Positions 1 to 64,000 of a DNA stretch of 64,000 nt are shown one piece after another. A program made the translations under genes and the position numbers. The stretch lies in the NCBI RefSeq assembly GCF_963676275.1, contig NZ_OY781091.1, forward strand, positions 2,954,775 to 3,018,774. Direction: 5' to 3'. Position 1 is the stretch's first letter. Each line of letters begins with the position of its first letter. Below the pieces are notes generated by a model. That model ran no database searches, was not told where the DNA came from, and saw nothing but the letters and a program-made list of their open reading frames with translations. Source of the stretch: an uncultured Cohaesibacter sp. (lineage in GTDB: Bacteria > Pseudomonadota > Alphaproteobacteria > Rhizobiales > Cohaesibacteraceae).

Positions 1-1715
1 CCGATGGTGAGGGCGAAATGGGGATTTTTCAGCTGCAAAGGCGACACATTCACCGCGACGAACAGATCCTTGGGCCAATGGCTCGCCTCCTTGCAGGCCT
101 CCTGCAGGCACCAGCGTCCCAGCTGTTCGATCATGTTTGTCTCTTCCATAATCGGGATGAAAAGATCGGGAGGCACAAAGCCGCGGACCGGGTGGTTCCA
201 GCGGGTCAGCGCTTCAAACCCCACCAGCACACCGCTTCGGGTGTCAAACTGGGGCTGATAATAAAGCTCGAACTGGTCTTGCTCGAAGGCCAGCTTGATA
301 TCATCGATCAATGCGCAGCGCTCGATCATGCTGGAGCGCATCTTGGGATCGAACACCTTGAAGGAACAGCGGGATTGTTTCTTGGCCTCATACATGGCCA
401 GATCCGCATTCCCCAGAAGGCTGCTCAGATCCGCATCCCTGCCCGATGTATGGGCGATGCCGATGCTCGCACCCAGCTGGAAAGATGTTCCATCATGATT
501 GATGGGAGCATTGACGATGGTCAATATGCGGTTGGCAAGGATCTCGAGCTTTTGCGCCGTGATTTGCTCTTCAAAAACCATGACGAATTCATCACCGCCA
601 TAGCGGACAAATTCGCTCTTCTCGGGCATGCCCATTTGCATGCGAAGCCCTACCTTGCGCAACACACTGTCGCCATAGGTATGCCCATAGGTGTCATTCA
701 CGATCTTGAAGCCGTTAAGGTCAATCCAGAAGACGGTCACCGCTTCCAGATCGCCGTCTTTCATCCGGCGAGACAGTTCTTCGATATATTCAAGAAAATG
801 AGCCCGGTTATTCAATCCCGTCAAAGAGTCGATATAGACCAGCGACTGGAGCTGCTTCTCTCTCTGCCTCAGCCGCGCCTCTGCCAGAGCCTGCTCGGTG
901 ATATCGATGCGCCGAGACATGATGGCGCCAGCCTCGGACCGGGTCCGCGTATAAATATAGGTCTTGTTGCCCAGCTTCTGAATTTCCCGCTGGGTATCAA
1001 CCAATTGCTCGGCCAGCAGCTTGCGCTCTTGCAGATAGGCCTCGGGATCGGCATGCGCCAGAGGATCCGAGATGATCCCGGCGGCCAGATCCATCCGGTA
1101 AAGGTCCAGATGCGTTCTGCCCAGCAGTTCCTGCCGATTGGGGTAATGGGGGAAAACCCGATGATAGGCATCATTGCTGAAAATGACCCCTTCATCATCT
1201 TCACCGTAAAAGACGATTGCCTCTTCGCTCTGCTCAAGCGCTTCCAGCACCATGGTGGAAAGACGACGCTTTCTCAGGGCAACAAGCGAGCTGGCTCCCA
1301 ATCTGGCAAATTCCGTCATCAGATGGGAATTGACCTGATCGGCAGATACTTCATTTTCACTCTCAAGAAAGGCAAGAAACACGCCACCGAGAACGGTATT
1401 TCCCGACACCAGCTTGGCGCAGGTATGCTGCATTCCTTTTTCCAGGCCATCACGATATTGAGGAACCGGGCCATCATGCAGCAACCAGTTCTCGACCTGT
1501 TCGGGAATGATATTGATCTTTGGATATCCGAAATCTGCCGACAGGCGCACAGATCGTTTCTGGGGGTCGACGACATAGGCCCGGAAGCAGGATCTGCCCC
1601 GGATCGTCTCGATTGCGTCAAGCATTGCAACGAATAACTCGTGTTCGCTCGAAGCTTCTGCGATGCGCAGAGCCAACGAAACTGCTCTGTCCGCACGAAT
1701 TTGCAACCGTCTCAT
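1..1715 (-). CDS. GGDEF-EAL c-di-GMP signalling protein, 3' end outside window
   Basis: The frame reads unbroken from an ATG at 1715 off the window edge, giving about 571 residues without a stop. GGAG lies 6 nt before the ATG. Residues 1-150 resemble a GAF-like sensor. Residues about 160-270 look like a PAS fold followed by a short helix. A GGDEF domain covers about 285-440, with an intact GGDEF at 373-377. The EAL domain starts near 455 and has its EAL signature at 501-503 (FEALTRW); the window edge cuts it. GGDEF domains make cyclic-di-GMP and EAL domains hydrolyse it to pGpG. The inhibitory RxxD site normally found nine residues before GGDEF is absent (PEKS at that place). No transmembrane segment is visible, so it is probably cytosolic. 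Net activity (cyclase, phosphodiesterase or both) cannot be decided without the rest of the EAL domain. Confidence 0.9.
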   Translation of the reverse strand, partial: MRRLQIRADRAVSLALRIAEASSEHELFVAMLDAIETIRGRSCFRAYVVDPQKRSVRLSADFGYPKINIIPEQVENWLLHDGPVPQYRDGLEKGMQHTCAKLVSGNTVLGGVFLAFLESENEVSADQVNSHLMTEFARLGASSLVALRKRRLSTMVLEALEQSEEAIVFYGEDDEGVIFSNDAYHRVFPHYPNRQELLGRTHLDLYRMDLAAGIISDPLAHADPEAYLQERKLLAEQLVDTQREIQKLGNKTYIYTRTRSEAGAIMSRRIDITEQALAEARLRQREKQLQSLVYIDSLTGLNNRAHFLEYIEELSRRMKDGDLEAVTVFWIDLNGFKIVNDTYGHTYGDSVLRKVGLRMQMGMPEKSEFVRYGGDEFVMVFEEQITAQKLEILANRILTIVNAPINHDGTSFQLGASIGIAHTSGRDADLSSLLGNADLAMYEAKKQSRCSFKVFDPKMRSSMIERCALIDDIKLAFEQDQFELYYQPQFDTRSGVLVGFEALTRWNHPVRGFVPPDLFIPIMEETNMIEQLGRWCLQEACKEASHWPKDLFVAVNVSPLQLKNPHFALTI

Positions 1716-2204
1716 ATTGCACTCCGACTTCCATCCCCAAAGTCAAAGTAGCGTGATAGTTGTAAAAATTGCATTACCTTGGAAGAAGATAAAAGAAACA
1801 AACCATTTCGACTAACTTACTACATAAAACAAACATTCAAATAAATAACTATGTAAAATACATTATTCTTGAATTTGTTGATTATTGGAAGATAATGTTT
1901 CTGTATATGTCTGTCTTTAATATCGATAATGCAGTTTTGGACACAACCCAGACTTACAGCACCAATTTCAATCCTTCTCGACTTGCCCTAAAAGTCGGTC
2001 AAAAGGCCCCGCCACAGAGGCATGGCTGGCTCAAGCTGGTTGGTATTGGCCAAGATGCATGATAAGGATGGGCGTCTTTCTTCTGGCCGCGGCATCAAAC
2101 GCCTTGATTGCCCGCCATTGCATTGGCCAAAGAGAAAGGCAAGACACCGCCCTCGCCCCAAAGACGCCCCCCCCTTTGAGGCCTGCAACAATGAAAGCAA
2201 GACG
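1716..2204. other. AT-rich divergent intergenic region
   Basis: This stretch separates the minus-strand GGDEF-EAL gene from ruvX. It is clearly AT-rich between about 1740 and 1930 and should hold the promoters of both genes. An open frame continuing ruvX upstream to 2022 exists, but it looks non-coding in composition and has no relation to the RuvX fold. I see no RNA gene or strong hairpin. Confidence 0.5.
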
Positions 2205-2717
2205 ATGGTCCGCAAGAAAAAGAAAAAGCTTCCGATCGACATTCCGCTGGAGGAACTTCTTGCTGGCGCAAGCTCAAAGCAGCGATTGCTTGGCCTTGAT
2301 CTGGGCACCAAGACCATCGGACTGGCCGTCTCCGACACAGGCAAGAGCATTGCCTCTCCATTGGAAACCATTCAGCGCAGCAAGTTCGGCAAGGACGCCG
2401 AGCGCCTGCAGCAGATTTGTGAAAAGCAGGAAATTGGCGGCTTCGTTCTCGGTCTGCCGCTAAATATGGACGGCTCCGAAGGCCCCAGAGCGCAGGCAAC
2501 GCGGGACTTCTATATTTCCCTGCGCGAATTCTGGCGCGAGCGGGAGCTGCCCACGATCCCCGTCACCTTCTGGGATGAACGCCTGTCCACCGTTGCCGTA
2601 ACGCGCACCTTGCTTGAAGCGGATACATCCCGCGCCCGCCGCGGCGAAGTGGTTGATAAAATGGCCGCCTCCTTCATCCTTCAGGGCGCACTGGACAGGG
2701 CCAAAAACCTCTCCTGA
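2205..2717 (+). CDS. ruvX: YqgF/RuvX-type putative Holliday junction resolvase (pre-16S rRNA nuclease)
   Basis: 170 residues. The RNase H-like core begins with LGLDLGTKTIGLAVSD (about residues 29-44), the YqgF signature with the first catalytic Asp. It continues with the FVLGLPLNMDGSEG segment and ends with WDERLSTVAVTR and a late Asp (VVDKMAASFILQ), matching the family's three-acid active site. Family members process the 5' end of 16S rRNA and have been proposed to resolve Holliday junctions. The ATG at 2205 is preferred over an upstream in-frame start at 2022, because the extra 61 residues are unlike the family. A lysine-rich N-terminus (MVRKKKKK) precedes the domain. In many rhizobia the gene lies near pyrB and dprA, as here. 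Confidence 0.88.
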   Translation: MVRKKKKKLPIDIPLEELLAGASSKQRLLGLDLGTKTIGLAVSDTGKSIASPLETIQRSKFGKDAERLQQICEKQEIGGFVLGLPLNMDGSEGPRAQATRDFYISLREFWRERELPTIPVTFWDERLSTVAVTRTLLEADTSRARRGEVVDKMAASFILQGALDRAKNLS

Positions 2718-3033
2718 TCAGTTAAATTCATTTGTGATATGAATATGCAGCATAAGCTCAATGAGCGCTGCGCCATAATCAGGCCTTCACAATTTGACAT
2801 AATGGCTTAATATCGGACTTTAGTCAGGTGCCTGTCCCGCAGGTGCCATATGACTCTTTCGAACATATCTCAGAGACCAAGCTGCGTTCTTTGTCAGTCG
2901 GTTTCCCTTCGACCAGAGAGAAACCCTCAGGATATGGCCGCCCCGCAAATGAAGCTTCAGATTTCAGCCTGGCAAGACCATAATTTTTGAACGCGCGGCC
3001 TCTGTTGTACCAGCAAAACAACAGAGCAAAGCC
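2718..3033. other. Intergenic leader of the cfa gene with a possible -35 box
   Basis: No gene is visible on either strand, apart from an antisense frame shadowing cfa. A perfect TTGACA at 2794-2799 is followed by AT-rich sequence. The best -10 match about 18 nt downstream is poor, so promoter placement is uncertain. An 8-bp direct repeat, CAGGTGCC, occurs twice near 2825-2850. Confidence 0.35.
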
Positions 3034-4293
3034 ATGAATAAACCGCTCCACAATCTCATCAAGAAAATTTTCAAAACCGGCAATCTCACACTCACATGGG
3101 CATCGGGCGAAGTCGTCAGCTATGGACAAGCGGACGCCTCCCCCGTCCGGATACGCCTTGCAGACAGGGAGGCCGAAAAACTGCTGGCCAAAGACCCGGC
3201 CCTGACATTGGGGGAAATGTATATGCAGGGGCGTTTCATTATCGAACAGGGCGATATTTACGATTTCCTGTCGCTGGTTCGAAGAAACACCTCGGAGAGC
3301 AACTTCTCCGCCCTCATGCGCCTGCGCCATTGCTGGCGCATCTTCAAGGCTCAAATGGCAACCCGCCTGCCGATCAACCGGAACCGCAAGAATGTGTCCC
3401 ATCATTATGATCTGACACCGGCGCTGTTTGATCTCTTCCTTGATGATGACTGGCAATATTCCTGCGGCTATTTCGAAAGCCCGGACAGCTCGCTGGACGA
3501 GGCCCAACTGGCCAAGAAACGCCACCTGGCGGCCAAATTGCAACTGGAAGAAAATCAGCGTGTTCTGGAAATCGGCTCCGGCTGGGGTGGTCTGGCATTG
3601 TATCTGGCAGAGACATGCGGGGTCGACATGACCGGCGTCACCCTTTCCCATGAACAGCTTGCGGTCTCTGAAAGGCGCGCCGCCGAGCGCCAGCTGTCCG
3701 ATCATGTCCGCTTCGAGCTCAAGGATTATCGCAATCTGAAGGCCAAACCCTTTGACAGGATCGTATCGGTCGGCATGTTCGAGCATGTGGGCACCGGTCG
3801 CTATGACAATTTCTTTCAAAAATGCACCGAGCTGCTTGATGACAATGGCCTGATGCTGCTGCATTCCATCGGCCGCCCCGAAGCGGGCCATAATGTCACC
3901 AACCCATTTATCGCCAAATATATTTTCCCCGGCGGCTATATCCCCTCGCTGTCCGAAGTCCTGCCCGCCATAGAGCGAGCAGGTCTGCTGGTGCGCGACG
4001 TTGAAATTCTCAATCTTCACTATGCCTATACCTTGCGCGAATGGCGCAAGCGTTTCCTCGCTCGCAAACAGGAAGCGCTGTCTCTCTATGATGAGGACTT
4101 CTTCCGCATGTGGGACTTCTATCTGGCAGGATCTGAAATGGCCTTCGCATGGGACAATATGTTCATCTTCCAGATCCAGCTGGCCAAAAGACAACCGGCA
4201 GCCCCCAGCCATCGCGACTATATGGTCGAGACGGAAAAAAGCCTCAAGCAGAAGGAGGCAAGTCTGGCCCCGATGCAGAGGATCACGCTCTAG
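3034..4293 (+). CDS. cfa: Cyclopropane-fatty-acyl-phospholipid synthase
   Basis: 419 residues, as expected for the Cfa/CmaS family. The enzyme transfers a methylene from S-adenosylmethionine to the double bond of unsaturated acyl chains in membrane phospholipids, usually in stationary phase or under acid stress. Residues 1-110 form the family's N-terminal domain (GEMYMQGRFIIEQGDI). YSCGYFESPDSSLDEAQ near 145 is a hallmark Cfa segment. VLEIGSGWGGLALYLAE near 178-194 is the SAM-binding motif I. GMFEHVGTGRYDNFF near 248 also fits. The protein is soluble or peripheral. It is followed by its own terminator, so it is probably monocistronic. Confidence 0.95.
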   Translation: MNKPLHNLIKKIFKTGNLTLTWASGEVVSYGQADASPVRIRLADREAEKLLAKDPALTLGEMYMQGRFIIEQGDIYDFLSLVRRNTSESNFSALMRLRHCWRIFKAQMATRLPINRNRKNVSHHYDLTPALFDLFLDDDWQYSCGYFESPDSSLDEAQLAKKRHLAAKLQLEENQRVLEIGSGWGGLALYLAETCGVDMTGVTLSHEQLAVSERRAAERQLSDHVRFELKDYRNLKAKPFDRIVSVGMFEHVGTGRYDNFFQKCTELLDDNGLMLLHSIGRPEAGHNVTNPFIAKYIFPGGYIPSLSEVLPAIERAGLLVRDVEILNLHYAYTLREWRKRFLARKQEALSLYDEDFFRMWDFYLAGSEMAFAWDNMFIFQIQLAKRQPAAPSHRDYMVETEKSLKQKEASLAPMQRITL

Positions 4294-4358
4294 AAGCCAT
4301 CGGGAGAAGCCATAGGGGCACATCCTCAAAAAATCGGAATAAATATCAATAGAGCAGG

Positions 4359-4391
4359 AAAACTCCGCTGAAATATGCGGAGTTTTTCTTT
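4359..4391 (+). terminator. Rho-independent terminator after cfa
   Basis: The stem AAAACTCCGC (4359-4368) pairs perfectly with GCGGAGTTTT (4377-4386) around an 8-nt loop and runs into a T-rich tail. It lies 65 nt past the cfa stop codon. Confidence 0.85.
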
Positions 4392-4509
4392 TATCTTCCG
4401 CTCTGGACAGCGATCACTCTTTACCTTGCCCGCTCTTTCGGTCACAAATATCAGGCCCGCCCTTTGCGCCGCCGCCCCAATATAGCGGCCCATGCCAGAA
4501 AGAAGCCCC

Positions 4510-5451
4510 ATGTATGTGATCGTTGAAGCCATCATTCCAACATTCTTCCTTGTTGGACTTGGGCTCTATATTCGCCGCAGCGGACTGGTCCCCGAGGAGC
4601 AGTGGGGCGGCCTTGAAACCATCGCCTATTGGCTGTTTTTTCCGGCTCTTATCTTCAACTCGCTGTTCAAGGCCGATCTGAAGAATGTCCCGCTGGGCGA
4701 CATGACCTTCGTGCTCATCTCTGCCATCCTGCTCATGGCGGCCCTGATGCTGCTGCTCTATCCGCTGTTCCGCTCTGCCTTTGGCATCGACAATCCCTCT
4801 TATACCTCGATCTATCAGGGTGTTTTGCGCTGGAACGGCTTCATGGCGTTGGCCATCGTGCAAAAGGCCTATGGCAACGACGCCATGGCGCTGGTCGCCG
4901 TCGCCATGGCCTCGATGATCCCCGTCATCAACATTATCATTGTCGGCATCATGGCCGTGTTTGGCGCAAATGGGCGCCCCAGCTTTGCCAATGTGTTGCT
5001 GAATATCATCAAGAATCCCTTCATCATCGCCTCTCTGGTCGGGCTGACGGTCAATCTGTCCGGCATTCCGATCTGGGATCCCGTCGCCTCCACAATCGAG
5101 ATCACCGGACGCGCCGGCCTTGCCTGCGCCCTGCTCATCGTGGGAGCTGGCATCCGGCTCAAGCATGCCTTCCCTCCGGTGCGCGATGTCTGGTTTTCGT
5201 GCATTCTGCGCCTTGTCGGCATGCCCGCCATGGCCATCGGCTTTGCCATCCTTTTCGGCCTTGGAGGACAGCCGCTGGAAGTGGTCATCATCTCCACAGC
5301 GGTTCCCACCGCCATGAACAGCTATGTTCTGGCAAAGAAGATGGGCGGCAATGCACCGCTGATCGCCGCCATCGTCACATGGCAGACGCCCCTTTCGGCA
5401 CTGGCCATCCCGCTTTGGCTGGCGCTGGTGCGTTCATTCAATCTCAGTTGA
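4510..5451 (+). CDS. AEC-family (auxin efflux carrier/malonate-type) transporter
   Basis: 313 residues with about ten hydrophobic segments in two halves, typical of the AEC family. It opens with a helix holding IPTFFLVGLGLYIRR and has conserved helix-breaking segments such as IYQGVLRWNGFMALAI and LACALLIVGAGIRL. Bacterial members export or exchange small organic acids or amino acids; the substrate is not predictable from sequence. The ATG at 4510 has a purine-rich AGAAAGAAG upstream and fits the family start. An in-frame ATG at 4492 would add six residues. The gene stands alone between the cfa terminator and pyrB. Confidence 0.85.
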   Translation: MYVIVEAIIPTFFLVGLGLYIRRSGLVPEEQWGGLETIAYWLFFPALIFNSLFKADLKNVPLGDMTFVLISAILLMAALMLLLYPLFRSAFGIDNPSYTSIYQGVLRWNGFMALAIVQKAYGNDAMALVAVAMASMIPVINIIIVGIMAVFGANGRPSFANVLLNIIKNPFIIASLVGLTVNLSGIPIWDPVASTIEITGRAGLACALLIVGAGIRLKHAFPPVRDVWFSCILRLVGMPAMAIGFAILFGLGGQPLEVVIISTAVPTAMNSYVLAKKMGGNAPLIAAIVTWQTPLSALAIPLWLALVRSFNLS

Positions 5452-5548
5452 ACCCCAGTCTGGGGGCTGCCACTGGCAGGAGTGAGTGAAGGGTGACAGA
5501 AGGGTGACTGAAAAGTCATCAAGATATATACAGACTGCGAACACCCAC

Positions 5549-5577
5549 TTGCGGCGAATCCGATTTCCACCTATAGC
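5549..5577 (+). promoter_or_regulatory. Candidate promoter of pyrB
   Basis: TTGCGG (5549-5554) and TATAGC (5572-5577) are 17 nt apart, 42 nt before the pyrB start codon. The matches to the consensus are partial (3/6 and 4/6), so this is tentative. I see no pyrimidine attenuator hairpin in the leader. Confidence 0.3.
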
Positions 5578-5618
5578 TATAAATCTAGCGAAAACCCAAA
5601 AACGCTAGGATAAAGATC

Positions 5619-6566
5619 GTGGCATTTGCGCACCACCATCTGCTCGGAATTGCCGGGCTGACCCCCCAAGAAATCACAGCACTTCTGGATCTTGCAGAAG
5701 ATGCAGTTGATGTTTCCCGACAGGTTGAAAAGAAGAAAGTCATGCTCAAGGGGCGGACTCAGATCAACCTGTTCTTCGAGGCTTCGACCCGCACCCAAAG
5801 CTCCTTCGAGCTTGCCGGAAAACGCCTCGGCGCGGACGTTATGAACATGTCCGTCAAGAACTCTTCCGTGTCGAAAGGGGAAACCCTGCTTGACACGGCA
5901 ACAACCCTCAACGCCATGCATCCGGATATTCTGGTTGTTCGCCACAATGCCGCAGGCGCGCCGCAGCTTCTGGCCCGCAAGGTTGGCTGCTCGGTGATCA
6001 ATGCCGGCGATGGCGCTCATGAGCATCCCACCCAGGCACTGCTCGACGCCCTGACCATCCGGCGTCACAAAGGCACGCTGGAGGGGCTGGTTGTCGCCAT
6101 TTGCGGCGACATCATGCATTCCCGCGTCGCCCGCTCCAACATATTGCTGCTCACCGCCATGGGCGCTGAAGTTCGTCTGGTTGCCCCTTCCACGCTGCTT
6201 CCCGACAGTGTCGAGGCCATGGGCGTCAAATGCTTCCGCGACATGCGCAAGGGGCTGGATGGAGCCGATGTGGTCATGATGCTCCGGCTACAGCTGGAAC
6301 GCATGAATGGCGCATTCGTTCCCTCCATTCGTGAATATTTCCACTTTTACGGCCTTGACGAGGAAAAGCTGAAATATGCCCGCGAGGATGCCATCGTCAT
6401 GCATCCCGGCCCGATGAATCGTGGCGTTGAAATCGACAGCTCGGTTGCCGATTCGGGCCGGTCGGTCATTCATGAACAGGTGGAAATGGGCGTTGCAGTT
6501 CGCATGGCAATCATCGAATTGCTGGCCCAGAACAGCCTTGATACACAGCCGGTCGAGTTGGATTGA
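5619..6566 (+). CDS. pyrB: Aspartate carbamoyltransferase catalytic chain
   Basis: 315 residues. It condenses carbamoyl phosphate with L-aspartate to N-carbamoyl-aspartate, the committed step of pyrimidine synthesis. STRT at 56-59, inside [19 protein letters not shown], is the carbamoyl-phosphate loop. [10 protein letters not shown] and [13 protein letters not shown] are further family signatures. The start is GTG at 5619, with AGGA 7 nt upstream; the protein then reads [13 protein letters not shown] as in relatives. The gene lies 7 nt before the pyrC-like gene, so the two are co-transcribed. No regulatory-chain gene (pyrI) is present. In organisms with this organisation the catalytic chain assembles with the inactive dihydroorotase homologue encoded next to it. 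Confidence 0.96.
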
Positions 6567-6573
6567 GAGGGAA

Positions 6574-7887
6574 ATGAAAATGCCAGAAAGACAAAAAGCC
6601 CCCTTCGCCCTGACCAATGTCAAGCTGCTTGACCCCTCCACCGGCATGGAAGAGCCCGGAGCCATCCTCATCGAGGACGGCAAGGTAAAGGCCATCGGTG
6701 CCAAGGTTGCCAGCCAGCTTCCTTCCGACATTCTGCGCGTGGATGGATTGGGCAAGATCGCAGCCCCCGGCCTTGTCGACATGCATGTCACCACCGGCGA
6801 ACCGGGTGCGGAACATCGCGAAACCCTGAAAAGCGCCAGCAAGGCAGCCGCTGCCGGTGGCGTGACCACTATCGCCTGCATGCCGGACACCGACCCCGTG
6901 ATCGATGACATCGCTCTCGTCGATTTCATCAAGCGCCGCGCACGCGACACAGCAAGGGTGCATGTGCATCCCTATGCGGCCATGACCCGAGGCCTTGAAG
7001 GCAAGGAAATGACCGAAATCGGCCTGATGATCGAAGCCGGTGCGGTGGCCCTTTCCAACGGCCGCAAGGCGGTCACCAACGCCCAGATCATGCGGCGCCT
7101 GATGACCTATGGCCGGGATTTCGGCGCCCTGATCGTCCATCATCCCGAAGACCCCGATCTGGTCGGAAACGGGGTGATGAATCTGGGTGAAACCTCGACC
7201 CGTCTCGGCCTTGCCGGGATACCTGCCGAGGCGGAAACCATCATGGTCGCCCGCGATGTGCGTCTTGCCCAGCTCACCGGTTGCCGCTATCACGCCAGCC
7301 AGATTTCCTGCGCCGAAAGCCTCGACATCATCCGTCGGGCCAAGGACAAGGGCTATGATGTGACTTGCGGCGTGTCGATCAACCATCTCACCCTCAATGA
7401 GAATGACATCGGCCTCTATCGCACCTTCTACAAGATGTCACCGCCGCTCAGAAGCGAAGCCGAGCGTCTGGCCATGATCGAAGGCGTGGCCGATGGCACC
7501 ATCGACGTTATCGTCTCCGCCCATGACCCGCAGGATGTGGACACCAAGCGGCATCCATTTGCCGAATGTGCCGACGGTGCGGTCGGTCTTGAGACCATGT
7601 TGCCAGCCGCCATGCGTCTGGTCCATGCCGGTCAGCTGACCATGATGCAGGCCTTCAAGGCCCTGTCGACAACACCGGCCCGATTGCTCGGCCTGCCAGC
7701 AGGCAGCCTGCAACCGGGAACGCCTGCCGACATCATCATCTTCGATCCGGACCTGCCATGGGTCATGCACAGGGACATGCTGCAGTCGCGCTCCAAGAAC
7801 ACAGCCTTCCACAAGGCGCAGCTTTCAGGCAAAGTTCTGCAAACTTACGTTGAAGGACAGCTGGTTCATCATTACGATCCCAACTGA
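6574..7887 (+). CDS. pyrC': Dihydroorotase-like protein, probably non-catalytic ATCase partner (PyrC'/PyrX type)
   Basis: 437 residues of the type I dihydroorotase (amidohydrolase) fold, starting at ATG 6574 with GAGAGGGAA just upstream. The TIM-barrel metal motif that normally reads DxHxH..R is DMHVTTGEPG at 69-78 here. The second metal-binding His and the substrate Arg are gone. The late catalytic Asp motif (TDHAPH in active enzymes) is replaced by SAHDPQ near 315-320. By analogy with the Pseudomonas pyrBC' system, the protein is likely a structural partner that holds ATCase together, and true dihydroorotase would be encoded elsewhere. Databases commonly label such genes simply dihydroorotase. 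GVSINHLTLNENDIG near 275 and the overall length match the alphaproteobacterial pyrB-linked subfamily. Confidence 0.88.
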   Translation: MKMPERQKAPFALTNVKLLDPSTGMEEPGAILIEDGKVKAIGAKVASQLPSDILRVDGLGKIAAPGLVDMHVTTGEPGAEHRETLKSASKAAAAGGVTTIACMPDTDPVIDDIALVDFIKRRARDTARVHVHPYAAMTRGLEGKEMTEIGLMIEAGAVALSNGRKAVTNAQIMRRLMTYGRDFGALIVHHPEDPDLVGNGVMNLGETSTRLGLAGIPAEAETIMVARDVRLAQLTGCRYHASQISCAESLDIIRRAKDKGYDVTCGVSINHLTLNENDIGLYRTFYKMSPPLRSEAERLAMIEGVADGTIDVIVSAHDPQDVDTKRHPFAECADGAVGLETMLPAAMRLVHAGQLTMMQAFKALSTTPARLLGLPAGSLQPGTPADIIIFDPDLPWVMHRDMLQSRSKNTAFHKAQLSGKVLQTYVEGQLVHHYDPN

Positions 7888-7909
7888 CAAGTCTGACAAG
7901 ATTCGGTCA

Positions 7910-7939
7910 GGTGGCCGGGAGTTATGCTCTCCGGCCACC
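7910..7939 (+). other. GC-rich stem-loop between pyrC' and plsY
   Basis: GGTGGCCGG (7910-7918) pairs with CCGGCCACC (7931-7939), with partial extra pairing inside. No T-run follows, so it is more likely an mRNA-processing or attenuating hairpin than an efficient intrinsic terminator. It sits in the 104-nt gap between the pyrimidine pair and plsY. Confidence 0.5.
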
Positions 7940-7991
7940 GGCCTAGCATATCCAGGCGCTTGCCTTGCAAGACGGAGAAGGGACCAAGCCA

Positions 7992-8732
7992 ATGATCGAT
8001 CCTATCAGTTGGAGCATCCTATTGCCCCAGATCTTCGTCGCCATGCTTTTCGGTTATGCCCTTGGCTCGACCCCCTTCGGCCTGATCCTGACCAGAATGG
8101 CCGGTATGGGAGATGTGCGCAAGATTGGCTCCGGCAATATTGGCGCAACCAATGTTCTGCGTACAGGCAACAAGAAGCTGGCAGCGCTGACGCTTCTGGG
8201 TGACCTTCTCAAAGGCACATTCGCCGTTGTCATCGCGCGGGAATGCGCTCTTATCTTCGCGCCCGAAAATCTTCGGATGCTCGCCATGCTGGCCGGCCTC
8301 GGGGCCTTTCTTGGTCATCTCTTTCCCTTCTGGCTCGGTTTTCGCGGTGGCAAGGGCGTGGCGACCTATCTGGGCGTCCTTCTGGGGCTTCACCCGCCTG
8401 CCTTTCTGGCCTTTGCCTTCATATGGCTCACGTCGGCCTATCTCAGCCGCTATTCCTCGCTTTCGGCCCTGATCGCCAGTGCGCTGATGCCCTTTGTTCT
8501 GTTTGGTTTCGGTCGCTGGGAGCTGGCAGAATTGTTTGCGGTTCTCTCGGTGATGCTATGGATCAAGCATCGCGAAAATATCAAACGCCTGCTTGATGGC
8601 ACCGAGGGCAAGATCGGAGGCGGCAAGAAGACAAATCCCAGCGAGAACGTAAAAAGCGAGGACGTAAAAAGCGAGGCCGCCAAGCAAGAAGCAACCGGTG
8701 AGCCTTCCGGCCCCGAAAGCGACGCCAAATGA
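7992..8732 (+). CDS. plsY: Glycerol-3-phosphate acyltransferase (acyl-phosphate dependent)
   Basis: 246 residues. PlsY is an inner-membrane enzyme that transfers an acyl group from acyl-phosphate to glycerol-3-phosphate, making lysophosphatidate. About six hydrophobic segments are visible. The diagnostic loops are present: [26 protein letters not shown] with the phosphate-binding GSGNIGATN, and [15 protein letters not shown]. The ATG at 7992 follows AAGGGA; an in-frame TTG at 7965 is less likely. The last 40 or so residues form an unusual hydrophilic tail rich in Lys, Glu and Ser with a near-repeat ([12 protein letters not shown]), absent from the core family. The stop codon overlaps the dprA start (ATGA), so translation is coupled. 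Confidence 0.92.
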
Positions 8733-9982
8733 CAGGCAACGCACCATCTTCCAATGAGGCCGCGCCCGGTGAGATGGTCCGCACGCATGAAGCATCGCCC
8801 TCAAGATCGCTCGAAATGGCACTGGCAGAACCCGGCGGCGACGGTTATCAAAGCCGCGCCCCCTTGCGGCTGAGTGAAAAGCAGCGCTTTAACTGGCTGC
8901 GCCTGATCCGCTGTGAGAATGTCGGCCCGGCCACTTTCCGCGATCTCATCAACCATTTCGGCAGTGCCGACAAGGCCCTCAAGGCCTTGCCCGAGCTTTC
9001 GCGCAAGGGCGGAGCCAAACGAGCCTTTCACATGACCTCAAGCGCCGAAGTGGAAGAGGAATGGACCGCGCTGCATCAAGCCGGAGCCCGCCTTGTTGCA
9101 ATAGGCGAACCGGACTATCCTCAGGCGCTCAATCATATTCCCGCCCCGCCGCCACTGCTCACCGTCATGGGCAAGCAGGACATTGCCGCAAAGCCATCCG
9201 TCGCCATTGTCGGATCGCGCAACTGTTCGGCCAGCGGAGCAAAATTGACTGAAATGATCGCCCATGAGCTGGGAGAAAATGGCGTTGTCATCACGTCGGG
9301 GCTGGCGCGCGGCGTCGACACCCATGCCCACAAGGCGTCCCTTGCCCTTGGCACCATCGCTGTTGTCGCCGGAGGACTCAACCAGCTCTACCCGCGACAA
9401 AATGTCGATCTGGCCAAACGCATCGCCGTACAAGGCATGCTGATTTCGGAAATGCCCTGGAATGCTCCGGCGCGCGCGCAGGATTTCCCGCGCCGTAACC
9501 GCATCATCTCCGGCATCGCGCTGGGGACGCTGGTCGTTGAAGCCGCCAAGCGATCGGGATCACTAATAACTGCCCGCTATGCGCTGGAACAGGGGCGCGA
9601 GGTCTTTGCCATTCCCGGCTCACCACTGGACCCCAGAGCCAGCGGCACCAATCATCTGATCAAGGAAGGCGCAACGCTGGTCTGCGAAGCACAGGATATT
9701 CTGGACGCCCTCGCCGCCCAGCAAAGCTACCGCCCGCACCAGCCGTCCCTTCCCTTGCGGGAAACGACACCAGACGCATCCGGACACCCTCCTGCCTCGG
9801 AACCGGAGGAAACAAGCAAGAACCGCTTCATTCAGAGCCTCAGCCTCACGCCCATCGCCATTGACGATCTGGTTCGTCAATCAAGCCTCACCATGGGACA
9901 GGTGCAACTGTTGCTGCTGGAACTGGATCTGGCCGGACGGTTGGAACGCCACGGCAACCAGACGGTTTCGCTCAAGGCTTGA
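8729..9982 (+). CDS. dprA: DNA-processing protein DprA/Smf
   Basis: 417 residues. DprA binds incoming single-stranded DNA and loads RecA during natural transformation. The Rossmann-like core contains the phosphate-binding segment [13 protein letters not shown] near 153-165 and the continuation [18 protein letters not shown]. Further hallmarks are [10 protein letters not shown] and [23 protein letters not shown]. An N-terminal SAM-like region ([18 protein letters not shown]) precedes it. The C-terminal 50 residues form the winged-helix DML1-like domain common in proteobacteria. It overlaps plsY by 4 nt (ATGA). An Ala/Ser/Glu-rich N-terminal extension of about 45 residues looks disordered. Competence genes were not seen elsewhere in the window. 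Confidence 0.95.
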
Positions 9983-10194
9983 AGCGGACGTTGGGGCAAG
10001 ACCACAATTCGGCCTTACCCCCACGCCCCCAACTCTCTCCGCACTCGGTTCATATTCTGCCACTAGTCTTTTTGTGGCTTACCCTGCGGAATATTCCGGC
10101 TCGGCTGGAAACCCGGCCTTCTTTGCCAATCCGGCCCCCATTGCTGACACGCCCTGTTGCTGCCTAGCCCCTCTTGCTGAAAAGAGGCAGAAGC

Positions 10195-10422
10195 TCAGAG
10201 CGAACGTGTCGGCCGGATTTGTTTGGATATTTCCATCGCCTCTATCTGCGCCATCTCCAGCAAATAAACCAGCATGTCCAGTTCATTCTGGCGCGCCAGA
10301 TGCGTAAGATCTTGCAGATGAGCATATATATAGTCCGCCGTCTTGGTGGGCGACTTGTTTTCCAGCATTTGAGCGTCTTCTCTCACTTGGCTCTCCGCGT
10401 ATATATAAAGCAATTCATTCAC
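10195..10422 (-). CDS. Small alpha-helical protein, conserved-looking, function unknown
   Basis: 75 residues from a GTG at 10422; a shorter 57-residue form from an ATG at 10368 is possible. The second half reads as an amphipathic helical pair (HLQDLTHLARQNELDMLVYL, then LEMAQIEAMEIS). It resembles short uncharacterised rhizobial proteins with a LARxxxLDxLxYLLExAxxEA pattern, though this is memory of the pattern rather than a search. There is no signal peptide or membrane helix. It faces away from topA and is convergent with dprA. The Shine-Dalgarno match before the GTG is weak. Function is not assignable. Confidence 0.6.
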   Translation of the reverse strand: MNELLYIYAESQVREDAQMLENKSPTKTADYIYAHLQDLTHLARQNELDMLVYLLEMAQIEAMEISKQIRPTRSL

Positions 10423-10593
10423 GGTAATGGATTATTGATCATTCCAGCATACAGCCATAATCTTCAATTGTATACAACTGTTATATATATTTAGGGTTGC
10501 ATTTTCACAATATGCTTGCATCTGGGCAAGAGAAATTATATCCGCATTTAGCACCCGCCACTCTTGACGGACGAGGTCGAAGCAGTCATGTGA

Positions 10594-10631
10594 CTAGCAT
10601 TGACATGACAAGAATCAGAACCAAATGCTAG
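10594..10631. repeat. Inverted repeat upstream of topA
   Basis: CTAGCATT (10594-10601) and AATGCTAG (10624-10631) are perfect 8-bp complements separated by 22 nt. A consensus-like TTGACA (10600-10605) overlaps the left arm. It may be a regulatory site or leader hairpin for topA, whose start is 64 nt further on. Confidence 0.45.
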
Positions 10632-10694
10632 CAATTGGCCCTATCAGACAGTGCTTTTGAGGGGCCAGACGCTAATGGACAGTACGGATTTCAA

Positions 10695-13373
10695 ATGGAC
10701 GTCGTAATCGTAGAATCGCCAGCCAAAGCCAAAACGATCAATAAGTATTTAGGCAAGAACTACAAGGTCTTGGCTTCCTATGGTCACGTCCGGGATCTTC
10801 CCTCCAAAGATGGCTCCGTGCTGCCCGATGACGACTTTGCGATGACTTGGGAGGCCGATGCCAAATCCAAGAAACGCCTCTCGGAAATCGCCGAAGCGGT
10901 CAAGAATTCCGACCGACTGATCCTGGCGACTGACCCTGATAGAGAGGGTGAAGCGATCTCATGGCATGTTCTTGAGGTGTTGAAAAAGCGCCGTGGTGTC
11001 TTGAAGGACCAACCCGTTCAGCGGGTTGTGTTCAACGCCATCACCAAGGAATCCATTCTCCATGCCATGGAGCATCCGCGCACCATCGACACGCCATTGG
11101 TTGACGCCTATCTGGCCCGCCGCGCCCTTGACTATCTGGTGGGCTTTACTCTGTCTCCGGTCCTCTGGCGCAAACTGCCCGGTGCGCGTTCTGCCGGGCG
11201 CGTCCAGTCCGTGGCCCTGCGCCTTGTCTGCCAGCGCGAAGAGGAAATCGAAGCCTTCGTCCCGCAGGAATATTGGTCGATCCTTGCAGATTTGCAGACA
11301 GCAGCCGGCGCAGATTTCCAGGCGCGCATCACTGCGGTTGACGGGGTCAAGAAAACCCGTCTGGACATTGCGACCGAAGCCGAAGCGGCCGACATCAAGC
11401 AGCTTGTCGAACAGGCCAGCCTGAAAGTGCGCTCGGTGGAGGCCAAGCCGGTTCGCCGCAATCCTTTTGCCCCCTTCACCACCTCGACATTGCAGCAGGA
11501 AGCCTCGCGCAAGCTGGGATTCGCCGCAGCCCGCACCATGCAGATTGCCCAGCGCCTTTATGAAGGCGTCTCGCTCGGCGGAGAAACCACCGGCCTGATC
11601 ACCTATATGCGTACTGACGGCGTGGATATTGCGCCTGAGGCCATCGGCCCGATCCGCAACATGATCGAGAGCGAATATGGCAAGGATTATCTGCCTGAAA
11701 AGCCACGCCACTATACGGTCAAGGCCAAGAATGCGCAGGAGGCCCACGAGGCCATCCGCCCGACAAACATCACCCGTCATCCCAAGCAGATGGCGAAATA
11801 TCTCGATGAAGAACAGCTCAAGCTCTATACCCTGATCTGGCGCCGCACGCTGGCCAGCCAGATGGAATCAGCCCAGCTCGAGCGCACCACGGTGGATATC
11901 ACCGCCAGCCATGGCTCACGCAACGCCGAGCTTCGTGCCACCGGTCAGGTTGTCCGCTTTGATGGTTTTCTGACCCTTTATACCGAATCCAAGGATGATG
12001 AGGATGATGAGGACGGCAATCGCCTGCCGCCAATGAGCGAAGGCGAAGCGGTCAAGCAGAAAGCTGTCAGCGCCAACCAGCATCATACCGAACCACCACC
12101 GCGCTATACCGAGGCGACCCTCATCAAGCGCATGGAAGAACTCGGCATCGGCCGCCCCTCCACCTACACCGCCACCCTTTCGGTGCTGCGGGATCGCGGC
12201 TATGTGCTTCTCGACAAGAAGCGCCTGATCCCCGAATCCAAGGGCCGGCTGGTGACAGGCTTCCTGTCCAATTTCTTCGAACGCTATGTGCAATATGATT
12301 TCACCGCGGACCTTGAAGAGAAGCTTGATCTGATCTCCAACGGCGAGTTGGACTGGAAGGACGTGCTGCGCGACTTTTGGAAGGAATTTTCCTCCCATGT
12401 CGATGGCACCAAAGAGCTGCGCGTCAGTCAGGTTCTGGATACGCTCAACGAGGTGCTTGCCTCCTATGCCTTCCCGCCGCGCGAGGATGGCAAGGATCCA
12501 CGCGCCTGCCCGTCCTGCGACGATGGCCGCCTGAGCCTGAAGACCAGCCGTTACGGTGCCTTTGTCGGTTGCTCCAACTATCCCGAATGCGGCTATACCC
12601 GCCAGCTTTCCAATGATGGTGACGGAGAAGCCCAGCAGGTCGGCGAGAATGGCACCAAGTTGCTCGGCACCGACCCCGACACCGGGCTGGATGTAACCCT
12701 GCGCTCGGGCCGCTTTGGCCCCTATGTGCAGTTGGGCGAGGAAGCAAAGCCGCCGCGTTCCTCCATCCCCAAGGGTTGGGACATCGAGACGATTGATCTG
12801 GAGAAAGCACTGCAACTGCTTTCCCTGCCGCGTGACGTCGGCGAGCATCCCGAGGATGGCAAGATGATCACCGCCGGTCTTGGCCGCTATGGTCCCTTTG
12901 TCCTGCATGATGGCACCTATGCCAACCTGCCCGGCGTGGATGACATCTTCACCGTCGGTCTCAATCATGCGGTCAGCCTGCTGGCCGAGAAACGCGCCAA
13001 CGGCGGACGCCGCCGCACCGCCCAGTCCCTCAAGGAACTGGGAGAACATCCCGATGGCGGAGCCATCACCGTCAAGGCCGGTCGCTATGGCCCCTATGTC
13101 AATCATGGCAAGATCAATGCAACCCTGCCCAAGGACATGAAGCCCGAAGAGGTGACCCTTGAGCAGGCCCTCGAGCTGATCGCCGCCAAGGCCGAGAAGA
13201 GCCCGGCCAAAAAGACCGCTGCCAAAAAGACGACAGCGAAGAAAACGACTACCAAGAAGGCCGCCACGAAAAAGACAGCCGCCAAGAAGGCGACCACCAA
13301 GAAAACAACCGCCAAGAAGAAGGCTGCGGCCGACGACAAGGCGGAAGCCGCCGAGGAAAAAGAGGATAACTGA
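10695..13373 (+). CDS. topA: DNA topoisomerase I (type IA)
   Basis: 892 residues. It relaxes negative supercoils by a transient 5'-phosphotyrosine break. The Toprim domain at 1-120 starts VVIVESPAKAKTINKYLG and has the acidic DPDREGEAISWHV. The active-site tyrosine is in GLITYMRTDGVDI near residue 310. A zinc-ribbon with four cysteines lies near 605-632 (CPSC, then C and C). Three zinc-less repeats follow, each with a GRxGP(Y/F)V core. The tail from about 835 is an almost uninterrupted run of AKKT/TKK units, ending acidic. Such lysine-rich tails are known in several lineages and increase DNA binding and processivity. ATG 10695 gives the family N-terminus; a TTG 60 nt upstream would add 20 unrelated residues. 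Confidence 0.96.
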   Translation: MDVVIVESPAKAKTINKYLGKNYKVLASYGHVRDLPSKDGSVLPDDDFAMTWEADAKSKKRLSEIAEAVKNSDRLILATDPDREGEAISWHVLEVLKKRRGVLKDQPVQRVVFNAITKESILHAMEHPRTIDTPLVDAYLARRALDYLVGFTLSPVLWRKLPGARSAGRVQSVALRLVCQREEEIEAFVPQEYWSILADLQTAAGADFQARITAVDGVKKTRLDIATEAEAADIKQLVEQASLKVRSVEAKPVRRNPFAPFTTSTLQQEASRKLGFAAARTMQIAQRLYEGVSLGGETTGLITYMRTDGVDIAPEAIGPIRNMIESEYGKDYLPEKPRHYTVKAKNAQEAHEAIRPTNITRHPKQMAKYLDEEQLKLYTLIWRRTLASQMESAQLERTTVDITASHGSRNAELRATGQVVRFDGFLTLYTESKDDEDDEDGNRLPPMSEGEAVKQKAVSANQHHTEPPPRYTEATLIKRMEELGIGRPSTYTATLSVLRDRGYVLLDKKRLIPESKGRLVTGFLSNFFERYVQYDFTADLEEKLDLISNGELDWKDVLRDFWKEFSSHVDGTKELRVSQVLDTLNEVLASYAFPPREDGKDPRACPSCDDGRLSLKTSRYGAFVGCSNYPECGYTRQLSNDGDGEAQQVGENGTKLLGTDPDTGLDVTLRSGRFGPYVQLGEEAKPPRSSIPKGWDIETIDLEKALQLLSLPRDVGEHPEDGKMITAGLGRYGPFVLHDGTYANLPGVDDIFTVGLNHAVSLLAEKRANGGRRRTAQSLKELGEHPDGGAITVKAGRYGPYVNHGKINATLPKDMKPEEVTLEQALELIAAKAEKSPAKKTAAKKTTAKKTTTKKAATKKTAAKKATTKKTTAKKKAAADDKAEAAEEKEDN

Positions 13374-13482
13374 GCATTTGGCCATATTGTGCCATAATGA
13401 CCGCTTCCAATCGCGCATCCACAGACGAGTGGTACGCAGTGGAGGCAAGGTCATGTTGCCCCTAATGAGAAGGACGCCCTAG

Positions 13483-15816
13483 GTGATACGCAAACGCAGA
13501 CCCACAACAGAGGACGGCCTTCCCTCGAAAGACGAAATCCTCGCTTTCATAGCGGAAAATCCCGGTCAGGCCGGCAAGCGCGAAATTGCGCGTGCCTTTG
13601 GCATAACCGGCGGGGCGCGCATCGGCCTCAAACGCATCCTCAAGGAACTGACCGAAGACGGTCACATCGAGAAAAACCGCAAGCGGCTGGTCAAGTCCGG
13701 CGAACTGCCCGCCGTCGGCGTCTATCGCATTGTCGAACGCGATGGCGACGGCGACCTGATCGGCCTTCCCGTCAAATGGGAAGCGGAGGAAAATGGTGCC
13801 CCTCCCCGAGTTCTGATCGAGCCGGACAAGAAATCGAAAGCCGTACCCGGCATCGGTGATCGTGTTCTCGCCAAACTGATCGACAAAAGCCTTGATCATT
13901 ATGAACTGCCCGGCATTCGGCAGGCAGTTCGTGTCATCAAGATTCTGCCCAAGCGGGAAGATTCCATTCTCGGCATCTATCGTCGCGATCCGATCAATGG
14001 CGGCGGCAGGTTGGTCCCCATCGACAAGAAGACGCAGGAACTCTCCATCGATGACGCATCCAAAGGCGATGCGGTCGAAGGCGATCTGGTTGCCGTCTCG
14101 ATCACCCGTTCCGGCCGCTCCAGAACACCCCGCGCCCATGTGCGCGAAGTGATCGGCCCGATGGCCTCGGAACAGGCCGTCAGCATGATTGCTATTCATG
14201 CTCTGGGCATTCCCTACATTTTCCCCGATGCGGTGATGGCAGAGGCCGAACGCGCCATCCAGCCCGATCTCAAGGGCCGGGAAGACTGGCGCGACCTTCC
14301 GCTCATCACCATCGATCCGGCCGATGCCAAGGATCACGACGACGCCATCTATGCCGAGCCGGATGAGGATCCGGCCAATGAAGGCGGCGTGATCGCCTAT
14401 GTTGCCATCGCCGATGTTGCCCATCATGTCCGCATGGATGGCAATATCGATCGCGAAGCCATCAAGCGCGGCAACTCGGTCTATTTTCCCGACCACGTCG
14501 TCCCCATGCTGCCCGAGCGCATCTCAAACGATCTCTGCTCGCTCAAGGAAGGGGAAGATCGCCCCTCGATGGCCGTTCGCATGGTGTTTGACAAAACGGG
14601 CAAGAAAAAGCGCCACAGCTTCCATCGCGTGATGATCAGGGTGGCCGCCGGTATATCCTATAATCAGGCGCAGGGCGCGATTGACGGACAGCCCGATGAA
14701 GTGACCGGCCCGATCCTTGAATCGATCCTGAAGCCACTCTGGGCCGGATATGAGACCCTCAAGGCTGGCCGCGACGCCCGCGAGCCACTGGAGCTCGACA
14801 TTCCGGAGCGCAAGCTGCTGCTCAAGCCCGATGGCACCATCGACCGTGTCTTCGTTCCGCCACGCCTCGACGCGCACAAGCTGGTCGAGGAATTCATGAT
14901 TCAGGCCAACGTCGCAGCCGCCGAAACGCTGGAAAAGCACAAGCAGCGCCTGATCTACCGCATCCATGACAATCCCTCGCCGGAAAAGCTCGAAGGCCTT
15001 AGGGAATTTCTGCATTCCATGGATCTGAGCTTCCCCAAGGGCGGCAATCTGCGCCCTTCCATGTTCAATGCCATTCTCAAGCGCACGGCAGAAACCGAAC
15101 ATGCCCCGCTGGTCAGTCAGGTCATTTTGCGCTCGCAGGCTCAGGCGGAATATAACCCCGATAATATCGGCCATTTCGGTCTCAACCTGCTCAAATATGC
15201 CCATTTCACCTCGCCGATCCGCCGTTATGCCGACCTTGTCGTCCACCGCGCACTGATCGCCGCCCTGAAGCTGGGTGATGACGGCCTGCCCTCGGGCTTT
15301 GACGGCAAGCTGGCCGATATCGCCGCTCATATTTCAACCACCGAACGGCGCGCCATGGCCGCAGAGCGCGACACCAAGGACCGGCTCATTGCCGCCTTCC
15401 TCTCGGATCGGGTCGGCGCACGCTTCACCGGCAAGATTTCCGGTGTCACACGGGTCGGTCTGTTCGTGCAGCTTTCCGACACCGGAGCAGATGGCTTCAT
15501 CCCGGCATCGACGCTGGGCTATGACTATTATCACTTCGACGAGGCCAACCATCAGCTTGTCGGAGAAGCCACCGGCGAGACCTTCCGTCTGGGCGATGTG
15601 GTCGATGTCAAACTGGTCGAGGCAGCCCCCCTTGCCGGTGCCCTGCGCTTTGAAATGCTCACCGAAGGGCGCAAACATCCGAAGGGAAAGGCCCCCGCCC
15701 ATATGGTGCGCAAAGGCCGTGGCAAAGGCTCCTTCACCGCACAAGGACGTAAAAAACCGGGCACAACACGGCCCAGAAGCGTCAAGCCAAGGGGCAAGAA
15801 GGGGCGCAAACGCTGA
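13483..15816 (+). CDS. rnr: Ribonuclease R
   Basis: 777 residues. RNase R is a 3'-5' exoribonuclease that degrades structured RNA. A winged-helix region is at about 10-75 and cold-shock-type RNA-binding domains at about 85-250. The RNB catalytic domain follows, with DPADAKDHDDAIYAE at 278-292 holding the metal-binding aspartates. HFTSPIRRYADLVVHR marks its end. An S1 domain (about 645-730) and a basic, disordered tail complete the protein. The start is GTG 13483 with AGAAGGA 8 nt before it. It lies 109 nt downstream of topA on the same strand, the common order in Hyphomicrobiales. Confidence 0.95.
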   Translation: MIRKRRPTTEDGLPSKDEILAFIAENPGQAGKREIARAFGITGGARIGLKRILKELTEDGHIEKNRKRLVKSGELPAVGVYRIVERDGDGDLIGLPVKWEAEENGAPPRVLIEPDKKSKAVPGIGDRVLAKLIDKSLDHYELPGIRQAVRVIKILPKREDSILGIYRRDPINGGGRLVPIDKKTQELSIDDASKGDAVEGDLVAVSITRSGRSRTPRAHVREVIGPMASEQAVSMIAIHALGIPYIFPDAVMAEAERAIQPDLKGREDWRDLPLITIDPADAKDHDDAIYAEPDEDPANEGGVIAYVAIADVAHHVRMDGNIDREAIKRGNSVYFPDHVVPMLPERISNDLCSLKEGEDRPSMAVRMVFDKTGKKKRHSFHRVMIRVAAGISYNQAQGAIDGQPDEVTGPILESILKPLWAGYETLKAGRDAREPLELDIPERKLLLKPDGTIDRVFVPPRLDAHKLVEEFMIQANVAAAETLEKHKQRLIYRIHDNPSPEKLEGLREFLHSMDLSFPKGGNLRPSMFNAILKRTAETEHAPLVSQVILRSQAQAEYNPDNIGHFGLNLLKYAHFTSPIRRYADLVVHRALIAALKLGDDGLPSGFDGKLADIAAHISTTERRAMAAERDTKDRLIAAFLSDRVGARFTGKISGVTRVGLFVQLSDTGADGFIPASTLGYDYYHFDEANHQLVGEATGETFRLGDVVDVKLVEAAPLAGALRFEMLTEGRKHPKGKAPAHMVRKGRGKGSFTAQGRKKPGTTRPRSVKPRGKKGRKR

Positions 15817-15841
15817 TTGCCAGCAATTCGGTTTTTCATAA

Positions 15842-16654
15842 ATGCCGCGCCGCAAGGCGAAGCCGGACAGGGTGACCATGATCAGACATGTCGAGAATAT
15901 CGAAGTGCATGCCGAACTGACAGCCAATGCCACACGGCTCTATGATGGCTCCCTGCCCAAGGTTCGCCCCAAGGATGCGGCCACCCTAATCATTCTCGAT
16001 TTCGACCATCGAATTCCCAAATTGCTGATGGGGCGTCGCCATATGCGCCATCGCTTCATGCCGGGCAAATTCGACTTTCCCGGCGGCCGTCTGGACGCTT
16101 CGGACCGGCATGTGCCGCTGGCCAGTGACCTGCATCCCGGCGTGATGGAAAAGCTGCGCTGCGAGGCCAGAAACGGCTCCAGCGACAAACGCATGCGTGG
16201 TCTGGCGGTGTGCGCCATTCGCGAGACCTATGAAGAGGCTGGCCTGTTTATCGGCGCGCACCGAACCGAGAAAAGCCAGACAGGCAAGCTCAAGGGGGCG
16301 GACTGGGAAGCCTTCCGGCAAAGAGACCTGCTGCCCGATCTCGCCCCGCTCCGCTTGATCGGCCGCGCCATTACGCCTCCGGGCCGCACAAGGCGCTTCG
16401 ACACCCGTTTCTTCGCCGTCAGTGCCAAACATATTGCCGAACGCCTCAAGGAAGGCACAGGCCCTTCTGGCGAGCTGGAAGATCTCCATTGGCTCACCAT
16501 CGCCGATGCGCACGATCTGGACCTGCCGCGCATCACCAAAGAGATTCTCCACGAGCTGGAAGAAAGACTGAAGCGGGATCCGGAGCTGTCCCCCGAATGC
16601 CCGACTCCCTTCTTTTTCATGCGGGGAAAATCCATGATGCGAGCAGAAATCTGA
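15842..16654 (+). CDS. Nudix-fold hydrolase with an insertion in the Nudix box
   Basis: 270 residues. RETYEEAGLFIG near residue 128 is the second half of the Nudix box, with its metal-binding glutamates. The first half (FPGGRLD near 80) is separated from it by about 40 residues instead of the usual short spacing, so the canonical GX5EX7REUXEEXGU is split. The family hydrolyses nucleoside diphosphates linked to other groups; the substrate is not predictable here. The start may be ATG 15842, or ATG 15878, which has the better ribosome-binding site (AGGGTGACC). It follows rnr by 25 nt and is probably in its operon. Confidence 0.8.
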   Translation: MPRRKAKPDRVTMIRHVENIEVHAELTANATRLYDGSLPKVRPKDAATLIILDFDHRIPKLLMGRRHMRHRFMPGKFDFPGGRLDASDRHVPLASDLHPGVMEKLRCEARNGSSDKRMRGLAVCAIRETYEEAGLFIGAHRTEKSQTGKLKGADWEAFRQRDLLPDLAPLRLIGRAITPPGRTRRFDTRFFAVSAKHIAERLKEGTGPSGELEDLHWLTIADAHDLDLPRITKEILHELEERLKRDPELSPECPTPFFFMRGKSMMRAEI

Positions 16655-16763
16655 TTCCTGCAATCAGGTTGAAGAACCGCAGAATTCTGCCAATCCAAAG
16701 TGCCGAGATCAGACTTTCCGTGTCATTTTTCAAAGAATGGCGTCGATAAATTGCTCCATCCTC

Positions 16764-16791
16764 TTGACAATAGGCCAACTTTGCGTAGTTT
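16764..16791 (+). promoter_or_regulatory. Candidate promoter of rpmG
   Basis: A perfect -35 hexamer TTGACA (16764-16769) is followed 16 nt later by TAGTTT (16786-16791). It gives a leader of roughly 125 nt before rpmG. The -10 match is 3/6. Confidence 0.45.
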
Positions 16792-16922
16792 GGCGCTTCG
16801 AAACAGGTTTTTGCTGAGCCGGTCCCTTTTCCGCTCAGCGCATCTTAGGTCCGACCGAAGAAAGAAGCGCGATGCCATCCGGCACACGCATCCATGGCGG
16901 GCCCAAAGGACGGAAAAGACTC

Positions 16923-17090
16923 ATGGCTAAGGCAACAACAATCAAAATCCGTCTGGTCAGCACCGCTGACACGGGTTACTTTTACGTCACCAAGAAGAAT
17001 TCCCGCACCATGACCGAAAAAATGGTCAAGCGGAAATATGATCCGGTGGCTAAAAAGCATGTCGAATTCAAAGAAGCCAAAATCAAGTAA
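16923..17090 (+). CDS. rpmG: 50S ribosomal protein L33
   Basis: 55 residues, basic, beginning [20 protein letters not shown] and containing the L33 signature [14 protein letters not shown]. It is a structural component of the large ribosomal subunit. This is the cysteine-free (zinc-independent) form. The ATG at 16923 is preceded by AAAGGACGGA. A strong terminator follows within 25 nt. Confidence 0.97.
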
Positions 17091-17112
17091 GGCATCTTTA
17101 CTGGCGACAGTC

Positions 17113-17146
17113 AAAAACCCGCTTGCCTCAGGCAAGCGGGTTTTTT
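17113..17146 (+). terminator. Strong intrinsic terminator after rpmG
   Basis: A perfect 15-bp stem (17113-17127 with 17131-17145) around a 3-nt TCA loop, ending in six T residues. A matching A-run on the left arm would let it work for minus-strand transcripts as well. Confidence 0.95.
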
Positions 17147-17147
17147 G

Positions 17148-18036
17148 TTATTCTGCCTGAAAAGATAGTCCCACAGAAAAGCCACATCAGGGAAACGCAT
17201 CAGGGAAACGCTTCTCCTGTCTTCTCGCCAAGCCCCCGAAAAGCACACAGAGGGGAATGCGCAAAATGGCTCCCCGCCTCGCCACGCCATCAGGCTATCA
17301 CACGAGGTCAGCGAGACGCCACAGAGCAGAGACCGACAAAAAAAGCATCGGCTCTTGTCAGTCGGAGCGTATCCATCACTGTTTGGAGAATAAAGGATGG
17401 CCGGTTCAGGCGCAGACCACTTGAGGAGGCCACTCTTGCTGCTACTGAACCGACCAAAGCCCCACGGTCCCAGGAGATGCGGCGGACCTGGATGTCCGTA
17501 GGGAAACTACATACGAAAATGGGGATGCGCATATGTGACAAAGCCCGCAGTCAAGCTGCCAAGCAAACAAACGGCGTCCCCCATCCCGTTCAGATCTGCT
17601 CCAAGCCTAACAAAAAAAGCGATAATTTCAACGAATTGTTTACCAAATTCGAGAAAATCTTAGTGATTGATAAAGAATTAACGTAAATACCCAGAGTTTT
17701 TTCGATTATTTACCGATTACATCCCTCCGAAACGCCGCCAAAAGGCATCATTTCCCCATCCCAAAGTGCCAAAAACAGGCTGCGCTTTAAGAATCGCTGT
17801 CAGATTTTGACACGCTCAACCGGTTTCCACTGTCAATGGTGAGAAATCCAGTAGGGAAAATACGACCATCAGAATAGATTGGAAACAATTGCAACCTTAG
17901 ATATATTAAGCAGATAAAATACAGGATAGCTACAAGACCAAGACACGCGCCATCCACACCAAGCTTCAAATAGTCTGTTTCAAAATATTAAGAAATAGAA
18001 AACTAACCAAATACTATAGCAAATTAAGTATTTATA
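17148..18036. other. 889-nt gene-free region with local inverted repeats
   Basis: No convincing gene is present. The longest open frame on the plus strand (to 17686) has no family features and begins inside the rpmG terminator. 17280-17560 is GC-rich and contains several short inverted repeats: CGGTTCA/TGAACCG around 17402-17453, CCAGG/CCTGG around 17470-17490, and GACAA/TTGTC around 17334-17359. From 17600 on the sequence becomes AT-rich. The block could contain an unannotated small RNA or the decayed remains of a gene; I cannot identify a known RNA family. Confidence 0.5.
17185..17210. repeat. Tandem 13-bp direct repeat
   Basis: CATCAGGGAAACG occurs twice back to back (17185-17197 and 17198-17210) without mismatch, shortly after the rpmG terminator. 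Confidence 0.8.
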
Positions 18037-19419
18037 CTATGAAGCCTTGATTTGAGCAACGACAACGCGGTTGCGCCCTTCATGCTTGGCCTGATAAAGG
18101 GCATCGTCAGCCCGCTTGAGCAATTCGTCCTGCTGCTCTTCTCCGCGACAGCTCGATGCCAGACCGATCGACACGGTCACATCAATCATCTGTCTGCCCT
18201 TGTGAATGATAAAGGGCTTCTCGGATACCTTCTTGCGAATGCGCTCGGCAACAACCATAGCCAGCGAATGATCGGTGTCTGGCATGATGACGACAAACTC
18301 CTCCCCGCCATAGCGACAGACCAGATCGATCCCTCTGGTATTCTTGCGCATGCGCTGGGAGAATTCCTCCAACACCTCATCGCCCGCATCATGGCCGTGG
18401 GTGTCATTGACCGATTTAAAGAAATCGATATCCATCAACAGAACCGAAAGCGGCTTCTCTTTCTCACGTGCTGATGCAAGCAGAGAACTCAGATGCGTCG
18501 TCATATAGCGGCGATTATAGAGCTTGGTCAGCCCATCCATGATGGCCAGTTCCATCGTATGCTGGATGGAGTCGCGCAATGCATCATCATATCGCTTGCG
18601 CAACACTTGCGTATGCAGGCGGGCCAGCAATTCGTTGCGGTCGATCGGCTGGCAGATATAGTCATTCACGCCAAGCTCGAAGGCACGCATGATACGCTTT
18701 TGGTCTGACTCTTGCGCCAACACCAAAATCGGCACGAGACGCGCAGCTTCCAGCGAGCGCAGCTGGGCGCAAAGGCGCAGAGGATCAAAGGTTCTCATGT
18801 CAAGATTGATCAGCAGGCAGTCGAATTCCTGATCCGAGCAGAGCTTCATCGCTGCCGTGGAATCATTTTCGAGATACAGGTCAAACCGCCCCATCAATTG
18901 CTTGCGGATCCGGTCTGCGCTGGAGCGGGCGTCATCCACCAGCAGGATTCGGCCACCTTCATGACCCTTCAACTGCTTCATCAGATCGCCACTGTCAAAG
19001 CCCATTTGCTCGGTGGTATTGGCGCGCGAACGCAGCTCATCGGTCATCGTCTTGACGCGGACCAGATTCTTGACCCGGGCGATCAGCGCCAGATCATTGA
19101 CCGGCTTGGTGAGAAAATCATCCGCTCCCGCTTCCAGCCCGGTCACCCGATCCTTGATCTGATCAAGCGCGGTGACCATGATCACCGGAATATGCATCGT
19201 CTGGGGATTGGCCTTGATCCGGCGGCAGACTTCAAAGCCATCCATCTGCGGCATCATCACATCAAGCAGAACGATATCAACGGTATTCCCCGTCAGGATT
19301 TCCAGCGCCTCCGGGCCGCTATAGGCACAAAGCACATCGAAATATTCGGCGGACAGACGAGCTTCAAGCAGCTTGACATTGGCAGGAATGTCATCAACGA
19401 CAAGAACGCGGGCGGACAT
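18037..19419 (-). CDS. pleD: PleD-type response regulator diguanylate cyclase (REC-REC-GGDEF)
   Basis: 460 residues. PleD makes cyclic-di-GMP when its first receiver domain is phosphorylated, driving polar differentiation in Caulobacter and cell-cycle-linked behaviour in other alphaproteobacteria. REC1 (1-120) has DD at 9-10, the phospho-acceptor Asp53 in LLDVMMPQMDG and a KP signature. REC2 (about 155-275) has Asn where the acceptor Asp should be (LLINLDM), so it serves as a dimerisation adaptor. The GGDEF domain reads GGEEF at 371-375. RGID, nine residues before it, is the RxxD product-inhibition site. It lies 17 nt after divK on the same strand, so the pair is co-transcribed. Confidence 0.95.
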   Translation of the reverse strand: MSARVLVVDDIPANVKLLEARLSAEYFDVLCAYSGPEALEILTGNTVDIVLLDVMMPQMDGFEVCRRIKANPQTMHIPVIMVTALDQIKDRVTGLEAGADDFLTKPVNDLALIARVKNLVRVKTMTDELRSRANTTEQMGFDSGDLMKQLKGHEGGRILLVDDARSSADRIRKQLMGRFDLYLENDSTAAMKLCSDQEFDCLLINLDMRTFDPLRLCAQLRSLEAARLVPILVLAQESDQKRIMRAFELGVNDYICQPIDRNELLARLHTQVLRKRYDDALRDSIQHTMELAIMDGLTKLYNRRYMTTHLSSLLASAREKEKPLSVLLMDIDFFKSVNDTHGHDAGDEVLEEFSQRMRKNTRGIDLVCRYGGEEFVVIMPDTDHSLAMVVAERIRKKVSEKPFIIHKGRQMIDVTVSIGLASSCRGEEQQDELLKRADDALYQAKHEGRNRVVVAQIKAS

Positions 19420-19436
19420 CAGATATCAACTCCAGG

Positions 19437-19808
19437 CTAAGCATCACCAGCGTAGGTGCGCACAGTCTCAATGAATTTCGCCACAGAAATAGGTTTTGAC
19501 AAATAGGCTTCACATCCGCCCTGACGGATCCGTTCCTCATCCCCCTTCATTGCAAAGGCCGTTACGGCCACAACGGGAATGGGTCTGAGATCATCGTCTT
19601 CCTTCAGCCACTTGGTAACTTCCAGTCCCGATACTTCGGGCAACTGGATATCCATCAGGATCAGGTCCGGCATATGCTCTCTGGCGAGTTTCAGGGCATC
19701 CAGCCCGTTGCGCGTCCCCACCGTCTCGTAACCATAGGCTTCCAGCAGGTCGAGAAACAATTTCATGTTCAGTTCATTGTCTTCGACGATGAGAATCTTC
19801 TTGGCCAT
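19437..19808 (-). CDS. divK: Single-domain response regulator DivK
   Basis: 123 residues, a lone receiver domain. The acidic pair ED at 9-10, the acceptor Asp53 in [13 protein letters not shown], Thr in VAVTAFAM and Lys in YLSKPI are all present. In alphaproteobacteria DivK relays signals from the histidine kinases PleC and DivJ to CckA-CtrA, controlling division and polarity. It is first in the divK-pleD pair. No clear full CtrA box (TTAA-N7-TTAA) was found upstream. Confidence 0.95.
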
Positions 19809-19946
19809 AATTCAGTCCGCAGCTCGCATGTGGTGCACAGACCCCAAACCCTGATCAAACAGATCTCGGGTTTCCGTATCAGATGCTTTATTATTTCACT
19901 TATCGTATATACAGAATAAACCTTTCGAAAGGGCAAACACCACATC

Positions 19947-20252
19947 ATGCAAAAAAAACAATCTGGTCTCACCATGGAAGCAGCAGAGGCCATCGGCATT
20001 CAGGCTCTTGTTTTTTTATCAAGCGATTCCGAGCTTTTAGGACGCTTTCTGGCCCTCTCCGGGCTTGACCCAAGCGCCATCCGCGATGTCGCATCCGAGC
20101 CAAGCTTTCTGGCAGCCGTGCTGGACTTCCTGCTCTCGGACGATTCGCTGATCCTGACATTCGCCAACAACAATGCCCTCGCGCCCGAAGAGGTGGTCAC
20201 GGCGAAATTCCGCCTCGATCCCATGAGCATGGCGACAACGGGATCGCTGTAA
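19947..20252 (+). CDS. DUF3572 family protein
   Basis: 101 residues. It carries the family pattern EAAEAIGIQALVFLSSD followed by a LGRFLALSGLDPSAIR segment and a LDFLLSDDSLILTFA segment. DUF3572 proteins are restricted to alphaproteobacteria, usually sit between divK and dinB as here, and have no known function. The ATG at 19947 is assumed; an internal ATG at 19974 would remove nine residues. It is divergent from divK and 40 nt upstream of dinB, so it probably shares the dinB transcript. Confidence 0.85.
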   Translation: MQKKQSGLTMEAAEAIGIQALVFLSSDSELLGRFLALSGLDPSAIRDVASEPSFLAAVLDFLLSDDSLILTFANNNALAPEEVVTAKFRLDPMSMATTGSL

Positions 20253-20292
20253 GGCCATGCCCTTTGATCGTTGAAACAACCCAGTCAGAGCG

Positions 20293-21651
20293 ATGACACC
20301 AAACGTCCATTTTCTGTGCCGCGACTGCCTTGAAGAGGGAGACGGCGCGCCAAAAAGATGCCCACACTGTGGCTCGCCCCGGATGATCCGGCATCAGGAG
20401 CTGCGTCAGCTGTCGATTGCCCATATCGACTGCGACTCCTTCTATGCCTCCGTTGAAAAGCGCGACAATCCCGAAATCAGGGACAAGGCAGTGATCATCG
20501 GCGGCGGAGAACGTGGCGTTGTGGCAACAGCCTGCTATATCGCCCGCATACGCGGGGTCAAATCCGCCATGCCGATGTTTCAGGCCAGAAAGCTCTGCCC
20601 GGACGCGGTCATCATTCGCCCAAACATGAAGAAATACAGCGCGGTAGGAAAAGAAATTCGCGCAAGAATGCAAGCGCTTACCCCCCTTGTGGAACCGCTT
20701 TCCATCGATGAGGCCTTTCTCGATCTGTCCGGCACCGAACGCCTGCACCATGCCTATCCGGCTCTGACGCTGGCCCGCTTTGCCAGGGAGATCGAAACCA
20801 GCATCGGCATCACCGTCTCGGTTGGCCTCAGCCATAACAAGTTCCTTGCCAAGGTCGCATCGGATCTGGAAAAGCCGCGCGGCTTCTCCATCATCGGCAA
20901 GGCCGAGACCCGAGAATTCCTCAAGGACAAGCCCGTTTCCATGATCTGGGGCGTTGGCAAGGTTTCCCAGCGCAATCTGGCCGAAGACGGCTATCACACC
21001 ATCGGCCAGCTACAGACCGCCGATGCCAGCAGGCTCGCCAAGCGCTACGGGGTTCTGGGGCTGCGTCTTGTCAAACTGGCAAATGGCGAAGACGCACGCA
21101 CCGTCAATCCGGAATCTGAGACCAAAAGCATCAGCGCCGAGACCACCTTCAGCAAGGATCTGTCCAGCGCCGAGGATCTGCTGCCCATATTGAGGCGCCT
21201 CAGCGAAGATACCTCAAACCGCTCCAAGAAGGCCGATCTGGCAGGCAGGACCGTCACCCTCAAGCTCAAGGACAACCATTTCAAGAGCATCACCCGCAGC
21301 CGCTCCCTGTCTGACCCGACCCAGCTGTCAGACAGGATCTACAATATCGGCAAGGATCTGCTGCTCAAGGAGCTTGTCAATCGGCAGGCCGCCTATCGCC
21401 TCCTCGGCATCGGCATCAGCGAATTGCATCCGGGCAAATTTGCCGATCCGCCCGATCTGGTCGACATTCAGGCCGGCAAGAGAGCCAGCGCCGAGAAGGC
21501 CATGGATCTGCTCAGCAGCAAATTCGGCGGCAAGATAGTCGAACTGGGCCTGACGCTGAAGGGCAAACTGGCCCGCGAGAAGGACGGCCCATCCGCGCGC
21601 AACGCAATCCATTCGGCCCAGAAGCCGGACAAGGATAGCGGTTTGGACTGA
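20293..21651 (+). CDS. dinB: DNA polymerase IV with N-terminal zinc ribbon
   Basis: 452 residues. This Y-family polymerase performs translesion synthesis. Residues 1-30 form a zinc ribbon (Cys9, Cys12, Cys23, Cys26) common in alphaproteobacterial DinB but missing in E. coli. The palm motifs are [13 protein letters not shown] (Asp46, Asp48) and [10 protein letters not shown] (Asp139, Glu140). [21 protein letters not shown] and the helix-hairpin-helix segment [12 protein letters not shown] follow, then the little-finger domain. I see no clear LexA box upstream. The C-terminus lacks an obvious QLxLF beta-clamp motif; LGLTLKGK is the nearest region. Confidence 0.95.
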
Positions 21652-21873
21652 CGCTCCTGCGCCTGCTCCGGCTCCTGCTCCTGCCTTTGCGGCAACAGGC
21701 AGTTCAAGCTGCCAATCGAGCCGAATATGTAAAAATTCGTGTGCCAGACAAGCTTTTGCTTTCATTGCCGCTCTGGCTCACCTAAATGTTGGGTCATGTT
21801 CACGGCCATATTGCATTCCCTTGCGCTGAGGGCCGTAAAATCACAATAACCAGACCTTTCAATGGAGACGACA

Positions 21874-22341
21874 ATGTCAGGCGCAATCGAAGCCAAACTT
21901 GCAGAACTCGGTATCACCCTTCCAGAAGCAGCCGCTCCGGCAGCCAATTATGTTCCCTTTGTCAAAAGCGGCAATCAGCTGTTCATTTCAGGCCAGATCC
22001 CTCTTTCTGCCTCTGGCGAAAAGGTCATCGGCAAACTGGGCGACACCATGCAAACCGAAGCCGGGCAGGAAGCCGCCAAGCTTTGCGCCATCAGCCTCAT
22101 CGCCCAGATGAAAGCGGCTACCGGCGATCTGGACAAGGTGGCGCGCGTGGTCAAACTGGTTGGTTTTGTCAACTCGACCCAGGATTTTGGCGATCAGCCT
22201 GCCGTCATCAATGGCGCCTCCAACTTCATGGTTGACGTCTTTGGCGACAAGGGCCGCCATGCGCGCTCTGCTGTTTCCGCCGCCTCCCTGCCCTTTGGCG
22301 TTGCCGTTGAGGTAGAAGCCATCGTTGAGCTGGCCGAATAG
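21874..22341 (+). CDS. RidA family protein (YjgF/YER057c/UK114 superfamily)
   Basis: 155 residues. It belongs to the longer RidA subgroup beginning IEAKLAELGITLPEAAAPAANYVPF. The classical RidA hydrolyses reactive enamine/imine intermediates to protect PLP enzymes. Segments LFISGQIPL, VVKLVGFVNSTQDF and SAVSAASLPFGVAVEVEAI match the family. The last segment carries a serine-rich variant in place of the Arg105-containing RxxVxVxxLP of archetypal RidA, so deaminase activity is not assured. ATG 21874 has GGAG at a 6-nt spacing; the upstream ATG at 21862 is less likely. Confidence 0.88.
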   Translation: MSGAIEAKLAELGITLPEAAAPAANYVPFVKSGNQLFISGQIPLSASGEKVIGKLGDTMQTEAGQEAAKLCAISLIAQMKAATGDLDKVARVVKLVGFVNSTQDFGDQPAVINGASNFMVDVFGDKGRHARSAVSAASLPFGVAVEVEAIVELAE

Positions 22342-22362
22342 CATCTTTCATTACCAAATCGA

Positions 22363-22388
22363 CCAATGGCGGAAATCCCTGCCATTGG
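22363..22388. other. Hairpin downstream of the RidA-family gene
   Basis: CCAATGGC (22363-22370) pairs perfectly with GCCATTGG (22381-22388) around a 10-nt loop. There is no T-run, so termination would be weak. Confidence 0.5.
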
Positions 22389-22513
22389 CCCGGCCTCGCC
22401 TGCCCATCACGCAAATATTTCCGCTCGCAGCCTCTTTGAGGGTTACAATCCTTCCAAAGACACCTAAATCTGGACTATAGTCTGATTTTTGCCAGAGGCT
22501 CCTGCTCGACACC

Positions 22514-23740
22514 ATGCCCGACACCCCGCCCGATTCCCAGCCCGACTCCGAGTCTGCTGCCCAGCCTGAGCAGGCCGATTACCAGCTCCATGTCGTCCAT
22601 TCCATGCGGGAAATCGGTCAGGAGCAATGGACGGCCTGTCTTGACGACACCCTCAGCAAGACCAAATCCAATCCATTCCTCTCCTTCGCCTTTCTCGATG
22701 CGCTGGAGCGCTCGGGCTGCGCCAGCGAGGAAACCGGCTGGATGCCCCATCATCTGGTCCTCAAGGATGGCGAAGGCGCTGTGCTGGCCGCCCTGCCCCT
22801 CTATCTCAAATCCCACAGTCAGGGCGAATATGTTTTCGACCATGGCTGGGCCGATGCGCTGGAACGCGCAGGCGGGCAATATTATCCAAAGCTGCAAAGC
22901 GCCATTCCCTTCACACCGGTCAACGCCCCCAAGGTGCTCACCCGCAAGGGCGTCAATGAAGCCGTCGCGGTGGCCGCCATGGCTAGCGGCATGAAGCAGC
23001 TTTGCGAGCGTTATCCCATCTCCTCTGCCCATCTGACCTTTCTGCCGGAAGGACAGAAAGACGCATTCGAGACGCAGGGCTTTCTGGTGCGGCGCGATCA
23101 GCAGTTCCACTGGATCAATCAGGATTATGAGAATTTCGAGGATTTTCTCGCCCAGCTCTCCTCGCGCAAGCGCAAGAATATCCGCAAGGAAAGAAAGACC
23201 GCCCAGAGCCACGGCCTCGCCATCCGCGCCAAACAGGGCGATGAAATCACCGAAGCCGACTGGGATGCCTTTTTTGATTTCTATATGGATACCGGATCGC
23301 GCAAATGGGGGCGGCCTTATCTCAACCGCGCATTCTTCGCCATGATCGCCGAAACCATGGCCGAGCGGATCCTTCTGGTTCTGGCCTATGAAGGCGAAAC
23401 CGCGGTTGCCGGTGCGCTCAATTTCATCGGCGGCGATACCCTTTATGGCCGCTATTGGGGCACGATCGGCGATTATCCCTGCCTGCATTTCGAGCTTTGT
23501 TACCATCAGGCCATAGAATGGGCCATCGCGCATAATATGATGTGCGTGGAAGCCGGAGCGCAAGGGGAACACAAGATCGCCCGTGGCTATGTGCCCAAGA
23601 CCACATGGTCGGCCCACTGGATCGATCATCCCGCCTTCAGGGAAGCCATCGAGGATTATCTCAACCGGGAGCGACGGGCCGCCAAAGCCGAGCAGGACTT
23701 GCTCAACAGCCTGACCCCGTTCAAAAAGGGCGACAGCTGA
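22514..23740 (+). CDS. GNAT-like acyltransferase of the DUF482 (peptidoglycan/aminoacyl-transfer-like) family
   Basis: 408 residues. The family contains two GNAT-like halves and resembles FemAB aminoacyl transferases; its substrate is unknown. Recognisable features are NPFLSFAFLDALERSG near 52-68 and the SSRKRKNIRKERK segment near 215. The C-terminal CVEAGAQGEHKIARGYVPK is a DUF482 hallmark. The first 25 residues are Pro/Asp/Ser-rich and probably disordered. It lies 77 nt before the HIT gene, an arrangement seen in other alphaproteobacteria. Confidence 0.85.
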   Translation: MPDTPPDSQPDSESAAQPEQADYQLHVVHSMREIGQEQWTACLDDTLSKTKSNPFLSFAFLDALERSGCASEETGWMPHHLVLKDGEGAVLAALPLYLKSHSQGEYVFDHGWADALERAGGQYYPKLQSAIPFTPVNAPKVLTRKGVNEAVAVAAMASGMKQLCERYPISSAHLTFLPEGQKDAFETQGFLVRRDQQFHWINQDYENFEDFLAQLSSRKRKNIRKERKTAQSHGLAIRAKQGDEITEADWDAFFDFYMDTGSRKWGRPYLNRAFFAMIAETMAERILLVLAYEGETAVAGALNFIGGDTLYGRYWGTIGDYPCLHFELCYHQAIEWAIAHNMMCVEAGAQGEHKIARGYVPKTTWSAHWIDHPAFREAIEDYLNRERRAAKAEQDLLNSLTPFKKGDS

Positions 23741-23817
23741 AAGCGGGTGGATGGATTTCCCGCCCCTGCGCTGCTAGTCTCGCCCCAACCTTTTCAACCA
23801 ATCAATGGATTCGACTC

Positions 23818-24252
23818 ATGAGCAGCCCAGCCTATGACAATGACAATATCTTTGCGAAAATCCTGCGTGGCGAAATTCCTTGCCACAAGATTTACGAAGA
23901 CGATCTAACCATCGCCTTTCTGGATGTGATGCCCAAGGCTGACGGCCATGCCCTCGTGCTGCCGAAAAATCCCTCCCGCAATATTTTCGACACGGCAAAA
24001 AGTGACCTTGATGCGGTCATCGCCACGACACAGAAGCTGGCCAAGGCCGCCATGGTCGCCTTTGAGGCCGACGGGGTTACCGTGCAGCAGAATAACGAGG
24101 GCGCTGGCGGGCAGGAAGTGTTCCATCTGCATTTCCATGTCGTACCACGCCTTGAAGGCGTTGCCCTGCGGCCGCAAACCGGCAAGATGGCAGACAATGA
24201 CCTCCTCGCAGGCCATGCGGAGAACTATCGCAAAGCTCTGGAAAATCTCTGA
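23818..24252 (+). CDS. HIT family hydrolase
   Basis: 144 residues. It begins DNDNIFAKILRGEIPCHKIYEDD, typical of Hint-type proteins. The histidine triad is HLHFHVVPR near 107-115 (HxHxHxx). The family hydrolyses nucleoside phosphoramidates and AMP-lysine-like substrates using the middle His as nucleophile. ATG 23818 matches the usual N-terminus; the open frame extends further upstream only because it overlaps the previous gene's shadow. A bidirectional terminator follows. Confidence 0.94.
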   Translation: MSSPAYDNDNIFAKILRGEIPCHKIYEDDLTIAFLDVMPKADGHALVLPKNPSRNIFDTAKSDLDAVIATTQKLAKAAMVAFEADGVTVQQNNEGAGGQEVFHLHFHVVPRLEGVALRPQTGKMADNDLLAGHAENYRKALENL

Positions 24253-24292
24253 TTTTCAAGCACCAAGGCGGATTGAAGATAGAACAAAAAAC

Positions 24293-24316
24293 AAAGAGGC
24301 CCGGCGGCCTCTTTTT
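24293..24316. terminator. Bidirectional intrinsic terminator
   Basis: AAAGAGGCC (24293-24301) pairs with GGCCTCTTT (24306-24314) around CGGC. There is a T-run on the plus strand, and A residues on the left arm give U-rich RNA on the minus strand. It separates the convergent HIT and azlD genes and touches the azlD stop codon. Confidence 0.85.
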
Positions 24317-24684
24317 CATATCATGGCACCGCCGCAAAGAAGCGCCAGCCCGACAAGGCTGACCGCTCCGAGCAGTACGCCAACAAACAGGTTGCGCATC
24401 ACCCCGAAATAGAAGGCCACGGCAACGGCCACAGCCACAAGCCTTATCCAGACGGGGATCGAAGTCAGAGCGCCGGTCGGAAACAGGATCAGCCGTGTGA
24501 TGACACCGGCCACCAGCGCATTGGCAACAGCGCGCGCCAGCAATATCCATTCGCTGTTATCCCTCAAACGTCCGGCAAAGGCCACCCCGAGCCAGCGCCA
24601 CATGTCCGTTGGCAGCGCAGCCCCCAGCAGAACAAACAGATAGGGCCACCAGAAGGCGTCAAGACTGTCATAGAAAAGCGTCAT
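24316..24684 (-). CDS. azlD: AzlD-like small subunit of branched-chain amino acid exporter
   Basis: 122 residues with four hydrophobic segments (around 11-28, 46-66, 78-98 and 98-118). It fits AzlD, which pairs with AzlC to export branched-chain amino acids or analogues. Its ATG overlaps the azlC stop by 4 nt (ATGA), so the two are translationally coupled. No conserved catalytic residues are expected. A longer open frame extends upstream over azlC but is only an artefact of the overlap. Confidence 0.82.
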   Translation of the reverse strand: MTLFYDSLDAFWWPYLFVLLGAALPTDMWRWLGVAFAGRLRDNSEWILLARAVANALVAGVITRLILFPTGALTSIPVWIRLVAVAVAVAFYFGVMRNLFVGVLLGAVSLVGLALLCGGAMI

Positions 24685-25436
24685 TGATGCCGCCTCCAAT
24701 AGCCGATCCCATAGGCGGCCAGCCCGCCGACAAGCCCGGTCAGCACCAGCCCCATCTCGGGCACCAGAAGGGCAAAGAGCGGCCCCAGCAAAAAGCCGAA
24801 AACAAGCGCCAGCTTGTCCGACAGCAACCGCGCCGCACTTGGCAGTGTGAGAATGAAATAAAGCGGTGTCATCAGGAAAAGCGCCGCAGCGATCACCGGC
24901 GGCACGGCCCCCGCGATGCCATGCCCCAGAGCCACAATACCGGTACTGATCACCGCCAGAGAGACAGCAAAACCGGCAAAGAAGGGCATCCGCGCATAGC
25001 GCGGCAGGGCGGGCAGCTCCTTCATGCCGAACACCCAAGCGGTGATGGCGGTGAAATGAGCCACCAGCAGCAGCTGCCAGCGACGGGTGCCGGCATCTCT
25101 CACCTCCGGCACGAAAGAAACCACCATCGGCATCATCCGCACCGATGCCATGGCAACAGCCACGAAGATGGCCAGCAGGCTGGTGCCTGAAAGAATGCCG
25201 CCGATCAGGATCACATTGCTTGGAATGGCCCATGCTGTCAGGGTCATGAACATCGCCAGATACAGATCGACCCCACTCTCATAGGTGAAGCTGCCAAAAC
25301 CGAGATAGGAGAAATAGAGCACGATGGCAGGCGTCGAAAGCAGATTGCGCATGCCGCGGCGATACCAGTAAAAACCGGAAAGCTGCTCATCAGACGCCGC
25401 AAGCTTCGTCTCATCGGGAATTTTCATTGAGGACAT
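24681..25436 (-). CDS. azlC: AzlC family branched-chain amino acid exporter, large subunit
   Basis: About 251 residues with eight or so hydrophobic segments. The first part (PAIVLYFSYLGFGSFTYESG) and the VRMMPMVVSFVPE segment match AzlC permeases, where the N-terminal GF and the central RxxP region are conserved. With AzlD it forms an efflux system for branched-chain amino acids and toxic analogues. The start is uncertain: ATG 25436 is chosen, ATG 25427 and 25445 are alternatives, and none has a good Shine-Dalgarno sequence. Confidence 0.83.
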   Translation of the reverse strand: MSSMKIPDETKLAASDEQLSGFYWYRRGMRNLLSTPAIVLYFSYLGFGSFTYESGVDLYLAMFMTLTAWAIPSNVILIGGILSGTSLLAIFVAVAMASVRMMPMVVSFVPEVRDAGTRRWQLLLVAHFTAITAWVFGMKELPALPRYARMPFFAGFAVSLAVISTGIVALGHGIAGAVPPVIAAALFLMTPLYFILTLPSAARLLSDKLALVFGFLLGPLFALLVPEMGLVLTGLVGGLAAYGIGYWRRHQ

Positions 25437-25563
25437 AAGACCCATCGGGCAAGGAAGGGAAACAGGAAGAGTTCCAAATCTGACACAGTTCCAAGCACCA
25501 TTCAACCTGCCAGTCCGGCAGTATCTATCTTAATTCAAAAGAGAATTGTGCAAATTTAGACAT

Positions 25564-26985
25564 TTACCAGCGCCAGAATGCAGGCATCAGAATGGTCAGA
25601 GCGGACAGGATTTCCAGTCGCCCGAGTATCATCTCGATGCTCAACAGCCATTTGGCGATATCAGGCAGACTGCTGAAATTGCCCGCAGGGCCAATGATCG
25701 GGCCAAGGCCGGGGCCCACATTCGCCAGCGCCGTGGCCGAAGCGCTCATCGCGGTCACAAAGTCCAGACCGCAGAGCTGCAACGCAATCGCAAACACCAT
25801 GAAGGTTAGAAAAAACAGAAAGATGAAGCTGAGCGTGGACGCAGCCATCTCGTCATCCACCACCTTCGTGCCATAGCGCATCGGTACGATACGGTTGGGA
25901 TGAATGAGCTTGGCAACCGCATTCTTGATGATCAGCCATGCGATCACGAAGCGGAACTGCTTGATACCGCCAGCCGTCGAGCCAGAACAGGCACCAAAGA
26001 AGGTCAGGATGAGAAACAGCACCACAAACAGTGCGCCCCATTCCTGATAGTCTCCCGCACCATAGCCCGTGGTCGTCACAATCGAGATGACGTCAAACAG
26101 CGCGATGGCGAAATCCTCGATCACCGGACCGGGCGAGAGCCATTGCTTGGCGAAGAAGATGATCACGGCAGCAATCAGCACACCCTTGAGATAGAGCCCG
26201 ATTTGCGGATCTCTTGCCCGGTCTTCCGAGAAGAAGCGGATCATGTAAAGGAAGGGCAAGCCACCAAAAAACATGAAGAGCGAACCGGCAAAATAGATCC
26301 CCACACTTTCGAAATGCGCCATCGACCCATCGGAGGTGGAATATCCCCCCGTCGACAGGGTCGTCATCGCATGGTTGACCGCCTCAAAGAAGGTCATGCC
26401 AAGCGCGAAATAGGAGAAGGCACAGGCCGCCGTCAGGAACATATAGACAAAGGCGATCTTGACCGCGAATTCCCGAATACGCGGATAGGGATTATCGCTC
26501 TGCTCGGAGGATTCCAGAAAAAACAGCTTCTGCCCACCCGAACCGAGCATCGGCAGAATGGTGATGCCGATGGCAACGATGCCCAAGCCCCCCAGCCACT
26601 GCATCAGCGAGCGCCAGAAAAGCAGCCCCGGCGCCATGCTGTCCAGCCCACTCAACACGGTAGAGCCGGTGGTGGTGAAGCCCGATGCCGATTCGAAATA
26701 GGCGTCCGCATAGCTGATGCCAAGCGAGGAGAAATAGAGCGGCAAGGCGGCAAAGGCACTGAGTACGAACCAGCTGCCATTCACAAACAGGATAGAGCTG
26801 CGAATGCTCCATTCGCCTTCCTGCCCGCGCATGGCCAGAAACAGCGCCACACCAAATCCGACGGATATGGAGCCGCCACCAAGAAAGGCGTGCCAGTCGT
26901 TGCTCTGATATGCCAAATCGACAATTGCGGGAAAGAACATCATCCCGCCCAATGCGGCAATCAATATCCCGAGTGCTGAAAGCAC
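25564..26985 (-). CDS. trkH: TrkH-family potassium uptake protein
   Basis: 473 residues with about ten transmembrane segments and four pore repeats. The filter-like segments SGFTTTGSTVL, TTLSTGGYSTSD, SIVTTTGYGAGDY and ATALANVGPG each hold the conserved central glycine. Trk systems take up K+ (or Na+) driven by ion gradients and usually need a TrkA gating subunit; no trkA is in this window. The start is GTG 26985, preceded by AGAGGTGA, a strong ribosome-binding site. It is apparently monocistronic. Confidence 0.94.
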   Translation of the reverse strand: MLSALGILIAALGGMMFFPAIVDLAYQSNDWHAFLGGGSISVGFGVALFLAMRGQEGEWSIRSSILFVNGSWFVLSAFAALPLYFSSLGISYADAYFESASGFTTTGSTVLSGLDSMAPGLLFWRSLMQWLGGLGIVAIGITILPMLGSGGQKLFFLESSEQSDNPYPRIREFAVKIAFVYMFLTAACAFSYFALGMTFFEAVNHAMTTLSTGGYSTSDGSMAHFESVGIYFAGSLFMFFGGLPFLYMIRFFSEDRARDPQIGLYLKGVLIAAVIIFFAKQWLSPGPVIEDFAIALFDVISIVTTTGYGAGDYQEWGALFVVLFLILTFFGACSGSTAGGIKQFRFVIAWLIIKNAVAKLIHPNRIVPMRYGTKVVDDEMAASTLSFIFLFFLTFMVFAIALQLCGLDFVTAMSASATALANVGPGLGPIIGPAGNFSSLPDIAKWLLSIEMILGRLEILSALTILMPAFWRW

Positions 26986-27230
26986 GGGGTCACCTCTTCA
27001 TTGCGGAACCATCTGGATTGTTTATCCACCAAACCAGCTCCGGGTCAAGCGCAAGCATGAGGATTGAGAAAAAAGGCCCTCTCTCCTGCACGCTCTCTTG
27101 CATGGCAGCCGCCATGCAATCACTTTCGTCGCGCAATGGCGGCAAGCTTACTCCGCCCTTGCGCTGTTGCAAAGTGTTCAATGCGGCTTGCCGCGCTCCG
27201 TTTCCCGCAGGCGGGCACAAGGCCCTTTGC

Positions 27231-27626
27231 TCATGCATCAAGCAGGTCCGTGCCATAGGAATTGTCAACGGTGCAGAGCCATCTGCCGCCCTCGGAACGC
27301 TTGAAGACATAGCTGGCGCGACGCACCAGCGTCAGATCCCAACCATCGGCATCCACCGTATCAAGGAAGCTCTTCATGATCACCAGCGCGGTGTCCGCCC
27401 CTTCCATGACTTCCATTTCCCCCTGCCGTACGGTCAGACGATGCTTGAAATGCTCGGCGATGGCTTCGAAAGCCTCCCTGATGCGCGCTTTGCCCTGCAC
27501 TGTCTTGCCGGGCTTGACGACCAGCGTCGCGTCTTCGGCATAAAAATCCATCAGGCTGTCAAAATCCTCAGCCGAGATTGCCCGGTCTGCAGCCTTTATC
27601 ACTGATCGTAATGCTTGATGGGTCAT
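27231..27626 (-). CDS. NTF2-like/DUF4440 family protein
   Basis: 131 residues forming a cone-shaped NTF2-like fold. The helix MTHQALRSVIKAADRAISAE is followed by FDSLMDFYAEDATLVVKPGK, a repeated pattern of this superfamily, and by long beta strands ending FKRSEGGRWLCTVDNSYG. Members include ketosteroid isomerase-like enzymes and ligand-binding proteins; no catalytic residue set can be recognised. AGGAGACGGAA lies directly before the ATG. No operon partner. Confidence 0.8.
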   Translation of the reverse strand: MTHQALRSVIKAADRAISAEDFDSLMDFYAEDATLVVKPGKTVQGKARIREAFEAIAEHFKHRLTVRQGEMEVMEGADTALVIMKSFLDTVDADGWDLTLVRRASYVFKRSEGGRWLCTVDNSYGTDLLDA

Positions 27627-27665
27627 TTCCGTCTCCTGTCTGGTTACACCCCGCGAGACGGCAAT

Positions 27666-27688
27666 AAAAAACCCGCCTCAGGCGGGTT
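27666..27688 (-). terminator. Intrinsic terminator for minus-strand transcripts
   Basis: AACCCGCC (27670-27677) and GGCGGGTT (27681-27688) pair around TCA. On the minus strand the hairpin is followed by a U-run (A residues 27666-27671). A second perfect hairpin without U-run, CACCATTC/GAATGGTG, lies at 27718-27736. Together they close the transcript of the small membrane protein gene. Confidence 0.8.
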
Positions 27689-27835
27689 CCGATAAGCGAT
27701 ATGCACACACGAAAGCCCACCATTCAAAGAATGGTGAGAATAATCGACTGATACTGGGTGCACATCTGGTTCATGTTTCAAGCATGTATAGCCAATTGAT
27801 CGGCAAGGCAAGCCCATTTGTCGGCAAAGCGGCCA

Positions 27836-28084
27836 TCAATCACCGCCAAAAAACCGTTGATACAAAAGCGTCAGAGCCAGAAACAGCCCGGCGGCAAGCG
27901 TCAGAATATTCTTGATCAGCTCCACACCACTGGCCATTCCGGTCTCCGGATCGATCAGACTGCCAAATATCCCGTTGGGAAAAGCGGCCCGCATGATCGC
28001 GCTCGCCCCCATCAGGGACACCAGCGCAAAGGCGAAGAAAAGCAGCAAAATCCGCAACCATCCGGGCATTTGGGGAAACATCAT
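27836..28084 (-). CDS. Small two-helix membrane protein, unknown
   Basis: 82 residues. Hydrophobic segments at about 8-32 and 60-77 flank a short loop with GIFGSLIDPETGMASG. The C-terminus is YQRFFGGD. I recognise no family. The start is ATG ATG at 28084/28081, which leaves no room for a ribosome-binding site outside the clpA terminator stem (28090-28113). ATG 28069 is an alternative. It is downstream of clpA on the same strand and might be expressed only by read-through or from a promoter within clpA. Confidence 0.6.
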   Translation of the reverse strand: MMFPQMPGWLRILLLFFAFALVSLMGASAIMRAAFPNGIFGSLIDPETGMASGVELIKNILTLAAGLFLALTLLYQRFFGGD

Positions 28085-28086
28085 GC

Positions 28087-28113
28087 AAAAGCGCCAGCGT
28101 TACCGCTGGCGCT
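28087..28113 (-). terminator. Terminator-like hairpin after clpA, touching the next start codon
   Basis: AGCGCCAGCG (28090-28099) pairs perfectly with CGCTGGCGCT (28104-28113) around TTAC. In the minus direction it is followed by TTTT, then the ATG of the next gene only 3 nt later. Confidence 0.75.
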
Positions 28114-28121
28114 CCTTGTCA

Positions 28122-30569
28122 TCATTTCTTGTCAAGCTTGGCAACGCTGGGAACCGAAGCCTTCTTTTTGGAAGACGTGCGGCGTCCACCCTTTTTCTCT
28201 TCGGGTTTGGCGGCAGCTTTGGCGGTGCCTTTCGGCTTGGCCTTCGTGATCGGGTTCGCCTCGGCCTTGACCGGCTCTTCGTCGTCGATCACGGTCAGGA
28301 ACAGCTTTTCCATATTGTCCAGATCGATATCGACGCGCACCGTGCCACCCTTGATCAGCTTGCCAAACAGGATCTCCTCGGCCAATGGCCGTTTGATATG
28401 TTCCTGAATGACGCGCCCGAGCGGACGGGCACCCATCTTCGGATCATAACCCTTCTTGGCAAGCCAGGCGGTGGCCGCGTCGGTCAATTCGAAGGTCACG
28501 CCACGGTCAGCCAACTGGGCTTCCAGCTGCATAACGAATTTGCGCACCACCTGATGAATGACGTCCGTCGGCAGGGCAGCAAACGGAATGACAGCATCCA
28601 GACGGTTGCGGAATTCCGGCGTGAACAGCTTGTTGATCGCTTCCTCGTCATCGCCAGAGCGCTCGCTCTGGGTAAAGCCGATCGCGGGCTTGTCCATTTC
28701 GGCTGCACCGGCATTCGTCGTCATCACCAGAATGACATTGCGGAAGTCAACCTGCTTGCCGTTATGGTCGGTGAGCTTGCCATGATCCATCACCTGCAAC
28801 AGGATATTATAGAGATCCGGATGCGCCTTCTCGATTTCGTCGAGCAGCAGCACACAATGGGGATGCTGGTCAACGCCATCGGTCAGCAGGCCACCCTGAT
28901 CAAAGCCGACATAGCCCGGAGGCGCGCCGATCAGGCGGGAGATGGTGTGCTTCTCCATATATTCGGACATGTCAAAGCGCAGCAGTTCCACGCCCATCAG
29001 ATCGGCCAGTTGCCGCGTCACCTCGGTCTTGCCAACCCCGGTGGGGCCAGAGAAGAGATAGCTGCCGATGGGCTTTTCCGGCTCGCGCAAACCGGCCCGG
29101 GCCAGCTTGATCTGGCTGGTCAGGGCATCAATGGCCTGATCCTGACCATAGACCATCCGCTTGAGATTGACTTCCAGATTGGACAGCACTTCCCTGTCGT
29201 CCTTGGAAACGGTCTTTGGCGGAATGCGGGCCATGGTGGCAACCGTGGCTTCCACTTCCTTTACCGAAATGCTCTTGCGCCGACGCGAGGCAGGCAGCAA
29301 CTGCTGAGCAGCCCCCGTCTCGTCGATCACGTCAATCGCCTTGTCCGGTAATTTCCTGTCATGAATATAGCGCGCCGAAAGCTCCACCGCCGATTTGATG
29401 GCGTCATTGGAGAATTTGACGCTGTGATAATCCTCGAAATAAGGCTTCAGCCCCTTGAGGATATCAATCGCATCGGGAATAGATGGCTCATTGACATCGA
29501 TTTTCTGGAAACGGCGCACAAGGGCGCGGTCCTTCTCGAAGAACTGGCGATATTCCTTGTAGGTGGTCGACCCCATGCATCTAAGATTGCCCGCGGCAAG
29601 GGATGGCTTGAGCAGGTTGGAAGCATCCATGGCGCCGCCAGACGTGGCACCCGCTCCGATCACCGTATGAATCTCGTCAATGAACAGGATCGCCCCGTCA
29701 AATTCCTCGATTTCCTTGATGACGCGTTTGAGGCGCTCTTCAAAATCACCGCGATAGCGGGTCCCTGCCAGCAGGGTGCCCATATCGAGCGAGAAAATGG
29801 TAGCCCCCTTGAGAACATCAGGCACCTTGTCGTCAACGATCCGTTTGGCCAGACCTTCAGCAATCGCCGTCTTGCCAACGCCGGGGTCACCGACAAACAG
29901 GGGGTTATTCTTGGACCGGCGGCAAAGCACCTGAATGGTGCGGTGGATTTCGGCGTCGCGCCCGATCAGGATATCAATCTTGCCGTCCCGAGCCTTGTCA
30001 TTCAGATTGACGGCATAGGCCTTGAGCGCTTCTGTCTTGCCGCCGCCCTCTTCCTCGTCATCATCGAAATCGAAATCGTCTTCCATGTCATCATCCGCGC
30101 CAGAAGGCGGCACGCCATCGGAAAAACCGGGCGCCTTTGCGATACCATGGGAAATATAATTGACCGCATCATAGCGGGTCATGTCCTGATCATGCAGGAA
30201 ATAGGCGGCATGGCTCTCCCGTTCGGCAAAAATGGCAACCAGAACATTGGCTCCGGTAACCTCTTCGCGGCCCGAGGACTGCACATGAATGACCGCGCGC
30301 TGGATAACGCGCTGGAAACCGGCTGTCGGCTTGGAATCCTGCCCCTTGTCCATCACCAGATTGGAAAGCTCATTGTCGATATAGTCGAGCAGATTCTTTT
30401 CCAACAGATCCAAATCCACTCCACAGGCGCGCATCACTGCCGCCGCATCGCTGTCATCAATCAATGCGAACAGCAGATGTTCGAGTGTTGCAAACTCCTG
30501 AAACCGCTCATTCGCGGTCATCAGAGCCTTGTGCAAAGCAGCTTCCAGACTGTTAGAAAATGATGGCAC
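28122..30569 (-). CDS. clpA: ATP-dependent Clp protease ATP-binding subunit ClpA
   Basis: 815 residues. ClpA unfolds substrates and feeds them to ClpP. The N-domain spans 1-140. A strongly acidic linker near 158-175 (DDDMEDDFDFDDDEEE) follows. D1 has Walker A GDPGVGKTA and Walker B FIDEIH. D2 has GPTGVGKTE and LLLDEIEKAH. The ClpP-docking loop contains IGF (PAIGFTQSE). The last 50 or so residues are a Lys/Ala/Pro-rich extension beyond the E. coli length. GTG 30569 is preceded by AGGA. It follows clpS by 9 nt, the usual arrangement. Confidence 0.96.
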   Translation of the reverse strand: MPSFSNSLEAALHKALMTANERFQEFATLEHLLFALIDDSDAAAVMRACGVDLDLLEKNLLDYIDNELSNLVMDKGQDSKPTAGFQRVIQRAVIHVQSSGREEVTGANVLVAIFAERESHAAYFLHDQDMTRYDAVNYISHGIAKAPGFSDGVPPSGADDDMEDDFDFDDDEEEGGGKTEALKAYAVNLNDKARDGKIDILIGRDAEIHRTIQVLCRRSKNNPLFVGDPGVGKTAIAEGLAKRIVDDKVPDVLKGATIFSLDMGTLLAGTRYRGDFEERLKRVIKEIEEFDGAILFIDEIHTVIGAGATSGGAMDASNLLKPSLAAGNLRCMGSTTYKEYRQFFEKDRALVRRFQKIDVNEPSIPDAIDILKGLKPYFEDYHSVKFSNDAIKSAVELSARYIHDRKLPDKAIDVIDETGAAQQLLPASRRRKSISVKEVEATVATMARIPPKTVSKDDREVLSNLEVNLKRMVYGQDQAIDALTSQIKLARAGLREPEKPIGSYLFSGPTGVGKTEVTRQLADLMGVELLRFDMSEYMEKHTISRLIGAPPGYVGFDQGGLLTDGVDQHPHCVLLLDEIEKAHPDLYNILLQVMDHGKLTDHNGKQVDFRNVILVMTTNAGAAEMDKPAIGFTQSERSGDDEEAINKLFTPEFRNRLDAVIPFAALPTDVIHQVVRKFVMQLEAQLADRGVTFELTDAATAWLAKKGYDPKMGARPLGRVIQEHIKRPLAEEILFGKLIKGGTVRVDIDLDNMEKLFLTVIDDEEPVKAEANPITKAKPKGTAKAAAKPEEKKGGRRTSSKKKASVPSVAKLDKK

Positions 30570-30578
30570 TTGCTATCC

Positions 30579-30923
30579 TCACTTTTTTTCCATGATGCAT
30601 TGCAGCGGGTGCTGGTGTTGATGTGCGAAATCCATGACCTGGCTCACCTTCGTCTCCGCCACCTCATAGGTAAAGACACCACACTCCCCAACACCATGAT
30701 GGTGAACGTGAAGCATGATACGGGTTGCATCTTCTCGGCCCTTGTTGAAAAACGCTTCCAGAACGTGAACGACAAACTCCATTGGCGTGAAGTCATCATT
30801 CAACAGCAGGACCCTATACATATTAGGACGCTTGGTCTTGGGTTTCGATTTTGTTGTGACCCCAAGGTCTTCATCTTCATCCAGGCGACGAATATCCTTA
30901 CTCATTGTTTGAGTTGTCTCCAC
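30579..30923 (-). CDS. clpS: ATP-dependent Clp protease adaptor ClpS
   Basis: 114 residues. ClpS recognises N-degrons and delivers them to ClpA. The binding pocket residues are in [20 protein letters not shown] and [15 protein letters not shown], with Asn-Asp-Asp and the conserved His. A flexible charged N-terminal extension precedes the fold. The start is taken as GTG 30923 with GGGGAG 5 nt before it; ATG 30905 would give the more usual MSKDIRR start but has poorer spacing. First gene of the clpS-clpA operon. Confidence 0.95.
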
Positions 30924-31372
30924 ATATTCTCCCCGGCCGGATGCCGGGTTATTCTTTTGGCTGGGCTCATTTTATCCCCAACAGATTGCCACAACAGGCC
31001 CCTTGGGTCCTCATGAGTCGAGCCCCCATAGATATGAGTTTGACACACAAAAAACCCCAGATGCCACAAAATAATGTAAGCACGCTCTCCTTCCATTGTA
31101 AGGGTATATGCTTCCATAGCAAAACAGAACTTATTTTCACAAATTACCAAACGAAATCAGATACATAATCCAATTACAGCAAAAATCGGCCAATAAAAAT
31201 TTTTCGCAATATGCTGTGCGGCCCACATTTTTTACCTTTTCCTAACCGAGATTCCATACCCTTTGAAAAGGAATGCGACGGACAGGCATTTTGCTCGTCA
31301 GCGTCGCAAAAAGCAACAAAACCCAAAAGCGGAAAAATCCGTCAGTTATGACAAACATTCAAAGGACGTCAA
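30924..31372. other. AT-rich divergent intergenic region, clpS / D,D-carboxypeptidase
   Basis: No gene is seen. The stretch 31040-31250 is AT-rich and should hold both promoters. An imperfect hairpin with GCGACG/CGTCGC arms (about 31274-31309) lies in the leader of the plus-strand gene. Confidence 0.45.
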
Positions 31373-32923
31373 GTGTTTAGAGTAGCGTTCAGAGCCACAC
31401 GGCGCGCCCCGATTGCGCGCCCAGCAATTATGATCGCCGCAGCCTTTTTTATGGCGATTGCTGCGCTGGCCCCCTCTTCCGCCCAGGCCAATTCCAAATA
31501 TGCTGGCTATGTCATAGACGTCAAAAGCGGCAAGGTGCTTTATTCCAACAGCGCCAATTCCCTGCGTTATCCAGCCTCGCTGACCAAGATGATGACGCTC
31601 TATATGGTGTTCGAGAAACTCGAGCAGGGCGAATTGTCCCTGAGCAGCCGTCTCAAGGTTTCAAGGCATGCAGCCGGACAGGCACCTTCCAAGCTGGGCC
31701 TGAAACCGGGCAGCACCATCAGTGTCAAGGATGCCATCCTTGCGCTGGTTACCAAGTCAGCCAACGATGTTGCCGCCGTGATTGCGGAAAATATCGGCGG
31801 AAGTGAATCCAAATTCGCCAGCATGATGACATCAACGGCCCGCTCCATCGGCATGTCCCGGACCACCTTCAAGAATGCTTCGGGCCTGCCCAACTCGCAA
31901 CAGCGAACGACAGCCGCCGACATGGCGCTGCTGGGACAGGCTTTGCAGGACCGTTTTCCGACCTATTACAAATATTTCAACACCCGCGTCTTCCAGTATG
32001 GCAAGGCACGCTACGGCAACCACAACAAGCTTCTGGGCCGAGTCAAGGGTGTTGACGGCATCAAGACCGGCTATACCAACGCATCCGGCTTCAACCTGGT
32101 CACCAACGTGAAAACCGGAGACCGTCACATTGTTGCCGTTGTCATGGGTGGACGGACCGGCGCCAGCCGCGACGCCCAGATGCGCAAACTGATCAAGGAC
32201 TATCTGCCCAAGGCCAAGACCGGACGACGCATGACTGCGCTGGTCGGAACGCCAGCCAAGCGCAGCTACGTCCAACTGGCAGAAACGGTTCCTCTGCCAA
32301 AAGCGAAAACCATTGCACCGGCAGGCACCATGCTTGTTGCTTCTGCAGCCCCGGCTCTGCCCAAGGCGTCCACCATCAGCCCGGCTGCTATCGAGCAGTC
32401 GCCGATGGAGAGCGAGAATGCGCTGGAAACCGAAGCCGTACAGCTCGACATTCTGCCAAGGGCAAGCAGCATGGGCACCACGTCAGCAGTACGTCAGGCC
32501 GTGGCAGCAAGCGTCGATACCCTGCCAGCACCGCGTGCAGAGCTGACAACAGCGTCGCTTACGACCGCCGCGCTGGCCATTCCACCACTACCGCGCCCGG
32601 CCAACGATGCCATTGGCGATCTCTCGACCCATGCCGCAGCACTGCCTGAAGCCGCGCCGATCCGCGAGACGGTACCGTCCGGCTGGCAGATCCAGCTTAG
32701 CGCCACCCCTTCTCTGGAGGCTGCAAATGACATTCTTGACAAGGCCCGTGCAAGCAACAAGAGCCTGCTCAAAGGCCGCGTCAATCACACCGAAACGGTT
32801 CAGAAAGGCAACAGCACCCTTTATCGAGCCCGTTTCGCCGGCTTCCCGAGCAAATCTGCCGCACGAGACGCCTGCAGCACCTTGAAGAAACAGAAATTTG
32901 CCTGTTTGGCACTGAATCCCTAA
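31373..32923 (+). CDS. D-alanyl-D-alanine carboxypeptidase (peptidase S11) with C-terminal SPOR domain
   Basis: 516 residues. A Sec signal peptide covers about 1-39 (hydrophobic core then SSAQA-N). The penicillin-binding fold has SLTK (Ser69 nucleophile, Lys72), SAN at 129-131 and KTG at 231-233. It trims the terminal D-Ala from peptidoglycan stem peptides in the periplasm. A Pro/Ala-rich linker (about 290-430) leads to a SPOR domain at about 440-516 (WQIQLSATPSLEAANDIL, ending KKQKFACLALNP). SPOR domains bind denuded glycan strands at the septum, suggesting a division-site role. The start is GTG 31373 with AAAGGA upstream. Confidence 0.93.
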   Translation: MFRVAFRATRRAPIARPAIMIAAAFFMAIAALAPSSAQANSKYAGYVIDVKSGKVLYSNSANSLRYPASLTKMMTLYMVFEKLEQGELSLSSRLKVSRHAAGQAPSKLGLKPGSTISVKDAILALVTKSANDVAAVIAENIGGSESKFASMMTSTARSIGMSRTTFKNASGLPNSQQRTTAADMALLGQALQDRFPTYYKYFNTRVFQYGKARYGNHNKLLGRVKGVDGIKTGYTNASGFNLVTNVKTGDRHIVAVVMGGRTGASRDAQMRKLIKDYLPKAKTGRRMTALVGTPAKRSYVQLAETVPLPKAKTIAPAGTMLVASAAPALPKASTISPAAIEQSPMESENALETEAVQLDILPRASSMGTTSAVRQAVAASVDTLPAPRAELTTASLTTAALAIPPLPRPANDAIGDLSTHAAALPEAAPIRETVPSGWQIQLSATPSLEAANDILDKARASNKSLLKGRVNHTETVQKGNSTLYRARFAGFPSKSAARDACSTLKKQKFACLALNP

Positions 32924-32944
32924 GAGTAATTGAGTAACAGGAGA

Positions 32945-33640
32945 TCAGTCATGTTTTCCGAGCAAGACGGATTTGGCAGCGTTGATCTTGGAGGCGAGAA
33001 AAGTGGAGCCCCCGTGGTCCGGGTGGAGCCGCTTCATCAGGCGCCTATGAGCGTCAACAATTTCCGCCTCGCTGGCACCCGCCGCAAGCCCAAGCACCTG
33101 ATAGGCTTCCTCCTGGGTCATGGGGCCAGAGTCAGACGCGCGTCCTTCCCGCGCTGCCGGGTCAATATCGAAGCTTTCTCGCCAGTCGGGGTACCGGCCA
33201 TCAAGATAAGCTTCAAGTAGATCGCGGCTTTCCTTGTCGCCACCAACTTCGTGCCAGAGGCTGCCCAGTTCTGCCTCGGCCAAACTGTCCAGCTCCCGCC
33301 CCTCGAAGCTCCCCGCCAGCACCTGACCGATTATGATGCCCGTATCATGATCAAGCGTCATTTCCAGCGCCGCAGTTCGGACGGTCGATCCCCTCCCGCT
33401 CTCCTGATCTGCCCCGGCCAGATAGCTTTTCTTGCGCAACAGAGACCAGGCAAACACCGCCAGCGGCATGGCCACGACCCATTGCCGCCGGATCAGGAAA
33501 AAGCCCGCCAGCATCAGACAGACAACCCCGCCCAGCTTGTAGAGCAGCGAAACCACATCGCCCGGCGGCGCATAAGCTGCCCAGCGCACGATCAGAAGAA
33601 CGCCGACGAAAAGGAGAAAACCGGCCAGCAGATAAATCAT
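32945..33640 (-). CDS. Membrane-anchored J-domain protein
   Basis: 231 residues. Hydrophobic helices at about 3-20 and 35-67 anchor it. The C-terminal J-domain (about 174-231) contains AYQVLGLAAGASEAEI and the HPD motif at 206-208 (LKRLHPDHGG-like), which stimulates DnaK ATPase. The arrangement, membrane anchor plus C-terminal J-domain, resembles the TIM14/Pam18 group, common in alphaproteobacteria. It lies 15 nt after the VWA gene on the same strand and is probably co-expressed. The client or partner is unknown. Confidence 0.88.
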   Translation of the reverse strand: MIYLLAGFLLFVGVLLIVRWAAYAPPGDVVSLLYKLGGVVCLMLAGFFLIRRQWVVAMPLAVFAWSLLRKKSYLAGADQESGRGSTVRTAALEMTLDHDTGIIIGQVLAGSFEGRELDSLAEAELGSLWHEVGGDKESRDLLEAYLDGRYPDWRESFDIDPAAREGRASDSGPMTQEEAYQVLGLAAGASEAEIVDAHRRLMKRLHPDHGGSTFLASKINAAKSVLLGKHD

Positions 33641-33655
33641 GTTGGATGCTCATCC

Positions 33656-34396
33656 TTACTTTTTTGAGGGCAGTTTGGGCAATTGCTTCTGCAAATCCTG
33701 CGGCAAACGGGTCACATCGCGCCCCGATGCCGCATAGGCCGCAATACCTTTGAGATAATCGGACAGCTTGAATTTGGCCCCTTTGTCAAACTGACCATAG
33801 GCGCCGCCAGTCAATCGCGCAATTGCCTTGAAGACATGGGCCGCCATGGCATCGGTCCCTTCCTGAAAGACAAAAACCGGAACACCCCTCAAGGCAACGT
33901 CACCGGCCAGCCCGACAATGACGTCGGGATCCTCTTCCAGACAATCACCAACATAGACAACCGCATCGATGCGCGTTTTTCTGGCCTCATTTTTCACATG
34001 TTGGAGAATGCGGCCCAACTGTGTGCGCCCTGCCCGACAGTCAAACCGCTCCATCCATCCGATCATGTCGGCCGATGACAGGGTCCAGCGACTGGCGCGG
34101 CATTCGTTCGTTCCGCGAAAATAGACCAGTTGGGTGGCCAGCCCGCCATGCTTCTGGGCGACGTCAAACATCTCGCTTTGCAGCGAACAGGCAACATCCC
34201 ATGTCGGTTGACGCGACATGGTCGCATCAAGGGCAAAGATCAGATTGCCGCTTGCCGGTTTCAGCCCCTGCGCTTCCTGCGCCTTGCGCACCAGCTTCGC
34301 CTTGGAAAGAAATGCCGCCACCTCGCCTTTGTCCGAACGCACGGATGGAGCCGATTGCTCTGTTCTCTCAACCAATTGATCTTTTTTCTCGACCAT
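33656..34396 (-). CDS. VWA-domain protein
   Basis: 246 residues. The von Willebrand A fold begins NLIFALDATMSRQPTWD. DATMS at 57-61 is a variant of the MIDAS DxSxS motif, with Thr for the first Ser. DAVVYVGDCLEED near 140 supplies the later acidic metal ligand. The N-terminal 45 residues are charged and probably extended. No signal peptide is visible. GGGAGGA precedes the ATG. The gene forms a pair with the J-domain gene. VWA/J-domain pairing recurs in rhizobia, but I know of no assigned function. Confidence 0.82.
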   Translation of the reverse strand: MVEKKDQLVERTEQSAPSVRSDKGEVAAFLSKAKLVRKAQEAQGLKPASGNLIFALDATMSRQPTWDVACSLQSEMFDVAQKHGGLATQLVYFRGTNECRASRWTLSSADMIGWMERFDCRAGRTQLGRILQHVKNEARKTRIDAVVYVGDCLEEDPDVIVGLAGDVALRGVPVFVFQEGTDAMAAHVFKAIARLTGGAYGQFDKGAKFKLSDYLKGIAAYAASGRDVTRLPQDLQKQLPKLPSKK

Positions 34397-34573
34397 TATG
34401 GTCTGTCCTCCCGGGCACGACTGGCATTGGCTTTGTTGAAAGATATTCCTTTCACTATGTAGTCATGTATCGAAAAAAGCCAACCACTCAAATGGTTTCG
34501 CAAGCCACAGGGGCTAGAAACAAAGCGCACGCCTCATTGTCCGGCTCGCGCCGAGCGCCAATCCCCAATTGCC

Positions 34574-35008
34574 TCAAAGCAGGCCAAGTTCCGCAAGTTC
34601 GCGTCGAAAATCGGCGGGCAAATCGTCATCCTGTCGCAGCGGGTCGATATCTTTGGGGGCTTCATTATCCTTGAGATAGCGCCAGCCCTGAAAGGCCCGT
34701 TTGGGCTGGGACTCGGTGCGGATCAATGTCGGCTCCATGACGATCTGACATCTGGAAATGCCGTCCTCACTGACAATCTGCCTGAGATCGATGATTGGCT
34801 GACGCGCCAGAATCATGCCCTTGATAACCCAGTAAAGCGATCCACCGTCGAGCAGTTCCTCGCGTCGCTTCGGTGTCATGCGCGTCGTGTGAATATGCTC
34901 CTGCGGCTCTCCTGCCAGAGCAAGCAGATGCTGCCTATGCTCGATCCAGTGTTCCAGATCATCAACGCTGTCGACGCCAACGCACAATTTTACAATATGA
35001 ACAGTCAT
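34574..35008 (-). CDS. DUF1489 family protein
   Basis: 144 residues with the DUF1489 features IVKLCVGVDSVDDLEHW at the start, YWVIKGMILARQPIIDLR in the middle and GWRYLKDNEAPKDI near the end. This alphaproteobacterial family has no known function. The ATG at 35008 is preceded by AAGGAACC. It is on the same strand as the VWA/J pair but 177 nt upstream of it, so the linkage is uncertain. Confidence 0.88.
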   Translation of the reverse strand: MTVHIVKLCVGVDSVDDLEHWIEHRQHLLALAGEPQEHIHTTRMTPKRREELLDGGSLYWVIKGMILARQPIIDLRQIVSEDGISRCQIVMEPTLIRTESQPKRAFQGWRYLKDNEAPKDIDPLRQDDDLPADFRRELAELGLL

Positions 35009-35149
35009 GCCGGTTCCTTATCACGCAGTTCATACGCTATAAAGATAAGAACGGATCGCCTAAACTTGGTCATGGATTTATGCACATTTTGCTATAAGTT
35101 ATAAAAAGCGAATTTTCTGAATTCGCCACTTCAGACAGGGAAAGACTCG

Positions 35150-36046
35150 ATGCGAATATTTGTTACAGGCGGCACCGGTCTGGTTGGCCGAGCCATTGTC
35201 AAAGCATTTCTCAAAAGGGGTGATGACGTCACCACTTTAGCCCGTTCTGACAAAAGTGCTGATATTCAAAGAGAATTGGGCGCAACTCCGATCCGTGGCA
35301 GCCTGACCGATCCGGGCGACTGGGTCAATCTCGCTCTCGAACATGAAGCTTTCATCCACGCCGCTGCGACCTTCGACAACGACATGGGCAGCGTTGATCA
35401 CAATCTGGTGCGCGCCCTTCTGGAGCAGGCCCAAAGCCTTCCCGAAGAGCATCAAATTCCGTTCCTCTATACCGGAGGCTGCTGGCTATATCCCGAAGAG
35501 CCGGTCATCCCCATTTCGGAACGCCACATGCTTGAGCCAATGCAGGAATTCGAGTGGATGCTGGACAGCATAGAGCAGCTCAACGAATGCCCGAACTTCC
35601 TGCTGACTGTCATCCATCCCGGCCTTGTCATCGACAAGGGGCGCGGCTTCATCGCCAATTATGCCCGCGACTTAAGGGAAAATGGTGAAATCACCATCGT
35701 CGATTCCACCGAAACCCATTTCCCCATCGTCCATGCGGATGATCTGGCACAGCTCTATGTGAGCGCCCTTGACAATCGGGGCGACGGATTGCTGCTCAAC
35801 GCCAGCGCCATAAAAAGCGCCACAGCCGGAGAAATTGGGAAGCTGGTTGCCCAGAATTGCAAGCTGCCCTATCAGGCCAGCGTCATCTCCATTGAAGAAG
35901 CTCAGGAACGCCTTGGCAGTTGGGCGTCCGCCCATGCCCGCTCGCAACGCATGTCTTCCGACCGCGCCCGCCAGTTGCTGGGCTGGGCCCCTCAATATGA
36001 CACCATCGAAAAGCTGGTGCAGGAGAGCCTACTGGAGGATCGCTGA
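35150..36046 (+). CDS. NAD(P)-dependent epimerase/dehydratase family protein (extended SDR-like)
   Basis: 298 residues. An N-terminal Rossmann fold with GGTGLVG at 7-13 binds NAD(P). The usual YxxxK catalytic motif is not clear: the region that should hold it reads LYTGGCWLYPEEP, so enzyme activity is uncertain. The substrate-binding half ends with GWAPQYDTIEKLVQESL, typical of nucleotide-sugar epimerase relatives. AGGGAAAG precedes the ATG. It is followed by a strong terminator and is likely monocistronic. Confidence 0.82.
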   Translation: MRIFVTGGTGLVGRAIVKAFLKRGDDVTTLARSDKSADIQRELGATPIRGSLTDPGDWVNLALEHEAFIHAAATFDNDMGSVDHNLVRALLEQAQSLPEEHQIPFLYTGGCWLYPEEPVIPISERHMLEPMQEFEWMLDSIEQLNECPNFLLTVIHPGLVIDKGRGFIANYARDLRENGEITIVDSTETHFPIVHADDLAQLYVSALDNRGDGLLLNASAIKSATAGEIGKLVAQNCKLPYQASVISIEEAQERLGSWASAHARSQRMSSDRARQLLGWAPQYDTIEKLVQESLLEDR

Positions 36047-36116
36047 AATTTCTTCAGCCACAAGGTTTGTTGACAGGAGCGCACCGCTCCCTGGCCACCT
36101 TTTATGTGCATTTTCG

Positions 36117-36148
36117 GCCGAAGGATGATGGCCATCCTTCGGCTTTTT
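36117..36148 (+). terminator. Intrinsic terminator after the SDR gene
   Basis: GCCGAAGGATG (36117-36127) pairs perfectly with CATCCTTCGGC (36133-36143) around ATGGC, followed by five T residues. Confidence 0.9.
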
Positions 36149-36219
36149 CGTTGCCTGCATTCTGCGAAAATCCCCGCCCTCTACCACCTTATTCCATAGC
36201 CCGTGCGTCATATTTTTCC

Positions 36220-36247
36220 TTGACTTAATATTCGAATATACTAAATT
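36220..36247 (+). promoter_or_regulatory. Candidate promoter with a palindromic operator, upstream of the bigR-like gene
   Basis: TTGACT (36220-36225) and TAAATT (36242-36247) are 16 nt apart. Between them ATATTCGAATAT (36228-36239) is a perfect 12-bp palindrome. BigR-type repressors are known to bind AT-rich palindromes near the -10 region of their own promoters, so this is the natural operator candidate. Binding is inferred, not shown. Confidence 0.55.
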
Positions 36248-36347
36248 AGCAAAATCTAATGATACTTTGACCAGCGCCAAGCAGACCCGACGCACGTCCC
36301 CCAAGCGCGGGTTTGCCGCGCTGATTGATTTCAAAGCAGGACCGGGA

Positions 36348-36692
36348 ATGGCAGAGGATTCTTCAATCGAAGCTTTGGCGGATCAGGCAGACGAAGTCGC
36401 GCGACTTCTGAAACTGCTCGGCAACGGCAATCGCTTGAGGATCCTTTGTCAACTCACGGATGGCGAAGACAAATCGGTCAATTGCCTTGCCGATCGTCTC
36501 AATATAAGCCAGAGCGCCCTTTCCCAGCATCTTGCCAAAATGCGCGAAGATGGCCTGATTTCAGGCCGCCGCGACGCTCAAACGATTTATTACTCCATAT
36601 CAGATGGAAATGCCGAGCTGTTGCTGAGTGTCCTCAAGGATCTCTACTGCTCAAATGAAAACAACGACGATTCTCAGGCAAAGGCCGAGTGA
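36348..36692 (+). CDS. ArsR-family regulator, BigR/SqrR-like persulfide sensor candidate
   Basis: 114 residues of a winged-helix ArsR fold. The recognition helix is in NISQSALSQHLAKMREDGLI. There are three cysteines: Cys34 (RILCQL), Cys46 and Cys101 (DLYC). Cys34 and Cys101 fall where BigR and SqrR have the pair that forms a tri- or tetrasulfide on exposure to reactive sulfur species, releasing DNA. No ArsR or SmtB metal-site cysteine motif is visible in the recognition helix. ATG 36348 has AGGA 6 nt upstream; an in-frame start at 36267 would lie over the promoter region. The rhodanese gene follows directly, supporting a sulfur role. Confidence 0.82.
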   Translation: MAEDSSIEALADQADEVARLLKLLGNGNRLRILCQLTDGEDKSVNCLADRLNISQSALSQHLAKMREDGLISGRRDAQTIYYSISDGNAELLLSVLKDLYCSNENNDDSQAKAE

Positions 36693-36715
36693 TTTTCAAG
36701 GAAAGCCCGCACGAA

Positions 36716-37060
36716 ATGGCTAAAAAGCAAATTGTCAGACAGATCAACCATGATGAAGCGAAAGCCCTGCTGAACAAGGGGGCCATTCTGATTGATGTTC
36801 GCGAGAAGATGGAACTGATGATGAAGGAAGTACCCACCGCCCTGCATCATCCCCTTTCCTCGCTCAACGGCCCCATAGACACCAATGGCGCTCCGGCAGC
36901 CATTTTCTTTTGCGCTTCAGGGGCACGCACAAACGGCTATGCCCGCCAACTGGCCGCTTGCGTCGACTGCGACGCCTACATGCTGACTGGTGGCGTTCAC
37001 GCTCTCTCGCGCATGGGAGTGGAAACCAAGAGCGGGCTGTCAAAGCTTTTTGGCCGCTAA
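36716..37060 (+). CDS. Rhodanese-like sulfurtransferase domain protein
   Basis: 114 residues, a single rhodanese domain with no signal peptide. The active-site loop is FFCASGARTNGYA with the catalytic Cys66 (CxxGxR). Earlier, ILIDVREKMELMMKEVP is the family's DVR strand. It would carry persulfide sulfur between donors and acceptors. ATG 36716 gives a typical start. A GTG at 36689 overlaps the regulator's stop codon and would couple translation. It is co-transcribed with the ArsR gene and ends at a terminator. Confidence 0.88.
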   Translation: MAKKQIVRQINHDEAKALLNKGAILIDVREKMELMMKEVPTALHHPLSSLNGPIDTNGAPAAIFFCASGARTNGYARQLAACVDCDAYMLTGGVHALSRMGVETKSGLSKLFGR

Positions 37061-37109
37061 GGCAGCTGCCAAGCTGTTATCCTGCTGAAAAGCAGACCCT
37101 GAAAATGAA

Positions 37110-37141
37110 AAAAGCGTGGGCTCTACCCACGCTCTTTTTTT
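37110..37141. terminator. Bidirectional intrinsic terminator
   Basis: AGCGTGGG (37113-37120) and CCCACGCT (37126-37133) pair around CTCTA. There is a seven-T tail on the right and an A-run on the left, so it serves both the rhodanese transcript (plus) and the small membrane peptide transcript (minus). Confidence 0.85.
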
Positions 37142-37172
37142 CGGATCCTCCGCACAACTCTCTTTTGTGCGC

Positions 37173-37298
37173 TTAACCAGCAGCGATTGCTACCGTATCA
37201 AATGCTCCGAAGAAATACACAATGGCAAGAATGGCACCAAGTGCCAGAACCGCTTTCATTGTGACGCCCCAACAAGAAACGTTGACTTCGTTGTCCAT
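37173..37298 (-). CDS. 41-residue single-helix membrane peptide, unknown
   Basis: 41 codons plus stop. An ATG at 37298 has GAGG 4-5 nt upstream. The peptide starts MDNEVNVSCWGVT and continues with one hydrophobic helix, KAVLALGAILAIVYFFGAF, then DTVAIAAG. A second in-frame ATG (37259) would give a 28-residue form. The good ribosome-binding site, uninterrupted helix and dedicated downstream terminator argue that it is real. I recognise no family. The gene is flanked by a 270-nt upstream region with no other gene. Confidence 0.65.
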   Translation of the reverse strand: MDNEVNVSCWGVTMKAVLALGAILAIVYFFGAFDTVAIAAG

Positions 37299-37568
37299 GT
37301 AACCTCAGCTATCACGACTATATGATACCGCACACTCATGGGATGAGCGCGGAGGTCCTCTTGTTAACGTCTCGGCAAGGAATTGGCAACCATTAAGGCA
37401 TGCGTCCGCTGCAAGGCAGCTAGTGAAGTCAAAAGTCGCTGAAGAATCAAATAGCTAACAAGTAAGAAATTTGTGCGTAATGTGGCAAATTCGTGTTTCA
37501 ATCCGACACAACATGACCGATTATCCAGAAAAAGCAGCTGACACCGCTCAATTGGCAGGACAAGTCCC

Positions 37569-38255
37569 ATGATTCCATTCTCCACCCTGGATATCGTAGC
37601 CCTCGCTTGGTATCTCGTGATCTGGCTCGGCTTTACCTATATTGTCGATTATTCCCCCCTTAAGGACCGCAATATCTCGGTATCGATGGCAGCCCACAGG
37701 CGCCGCTGGATGCGCGCTCTGTCGAAACGGGAATTCCGCATGATCGACACGGGCATCCTCAATGGCCTGCAAAATGGCACTGCCTTCTTTGCCTCCACTT
37801 CGCTTTTGGCCATTGGCGCGGGCTTCGCCATGCTGAATGCAACCGACATTGCCATGAAGGTCACCCGGGATCTGGCCCTGCCAGTGGAAACCTCCCCCGA
37901 ACTGTGGGAAATCAAGGCCCTGTGCCTTACGGCAATCTATGTCTATGCCTTTTTCAAATTCGGTTGGGCCTATCGCCTGTTCAACTATACATCGATCCTG
38001 ATCGGGGCCTTCCCCTATGAGGCTGATGCCAGCAAGGAAGAGATCGAGGAAGCGATTGAACAGGCCGCCGAAATGAACACGCTGGCGGGTCATCATTTCA
38101 CCCTCGGCTTGCGCGGTTTCTTCTTTTCCGCACCGGTATTCGGCTGGTTCATTCATCCCGCATTGATGATTGCAGGCGCCACTCTTGTCGCCTTCGTGCT
38201 TTTGCGGCGACAGTTTTTCTCTCGCCCGCAGGTGATTGCCAAACACAATCTCTAG
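37569..38255 (+). CDS. DUF599 family membrane protein
   Basis: 228 residues with four predicted membrane helices (about 8-26, 65-90, 112-132 and 185-210). DUF599 hallmarks are WLGFTYIVDYSPLKDRNISV near the start, RRWMRALSKREFRMIDTGI and the NGTAFFASTSLLAIGA helix. Function unknown. AGGA lies about 9 nt before the ATG. It probably stands alone. Confidence 0.9.
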   Translation: MIPFSTLDIVALAWYLVIWLGFTYIVDYSPLKDRNISVSMAAHRRRWMRALSKREFRMIDTGILNGLQNGTAFFASTSLLAIGAGFAMLNATDIAMKVTRDLALPVETSPELWEIKALCLTAIYVYAFFKFGWAYRLFNYTSILIGAFPYEADASKEEIEEAIEQAAEMNTLAGHHFTLGLRGFFFSAPVFGWFIHPALMIAGATLVAFVLLRRQFFSRPQVIAKHNL

Positions 38256-38388
38256 CCCCCGAAAGGCGCAAAGAGGCAGCAGAAAGCCAGGGACAAGCGC
38301 CCCCGGCCTGTTGCCTCTTGCATCTATTTGGGTCAAAGGGGTAGCATCCTACCTCTCGAACGTCTCAACGATCTGCAGATTCTTCCCG

Positions 38389-39291
38389 ATGGCGAACCAC
38401 ACGATCCGCAAACCGACACCGCTCGACCTGTTCCTGATGCTGTTCCTGACGCTGGTCTGGGCTTCGTCCTTCATCGCCATCAAGGTGGCCGTTCCAGAAA
38501 CCGGCCCTGTCTGGCTGGCCGCCATTCGCGTCTGCATCGGCTTTGTCGTATTGCTGCCCTGGACGCTCTATCGCGGCATCCTCTTGCCCAGATCGGCTGC
38601 AAGCTGGATCAACATGCTGATCATTTCGCTGCTCAATGTATCCGTGCCATTCATGCTGATCTCTTGGGCCGAGCTAACCATTTCAGCCGGTATCGCCTCG
38701 CTTTTGCTCGGCACAGGCCCTCTGCTGTCGCTCATTCTAAGCCACCTGACAACCCATGATGACAAATTCAACCGCTTCAAGGTTATAGGCATCATTCTGG
38801 GCTTCTCTGGCATCACGCTGGTAGTCGGTCATGAAGCACTTCAGTCGGTCGGAAACGGCTCCGTCATCGCAATGATTGCGGTTCTGGGGGCCTCGCTCTG
38901 CTATGCCATTTCCGGCGCGATGATCCGCAAGGTCAAGGATGTGCCCCCCACCCGCCTTGCAACGCTCATTCTCGGCTTTGCCTCCATGGAGCTGATCGGG
39001 CTGGGGCTGCTGCAAGGCTTGCCACCACTGGGCAGCATTTCAGACAAGGCATGGATAAGCCTCATCTTTCTGGGTCTGCTTCCGACCGGACTGGCAACGA
39101 TACTGCGCTATCGTCTGATCTGGGCTGTCGGCGCCAGCTTCTTTTCACTGGGCATGAATCTGATCCCGGTTTTCGGCGTCATCCTAGGTGCGCTTCTTCT
39201 CTCGGAAAAGGTTGCCCTGACCACATGGGTCGCGCTGATGCTGATCCTTGCCGGACTGATGGTGGCCCGCACCTCGCCAAAGGAAAAATGA
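38389..39291 (+). CDS. EamA/DMT family transporter
   Basis: 300 residues forming ten transmembrane segments in two EamA repeats. The first repeat has LTLVWASSFIAIKVAVPETGP, the second LGASLCYAISGAMIRK. Members export amino acids or other small metabolites; substrate not predictable. ATG 38389 matches the usual N-terminus; the open frame continues upstream to 38236 with sequence unlike the family. The ribosome-binding site is weak. Confidence 0.88.
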   Translation: MANHTIRKPTPLDLFLMLFLTLVWASSFIAIKVAVPETGPVWLAAIRVCIGFVVLLPWTLYRGILLPRSAASWINMLIISLLNVSVPFMLISWAELTISAGIASLLLGTGPLLSLILSHLTTHDDKFNRFKVIGIILGFSGITLVVGHEALQSVGNGSVIAMIAVLGASLCYAISGAMIRKVKDVPPTRLATLILGFASMELIGLGLLQGLPPLGSISDKAWISLIFLGLLPTGLATILRYRLIWAVGASFFSLGMNLIPVFGVILGALLLSEKVALTTWVALMLILAGLMVARTSPKEK

Positions 39292-39297
39292 TTGTCC

Positions 39298-39322
39298 CGG
39301 GCAGGAAGACCACCCTTGCCCG
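39298..39322. other. Hairpin between convergent genes
   Basis: CGGGCA (39298-39303) pairs with TGCCCG (39317-39322). There is no T-run. It lies between the EamA transporter and the SH3-like protein stop codons and could weakly limit read-through. Confidence 0.4.
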
Positions 39323-39676
39323 TTACATCAGATCCAGAAATTTGGCATCGACGAAACCGACCTTGCCATTGATCTGCACTTCGCAGACGCGGCTCTTCAG
39401 CATCTTGCGCCGCTGGGAAAGGGTTCCATAAGCCCAGTCGCGAAAACTGAATTCACCGCGACACCAACGCAACATCACACCTTCGGTTCCTTTTGCCAGA
39501 GGATATTTCCGCGCCGAATTTTCCTCCGGAGCGGCCCGCAAATAGGTGTCCTTGAGCACGACATAGATCGAATCATAAGGGCTCTGCGCCCCCTTGGCCA
39601 TGCTGGCATCCGGGCTCAGAACCATTGCTGCTGCCAGCAAAAGCGCGCAGGAAAGCGCCCTTGTTTCAAATTTCAT
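39323..39676 (-). CDS. Secreted SH3-like (SH3b) domain protein
   Basis: 117 residues. A Sec signal peptide occupies about 1-27 (hydrophobic core, then SMAKG). The rest is a bacterial SH3-like domain: VVLKDTYLRAAPEENS, a RWCRGEFSFRDWAYG strand pair and a terminal INGKVGFVDAKFLDLM. Two cysteines (in RWCRG and RVCEV) could form a disulfide in the periplasm. Such domains bind peptidoglycan or proteins. GGAG lies about 9 nt before the ATG. Confidence 0.82.
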   Translation of the reverse strand: MKFETRALSCALLLAAAMVLSPDASMAKGAQSPYDSIYVVLKDTYLRAAPEENSARKYPLAKGTEGVMLRWCRGEFSFRDWAYGTLSQRRKMLKSRVCEVQINGKVGFVDAKFLDLM

Positions 39677-39791
39677 GATGTCTTTCTCCGTCTTTCAGTT
39701 CGCTCCAACCTGCCCTCGGAACAAGGCCACTTTATGAAGCGACACAAGGCATCAGCAAGACATTTCTGGCAAAAAATCAGACAATGGACAA

Positions 39792-40217
39792 TCAGCGCAA
39801 GGGATCGTTGGGCCACACCCCGGCGGTTGCGAGTTCGACCACATTCTCGAACGGGTCGCGAAAATAGATGCTGCTGCCACCAAGAGGCCATGTCACCGCA
39901 CTTTCAATGGCGACACCGCTTTCGGCCAACTTGTCAATCCAGTCCTCCAGATCCTGCCACTCGATGCGAAAGGCAAAATGGGCTGGCCCTCTGGCATGGT
40001 GCCCCGGCACCCTTTGTCCATCGATCACGGCATCCTGCTCGCAGGCACCAAGCAGACAGGCAATCAGAACCTGACCGGGCGCCACATCATAGGCATCAAT
40101 GCGCTCGCCCTTGACCATGCGCCTGAGACCGAGCAGATCATGATAGAATTGATAAGCCGTATCAAGGTCATCGACATAGACCGGCGTTTCCAGAATGGAA
40201 GTGATTTTCGCGACCAT
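39792..40217 (-). CDS. VOC (glyoxalase/bleomycin-resistance) family protein
   Basis: 141 residues with two beta-alpha-beta-beta-beta modules. The first begins SILETPVYVDDLDTAYQFYH, the second HFAFRIEWQDLEDWIDKL. Potential metal ligands are His in GPAHFAF and Glu in ENVVELATAG. The family includes dioxygenases, isomerases and resistance proteins; the specific reaction is not assignable. GGGGGAGA precedes the ATG. It lies 145 nt upstream of nothing obvious in its direction, so probably monocistronic or read from the mgtE transcript. Confidence 0.85.
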   Translation of the reverse strand: MVAKITSILETPVYVDDLDTAYQFYHDLLGLRRMVKGERIDAYDVAPGQVLIACLLGACEQDAVIDGQRVPGHHARGPAHFAFRIEWQDLEDWIDKLAESGVAIESAVTWPLGGSSIYFRDPFENVVELATAGVWPNDPLR

Positions 40218-40240
40218 GCCTCTCCCCCTTCAAGACTTGA

Positions 40241-41647
40241 TCAAAGCAGTCCGAACCACCAGCCAGCAAGACCGAGAAAGGCGAAAAAGCCGACCACATC
40301 CGTCACCGTCGTAATGAAGACCGATGACGCGATCGCCGGATCTATCCCCGCCTTCTGCAAGCCGACAGGAATGAGAATGCCGGACAGCCCGGCACAGAAA
40401 AGATTGACGATGAGCGCCACGCCCATGACATAACCAAGCTGAATATTGGAGAACCAGAGCGCCGCAATAACGCCCAGTATCAGCGCAAAGGCAATGCCAT
40501 TGACAATCGAGACCATGATCTCACGCGTGACCACGCGCAGCATGTTGAATTTGTCCAGATCCTGCGTGGCAAGCGCCCGCACCGCCACCGTCATGGTCTG
40601 GGTTGCCGCATTGCCCCCCATCGAGGCAACAATGGGCATCAGGACGGCCAGCGCCACCATCTGGGCAATCGTCGCGTCGAAAAGGGCAATCACCTTGGAA
40701 GCCACAACCGCCGTTGCCAGATTGACAATCAGCCAGGGCATGCGCGAACGCACCGTCTCCACCACGGTATCGGTGATTTCTTCGTCACCAACACCACCCA
40801 GTCGCTTGATATCTTCCGCCGCTTCTTCGTGGATGACGTCAACCACGTCGTCAATGGTGATAACACCGACCAGACGCTCGCCTTCATCAAGCACGGCGAT
40901 CGACAAAAGGTCATAGCGTTCAAACTGGCGGGACACATCTTCCTGATCCTGATCCACCATAACAAAATGGCGCGCTTCATTCTGGATCTCGGAAATGCGC
41001 GTCGGTCTGCGCGAACGCAAGAGCGTATCGAGAGAAACGGTACCCAGCAGCCTGTGGCCGGGATCAATCACAAAGATCTGATGAAAATCATCGGGCAGAT
41101 CAGCCGTTTCGCGCAGATAGTCGATGGTCTGACCAACCGACCAGAAAGGCGCCACCGCAATGAAATCCGTCTGCATCAGACGACCGGCGGAATCCTCGGG
41201 ATAATCCAGCGAACGCTTGAGCTGCAATCTGTCGATTGCCGGCAAGGCCGCCAGAATCTCGGCCTGATCCTCTTCTTCCAGATCTTCCAGAATGACGATG
41301 GCATCGTCCGAATCCAGCTCACTGATCCCCTCGGCGACCAGTTCATTGGGCAATAATTCGACGATCTTGGAACGCAGGGAATCATCCAACTCGACCAGTG
41401 CGGTATAGTCGAAGGAATCGCCCAGCAGCTCGATGAAGTCGGACCGGTCTTTCGGATTGAGAGCCTCAATGATGTCGCCGAGGTCGGCCTCGTGCAGATC
41501 CTGGGTCAGGCTGACGAGAAGCTCGGAATTGCGCTCTTCAATGGCATCTTCGATGAGCTGGAACAGCTCCTGGGAAATCATCCCGCTCTCATCGCGCACC
41601 TGTTGCAAGACAGAGGCGCCATCCTGATTGATATCTTCGAATTGCAC
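40241..41647 (-). CDS. mgtE: MgtE-family magnesium transporter
   Basis: 468 residues. The N-terminal helical Mg2+-sensing domain covers about 1-140. Two CBS domains follow (about 145-265). A membrane domain of five helices covers about 295-468. The pore motif region reads MPIVASMGGNAATQT, the family's selectivity segment. MgtE is a Mg2+ channel gated by intracellular Mg2+. The start is GTG 41647 with AGAGGT upstream. Its stop lies 23 nt before the VOC gene on the same strand, so the two may share a transcript. Confidence 0.94.
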   Translation of the reverse strand: MQFEDINQDGASVLQQVRDESGMISQELFQLIEDAIEERNSELLVSLTQDLHEADLGDIIEALNPKDRSDFIELLGDSFDYTALVELDDSLRSKIVELLPNELVAEGISELDSDDAIVILEDLEEEDQAEILAALPAIDRLQLKRSLDYPEDSAGRLMQTDFIAVAPFWSVGQTIDYLRETADLPDDFHQIFVIDPGHRLLGTVSLDTLLRSRRPTRISEIQNEARHFVMVDQDQEDVSRQFERYDLLSIAVLDEGERLVGVITIDDVVDVIHEEAAEDIKRLGGVGDEEITDTVVETVRSRMPWLIVNLATAVVASKVIALFDATIAQMVALAVLMPIVASMGGNAATQTMTVAVRALATQDLDKFNMLRVVTREIMVSIVNGIAFALILGVIAALWFSNIQLGYVMGVALIVNLFCAGLSGILIPVGLQKAGIDPAIASSVFITTVTDVVGFFAFLGLAGWWFGLL

Positions 41648-41927
41648 CTGAACACCTCTTGATTGCGAACCACATTCCGATACGAAAGGAATCTAGTCTG
41701 TTCTGCCGCAAAGCGCCATCAGACTTCAAGCCCTGTTTCTTTTCAAACACGGATATTCCGATTATCTGACTATATAACTATGGCTAACGCATGAAGGCCC
41801 ATTGCGTCCACTTAGAAGAGTTATACTTTTCTACTAGACTTTGATCGCAGGCAAGCAATGGTGTCCAGCAAGGGGGGCGACTGCTTGTGAGGCGAAGGCC
41901 GACCAGTCGGGGCGCTTTGCATCCAGC

Positions 41928-42590
41928 TCAGAATGCCTGCCCGAATTTTGATTGTTTCCAAAGCACTACCGCTTGAGATGTCGCCTGATAGACAGCCTTG
42001 CCGATAGCCTCTCCCAAGGCGGTATGCAGACCGGCATAACTTGCGTCACCCTGCGGCGCAGCCAGCGCGATGCAATCCGTGCCGGTTCCCGTTGCCCTGC
42101 CCGTGGCAATCTTCAAATCGGCATCATAGACCGCCGCAGTCCGGGCTTCGCTTGCAATGGACATAGCCTCGAACAAAGCCCATTGCTGCAAGCCCTGCTC
42201 GATGATCACAGCCAGATTGATCGTGCCCCAGCCATCCTTACCCCAGTCCAGACGAGCCCCCACGCGCTCGGCATTGGAAAGCCCGGCGGTGCAAATCGCC
42301 GTCACATGCGCCTCTTCAACCTGCGCCTCGCAGACACGATAATTGCCAATATCACAAGATGTGAGCATGGTTACGGCATCCAAGGCACCGCGCTGGGAAA
42401 GCTCCTTTACAAGCCAGACCTGCGGGTCGACATCAAGGGGCAGATCGCTATTGTTCACCTTGCGCCAAAGAATCTGGCCAGCCTCTACCAGACCGGGCCG
42501 GTGTACCGCCCAGCTTGCAATCTGAAGCGGCCTCGAAAAGGCGACCGAAAGCCAGAGGCCATCATGATCAATCTTGCAGGTAAAAGACAT
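41928..42590 (-). CDS. cbiZ: Adenosylcobinamide amidohydrolase
   Basis: 220 residues. CbiZ cleaves the nucleotide-loop side chain of adenosylpseudocobalamin or cobinamide to adenosylcobyric acid, letting the cell rebuild imported corrinoids into its own cobalamin form. Signatures are AVTMLTSCDIGNYRV, CTAGLSNAERVG, GTINLAVIIEQ, AMSIASEARTAAVYD and ATGTGTDCIALAAP. Its ATG directly abuts the tonB stop codon (TAAATG), so it is the last gene of the cobalamin operon. CbiZ is best known from archaea and some bacteria including Rhodobacter. Confidence 0.92.
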   Translation of the reverse strand: MSFTCKIDHDGLWLSVAFSRPLQIASWAVHRPGLVEAGQILWRKVNNSDLPLDVDPQVWLVKELSQRGALDAVTMLTSCDIGNYRVCEAQVEEAHVTAICTAGLSNAERVGARLDWGKDGWGTINLAVIIEQGLQQWALFEAMSIASEARTAAVYDADLKIATGRATGTGTDCIALAAPQGDASYAGLHTALGEAIGKAVYQATSQAVVLWKQSKFGQAF

Positions 42591-43910
42591 TTATCTTGAG
42601 AATCTCACAGGCAAGGTCAAACTATGTCTTGCCCCGGAAAATTCTTCCGGCGGCTTGGGGGCCGGAGACGCTCTGAGGGGCAATCGACGGATCTCGTCAT
42701 CAAGCGCCCGGTCGCCCGCGCTTTTAACCAGTGTTGCGGTCAAAACGCGTCCGGAACGATCAATGACAATCCGTACCACGCCGCTGCCGCGAACACCACG
42801 CATTTTAGCAGAGCGCGGATAACGCTTGTTTCTTTCGATCCAGCGCCGCAGCAAGGTGGAATAGCTCGCCCGCACGCCTTTCGATCCCGGCCCGGCCGCC
42901 TTGTTCGATGAGCCCCCGTCGCCTCTGGCCGAGGCCTTGCCCGAGTCTTGGCCAGAGACTTTGCCAGAGACTTTGCCAGAGGCTTTAGCAGCCCCGGCTT
43001 TTGCGCCTCCAGCCATGCGCCTGTCATGGGAGGAAACCGTCCGGCTGATAGCCCCCTTGTCACCATCGGCCTTGGCCAGTTCGGTCCGCTTTGGCTGAGG
43101 CGTGATTTTTGCCCTTGGCGCCACAATCGGCAACTGCGTTAAGGCATCCCCCTCCAGCAGAGAAACCTTGCCTGCCGGTGCTTCCTTCTTGACAGGCTCT
43201 TCGGACTTTTCGGGTTCTTCCGCCTTCGCTGGCCGCGCAATTTCCACGGCTGGCACTGGCGGCTTTTCGGTTTCAGCGACAACAGGTGCAGTCTCATCTG
43301 GCAGAGAGGTTTCTGCTTTCTCTTGCGATGGCGCAACATTCTCAGAGATCACATCCGGGGTCACTTCAGGGGCAACATCTGGAGCGACATCGGGCATAAC
43401 AGCAGGCTCGGTTTCAACAACCTGCGTCTCTTCTGCCAGCTCTTGCAACGGAGGCACAGAAGCTGCTTCCTTTTCCTCTTCCGGCGCAATGGTGGCCTGA
43501 GGCTCTTCCCTGATGTCTAGGTCTTCATGCGCAGCTTTGGTATTGACGTCCATTTCATTGGAAAGATTATCATTCTGAGAAACATCATGCGCCGAAACCG
43601 GGTCTTCAGACTTTTCGATAAATTCTTCCGCCGCCCCGGCATCAGGCTGTTGCATCTGCGAGGATACTTCCCCCTGAGCGCCCGCGATCAGCGGCTCGTC
43701 ATTCTCGCCATTGGTCAGATTCTCTGTTGGTCCACCGGCAATGCCCTGCCCCATATCGGGCATGATCGAGACAAGCATATCGCCTGCAAATGCACCGCCC
43801 AGATCATAGCGCGACTCGCCATCCAGCTCTCCCCAATAGGCAAGGGCAATCGCCAGATGCAGCAGCACACCAACGCTTATACCGACGCTCCACAAGGCCA
43901 ATCTCTTCAC
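42591..43910 (-). CDS. tonB: TonB-like energy-transducing protein
   Basis: 439 residues. A single N-terminal membrane helix (about 6-26) is followed by a very long periplasmic linker rich in Glu, Pro, Val and Ala (about 100-250). Short repeats such as PDVAPDVAPEVTPDV lie inside it, then a Gly/Ser/Lys repeat block near 305-335. The C-terminal TonB domain is at about 350-439 (YSTLLRRWIERNKRYPRSAK, GVVRIVIDRSGRVL). TonB transmits the proton-motive force to outer-membrane receptors, here presumably BtuB. The ATG overlaps the exbD stop by 4 nt. Confidence 0.9.
   Translation of the reverse strand: MKRLALWSVGISVGVLLHLAIALAYWGELDGESRYDLGGAFAGDMLVSIMPDMGQGIAGGPTENLTNGENDEPLIAGAQGEVSSQMQQPDAGAAEEFIEKSEDPVSAHDVSQNDNLSNEMDVNTKAAHEDLDIREEPQATIAPEEEKEAASVPPLQELAEETQVVETEPAVMPDVAPDVAPEVTPDVISENVAPSQEKAETSLPDETAPVVAETEKPPVPAVEIARPAKAEEPEKSEEPVKKEAPAGKVSLLEGDALTQLPIVAPRAKITPQPKRTELAKADGDKGAISRTVSSHDRRMAGGAKAGAAKASGKVSGKVSGQDSGKASARGDGGSSNKAAGPGSKGVRASYSTLLRRWIERNKRYPRSAKMRGVRGSGVVRIVIDRSGRVLTATLVKSAGDRALDDEIRRLPLRASPAPKPPEEFSGARHSLTLPVRFSR
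42951..42986. repeat. Three 12-bp tandem repeats inside tonB
   Basis: GCCAGAGACTTT occurs twice, then GCCAGAGGCTTT, back to back. On the coding strand this gives an SGK(V/A) repeat in the periplasmic linker. In-frame repeat number could change linker length. Confidence 0.8.
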
Positions 43911-44302
43911 CGCTGGCGCACCTCCAGCTTGACAGTCCCCTTGCTGTAGGAGCGAAGGCTTTGGGCAAGATCGAGCACTTGGGCAAAGTCAGCCCCGGCA
44001 TCGGCACGTATCACCAGATCGCGCCCCTCTTCATCTTCCAGCAAGGCCGCCTTGAGCGCAGCAAGAGCTTCTTCGCGCTCAAGATGCGAGCGGAACTGCA
44101 CCGCGCCCTTGGCATCGACAAAGAGCAGCAGCGCTGCCCCCTTCTCCTCGCTGGCGGCGCTTTGAGCCGGAGTGATATCCAGACGGGGTCGCTCGGCAAC
44201 ATGTCCCATCAGCATCAGGAAGATCAGCAGCAGGAAAACCACATTGATCATCGGCAGAATGGTCTCGCCAAATTCCGGCCGTTCCGGCTCATCGAACTTC
44301 AT
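43907..44302 (-). CDS. exbD: ExbD-like protein with Asn at the proton-carrying position
   Basis: 131 residues. It has one membrane helix (about 15-35) and a periplasmic domain rich in acidic and Ala residues. The helix reads ILPMINVVFLLLIFLMLM. Asn20 stands where ExbD/TolR proteins carry the essential protonatable Asp (PxID). The remaining features fit the ExbD/TolR family. It overlaps the first exbD stop by 14 nt and the tonB start by 4 nt. It is probably the second, non-protonatable partner in an ExbD heterodimer. Confidence 0.88.
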   Translation of the reverse strand: MKFDEPERPEFGETILPMINVVFLLLIFLMLMGHVAERPRLDITPAQSAASEEKGAALLLFVDAKGAVQFRSHLEREEALAALKAALLEDEEGRDLVIRADAGADFAQVLDLAQSLRSYSKGTVKLEVRQR

Positions 44303-44684
44303 CGCGCGCCTCCGGAACCAGAGTAACCGCCTTCACGCCCATTGCCTTGAGCCGATCCAGAGCATCAACCCCTTGCTGAATCGGCACGGCCTGCGCCAGA
44401 TAGACAGACACCGGCTGATCCTTGCTGACCGCAAGCGCCAAGGCCTCTTCAACGGGCGTGCCATTGCCGGTCGAAAGCACGCCCTCCGCGCTAAGTGACA
44501 GATGCAGCGCGAGGGTGCCCCCTCCTGCCCCTGTTCCGCCCTTGACCAGATCGATCACACGATAGTGGCTGAAGGAGGAAACCAGCATGAAAAAGACAAT
44601 CAGAATAAAGATCACATCAATCAGCGATGTCAGGCTGACTTTCGGTCGCCGTCTTCTTTCTTCTGAAAAATCAAACGCCATCAT
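44289..44684 (-). CDS. exbD: ExbD, canonical
   Basis: 131 residues. The membrane helix VSLTSLIDVIFILIVFFMLV contains Asp23, the conserved proton carrier. A periplasmic domain follows. With ExbB it forms the proton-driven motor that energises TonB. It overlaps exbB by 4 nt (ATGA) and the next exbD by 14 nt, so all are translated in a coupled way. MMAFD start; the second ATG is also possible. Confidence 0.92.
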   Translation of the reverse strand: MMAFDFSEERRRRPKVSLTSLIDVIFILIVFFMLVSSFSHYRVIDLVKGGTGAGGGTLALHLSLSAEGVLSTGNGTPVEEALALAVSKDQPVSVYLAQAVPIQQGVDALDRLKAMGVKAVTLVPEARDEVR

Positions 44685-45310
44685 TCAGCTCCGGCACTCA
44701 GCGCATCCTCTTGCGCCATCGCTGACGAAGGGGCTGGCCCATTCTCTCTCAAATTGCCGAACAAGGCATCTGTGGCCACACATTCCAGCCGATAGCGCAG
44801 GCTTTCGACCAGACTGTCCAGCAGCGCGTGCACCACCATGGCGCATAGCGCAATGACCATACCGGCCGCAGTCGTGATTAGCGCCACCCAGATCCCTCCT
44901 GCAAGATCGGAAGGATTGACTGCATCGCCCGATGCCTGCATCGCCTGAAAGGCATCAATCATGCCCAGCACCGTGCCCAGCAACCCCAACAAGGGAGCCG
45001 CAGTGACAATCAGCTCCAGCAAACGAAATCCCGTGCGAGCCTGCCTGAGAAAGCCTCTGACGACCAATGTCACGCTTTCCTCGATCTGTTCGCGATTGGC
45101 ACCCGCCTTCTTGCGTTTCTCAATATGATAGCGCAGATCCTGAGCGGCACCGCTGCGATAGGAGAATGGCTGCAACAGGGCGATCTGCACCGCAGAAACA
45201 AGCGCGGTCGCGACCGTCAATATCGACAGGCCCGCCAGAGCGACAAGTGTCCAGCCTCCCATTTCAATGAGAAGCGACCAGAGTTCAAGCAACTGCTGTT
45301 TAAAAGCCAT
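44681..45310 (-). CDS. exbB: ExbB/TolQ/MotA family proton channel protein
   Basis: 209 residues with three membrane helices: about 17-42, 110-140 and 150-175. LLELIVTAAPLLGLLGTVLG and GIWVALITTAAGMVIAL are the family's pore helices with the conserved Pro and Thr residues. It forms the pentamer around the ExbD dimer and drives TonB. The ATG lies inside the 3' end of btuD (11-nt overlap), linking it to the cobalamin importer genes. Confidence 0.92.
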   Translation of the reverse strand: MAFKQQLLELWSLLIEMGGWTLVALAGLSILTVATALVSAVQIALLQPFSYRSGAAQDLRYHIEKRKKAGANREQIEESVTLVVRGFLRQARTGFRLLELIVTAAPLLGLLGTVLGMIDAFQAMQASGDAVNPSDLAGGIWVALITTAAGMVIALCAMVVHALLDSLVESLRYRLECVATDALFGNLRENGPAPSSAMAQEDALSAGAE

Positions 45311-46121
45311 GAGGCTCTTCTCCTTGCAGGAAAAGGGGGTCGTGCTGTCCGCCTTCGACCAATTCGGTTGGAACTATGAATGACCGCTCACCCGATTCGA
45401 CATTCTTGATGCGCACGCCATAGACTTCCTGCATCCGGCGTGCCGTCATCACATCCTTGGCCAGACCGTCATCGAGCAAAACGCCATCATTGAGAATGAG
45501 AATGCGCTCGCACCACTGGCTGGCCAATGACAGATCATGCAGGGAAACAACCACCGTCTTGCCCTGCCCGACCAGATGCCGCAGCATCCGCATCAGGCCG
45601 ATCTGATGGGCCGGATCAAGTCCGTTTACCGGCTCGTCTGCGATGATGGTATTGGCTTCCTGTGCCACCAGTCGCGCAATGAGAACCCGCGCCTGCTCGC
45701 CGCCGGAAAGTTGATCAAAGGTGCGGTTGACCAGTGGCCCCAGCCCCATCATGCGGATCGCCCGGTCCACCGCTTCTTCATCCGCTGGCGAAACCCGGCC
45801 AAATGCCGTCTGATAGGGCATGCGCCCGAGCATGACCACATCGCGCACCATCAGCGGCCAGTGAACCACACGCTCTTGCGGCAAAAAGGCCACCCTGCGC
45901 GCCAGCTCCATGGCGCTCATGTCATAGCTGGGCAGATTGTCGATCAGGATTTCGCCATGGAAACGCACCAGCCCGACCAGCGCCCGCATCAGCGTCGATT
46001 TGCCAGCCCCGTTTGGCCCGATCAGCCCGATCAGCTCGGCTTTGTGCGATGAGAAGGTGACATGCTTGAGCGCCGTTGATTTTCCGAGCGAAACGCCAAC
46101 ACCAGTGCATTGAATGGACAT
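45300..46121 (-). CDS. btuD: Cobalamin/iron-chelate type ABC transporter ATP-binding protein
   Basis: 273 residues. Walker A GPNGAGKST near 36-44, ABC signature LSGGEQARVLIARL near 130 and Walker B TIIADEPVNGLD are intact, followed by the H-loop His in VVSLHD. It belongs to the FecE/BtuD group. The start is ATG 46121, with GGAGGA 7 nt upstream; it overlaps the btuC stop by 1 nt (TGATG). The last 50 residues extend beyond the core. Assigned to cobalamin by the riboswitch and neighbours. Confidence 0.9.
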   Translation of the reverse strand: MSIQCTGVGVSLGKSTALKHVTFSSHKAELIGLIGPNGAGKSTLMRALVGLVRFHGEILIDNLPSYDMSAMELARRVAFLPQERVVHWPLMVRDVVMLGRMPYQTAFGRVSPADEEAVDRAIRMMGLGPLVNRTFDQLSGGEQARVLIARLVAQEANTIIADEPVNGLDPAHQIGLMRMLRHLVGQGKTVVVSLHDLSLASQWCERILILNDGVLLDDGLAKDVMTARRMQEVYGVRIKNVESGERSFIVPTELVEGGQHDPLFLQGEEPHGF

Positions 46122-47119
46122 CAGACAATCCTCCTTCTGATCTTGTGCAGAAGCCACAGGAAGAAGGGAGCCCCGATGATCGCGGTGACGACGCCCAGCT
46201 TGAGGTCCTTTTCCGGCAGAACCACACGCACGAGAAGATCGGCCAGCAGCAGGAAGGCCGCCCCGCCAAGCGCGCTCACCGGCAGCAGACGGCTCGGCTT
46301 GGCGCCGACAAGCGGCCGCAGCAGATGCGGCACGATAAGCCCGACAAAGCCGATCATGCCGGTAACGGCCGTGGCAGCCCCCACGCCAATTGCGGTGCCA
46401 AGAATGGCCAGTGTCCGGGTTCGCCTTGTATCAACCCCCAGCGATCGTGCCACATCCGGCCCCAGACTGAGCGCATCCAGCGCCCGGCCGGTCGAGAGCA
46501 GCATCGCCGCTCCGGCCGCCATGAACGGAACCGACAGCACAACATGCACCATGCTGCGGTCGGCCAGCGACCCCAGCAACCAGAAGACAATTTCCAGCGA
46601 GGCAAAGGGATTGGAAGACAGATTGAGCACCAGCGAGGACAGCGCATTGGCAAAAGAGGTAATCGCCATTCCCGACAGGATAAGGGTCAGAATATCCGAA
46701 CTGCGCCCGGCAAGGACAAGCAGCAGCAACACCCCCAGCAACGCACCGGCTAGGGCCGCAACAGGAAGGGCATAAGGGAACGAGGTTGTCAGACCGGAAA
46801 AAATGGCCACAATCGCCCCAAGCGATGCCGAGGCCGAAACGCCCATGACACCGGGCTCAGCCAGAGGATTGCGCAACAACCCTTGCAGCACAGCGCCGCA
46901 AAGCCCCAGTGTCGCGCCGACGGAAAGGGCGAGAATGGCGCGCGGCAGCCTGATCTCCAGCAGAATGACATGATCAGCCCGCGCAATCTCGTCACTTCCA
47001 GCAAAGAGACCGCCAAGCGGATTGATCCAGACTTGCCCAACGGCAAGGGAGAGACAAAAGAGAAAGACGACCAGCCCCAGCAACAACGCAATCAGGAGCG
47101 AGAAAGAGGGACGAAGCAT
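46121..47119 (-). CDS. btuC: FecCD-family ABC permease (BtuC-like)
   Basis: 332 residues with ten transmembrane segments, length typical of BtuC/FecCD. RLPRAILALSVGATLGLCGAV near the start and VTGMIGFVGLIVPHLLRPLV near 255 are hallmark segments, the latter preceding the coupling helix that contacts the ATPase. It imports corrinoid from the periplasm with BtuF and BtuD. It lies 3 nt downstream of btuF. Confidence 0.93.
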   Translation of the reverse strand: MLRPSFSLLIALLLGLVVFLFCLSLAVGQVWINPLGGLFAGSDEIARADHVILLEIRLPRAILALSVGATLGLCGAVLQGLLRNPLAEPGVMGVSASASLGAIVAIFSGLTTSFPYALPVAALAGALLGVLLLLVLAGRSSDILTLILSGMAITSFANALSSLVLNLSSNPFASLEIVFWLLGSLADRSMVHVVLSVPFMAAGAAMLLSTGRALDALSLGPDVARSLGVDTRRTRTLAILGTAIGVGAATAVTGMIGFVGLIVPHLLRPLVGAKPSRLLPVSALGGAAFLLLADLLVRVVLPEKDLKLGVVTAIIGAPFFLWLLHKIRRRIV

Positions 47120-47122
47120 CGG

Positions 47123-47968
47123 CTAATTACCTTTTTCCTTCTGCATTATCTTCCTCTGCAAATCAGCCACCGCATCCACCGAGAATGGCCCGCCGCAAAT
47201 CCAGTAGCGCGTATCCACCGTTATGCGGCGATTCGGACCGAACCAGTCCATCAAAACCGGATGGCTCAAGACCTGTGTCGCCCGCGCCGGTCCACCAGTC
47301 CACTGGGTCCAGCTCATGACATAATCGGGATTTTGGCGAATGAGCGCCTCAAGAGGAAATTTCACGGTACTGCCGTAAAAGCCAAGATCCTCACCCATAT
47401 TATGCAGGCCCGTCGCCTTGATCATTTCATTGGTCAGCGTTCCGGCACCGCCGGTGTAGCTGCTCGGCTCATAAGAAGCCAGCACCTTATGTTCTCTGGG
47501 CGCATTTTTCTTCAGGTCTGCGAGCTTGTTGTCAAAATCGGTCAGCATATGGGCCGCGCGCTCCTGCTGCCCCAGCAACTGGCCCAGCCGCCTGATATTG
47601 TCCCGAATGCCGTCAAAGCCGCTAACGGGAGAAAATTGCTCCACCCGCACATTGAACTGCTTGAGCAGGTTGATCGTGTTGACCGAAAGATAGGGGCCAG
47701 CCAGCACCAGATCAGGCTGAAGCCGAATGATCTCTTCGGCTTTGCCGTGATTGATCTTGAAGCCGCGGGCCTTCTCAATCATGACCGAAGTATTGGGATC
47801 AACGGCAAGTCTGGAAACAGAAAGCAACTGCTCCGGATCGGCAATCAGCAAGGCCAGCTGATCCGTACAAAGATTCAACGAGACGACACGCTGGGGACGG
47901 GCAATGCTCCGCTCGGGCGCAAATCCAAAAAGGAAGAGTATACAGAGTGAAAGCAACATCCGGGCCAT
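47123..47968 (-). CDS. btuF: Periplasmic cobalamin-binding protein of the BtuF/FhuD type
   Basis: 281 residues. A signal peptide covers about 1-23. The mature protein has the class III fold: RVVSLNLCTDQLALLIADPE at the start, KAEEIIRLQPDLVLAGPYLS, then a second lobe with LASYEPSSYTGGAGTLTNEM. It would hand corrinoid to BtuC. No lipobox is visible. It lies 66 nt after btuB, so it is in the same transcript. Confidence 0.9.
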   Translation of the reverse strand: MARMLLSLCILFLFGFAPERSIARPQRVVSLNLCTDQLALLIADPEQLLSVSRLAVDPNTSVMIEKARGFKINHGKAEEIIRLQPDLVLAGPYLSVNTINLLKQFNVRVEQFSPVSGFDGIRDNIRRLGQLLGQQERAAHMLTDFDNKLADLKKNAPREHKVLASYEPSSYTGGAGTLTNEMIKATGLHNMGEDLGFYGSTVKFPLEALIRQNPDYVMSWTQWTGGPARATQVLSHPVLMDWFGPNRRITVDTRYWICGGPFSVDAVADLQRKIMQKEKGN

Positions 47969-48034
47969 TGGGTCAGTCCCTGAATTGGAGAAAGGGCCGC
48001 GCAGTTTCCTGCGTGACCCCTCGCAAGATGAAAA

Positions 48035-49933
48035 TCAGAAGTCGGCCTTCATACCGATATAGCCGGTGATGCCAGCGGTATTGTAACCATAGACTTCCTG
48101 ATAGTCGGCATCGAGCAAATTCTCGACGCGACCATAAAGCTGTACCTGATCATTGATCTGATAATCGGCCCCGACATTGACCACGGCATAATCGGCCAGC
48201 GTGATGGGAGACGAGACATAGGACCAGGAGGGCGTCAGCGTCCATACATTGTCGGTCATGGATCCGTTGAACACGGCATCAGCGAAGACATGGGCCTTGC
48301 CATCAAGCAGGGACTGGGTGACCTGCACCGAGCCGCTATGACGCGGCGCGCGATAGATTGTCGTGCCGGACTGGGTATGAAGGTAACTGTAGGAAGCCTT
48401 CACATGCAGGGTGTCGGTCACAGCCAGATCAGCGGCCACTTCGATCCCCTGTTTTCTGGTCTCGCCTTCGGAGTTGCAAAGGCTGGTGGAAGCCCCTGCG
48501 CTGCAGCTCACAATCGCGTCGGTCAGGGTCTGGTTGAAATAGGTTACATCAACCGAGAAACGATCATCAAACATCGCCTGCTTGATGCCGAAATCCCAGC
48601 CGATGCTGCTTTCCGGTTTCAGATCCGGGTTGCCAACAAAGCTGGAATAGCTGCCGAACTGATCATAGAAGCTGGGATTTTTCACGCCCTTGCCCACCGA
48701 GGCATGCAGCCGCGAATTGGTCTCGTTGATCTGGTAGGCCGCACTGGTGCTGTAGGTGAAGGCATTCTTGAAATCGTCATTGATATCATAGCGCACAGCG
48801 GTATTGAGAAACAGCTTGTCCCAATATTGACCCTGATACTCGGCCACAAATCCATACAGATTGCGTTCCTGAGTGCCGTTATTCAGATAGCTGTCTTCAA
48901 AGCTCTCATTTTCCCATTCGGTTTCACCGGTGAGACTATGCTTGGCATCTGCAAAATTCGGAGAATCGAAAAAGAGCGTGCCCTGATAGCTCAGATGTGT
49001 CCGTTCGGTCTTGGCGACATAAAGGCCACCGGCATTCTGGTCGCTCTCCACATTGGTATATTCGCCCTTGAGCTTCTGAACAAAACGGTCATCCATCAGA
49101 GACCATGTCAGGCCCGCGCCGGTGTAGAATTCCTTGGTCTTGCTGTAGAGGCCCGCAGCATCGGTCGCCTTGCCGGTGGTATAATTGGTGTCATCCACTT
49201 CCGACTTGCGATCAACATATCGCGCAGACCCGCTGAATTTCACATTGTCGGAGAGATCGGCATTGATGCGACCATTCAGCGTCACGTTGCGATCACCATC
49301 ATCCTCTGATCCGTCATCGGAAATATTGAAGCCATCCGTTCTGCGGAAAGCACCCGAAAAGGCATAATCAAAGCGATCATGACCGCCCGACATGCCAAGA
49401 TCGAGCAGAGCCGTTCCGTCTGTGCCGGTCTCGGTTTTGATGGAGGCGTGATTGCCATCCCGTCTGCCGGACTTGGTGATGATATGAACCACACCGGCAA
49501 CCGCATCAGACCCATAAAGCGCACTCTGCGGACCGCGCAGCACCTCGATGCGCTCGATATCGGCAACCTGTAAACCACCGAAGTCAAAGGACCCGTTGGC
49601 ATTTTCGGTCGCCTCGATATCATCAATCAGCACCAGAACATGGTTGGTTTCCGAACCACGGATGCGAATGCTGGTCAAGCCACCGTAGGAACCGGTGCGG
49701 TTGACGATCACACCGGGCACCGAGCGCAGCGCATCGGCGACATATTTGATCTGGCCTTTCTCCAGTTCCTCGCCCGTGACCACACTATAGGCCCGACCGA
49801 CCTTTTCCTCATCAACCGGCGTAAGACCGGCGGAAACAACCACCTCGTCCAGATTGAGATCTTCAGCATAGGCCGCTGTGGTTCCGAGCAGGCCAAGGGC
49901 AACAAGGCTGGTGACACCCATTTTTCCCGACAT
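48035..49933 (-). CDS. btuB: TonB-dependent outer-membrane cobalamin receptor
   Basis: 632 residues. A signal peptide covers about 1-23 (ending TAAYA). A TonB box-like segment DEVVVSAG follows. The plug domain has VADALRSVPGVIVNRTGSYG, SIRIRGSETNHVLVLIDDIE and IERIEVLRGPQSALYGSDAV, all typical of BtuB. A 22-strand barrel follows, with a C-terminal aromatic (YIGMKADF). The start is ATG 49933, with GGGAG 8 nt upstream. The cobalamin riboswitch in its leader supports the substrate. Confidence 0.95.
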   Translation of the reverse strand: MSGKMGVTSLVALGLLGTTAAYAEDLNLDEVVVSAGLTPVDEEKVGRAYSVVTGEELEKGQIKYVADALRSVPGVIVNRTGSYGGLTSIRIRGSETNHVLVLIDDIEATENANGSFDFGGLQVADIERIEVLRGPQSALYGSDAVAGVVHIITKSGRRDGNHASIKTETGTDGTALLDLGMSGGHDRFDYAFSGAFRRTDGFNISDDGSEDDGDRNVTLNGRINADLSDNVKFSGSARYVDRKSEVDDTNYTTGKATDAAGLYSKTKEFYTGAGLTWSLMDDRFVQKLKGEYTNVESDQNAGGLYVAKTERTHLSYQGTLFFDSPNFADAKHSLTGETEWENESFEDSYLNNGTQERNLYGFVAEYQGQYWDKLFLNTAVRYDINDDFKNAFTYSTSAAYQINETNSRLHASVGKGVKNPSFYDQFGSYSSFVGNPDLKPESSIGWDFGIKQAMFDDRFSVDVTYFNQTLTDAIVSCSAGASTSLCNSEGETRKQGIEVAADLAVTDTLHVKASYSYLHTQSGTTIYRAPRHSGSVQVTQSLLDGKAHVFADAVFNGSMTDNVWTLTPSWSYVSSPITLADYAVVNVGADYQINDQVQLYGRVENLLDADYQEVYGYNTAGITGYIGMKADF

Positions 49934-50145
49934 TGGATAAACTCCCAACAACGCTGAAACCGAGCAAAAACACCACAGAAACTCGTGGCTCCCGCGTTTC
50001 AGACATGGTCAATATCACTGTATCCAGACCACCGAACGACGCGCCTGAAAGCCGCCGATAATGATCCCGGAAACAATTTTCTTTTCTATGATGTCACCGC
50101 AACGGAAGGCCGCACCCAGACACACCCCGTATCCAAGGTCGGGTG

Positions 50146-50328
50146 ACAGACAAGGGCAGGTCTCCTGGCTTCGCGGGTCCTCGCTGAACATTCCCCTTCC
50201 CAACGGCATGGTGCCAGTCAGTGGATCTTTAAATGTCAGCTTTCCGCTCACAGTTGCGGGGGCAGCCACGGTCTCAGCAAAAGCCTCACCGTGTTCCCTT
50301 TTCATCCGAATGGATCGTCGGAACCTTT
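50146..50328 (-). promoter_or_regulatory. Cobalamin (AdoCbl) riboswitch in the btuB leader
   Basis: Read on the minus strand, the conserved blocks appear in order: GGGAACACGGTGAGG, a GCAACTGTGAGCGG block, CCACTG before a GGCACC arm, GGGAAGGGG and the B12 box AGCCAGGAGACCTGCC at 50155-50170. This is the class I cobalamin riboswitch, which represses expression when adenosylcobalamin is bound. About 210 nt of leader separate it from btuB and should hold the expression platform. A short open frame across it (50015-50305) is spurious. Confidence 0.95.
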
Positions 50329-50345
50329 GTCTCGCGGCGTAATAT

Positions 50346-50971
50346 GTAAAAAAAGGGTTATGGCGTCAACGCGCAGAAATAACAAATAGTGATAGCCAAT
50401 CACAAATATTTCACAAGATATTGAATTATATAGATATTAGCCGAAATGTTTATGGCCTTTTGCGGCTCCGCCCGGTGAATAAACAAGCCGCTGGCTTACC
50501 GCTTTCACCGCGCGGGTCGGCAGCCGGACAAGACTCTAGGTAGAATTCCCAAGGGCTTCGCGCAGCATTCATGAGACGGCAAAAAAGTCTGGCAATCAGA
50601 CCGACGGTTGACCGCCAACCGAACAGTCCCTCCCCGTCACTCGCGCTTTTCTCATGCCTTTTCTACCAGAGCTTAATTGCCTGCATCAGGCAAATGGGAA
50701 AAGCAAAAAGCTTCCCTCCCTTGCAAAAAAGCTTGAACCGGTTGTCATTTTGCTGTAGACAGCCCTCTCTTGCCCGAGCGTGGACGATTATCACAATATC
50801 AGCGGAGCAAGGTTTCTTGCAAACAATCGAGACGATTGTTGCCGGGAGGAACTCTTGGAAGTTCAGACCCCATAGGCAGCTTTTCTGCGCAAGCTTCCCC
50901 CTTTTACAAGACGACCGTCATTGCTCGCAGCATGTTTGCGCGAACAAGCAGTGGCATATGGACATATCTTT
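50346..50971. other. Intergenic region between the cobalamin operon and the helicase gene
   Basis: No gene recognised. AT-rich 50340-50450 should contain the riboswitch promoter (minus). The right half would be a long leader of the helicase gene. Short open frames (50571-50975, 50770-50988) lack family features. Long leaders are common for cold-inducible helicases. Confidence 0.4.
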
Positions 50972-52444
50972 TTGAAACATTTCAGTGACCTCGGCCTCGC
51001 CGAGCCCATCCTTAGCGCCCTTGAAGCGCAAGGCTATGCCGAACCCACACCAATCCAGTCCCAAGGCATCCCCGTTGCCCTCAAGGGCAAGGATATTCTC
51101 GGCATTGCCCAGACCGGCACCGGCAAAACGGCATCTTTCGTTCTGCCCATCCTCGACAGGCTGGCGCGCAATGACAAACGGCCAACACCAAAGGCAACCG
51201 AAGCCCTCATTCTGGCACCAACCCGTGAACTGGTTGCCCAGATTGCCGAAAATATCCGCGCCTATAGCAAAAATATGCGCGTATCGGTTTCCATCGTGGT
51301 CGGTGGCGTCAAGCCCTCCCCCCAGATCCGCAAGCTGGCAAGCGGCAGTCACATCGTTGTGGCAACGCCCGGTCGCCTGCTCGATCATATCAATAACGGT
51401 CATCTGACCCTGAGCAACACCAATTATGTGGTGCTTGATGAAGCCGATCACATGCTTGATCTGGGCTTCATTCCCGACATTCGCCGCATCATGAAGCAAC
51501 TGCCCAAGAAGCGTCAGACCCTGCTCTTCTCTGCCACCATGCCAAATCAGATCAAGGCACTGGGACAGGATTTCCAGAACAGGCCGACCGAAATCGCCGT
51601 GGCAACCGTTTCCAAGCCGATCGAGCGGATTTCGCAGAGCGTTCAACTGCTCGATCAGGCCTCCAAGCGCACGGCCCTGACCAGCATTCTCTCCGAGCAG
51701 GATGTCGAACGCGCCATTGTCTTCACCCGCACCAAGCGCGGCGCCGACCGGGTCAGCCAGCATTTGCAGAAAGCTGGCCTTCAGGCAACCGCGATCCATG
51801 GCAACAAGAGCCAGGGGCAGCGCGTCAGAGCACTTGCCAGCTTCAAGTCCGGTGAAATCAATATCATGGTGGCAACGGACATCGCAGCACGCGGCATCGA
51901 CATTGACGACGTCTCCCACGTCATCAACTTCGAACTGCCCGAAGTGCCAGAAGCCTATGTCCACCGGATCGGGCGTACCGCCCGCGCCGGCAAGAAGGGC
52001 ACAGCCATTTCCCTTTGTGATCCGTCAGAAGTGAAGCTGCTGCGCGAAATTGAAAAGCTGATCGGAAACGCCCTGCCAGCCGAGAAAAGCGAAAACTATT
52101 CTCCGCTCGATCTGGAAATTCCCGACACGCCTCCCAAAAGCCGGAACAGAAGAAGAGGCGCAGCCCCTTCGGATAACCCTGCGCAAGCGAACAGCAGCGC
52201 CCGGACGGGTCAGAAGCCGAAATCAAACGGTGCAAAAAAGGCCAGAAAGGCGAGATCAAACCAGTCATGGTCGCCTCTTGAGGACAACCAGCCTGTGGGT
52301 AAATCCGCCAATGGCAAAAAAAATTCGCGTGGCAGCACAAAAGCCAACGGCTATATGAGCCGCTCTCGCGGCAACGGTTCGGGCAAGAAACGCAGCAACG
52401 CGGAAGGCAAAAGCGCCCGCTCTCGCGCTGCGGCAATTGCCTGA
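50972..52444 (+). CDS. DEAD-box RNA helicase (RhlE-like)
   Basis: 490 residues from TTG 50972, which gives the family-like start KHFSDLGLAEPIL. In-frame GTG 50951 and TTG 50921 are alternatives; there is no in-frame ATG nearby. Motifs are all present: Q motif PTPIQSQGIP, I AQTGTGKTASF, Ia APTRELVAQ, II VLDEADHMLD, III FSATMP, V ATDIAARGIDI and VI HRIGRTARAGKKG. The last 110 residues are a basic, low-complexity tail (Lys, Ser, Asn, Arg), usual in RhlE relatives. It unwinds RNA duplexes in ribosome assembly or mRNA turnover. Followed 291 nt later by cspA. Confidence 0.93.
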   Translation: MKHFSDLGLAEPILSALEAQGYAEPTPIQSQGIPVALKGKDILGIAQTGTGKTASFVLPILDRLARNDKRPTPKATEALILAPTRELVAQIAENIRAYSKNMRVSVSIVVGGVKPSPQIRKLASGSHIVVATPGRLLDHINNGHLTLSNTNYVVLDEADHMLDLGFIPDIRRIMKQLPKKRQTLLFSATMPNQIKALGQDFQNRPTEIAVATVSKPIERISQSVQLLDQASKRTALTSILSEQDVERAIVFTRTKRGADRVSQHLQKAGLQATAIHGNKSQGQRVRALASFKSGEINIMVATDIAARGIDIDDVSHVINFELPEVPEAYVHRIGRTARAGKKGTAISLCDPSEVKLLREIEKLIGNALPAEKSENYSPLDLEIPDTPPKSRNRRRGAAPSDNPAQANSSARTGQKPKSNGAKKARKARSNQSWSPLEDNQPVGKSANGKKNSRGSTKANGYMSRSRGNGSGKKRSNAEGKSARSRAAAIA

Positions 52445-52470
52445 TGTATTAATTCACAATATATCTGAAG

Positions 52471-52498
52471 CAAATAGCGACCCACTGGTCGCTATTTG
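52471..52498 (+). terminator. Stem-loop after the helicase gene
   Basis: CAAATAGCGACC (52471-52482) pairs perfectly with GGTCGCTATTTG (52487-52498) around CACT. The 3' flank is AT-rich but without a clean T-run, so termination may be moderate. Confidence 0.6.
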
Positions 52499-52735
52499 TG
52501 CATTGTTATCTGGTCTTGCTCATTTCTTGTGAGGAAAAAACAGAAAAGAGCTTGATAACAGTGAGCCAGGGCTTGAATAGCAAAAAAATAAACTGGATTT
52601 TTCAAGCATTCAGCCTTATAAAGGGCCAGCTAATTGATTTCGTAATACTGTTCCTTCCCGACCAGCATTCGATGTTAATGCTGCCGTGTCGCCGCATGTC
52701 GCGGGCGATGATACTACTTCAAGGAACTGATTTCC

Positions 52736-52945
52736 ATGTCTACTGGTACCGTAAAATTCTTCAACACCACCAAAGGTTACGGCTTCATCGAGCCGGAAGA
52801 AGGCGGCAAAGACGCTTTCGTTCATATCTCTGCAGTTGAAAGATCCGGTCTTTCCACCCTTTCCGAAGGTCAGAAGGTTTCTTACGAACTCGAAACCGGC
52901 CGTAACGGTAAAGAATCCGCTGTAAACCTGCAGCTGGTTGACTAA
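52736..52945 (+). CDS. cspA: CspA-family cold-shock protein
   Basis: 69 residues, one cold-shock domain. The RNP motifs are KGYGFIEPE (RNP1) and DAFVHISAVE (RNP2). It binds single-stranded RNA or DNA and melts mRNA structure. AAGGA lies 8-12 nt before the ATG. The leader back to the helicase stem-loop is about 240 nt and AT-rich, consistent with a cold-responsive 5' UTR. Codon choice is highly optimised, indicating strong expression. Confidence 0.96.
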   Translation: MSTGTVKFFNTTKGYGFIEPEEGGKDAFVHISAVERSGLSTLSEGQKVSYELETGRNGKESAVNLQLVD

Positions 52946-52954
52946 TTTTGATCA

Positions 52955-52977
52955 AGGCCAGCATTCAAAGCTGGCCT
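52955..52977 (+). other. Hairpin between cspA and the next small ORF
   Basis: AGGCCAGC (52955-52962) pairs perfectly with GCTGGCCT (52970-52977) around a 7-nt loop. With no T-run it is a likely attenuator or mRNA-stabilising stem that lets some transcripts continue into the 53-residue ORF. Confidence 0.6.
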
Positions 52978-53000
52978 CGTTCACTATGTGGGGGTAAAAC

Positions 53001-53162
53001 GTGAACAGAAAAGACCGTCTGGCAGCTGAGAAGCTGTTTTCCATGGGCGAAAAGTCGCAGGATAGCGAGCTGAGCGCCTATGAAGAGCAAACAAAAAATG
53101 TCAGAGAAAAAAACGCCCGCCTCAAGGCGCAGAGATTGGCAAGAGAAGCATCCAAAGCTTGA
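53001..53162 (+). CDS. 53-residue charged helical protein downstream of cspA
   Basis: 54 codons including stop, from GTG 53001 with GGGGGT 5 nt upstream. Composition is strongly charged (Lys, Arg, Glu) and alpha-helical: NRKDRLAAEKLFSMGEKSQD, then EEQTKNVREKNARLKAQRLA. Similar short helical ORFs occur near cold-shock genes in other alphaproteobacteria, but I cannot name a family. No cysteines or membrane helix. It could be a small RNA-associated or regulatory protein. It is read in the same direction as cspA, 55 nt downstream. Confidence 0.65.
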   Translation: MNRKDRLAAEKLFSMGEKSQDSELSAYEEQTKNVREKNARLKAQRLAREASKA

Positions 53163-53508
53163 ATGTGCCATCATATCAAAGCACTAAAACAAGAAGCAAA
53201 AGCTTCGCATCACATTTCAGAGACAGGGAATCAGAAAGCAATTGCCATCGCGCAGCTATTCCCGCACCCCGACATATCATCTGATTTCCCCACTCTCCCC
53301 TCCTGCCTTGCAAGCCATATCCAGCCCGACCAAGATGCGCTGAAAAGCGCGTATCGGCATTTTGCAGCTTTCGCCAATCGACGGTTTGCCGCGCCCTCTC
53401 ATGGCGTCTCACAAAGCTGATATCTTCCGCCTCTCTCATTTCAGGCGAGGAAGGAAGCAATCATCTCCCTTGCAATGAAACGATCTGATTCTCTATCCGA
53501 AAACGCCC
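53163..53508. other. 346-nt region without a recognised gene
   Basis: It lies between convergent transcripts (cspA plus small ORF from the left, the polyol operon from the right). Open frames on both strands lack ribosome-binding sites and family features. No clear terminator hairpin with a T-run is visible. Confidence 0.4.
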
Positions 53509-54981
53509 TCAGGCTCTTTGGACATAATGCCGCAAGCTGGCCCGGACACCATCCTTGAGCAGCATTTGATACCATTGCGAGAAGGCATCAGCGAAGGGCG
53601 CTGCTGCGGCCAGATCGCCAAACACCTCATGAATCTCCAGAAAAGCACCGGGACGCTCTTTTGCCAACTGGGCACATGCCTGCAATTTGTCGGCCAGAGG
53701 ATCCTGAATCTCCCGCACCTCGCCATTCTCCATCACGCCCAGACAGTAGCGGCACCAAAGCGCAATCTCCAGCGCCAGCCCCCTTACATCACCCGCCATT
53801 GCCAGCCTGTCTCGCAAGGTTGGCAGAATGAATTTCGGTTGCCGATCGGAACCATCAGCAACATTGCGCGGAATGGTGTCTCCGATTTCCGGATTGGAAA
53901 ACCGCCGAATGACGCTTTCCAGATAGTCGTGATAATCAACGCCCGCGATGGCCGGAAGCGTGGGTATGGCTTCCCGTTCCTGCAAGGCCCGCACCCAATT
54001 CTGGATGTCCTTGTCAGCCATGGCATCATGCACATAATGATAGCCCAGCAGCGCCGCCGCATAGCAGGTGCTGGCATGTCCGGCATTGAGAATGCGCAGC
54101 TTCATCAATTCATGCAAGGCTACATCGGAGACGAATTCTACGCCCACCTTCTCTAGCGGCGGGCGCCCCTGCGGGAATTTGTCTTCAATCACCCATTGAA
54201 TGAATGGCTCGCAAACAACGGGGGCGGCATCATCGATACCAAATCTGTCCCTGACGATCTTGCGCTCCCGATCCGTCGTTGACGGCGTGATCCGGTCGAC
54301 CATGCAATTGGGAAAGCTCACCTCTGTGTCAATCCAGTCGGCCATTTCCAGATCAATCAGCCGCGCCAGCCCCACCACAGTCTGATGGGCAACCTTGCCA
54401 TTTCCGGGCAGATTGTCGCAAGACAGAATAGTGAATGGCGCTATCGAGTTTTCGCGGCGCAAACGCAGGGCCTTGATGATCATGCCGAAGACGGTGCGCG
54501 GCTTGTCCGGCTCGGTGCGATCTGCCACAATGTCGGGATGAAGGATATCCAGCCCTCCGCTTGAAGCATCGATATAATAGCCGCCTTCCGTGATCGTCAT
54601 GGAAACGATCCGGATGCGCGGATCCATCATGCCGGTCACAATGGCATCCGGGTCAACGGGCAGAAAATCGATCATTGCACCGGTTATCTGGGCCGAAAGA
54701 CCGGACGGATCAAGCTCCACCACGGTCGTCAGCCAATCCTGTTGTTCCAGCCCGGCCCGCATCTTCTGGTCCGCAGGCCGGATGCCCGCGCCGACAATGC
54801 CCCAATCAAGCGCTTCGCCCATATTCATCAGATTATTGAGATAGACCCCCATATGGGCGCGATGAAAATTGCCGATGCCGATATGCAGAATGCCCGGACT
54901 GACCCGGCTGCGGTCGAAGGTTGGTAGACTGGAAACAGCCTCAAGCTGATTGAGTACCTTGGAATTGAGAGCAATGGACAT
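53509..54981 (-). CDS. mtlK: Mannitol 2-dehydrogenase family (polyol-specific long-chain dehydrogenase)
   Basis: 490 residues, the usual length. It oxidises D-mannitol to D-fructose with NAD+; related enzymes take D-arabinitol or act on hexuronates (fructuronate/tagaturonate reductases). The Rossmann part starts GILHIGIGNFHRAHMGVYL. The catalytic triad of the family is in KLRILNAGHAS: Lys294, Asn299 and His302. ATG 54981 fits the family; an upstream in-frame ATG at 55071 adds 30 unrelated residues. It is the last gene of the sugar/polyol operon. Confidence 0.92.
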   Translation of the reverse strand: MSIALNSKVLNQLEAVSSLPTFDRSRVSPGILHIGIGNFHRAHMGVYLNNLMNMGEALDWGIVGAGIRPADQKMRAGLEQQDWLTTVVELDPSGLSAQITGAMIDFLPVDPDAIVTGMMDPRIRIVSMTITEGGYYIDASSGGLDILHPDIVADRTEPDKPRTVFGMIIKALRLRRENSIAPFTILSCDNLPGNGKVAHQTVVGLARLIDLEMADWIDTEVSFPNCMVDRITPSTTDRERKIVRDRFGIDDAAPVVCEPFIQWVIEDKFPQGRPPLEKVGVEFVSDVALHELMKLRILNAGHASTCYAAALLGYHYVHDAMADKDIQNWVRALQEREAIPTLPAIAGVDYHDYLESVIRRFSNPEIGDTIPRNVADGSDRQPKFILPTLRDRLAMAGDVRGLALEIALWCRYCLGVMENGEVREIQDPLADKLQACAQLAKERPGAFLEIHEVFGDLAAAAPFADAFSQWYQMLLKDGVRASLRHYVQRA

Positions 54982-55077
54982 GGTCACACCACGCAGATTA
55001 TCGATGAGACAGAAATGAAGGGAGGATGCGAAGCGAAGGGAAACAATATCGCCCCACGCTTCGCGCGGCAAAGAGCC

Positions 55078-55806
55078 TCAGCAAGCCGTAAAGCCGCCAT
55101 CAATTGGCAGTGAAACACCGGAAATCATCGATGCGCCATCACTGAGCAAGAAGACGATTGGTGCAGCAATCTCGTCTTCGGTTGCCCAGCGCCCCAGCGG
55201 CATTTGCTTGAGGAATGGCCCCTCGATATCCTCCCGCCCCCAATACCATGCAGACATGGGCGTCATGACGACGGTCGGGTTGACGCTGTTCACCCGGATA
55301 CCATATTGCCCCAGCTCCATGGCGGATACGCGCGTGATGTTATCAAGGGCCGCCTTGGAAGAACCGTAGGAAATATGCCCCTTGAGGGCAACGAGCGAAG
55401 CCTGACTGGAAACATTGACGATGGCCCCGCCCTTGCCCAGCCGGATCATCGACTGGGAAGCATATTTGGTCACCAGCAACGCGCCTCGAGCATTGATACT
55501 GATCACCTTGTCAAACACATCGATATCCGTTTCCATTGGCGTTGCGATCTCGCCACCGAAACCGCCGCAATTGACGACGCCCCAGAGATCAAGGCCTTCC
55601 AGCGCCTCGCGAATGCTCTCTTCGGAAGACAATTCGAAAGGCAATGTCCGGCAGCCGGTATCCCCGGCCAGATCTGCCAGCACCTTTTCATTGCGCCCGC
55701 TGGCGATCACGTCAGCCCCGGCGGCTACGAGTTGGCGAACGGTGGCAGTACCAATTCCTCCGCTTGCTCCGGTTACCAGGATGGGACCTTTATCAAATCC
55801 AGACAT
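55078..55806 (-). CDS. SDR resembling L-xylulose reductase (DCXR)
   Basis: 242 residues. TGASGGIG (12-19) binds NAD(P). The catalytic Ser133/134, Tyr147 and Lys151 (YGSSK) are present. The C-terminal third, RVNSVNPTVVMTPMSAWYWG and the closing LPIDGGFTAC, closely follows animal and fungal dicarbonyl/L-xylulose reductase, which interconverts L-xylulose and xylitol. A related ketose/polyol substrate is likely in this operon. No membrane segment. Confidence 0.85.
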   Translation of the reverse strand: MSGFDKGPILVTGASGGIGTATVRQLVAAGADVIASGRNEKVLADLAGDTGCRTLPFELSSEESIREALEGLDLWGVVNCGGFGGEIATPMETDIDVFDKVISINARGALLVTKYASQSMIRLGKGGAIVNVSSQASLVALKGHISYGSSKAALDNITRVSAMELGQYGIRVNSVNPTVVMTPMSAWYWGREDIEGPFLKQMPLGRWATEDEIAAPIVFLLSDGASMISGVSLPIDGGFTAC

Positions 55807-55861
55807 TTCTTGGCTCCTTATTCAAAATCGCCACCTATAGTGGCAGAGATAGAGACGGACC

Positions 55862-56506
55862 TCAGTTTTCAATTACCAAATCCGCGGGACTGCTTTTTTC
55901 ATATACAAAACGGCCATTGGGCAGGTCATTCTGCTCAACCTTGAGGGGGATTTCCGGTTCGGAAATGCCGTATTTCTGCCAGCGACGGGTCAGCCGACGG
56001 CGCAGCTCATCCTCTGCCACCCGGATCATGATCGAGACATCGAACAATGGTGCAAGGTCATTCCAGGGATGTTCATCAAGCAGCAGATAATTGCCTTCCA
56101 CCAGAATGATGCCTTCTTCGGACCGGATCACCCGCGCCGCCGCGCGCGCAATTTCCAGCGTGCGATCAAAGACCGGCACATAGATTTCTGCTTCGCGATT
56201 GTCCCGTAGCCTTTTAAGCATGTGCGCAAGTCCGCCCACATCGAAGGTGTCAGATGCTCCTTTGCGCTGCCGGATACCGCGTTCATTGAGGATGATGTCG
56301 TCAAAATGATACCCGTCCATCGGCAAGATGGCTGCAGCTCCTCCACCGCCCGCAGAAAGCATCGCGGCAAGGCTTTGCGCCAACGTGCTCTTGCCAGACC
56401 CCGGCGCGCCAACGATGGCGACCAGAAGACGGTCTTGAGCCTCCGCCCTCGCCAGAAGGATATCGGCAGCTTCCTGCAAGGTGACTATTCTGGATGTCGC
56501 AGACAT
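55862..56506 (-). CDS. P-loop kinase of the uridine-kinase/FrcK-like group
   Basis: 214 residues. The P-loop is GAPGSGKST at 33-41. LPMDGYHFDD provides the uridine-kinase-like catalytic Asp, and ILVEGNYLLLDEHPWNDLAP is the group's hallmark. Rhizobial FrcK in the fructose transporter operon belongs to this group; its reaction is not established. Here it could phosphorylate the ketose made by the operon's dehydrogenases. ATG 56506 preferred; GTG 56539 gives 11 more residues. Confidence 0.82.
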   Translation of the reverse strand: MSATSRIVTLQEAADILLARAEAQDRLLVAIVGAPGSGKSTLAQSLAAMLSAGGGGAAAILPMDGYHFDDIILNERGIRQRKGASDTFDVGGLAHMLKRLRDNREAEIYVPVFDRTLEIARAAARVIRSEEGIILVEGNYLLLDEHPWNDLAPLFDVSIMIRVAEDELRRRLTRRWQKYGISEPEIPLKVEQNDLPNGRFVYEKSSPADLVIEN

Positions 56507-56542
56507 GGCCCTGTTTCCCTCAATCCAATTCGCTGCCACTTC

Positions 56543-57655
56543 TCAGCCCAGCCGCTTTTCTGTCTCGGGATCAAAGGCAACGGCCTTGTCCATGTTGAAG
56601 GCAAAAGAGAAATCCTCTCCCCGCCGCGCCTTGGTATGCGCCCGAAAGCGGCCAACGACATCCTTGCCGCCAAGCTGGGTCATGACGAAGGTGTCAGACC
56701 CGGCCGGCTCTGTAATTTCAACGGCGATATCGACCACATGAATGCACTTACCGGTCGGGTCGGCACTTTCCGGATCCGTTATCGCTTCGGGACGAATGCC
56801 CAGAATAATGTCCCTCCCATCCAGATCGTCTCCAAGACCTTCGCGTTCAAACGGCAGATGAAAGACATCACCATCCTTTTTCTGGATCTCTACGGTCATG
56901 ACTCCATCCCTCTTGCGGAAAACTGCGGGAAAAAGATTCATCGATGGCGACCCCATGAAACCGGCAACGAACATGTTGGCCGGATTGTCATAGATTTCCT
57001 GCGGGGTGCCCAATTGCTGCAAATAGCCCCCGAACATCACCGCGATGCGCGTTGACAATGTCAGGGCCTCGATCTGATCGTGGGTCACATAAATGATGGT
57101 CGTGCCCAGCTTGTGATGCAGCTTCTTGATCTCGGTGCGCATATCCACGCGCAGCTTCGCATCAAGGTTCGAAAGCGGCTCATCAAACAGAAAGACATCA
57201 GGATCTCGGGTCAGCGCACGCCCCATGGCAACGCGCTGGCGCTGTCCACCGGAAAGCTGGCCCGGTTTGCGGTCAAGCAACTGCGAAATCTGCAAGAGTT
57301 CGGCCACTGCCTCGATCTTGCGTTCGCGTTCCGCCTTGGGAACTCCATGCATCTCCATGCCGAAGGAAATATTGCCCCGCACCGTCATGTTGGGATAAAG
57401 GGCGTAGGACTGGAACACCATTGCGATATTGCGCTCAGAGGGACGATCTTCATTGACCCGCCTGCCCTTGATGCGGATTTCACCCGATGTCACGCTATCC
57501 AGCCCGGCGATCATGTTGAGCAGGGTTGACTTGCCACAACCGGACGGGCCGACCAGCACGAGAAACTCGCCCTCCTCTACAGAAATATCGGTTTCCTTGA
57601 GCACCTGAACGGAACCGTAGGATTTTGTTACATTGTCGATATCGAGAAATCCCAT
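56543..57655 (-). CDS. CUT1 ABC transporter ATP-binding protein (UgpC/MsmK type)
   Basis: 370 residues. Walker A GPSGCGKST, signature LSGGQRQRVAMGRAL and Walker B VFLFDEPLSNLD are intact. A C-terminal MalK-like OB-fold regulatory domain follows (about 235-370). It powers import through the two permeases encoded upstream. The start lies 4 nt after the permease stop. Confidence 0.94.
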   Translation of the reverse strand: MGFLDIDNVTKSYGSVQVLKETDISVEEGEFLVLVGPSGCGKSTLLNMIAGLDSVTSGEIRIKGRRVNEDRPSERNIAMVFQSYALYPNMTVRGNISFGMEMHGVPKAERERKIEAVAELLQISQLLDRKPGQLSGGQRQRVAMGRALTRDPDVFLFDEPLSNLDAKLRVDMRTEIKKLHHKLGTTIIYVTHDQIEALTLSTRIAVMFGGYLQQLGTPQEIYDNPANMFVAGFMGSPSMNLFPAVFRKRDGVMTVEIQKKDGDVFHLPFEREGLGDDLDGRDIILGIRPEAITDPESADPTGKCIHVVDIAVEITEPAGSDTFVMTQLGGKDVVGRFRAHTKARRGEDFSFAFNMDKAVAFDPETEKRLG

Positions 57656-57659
57656 CGGA

Positions 57660-58523
57660 TTATCCTTTCACAGAACCGGACATCAGACCGCGAACGAAAT
57701 AGCGGCCAGCGACGATGTAGACGAACAGGGTGGGAAGAGCGGCCATGATGGCGCCTGCGAAATGGACGTTATATTCCTTCACGCCCGTGGATGACTGGAC
57801 CAGATTGTTGAGCGCCACGGTCATCGGCTGGCTGTCAAAGTCAGAGAAAGACGCGCCAAACAGGAAATCATTCCAGATATTGGTGAACAGCCAGATGATG
57901 CAGACCACGGCAATCGGCCCCGAAGACGGCAGCAGAATGCGCAGGAAAATGGTGAAGAAGCCCGCTCCGTCAATCTGGGCGGCCCGCACCAGCTCTGTCG
58001 GGAAGGCCGCGTAATAATTGCGAAAATAAAGGGTCGAAAAGCTTATGCCATAAACCACATGAACAAAGACCAGACCGGGCACCGTTCCGGCCAGTCCCAA
58101 GAGGCCAAGCGCCCGCGCCATTGGAATGAGAACGGTCTGGAAGGGGATGAAACACCCGAACAGGATGAAGCCGAACAGCAGCGTTGCGCCCTTGAAGGTC
58201 CATTTGGTCAGAACATAGCCATTGAGCGCGCCCAACACCGTGGTGATCAGCACCGCAGGCACAACCATGACAATTGAATTGAGGAAATAGGGTCGCAGGC
58301 CTGTCGCCTCCACTCCAACCTGCGCCTCGGACCAGGCACTCAGCCAGGGCATCAGCGTCCATTGCTGCGGAAGCGCCATCATGCCGCCAGAAGTCACTTC
58401 ATCAAGCGGTTTGAAAGAATTGGAAAGCATCACATAAAGCGGCAGCAGATAATAGATGCAGAAGACAATCAGGACGCAATAGAGCGCCATGCGGCCGATC
58501 TTGTTGGAACGAGGCGTCATCAT
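57660..58523 (-). CDS. CUT1 carbohydrate ABC permease (MalG-like)
   Basis: 287 residues with six membrane helices. The EAA-like loop that contacts the ATPase is ELVRAAQIDGAGFFTIFLRI. The N-terminus has the LPLYVMLSNSFKP segment common in this family. Its ATG overlaps the stop of the other permease by 4 nt (ATGA). Most similar in overall character to glucose/mannose-type (GtsC) permeases, though this is recognition rather than a search. Confidence 0.92.
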   Translation of the reverse strand: MMTPRSNKIGRMALYCVLIVFCIYYLLPLYVMLSNSFKPLDEVTSGGMMALPQQWTLMPWLSAWSEAQVGVEATGLRPYFLNSIVMVVPAVLITTVLGALNGYVLTKWTFKGATLLFGFILFGCFIPFQTVLIPMARALGLLGLAGTVPGLVFVHVVYGISFSTLYFRNYYAAFPTELVRAAQIDGAGFFTIFLRILLPSSGPIAVVCIIWLFTNIWNDFLFGASFSDFDSQPMTVALNNLVQSSTGVKEYNVHFAGAIMAALPTLFVYIVAGRYFVRGLMSGSVKG

Positions 58524-59416
58524 GCCTTTTTCTCCCTCAGTTCAGACCACAGATAGGGCACAATGATCGCAGCGATCGTCAGCAGCATGATTTCGGCCGA
58601 GGCCGCCCCGATGCCCATCAGATTGCGCGTGAAGGTGTAGGAATACATGAAGGTTGCCGGCATCTCGGTCGATGTCCCCGGCCCGCCATTGGTCAGCGCC
58701 ACCACAAGGTCATAGGATTTGATCGCCATATGGGCGAGTACCACAAAAGCCGACATGAAGGCCGGGCGAAGCTGGGGGATCACGATGCGGCGATAAAGAG
58801 CAAAGGTGGAGGCGCCATCCACTTCGGCCGCGCGCATGATTTCCGTATCGATGCCGCGCAAACCGGCCAGAAAGGTCGCCATGACAAAACCGGATGTCTG
58901 CCAGACGGCAGCAATGACGATGGTATAGACCGCCATGTTGCGGTCCTTGATCCAGTTGAAGCGGAAGCTTTCCCAGCCCCAGCTGTGAACCACCGCCTCC
59001 AGTCCGATGCCCGGATCCAGAAACCATTTCCATGCGATACCGGTGACAATGAAACTGAGCGCCATCGGATAAAGATAGATCGTGCGGATGAAACCTTCAT
59101 GCCGAATGCGCTGATCCAGCAAGATCGCCAGAAACAGCCCCAGAATGCAGCAGATTCCGATATAGAGCCCGCCGAAAATCATCAGGTTGGTCGTGGCAAT
59201 ATCCCAGGCCCGCAGATTGAACAGCTTCTCGTAATTCTGCCATCCCACCAGATCATAGCGCGGAAACATGCGCGAATTGGAGAAAGACAGATAGGTCGTG
59301 AACAGGATGAAGCCATAGACGAAGATCGCCAGTATGGCGATCGTCGGACTGAGAACGATCTTGGGCAGCCATGCGCGAAGCTGGTCACGAACATCTCTCT
59401 GGACGGTATAGGCCAA
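58520..59416 (-). CDS. CUT1 carbohydrate ABC permease (MalF-like)
   Basis: 298 residues from TTG 59416, with GGGG 8 nt upstream; the open frame runs further to 59593, but that extension is basic and unlike the family. Six membrane helices. The EAA loop is EIMRAAEVDGASTFALYRRI. LVVALTNGGPGTSTEMPATF is a CUT1 hallmark. It pairs with the MalG-like permease. A 194-nt gap with a strong hairpin separates it from the binding-protein gene. Confidence 0.9.
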   Translation of the reverse strand: MAYTVQRDVRDQLRAWLPKIVLSPTIAILAIFVYGFILFTTYLSFSNSRMFPRYDLVGWQNYEKLFNLRAWDIATTNLMIFGGLYIGICCILGLFLAILLDQRIRHEGFIRTIYLYPMALSFIVTGIAWKWFLDPGIGLEAVVHSWGWESFRFNWIKDRNMAVYTIVIAAVWQTSGFVMATFLAGLRGIDTEIMRAAEVDGASTFALYRRIVIPQLRPAFMSAFVVLAHMAIKSYDLVVALTNGGPGTSTEMPATFMYSYTFTRNLMGIGAASAEIMLLTIAAIIVPYLWSELREKKA

Positions 59417-59563
59417 GATTATGCCCCTTTCCCGGTGAGAATTTCCTGGACGCAAGGTTGGAAGCTTCCCCGCCCGGCCATGACAAAACCACCCGCCCTT
59501 AAAGAAGGCGAAGATCATTGCCATGCCCGAAATGAAAATTGCGGAAAAACGCCGAATTCGGCA

Positions 59564-59596
59564 CTTGTGGCCATGCGCACAGGCAATGGCCACAAG
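59564..59596 (-). other. Stem-loop between the binding protein and permease genes
   Basis: CTTGTGGCCAT (59564-59574) pairs perfectly with ATGGCCACAAG (59586-59596) around an 11-nt loop, starting 15 nt after the binding-protein stop on the minus strand. No U-run follows. Such stems after ABC binding-protein genes often stabilise that mRNA segment and lower expression of the permeases. Confidence 0.7.
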
Positions 59597-59610
59597 CGGA
59601 ATTTTTCACA

Positions 59611-60864
59611 TCAGAGGCTTGCCGCCTCAACTGCACTAAGCAGTTCCTCTACGGCATCTTCAGAGCTCATGTCGGAATTGAAATGCTCGGTGACGACATC
59701 AAAGATTGCACGTTGCACCGCGGCAGTCTGTGCGGTTCCATGCGCCAGAGAACCGACAAGCGTGTTGTTCTTGTCCGCCTCGGCGATATCCTTCATGGAG
59801 CGCTTGCCGCAAGCGTCAAACTCTTCATCGCCAATATCGTTGCGTGCAGGGATCGACCCCTTGACTAGCGAGAAAGCCAGCTGGAAATCTTTTGTCATGA
59901 TGGAAGAAGCAAGCTGCAACTGAGCGTCTTTCTTTTCCTCATTGACGTCATATCCGGCAAAGAAGTCGGCAATCCAGAGGAACGATCCCTCGGTATCGGG
60001 AGCCGGTACGCACAGGATATCCTCGCCGGGAATGACCTTGGCCCGAACGATCTCACCCTTGGCCCAATCCCCCATCAGCTGCATGGCGGCTTCCCCATTG
60101 ATGAGCATCGCGGTCGCCAGATTCCAGTCGCGTCCGGAGAAATTGTCATCAACAAAGCCGCGAATGATGCGCATTTCGTCAAAGACCTTCTTCATGGTTT
60201 CTGATCCCAGCGCGTCCGGATCCAGCTCATGAATGGCCTTGCGGTAGAATTCGGCGCCACCGAGCCCAAGAACCACGTCATCAAAAATGGTGGTATCCTG
60301 CCAGGCCTGTCCACCATGAGCCAGTGGCGTGATACCCTTGTCTTTCAGCGTCTGGGCCACCTTGTTGAATTCTTCCCATGTCTTTGGTGGCGTCAGCCCG
60401 TTATCCTTGAAGATCTTGGCATTGATCCAGAGCCAGTTCGGACGATGGATTTCAACCGGAGCGGCAACCCATTTGCCATCATATTTGGCAAACTGCTTGA
60501 CGGAGCCGGGCAACAATTGTTCCCAATTTTCCTTCTCGGCAACCGATGAAATATCGCCCAGAGAGCCTTCTTGCGCCCATTCGCGCACAGCCATACCCAG
60601 CAATTGAGCCGCGGCGGGTGGATTACCCGAAGCAACGCGCGCCTTCAATGTTGTCGAGGCCGCCTCTCCGGCACCACCGGCAACCGGCATGTCCTGCCAG
60701 CCGATTCCCTTGGCCTTCAAATCCTCCTTGAGCACATTCAATGCAGCAGCCTCTCCCCCGGCTGTCCACCAGTGAAGCACTTCAACATCACTGGCCAGGG
60801 CACTTGAAGAAAGGGCCAAAGTCGCAAAGAGCGCACCAACGCTGCCTGCCATCAATTTATTCAT
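59611..60864 (-). CDS. CUT1 sugar/polyol-binding periplasmic protein
   Basis: 417 residues. A signal peptide covers about 1-24 (NKLMAGSVGALFATLALSSS, then ALAS). The mature start VEVLHWWTAGGEAAALNVLK and the following PVAGGAGEAASTTLKARV closely resemble GtsA-type glucose/mannose binding proteins. Later MQLMGDWAKGE is also typical. It delivers ligand to the two permeases. ATG 60864 follows GGAGGAG. First gene of the operon, downstream of the divergent operator. Confidence 0.9.
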   Translation of the reverse strand: MNKLMAGSVGALFATLALSSSALASDVEVLHWWTAGGEAAALNVLKEDLKAKGIGWQDMPVAGGAGEAASTTLKARVASGNPPAAAQLLGMAVREWAQEGSLGDISSVAEKENWEQLLPGSVKQFAKYDGKWVAAPVEIHRPNWLWINAKIFKDNGLTPPKTWEEFNKVAQTLKDKGITPLAHGGQAWQDTTIFDDVVLGLGGAEFYRKAIHELDPDALGSETMKKVFDEMRIIRGFVDDNFSGRDWNLATAMLINGEAAMQLMGDWAKGEIVRAKVIPGEDILCVPAPDTEGSFLWIADFFAGYDVNEEKKDAQLQLASSIMTKDFQLAFSLVKGSIPARNDIGDEEFDACGKRSMKDIAEADKNNTLVGSLAHGTAQTAAVQRAIFDVVTEHFNSDMSSEDAVEELLSAVEAASL

Positions 60865-60988
60865 GAAATTTCTCCTCCACATGATCCCGCTTGCAAACGG
60901 GAAACTGATGAAACGCCCCCGTCTGTGAGCAAGGCGAAGGGTTCATCTCAAACAAGCGGCATACCTAAATTTCCTCCACATGCCATTT

Positions 60989-61028
60989 GTTTGTTTGCTA
61001 AACAAACATATATCTGTTTTACTGTCAA
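60989..61028 (-). promoter_or_regulatory. Promoter of the sugar/polyol operon with overlapping palindromic operator
   Basis: GTTTGTTT (60989-60996) and AAACAAAC (61000-61007) form an inverted repeat with a 3-nt spacer. On the minus strand a perfect -35 TTGACA (61028-61023) precedes it, placing the palindrome over the -10 region. This fits repression by the divergently encoded ROK regulator, whose relatives bind similar T-rich/A-rich inverted repeats. Confidence 0.6.
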
Positions 61029-61157
61029 GGCGGGATAAATTTTGCAAACAGCTCACACGCGGTGATAGAAGACTTCTTCCGGACCAGCCCGATGCGTCGG
61101 GCTTTCTGCGTGGGGCTTGCCCTTGCGCGTATCTCGCAATGACCAAAGGAAAAACAC

Positions 61158-62357
61158 ATGACGATGCCCAAGACAGTTCGCCATACAAACGAGATACGAA
61201 CGCTTGAAGCACTTTTGAAACATGGCCCCATGAGCCGGGCCGACTTAGCCAGAGCGCTTGACGTGACCCGTGCCACGGCAAGCAGCCTCGTGGCCTCGCT
61301 GGTCGAGGGGGGCTTTCTGTTCGAAGACAGTGATTCTGGCGAAGAGCGCCCCAACCGGACCGGCCGCCCAAGCACCAGAGTTGCGCTCAAGCCCCAGCAC
61401 GCCATTTTTCTGGGTGCCTATATGACCGTGGGCAGAATAACGCTCGCCGCCGTAGACCTTGTGGCCAATGTCATTGCCGTCGATGTCATGGATTACGAAC
61501 CCCGTCTGGCCGACGCCGCCCATGTCGCAAAGCTGATGGCCGCACGCATCAGGACCTTCATCGCCCGCCTGCCCTCACCCGACAGGATCAACGGTCTCAA
61601 TATCGCTGTCCCGGGACTGGTGGATCTGGAAGGCACCATCATCCGCGCACCGATGCTGGGCTGGAAAGACATCTCCTTCCGCCCTCTCATTCAGGCAGCC
61701 TTGCCGGAAATCGAGGTTTCGGCTCTCGATAATGATGCCAATGCTTTCGCATTCGAAGAACTCTATCTGGGCAAGCGCTCGGAACTGCGTGAGGCAATTT
61801 ATGTTTTCATTGATGACGGTGTCGGCGGCTGTCTGGTCTGCAACGGCGAGATTCTGAGGGGCTTCAATGGCTATGCCGGAGAAATCGGCCATATCATCGT
61901 GGGAGAGGAAGGCTATTTTTCTCCCACCTCCGTCAAGGGAACGCTGGAGAGCTTTGTCGCCCGTCAGGCGGTTCTTGCGCGGTATCGCAGTCTTGGCGGA
62001 TCGGCGGCGTCCATTTCGGACTTCATCAAGGATCTGAATGAAGGTTCAGAGGCCGCCCGGGCCACTCTGAAGGACTGGTCTTACTATCTTGGTCGTGGCA
62101 TTGCGACACTGACCAGCATGCTCAATCCAGAATGCATCATTCTTGGTGGGGCGGTGGCGCGGCTCTATCCCCTGTCCGAACAGGATGTGCTCAAGAGCAT
62201 GCGCGATCATTTGATGCCCAAGTCCAAGGAACCCCAGATCAAACGCTCCAATATGGGCGTGGAGGCCCCCGCCATTGGCGCAGCGCGCATGTTGCACCGA
62301 GACTTCTTCATGGGCGGCCCGGATAAGGGCGGCGCCAAATCGTCGGCGGAAGAATAG
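61158..62357 (+). CDS. ROK-family transcriptional regulator
   Basis: 399 residues. An N-terminal winged helix (about 12-65: GPMSRADLARALDVTRATAS) is followed by a ROK sugar-kinase-like domain. LGAYMTVGRITLAAVDL and ALDNDANAFAFEE are recognisable. The usual ROK zinc motif CxCGxxGCxE after GEIGHI is missing: the sequence there is EEGYFSPTSVKGTLESFVA. The protein is therefore likely a zinc-independent regulator. AAAGGA precedes the ATG. It is divergent from the binding-protein gene and presumably represses it until its sugar effector binds. Confidence 0.88.
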   Translation: MTMPKTVRHTNEIRTLEALLKHGPMSRADLARALDVTRATASSLVASLVEGGFLFEDSDSGEERPNRTGRPSTRVALKPQHAIFLGAYMTVGRITLAAVDLVANVIAVDVMDYEPRLADAAHVAKLMAARIRTFIARLPSPDRINGLNIAVPGLVDLEGTIIRAPMLGWKDISFRPLIQAALPEIEVSALDNDANAFAFEELYLGKRSELREAIYVFIDDGVGGCLVCNGEILRGFNGYAGEIGHIIVGEEGYFSPTSVKGTLESFVARQAVLARYRSLGGSAASISDFIKDLNEGSEAARATLKDWSYYLGRGIATLTSMLNPECIILGGAVARLYPLSEQDVLKSMRDHLMPKSKEPQIKRSNMGVEAPAIGAARMLHRDFFMGGPDKGGAKSSAEE

Positions 62358-62455
62358 CCATAAGCACAGGGAAGGAGAAGTAGGAGAGAAAGAAGAATAA
62401 GGAGAAGAATAACAAGCAAGTTGCATTCCCCCCTTCCTTGCCCTTTAATCGCCTC

Positions 62456-63445
62456 ATGCGTGACATCAATATCAAGGCAACCGAATATTTTGAATCTGTC
62501 GCCCGGCTTGGTTCCGTGACCAAGGCTGCAGGAGAGCTTGGCGTGTCGCCTTCGGCCGTCTCGCAACAGATCCGGCTGCTGGAAACCCAGTTTGGTGTCA
62601 ATCTGTTCCGCCGGGAAAAGCGCAAGCTGGTGCTCACCCAGGAGGGGGACCGCCTGTTCCAGACCACGACACAGGCCTTCAGCGCCATTCGCAACGCCCG
62701 CAATGCCATCACCCGCCAGAGGGAACTGCGCGGCCTCACCTTGCGCGTCAGCCCCAGCTTTGGCGTACGCTGGCTCGGCCCGCGTGTCTATGGCTTTCTG
62801 GCCAAGCATCAGGAATGGAGCCTGCATGTGGATGCTACGCCGGACTATTCCTCTTTCGAGACCGAGGCCGTCGACTTCGACATACGCTACGGACTGGGCG
62901 GCTGGGCAGGACTGGTGGAAAATTCCATCATGAGCGATCTGGTGCTGCCCATGTGCAGCCCGGACTATCTCAAGGAGCTGCAAGCGCATTCCGCAGATCC
63001 TCGCGAACAATTGCGCCATGCCCGCAAGATCCATAGTGCCAAGGCGCTGTTGCGCTGGGATCTGTGGCTGGCCGCGAACAATATCGAAATTCCCAACCTG
63101 CATTATCAGCTGCGCTTTGACCGCTCTTCGATGTCGATCGAGATGGCCAAACAGGGCGGTGGACTGGCGCTTGAAAATGCCGCCCTTTGCCTGCCCGATC
63201 TGCTCAACGGCAATCTGGTCCCCTTCAGCCCGACCTTTCCGGTGATTGAATATCCCGCCTACTGGTTCGTCTGCCCCTCACGGCATTTCAATCGCCGCAT
63301 CGTCAAGCATTTCTCCGACTGGCTGATACAAGAGAGCCGCGACCATGAGGACGCGACTCGTCAGTTTCTCGAAAATTGCCAATGCAGCTTCCTCAAAGAG
63401 ACCAGCGAAGGCCTCGTACAGGCAGGCAGTCCCGACAGTCGCTAG
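62456..63445 (+). CDS. LysR-family transcriptional regulator (GcvA-like)
   Basis: 329 residues. The N-terminal helix-turn-helix is in TEYFESVARLGSVTKAAGEL and SPSAVSQQIRLLETQFGVNL. The effector-binding domain (about 95-300) has LTLRVSPSFGVRWLGPRV and DFDIRYGLGGW as in the GcvA/AmpR-like subgroup. ATG 62456 is preferred; an in-frame TTG at 62438 adds six residues. It converges on the TRAP permease gene, so its targets are not obvious. The last 30 residues are a polar tail. Confidence 0.88.
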   Translation: MRDINIKATEYFESVARLGSVTKAAGELGVSPSAVSQQIRLLETQFGVNLFRREKRKLVLTQEGDRLFQTTTQAFSAIRNARNAITRQRELRGLTLRVSPSFGVRWLGPRVYGFLAKHQEWSLHVDATPDYSSFETEAVDFDIRYGLGGWAGLVENSIMSDLVLPMCSPDYLKELQAHSADPREQLRHARKIHSAKALLRWDLWLAANNIEIPNLHYQLRFDRSSMSIEMAKQGGGLALENAALCLPDLLNGNLVPFSPTFPVIEYPAYWFVCPSRHFNRRIVKHFSDWLIQESRDHEDATRQFLENCQCSFLKETSEGLVQAGSPDSR

Positions 63446-63466
63446 AAGCAACGCTCTGCAATGCGA

Positions 63467-64000
63467 TCAGTAGATCGTCAGTGCCGGAATGTAGGAAATC
63501 ATCAGCAACACTGCCAGCGCCACCAGATAGAAGGGCAGCAACGACCAGACCACCGAGCTGATGCCGGTTTTGGCGATTGCCGCCGAGATGAACAGCGTCG
63601 TCCCGACCGGCGGAGTGTAGAGCCCGATCGACAGATTGACCACCATCATCAGCCCCAGTTGCACCGGATCCAGACCGATATGTTGGGCGAGAACCACAAA
63701 TAGCGGCCCCAGCAGCAATACTGCGGCAGGCAGATCGAGAAATGCCCCGACAATCAGCATCACCACATTCATCGCCATGATGATCATCCATGGCTCGGAA
63801 AAGAAGGATGTGACCCATATCGCCAGATTCTGCGGCACCCGCTCGGCAGTCAGCAGCCATTGCATGACCGAAGACGCCATGATGATCAGCATCACAGCAC
63901 CGGTCATCATCGCCGTATCGATCATCGCCCGCCACAGGACCGACCAGTTGAGATCGCGATAGATCAAGCCGCTCACCAGCAATGCATAGGCCACCGCCAT
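63467..64000 (-). CDS. dctM: TRAP transporter large permease DctM, 5' end outside window
   Basis: The C-terminal 177 residues of a protein expected to be about 430 long; the frame is open through the window edge. Hydrophobic helices and the segments FLDLPAAVLLLGPLFVVLAQ and NLSIGLYTPPVGTTLFISAA are TRAP DctM hallmarks. DctM forms the membrane channel that imports organic acids or other small molecules with a DctP binding protein. The substrate cannot be inferred. The first Met of the visible part is internal. Confidence 0.93.
   Translation of the reverse strand: MAVAYALLVSGLIYRDLNWSVLWRAMIDTAMMTGAVMLIIMASSVMQWLLTAERVPQNLAIWVTSFFSEPWMIIMAMNVVMLIVGAFLDLPAAVLLLGPLFVVLAQHIGLDPVQLGLMMVVNLSIGLYTPPVGTTLFISAAIAKTGISSVVWSLLPFYLVALAVLLMISYIPALTIY

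Follow-up and report, generated by a model that had tools for sequence, protein, structure and literature searches.

In the window, the whole stretch of 64,000 nucleotides analysed here, two adjacent exbD genes encode proteins that differ at the motor position of the helix, with aspartate in the first copy and asparagine in the second. The first-pass annotation had regarded this pair as a possibly conserved arrangement rather than decay, and our survey bore this out, as 168 of 171 tandem pairs of the window family had Asp then Asn, the Asn codons varied, and the helix core carried no charge. The recurrence of the pairing in many related bacteria looks like a working one-sided motor, not a broken copy. 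We tentatively propose a naturally one-sided 5:2 motor with one Asp and one permanently neutral Asn, which may have persisted in self-contained uptake cassettes across deeply diverged lineages and may have evolved twice.

Two exbD genes with different residues at the motor position

The two open reading frames pointed out in the first-pass annotation were confirmed on the minus strand, and both products matched the ExbD/TolR family PF02472 above the cut-off of 25.4 bits (43.4 bits for copy 1 and 52.4 bits for copy 2). ExbD-1 (positions 44289-44684, 131 aa) has Asp23 at the motor position (SLTSLIDVIFILIVFFML), within the stretch SLTSLIDVIF, and ExbD-2 (43907-44302, 131 aa) has Asn20 at the motor position (ILPMINVVFLLLIFLMLMG), within ILPMINVVF. 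The codon for Asp23 is GAT (complement of 44616-44618) and that for Asn20 is AAT (complement of 44243-44245). Copy 1 therefore has a protonatable Asp at the motor position of its helix, and copy 2 does not. The two proteins shared 25% identity over 124 aligned residues, and Asp23 and Asn20 fell into one column of the joint alignment of both copies. Profile alignments to solved structures also paired each of them with Asp25 of E. coli ExbD (6tyi_Y), gap-free in the vicinity. The earlier assignment of Asn to the motor position, for which an alignment had been suggested as the check, thus held, and a misalignment of Asn20 was ruled out by the profile alignments.

Neither copy reached the cut-off (127.3) of the TolR equivalog TIGR02801, the scores being 31.6 for copy 2 and 26.1 for copy 1. 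Against the E. coli-type ExbD equivalog TIGR02803 (cut-off 152.95), copy 2 scored 19.4 and copy 1 had no match among those listed. The predicted structure of copy 2 (mean pLDDT 82, pTM 0.55) contained a helix at residues 15-35, followed by strands and helices resembling the periplasmic domain of ExbD. The top seven Foldseek matches of this model were periplasmic domains of ExbD or TolR, with 8vgc_A as the best one (E 1.0e-3, probability 1.00). Judged from sequence and predicted fold, copy 2 is a member of the ExbD/TolR family, and it should not be called a proton-carrying ExbD.

The pair is located in a vitamin B12 operon, all elements of which are on the minus strand. A cobalamin riboswitch (50138-50343; RF00174, 120.5 bits) lies upstream of a gene for a btuB-like TonB-dependent receptor (48035-49951; start uncertain, best NCBIfam match TIGR01779 at 244 bits, under the cut-off of 599.7). 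This is followed by the genes for a btuF-like periplasmic binding protein (47123-47968; PF01497), a btuC-like FecCD permease (46121-47119; best NCBIfam match BtuC at 228 bits, under the cut-off of 334), and a btuD-like ABC transporter ATPase (45300-46157; start codon uncertain, none of the 25 NCBIfam matches listed being at cut-off). Next come exbB (44681-45310, 209 aa), encoding the single pentamer-forming partner with the channel threonines kept, exbD(Asp), exbD(Asn), and tonB (42591-43910, 439 aa; TonB_C, TIGR01352), and a gene for a cbiZ-like adenosylcobinamide amidohydrolase (41928-42590; PF01955) ends the operon. The exbD pair thus adjoins exbB, tonB, and a TonB-dependent receptor gene, and the overlaps are 4 bases for exbB/exbD1, 14 bases for exbD1/exbD2, and 4 bases for exbD2/tonB. 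As the cbiZ-like gene closes the operon and the cobalamin riboswitch precedes it, the organization suggests that cobinamide or other corrinoids are taken up and remodelled with the help of a dedicated motor.

Motor residues in tandem pairs

The genome searches covered the phylum of the window, together with a mixed contig collection and a plasmid collection. All of the 20 regions fetched for a genus and order sample held Asp-then-Asn pairs. When the mixed contig collection was scanned with an ExbB query, which is free of any ExbD, 79 of the best 80 of 547 relatives had an ExbD pair, being Asp then Asn in 79/79, and the other one (L099) ends at a contig end; the kept loci were, by their titles, from Alphaproteobacteria. 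Searches with the Asn-copy profile yielded at least 30 loci from 398 genomes of the phylum and 24 new loci from 289 genomes of the class, and 40 further regions were added to the survey in two batches of 20. All loci up to L232 were counted after removal of duplicates and of L009, L010, and L099, which were without ExbD.

The resulting 171 non-redundant tandem pairs of the window family consisted of 168 Asp/Asn pairs, two Asp/Asp pairs (L148 and L211), and one locus (L184) in which the first copy is cut off by a contig end. The second copies accordingly had Asn in 169, Asp in two, and another residue in none of the 171 cases. In contrast, unpaired ExbD/TolR proteins had Asp in 36/36 and Asn in 0/36, where "unpaired" stands for no second ExbD within the stretch examined, some of these stretches ending at contig ends (e.g. 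L161 and L212). The Fisher p value for 168:2 against 0:36 was about 3e-38, which merely illustrates the contrast because the rows are related and the sets are non-random.

As the queries were ExbB from Asp/Asn loci or the Asn-copy profile, this survey under-samples Asp/Asp pairs. A fairer sample of PF02472 matches from 60 genomes gave at least nine tandem pairs, which were three Asp/Asn (two of them in the source genome), three Asn/Asp, and three Asp/Asp pairs. Twenty regions were fetched in this sample, comprising four listed pairs and 16 apparent singles, and the latter turned out to be two Asn/Asp pairs, 13 proteins with Asp, and one (L246) not covering the motor site. The Asp/Asp pairs L233-L235 belong to another subfamily and formed their own clade beside TolR. 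Together with L148 and L211, they ruled out the generalization that all ExbD pairs are Asp/Asn. The proposal that Asp and Asn copies always co-occur was therefore correct in one direction: every Asn copy with a readable neighbour had an Asp neighbour, but an Asp copy can also be paired with another Asp copy.

Constraint on the Asn copy and gene packing

Both synonymous codons were used for Asn (AAC in 105 and AAT in 62 of the 167 rows read), and the Asp of copy 1 was encoded by GAC in 104 rows and GAT in 64; these codon counts and the helix counts were made inside the set already classed as Asp/Asn, where Asn is 100% by construction, and the count made without this classing is 169 Asn among 171 second copies. 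No charged residue was found from -4 to +13 around Asn in the 167 copy-2 rows read. The helix signature was mostly T-[P/S]-L-I-D-V in copy 1 and mostly [I/L/V]-[P/A]-L-I-N-[I/V]-V-F-L in copy 2, and the +13 position was occupied by Gly in 149/167 copy-2 rows and by Ser in 152/168 copy-1 rows. Highly divergent copy-2 helices (e.g. AQVNIVLLLVLF, LINIVLLLVLA, and LVNLVFLLLGF) were seen at L228, L229, L196, L205, and L208, with Asn still kept.

Most copies showed 17-28% identity to the copies of the window, and one close relative showed 76%. Because Asn is nearly invariant with both codons in use and without charge in the helix, despite such low identity, an uncharged hydrogen-bonding side chain at the motor position of copy 2 seems, from the sequences, to be under selection.

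The start of copy 2 overlapped the stop of copy 1 or was at most 20 bases away in 157 of 168 loci, a count that took the start codon nearest to the copy-1 stop and so favours short distances (one value of -408 was an artefact). Co-variation between the copies (168 pairs, effective number about 116) gave top scores close to those of eight shuffles. When only the helices were considered, the observed near-diagonal co-variation was reached by 175, 165, and 25 of 200 clade-preserving shuffles, and the mean of the top ten scores in the same run was reached by 3, 0, and 0 of 200 shuffles.

Sequence features of the partner ExbB

The equivalents of ExbB Thr148 and Thr181 were kept in 164/164 covered ExbB rows of Asp/Asn loci. 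The ExbB of the window has GGIWVALITTA, with Trp-Val in place of the Ala-Glu of Serratia ExbB, the Glu of which we take to correspond to Glu176 of the E. coli protein. Trp preceding the Glu176 equivalent was present in 162/164 ExbB rows of Asp/Asn loci versus 0/57 in other systems, the latter being 25 rows of single-Asp loci, 16 of TolQ, three of other Asp/Asp loci, and 13 of Agl-like loci (from 10 places); rows with this site uncovered were left out (11/175 of Asp/Asn loci and 1/26 of single-Asp loci). At the Glu176 position itself, ExbB of Asp/Asn loci had Val in 116/164 and Glu in 35/164. Trp, usually together with Val at the Glu176 position, is thus a possible marker for the Asp/Asn motor type. 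The ExbB of both Asp/Asp loci, L148 and L211, also had Trp, and by this signature the two loci belong to the same system as the Asp/Asn loci.

Phylogeny of the two copies

A tree was constructed from 114 rows and 130 columns with the motor column blanked; its branches were long and the deep order was unsure. A branch with support of 98/94 had on the same side 33 of the 36 second copies with Asn as well as the two with Asp, and first and second copies, separated by the tree, appear to be old paralogues.

The second copies with Asp (L148:1480-1890 and L211:1555-1953, both on the plus strand) nested among Asn copies, and that of L211 was sister to an Asn copy (100/98). Their Asp residues are either natural reversions or relics, which would make the two loci useful natural controls. 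As these two members of the Asn clade carry Asp, Asn is not indispensable in every lineage. The Asn rows L186, L204, and L206 were located outside the main Asn clade, shut out by a starred branch, and the starred branches force at least three changes of the second-copy-Asn label. The Asp/Asn state itself needs six changes on the tree. These six changes and the three excluded Asn rows indicated that the history was not one clean event.

An Agl-like family with the reverse order

The PF02472 sample also pointed to another group of loci, with the order ExbB-like, ExbD(Asn), ExbD(Asp), and a weakly TonB_C-like protein. We call these loci Agl-like because of their gene order and of a remark on taxonomy in PMC3169522. 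A profile search found them at 10 places in 9 of 299 genomes, with Asn first and Asp second in 10/10 distinct loci; three of the 10 matches carried a flag for internal stops, and open frames were used to read the motor residue. In these loci (L244, L245, L236, and L253-L262), Asn occurs in motifs like ELDITSFxNLMIVLVP. The Agl-like Asn copies formed their own clade (100/99), and the window copies (L003 rows) were outside the Agl-like clades, the Agl-like rows being relatives found here and not Myxococcus sequences. Asn possibly arose twice, once in the Ton type with Asp first and once in the Agl-like type with Asn first. A single clade of all second copies and the Agl-like Asn copies was also compatible with the data (AU p 0.313).

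Other cassettes with an Asp/Asn pair

The source genome had five PF02472 matches, which were the window pair, a second pair with Asp then Asn, and one TolR with Asp. The second pair (L265; 580000-596000 in its own genome coordinates) sits with its own exbB and tonB, next to genes for a TonB-dependent receptor, an enterochelin-esterase-like protein, a binding protein, two FecCD permeases, and an ATPase, and the cassette looks like one for a catecholate-type siderophore. As both pairs adjoin exbB, tonB, receptor, and ABC-transporter genes, each pair of the source genome appears to sit in a self-contained uptake cassette.

When the plasmid collection was searched, no match was obtained with the Asn copy of the window or with the Agl-like Asn copy. 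An Asn copy from Rhodobacterales gave 27 records, two of which were examined. On plasmid pP66_c of Phaeobacter inhibens (L263), an Asp/Asn pair adjoins genes for a heme ABC transporter and for a receptor, constituting a heme uptake cassette; this pair is annotated merely as two "biopolymer transporter ExbD".

Discussion

ExbD works as a dimer in the ExbB5:ExbD2 complex, and Asp25 of E. coli ExbD, located near ExbB Thr148 and Thr181, is called essential (PMC6778125). A review describes ExbD(D25N) as inactive and failing to crosslink (PMC11658791). ExbD, TolR, and MotB are all described as dimers in a pentamer, and in most reviewed structures the two Asp residues of the dimer are unlike, one being on the Thr ring and the other free (PMC12905483, PMC12583513); for one TolQR structure, another arrangement was reported (PMC12905483). 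According to the MotAB model, which has been applied by analogy to TolQR, two identical Asp residues take turns with a 36-degree step per proton (PMC12583513).

The two ExbDs of the window probably form an obligate heterodimer within one ExbB pentamer (ExbB5:ExbD-Asp:ExbD-Asn), with one proton-active subunit, and drive a dedicated TonB that serves the operon's own receptor. The first-pass annotation had already put forward a heterodimer with asymmetric operation, a reading that our data support in part. The heterodimer is the simplest reading because ExbD is dimeric in ExbB5:ExbD2, the genes are closely packed, and D25N is described as inactive (PMC6778125, PMC11658791). It is weakened by the near-diagonal co-variation, which fell short of the prediction, by the second-copy Asp of L148 and L211, by the six changes on the tree, and by the one differing TolQR structure.

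In such a heterodimer, the Asp subunit alone would pick up and release protons, and the Asn subunit would be a permanent uncharged look-alike of protonated Asp, hydrogen-bonded onto the ExbB threonine ring formed by the Thr148 and Thr181 equivalents. The roles would then be fixed, unlike in the known 5:2 motors, which are thought to alternate two equal Asp residues between engagement with the ring and a free state. We infer that such a motor would make one proton-driven stroke per 72 degrees, or would rock instead of rotating, spend half as many protons on each turn, and always offer the same face to the single TonB strand that binds between the two ExbD domains. As one D-box strand of TonB binds between the two ExbD protomers (PMC10907165), unlike protomers could fix the side of TonB. 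If this is true, two proton-driven strokes of the textbook motor correspond to a single one here, and alternating Asp residues are dispensable for a working 5:2 motor. A natural single-Asp motor in many lineages of one phylum would allow tests of the need for alternation, the protons per step, and rotation versus rocking of Ton motors. With unlike ExbD protomers, each one is also marked, which would make it possible to ask directly to which side the single TonB binds.

A rival reading is constructive neutral loss, in which an obligate heterodimer arose after duplication and one motor Asp was then lost as surplus, leaving Asn without a mechanical role. One active site per complex may suffice, and the site is not locked, since the second copies of L148 and L211 carry Asp. 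A lost site should, however, drift to many residues, whereas the second copies showed only Asn and Asp, and the Agl-like family also had Asn at every locus; we thus regard neutral loss as unlikely. Separate homodimers seem more doubtful still. As one exbB serves two exbD genes, mixtures are possible, and Asp/Asp might be the motor with Asn/Asn as an inactive plug, reservoir, or competitor regulating it, but the close packing and the pairing, which is strict and in a single order, fit a fixed 1:1 complex more readily than a regulator. The D25N variant of ExbD is moreover cited as inactive and failing to crosslink (PMC11658791), and for this reason an Asn/Asn motor should not work.

Two further explanations are much less likely. 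Replacement of the motor Asp by another coupling ion, or by an acidic residue at another site of copy 2, would be conceivable mainly for residues outside the helix and is very improbable, given the charge-free stretch around Asn and the unchanged Asp partner and ExbB threonines. The Asn copy does not have the proton-carrying residue, as would be the case for a decaying pseudo-paralogue, but its intact frames, ExbD-like predicted fold, and synonymous variation of the Asn codon, the near-invariance of Asn in the survey, and the two such pairs in the source genome leave practically no room for decay, which we consider ruled out. The heterodimer with a single proton-active subunit therefore remains our preferred reading.

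Comparison with known systems

An earlier mention of an Asp/Asn ExbD pair is possible, and none was found in the accessible text of the open-access literature. The E. coli ExbB5-ExbD2 Ton motor (6tyi; PMC6778125) resembles the window system in the protein families, the motor position, and the Thr148/Thr181 ring of ExbB, and tonB is encoded next door in the window. It differs in that two identical ExbD subunits both have Asp25, while the two exbD genes of the window have diverged and one of them encodes Asn. ExbB of the window type, unlike that of E. coli, also has Trp beside and mostly Val at the Glu176 position. Closer in gene organization are the tandem ExbD1/ExbD2 of Sphingobium SYK-6, encoded with tonB and exbB in one operon, although both are described as keeping Asp25 (PMC8599685).

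The AglR-AglQ-AglS gliding motor of Myxococcus xanthus likewise has a single ExbB-like protein, together with two ExbD-like proteins that are unlike each other (PMC3169522, PMC9389320). Whether AglQ and AglS form heterodimers or homodimers is stated as unknown in a review, according to which both have Asp (PMC9389320), in contrast to the Agl-like loci found here, which come from other genomes within the phylum and have Asn ahead of Asp. TPH-vWA proteins with TolQ-like motors are described mostly as heterologous pairs in a TolQ-like pore, but with one Asp per monomer (PMC12204202), and there is no ExbD gene nearby. Tandem ExbD1/ExbD2 genes as such have long been known.
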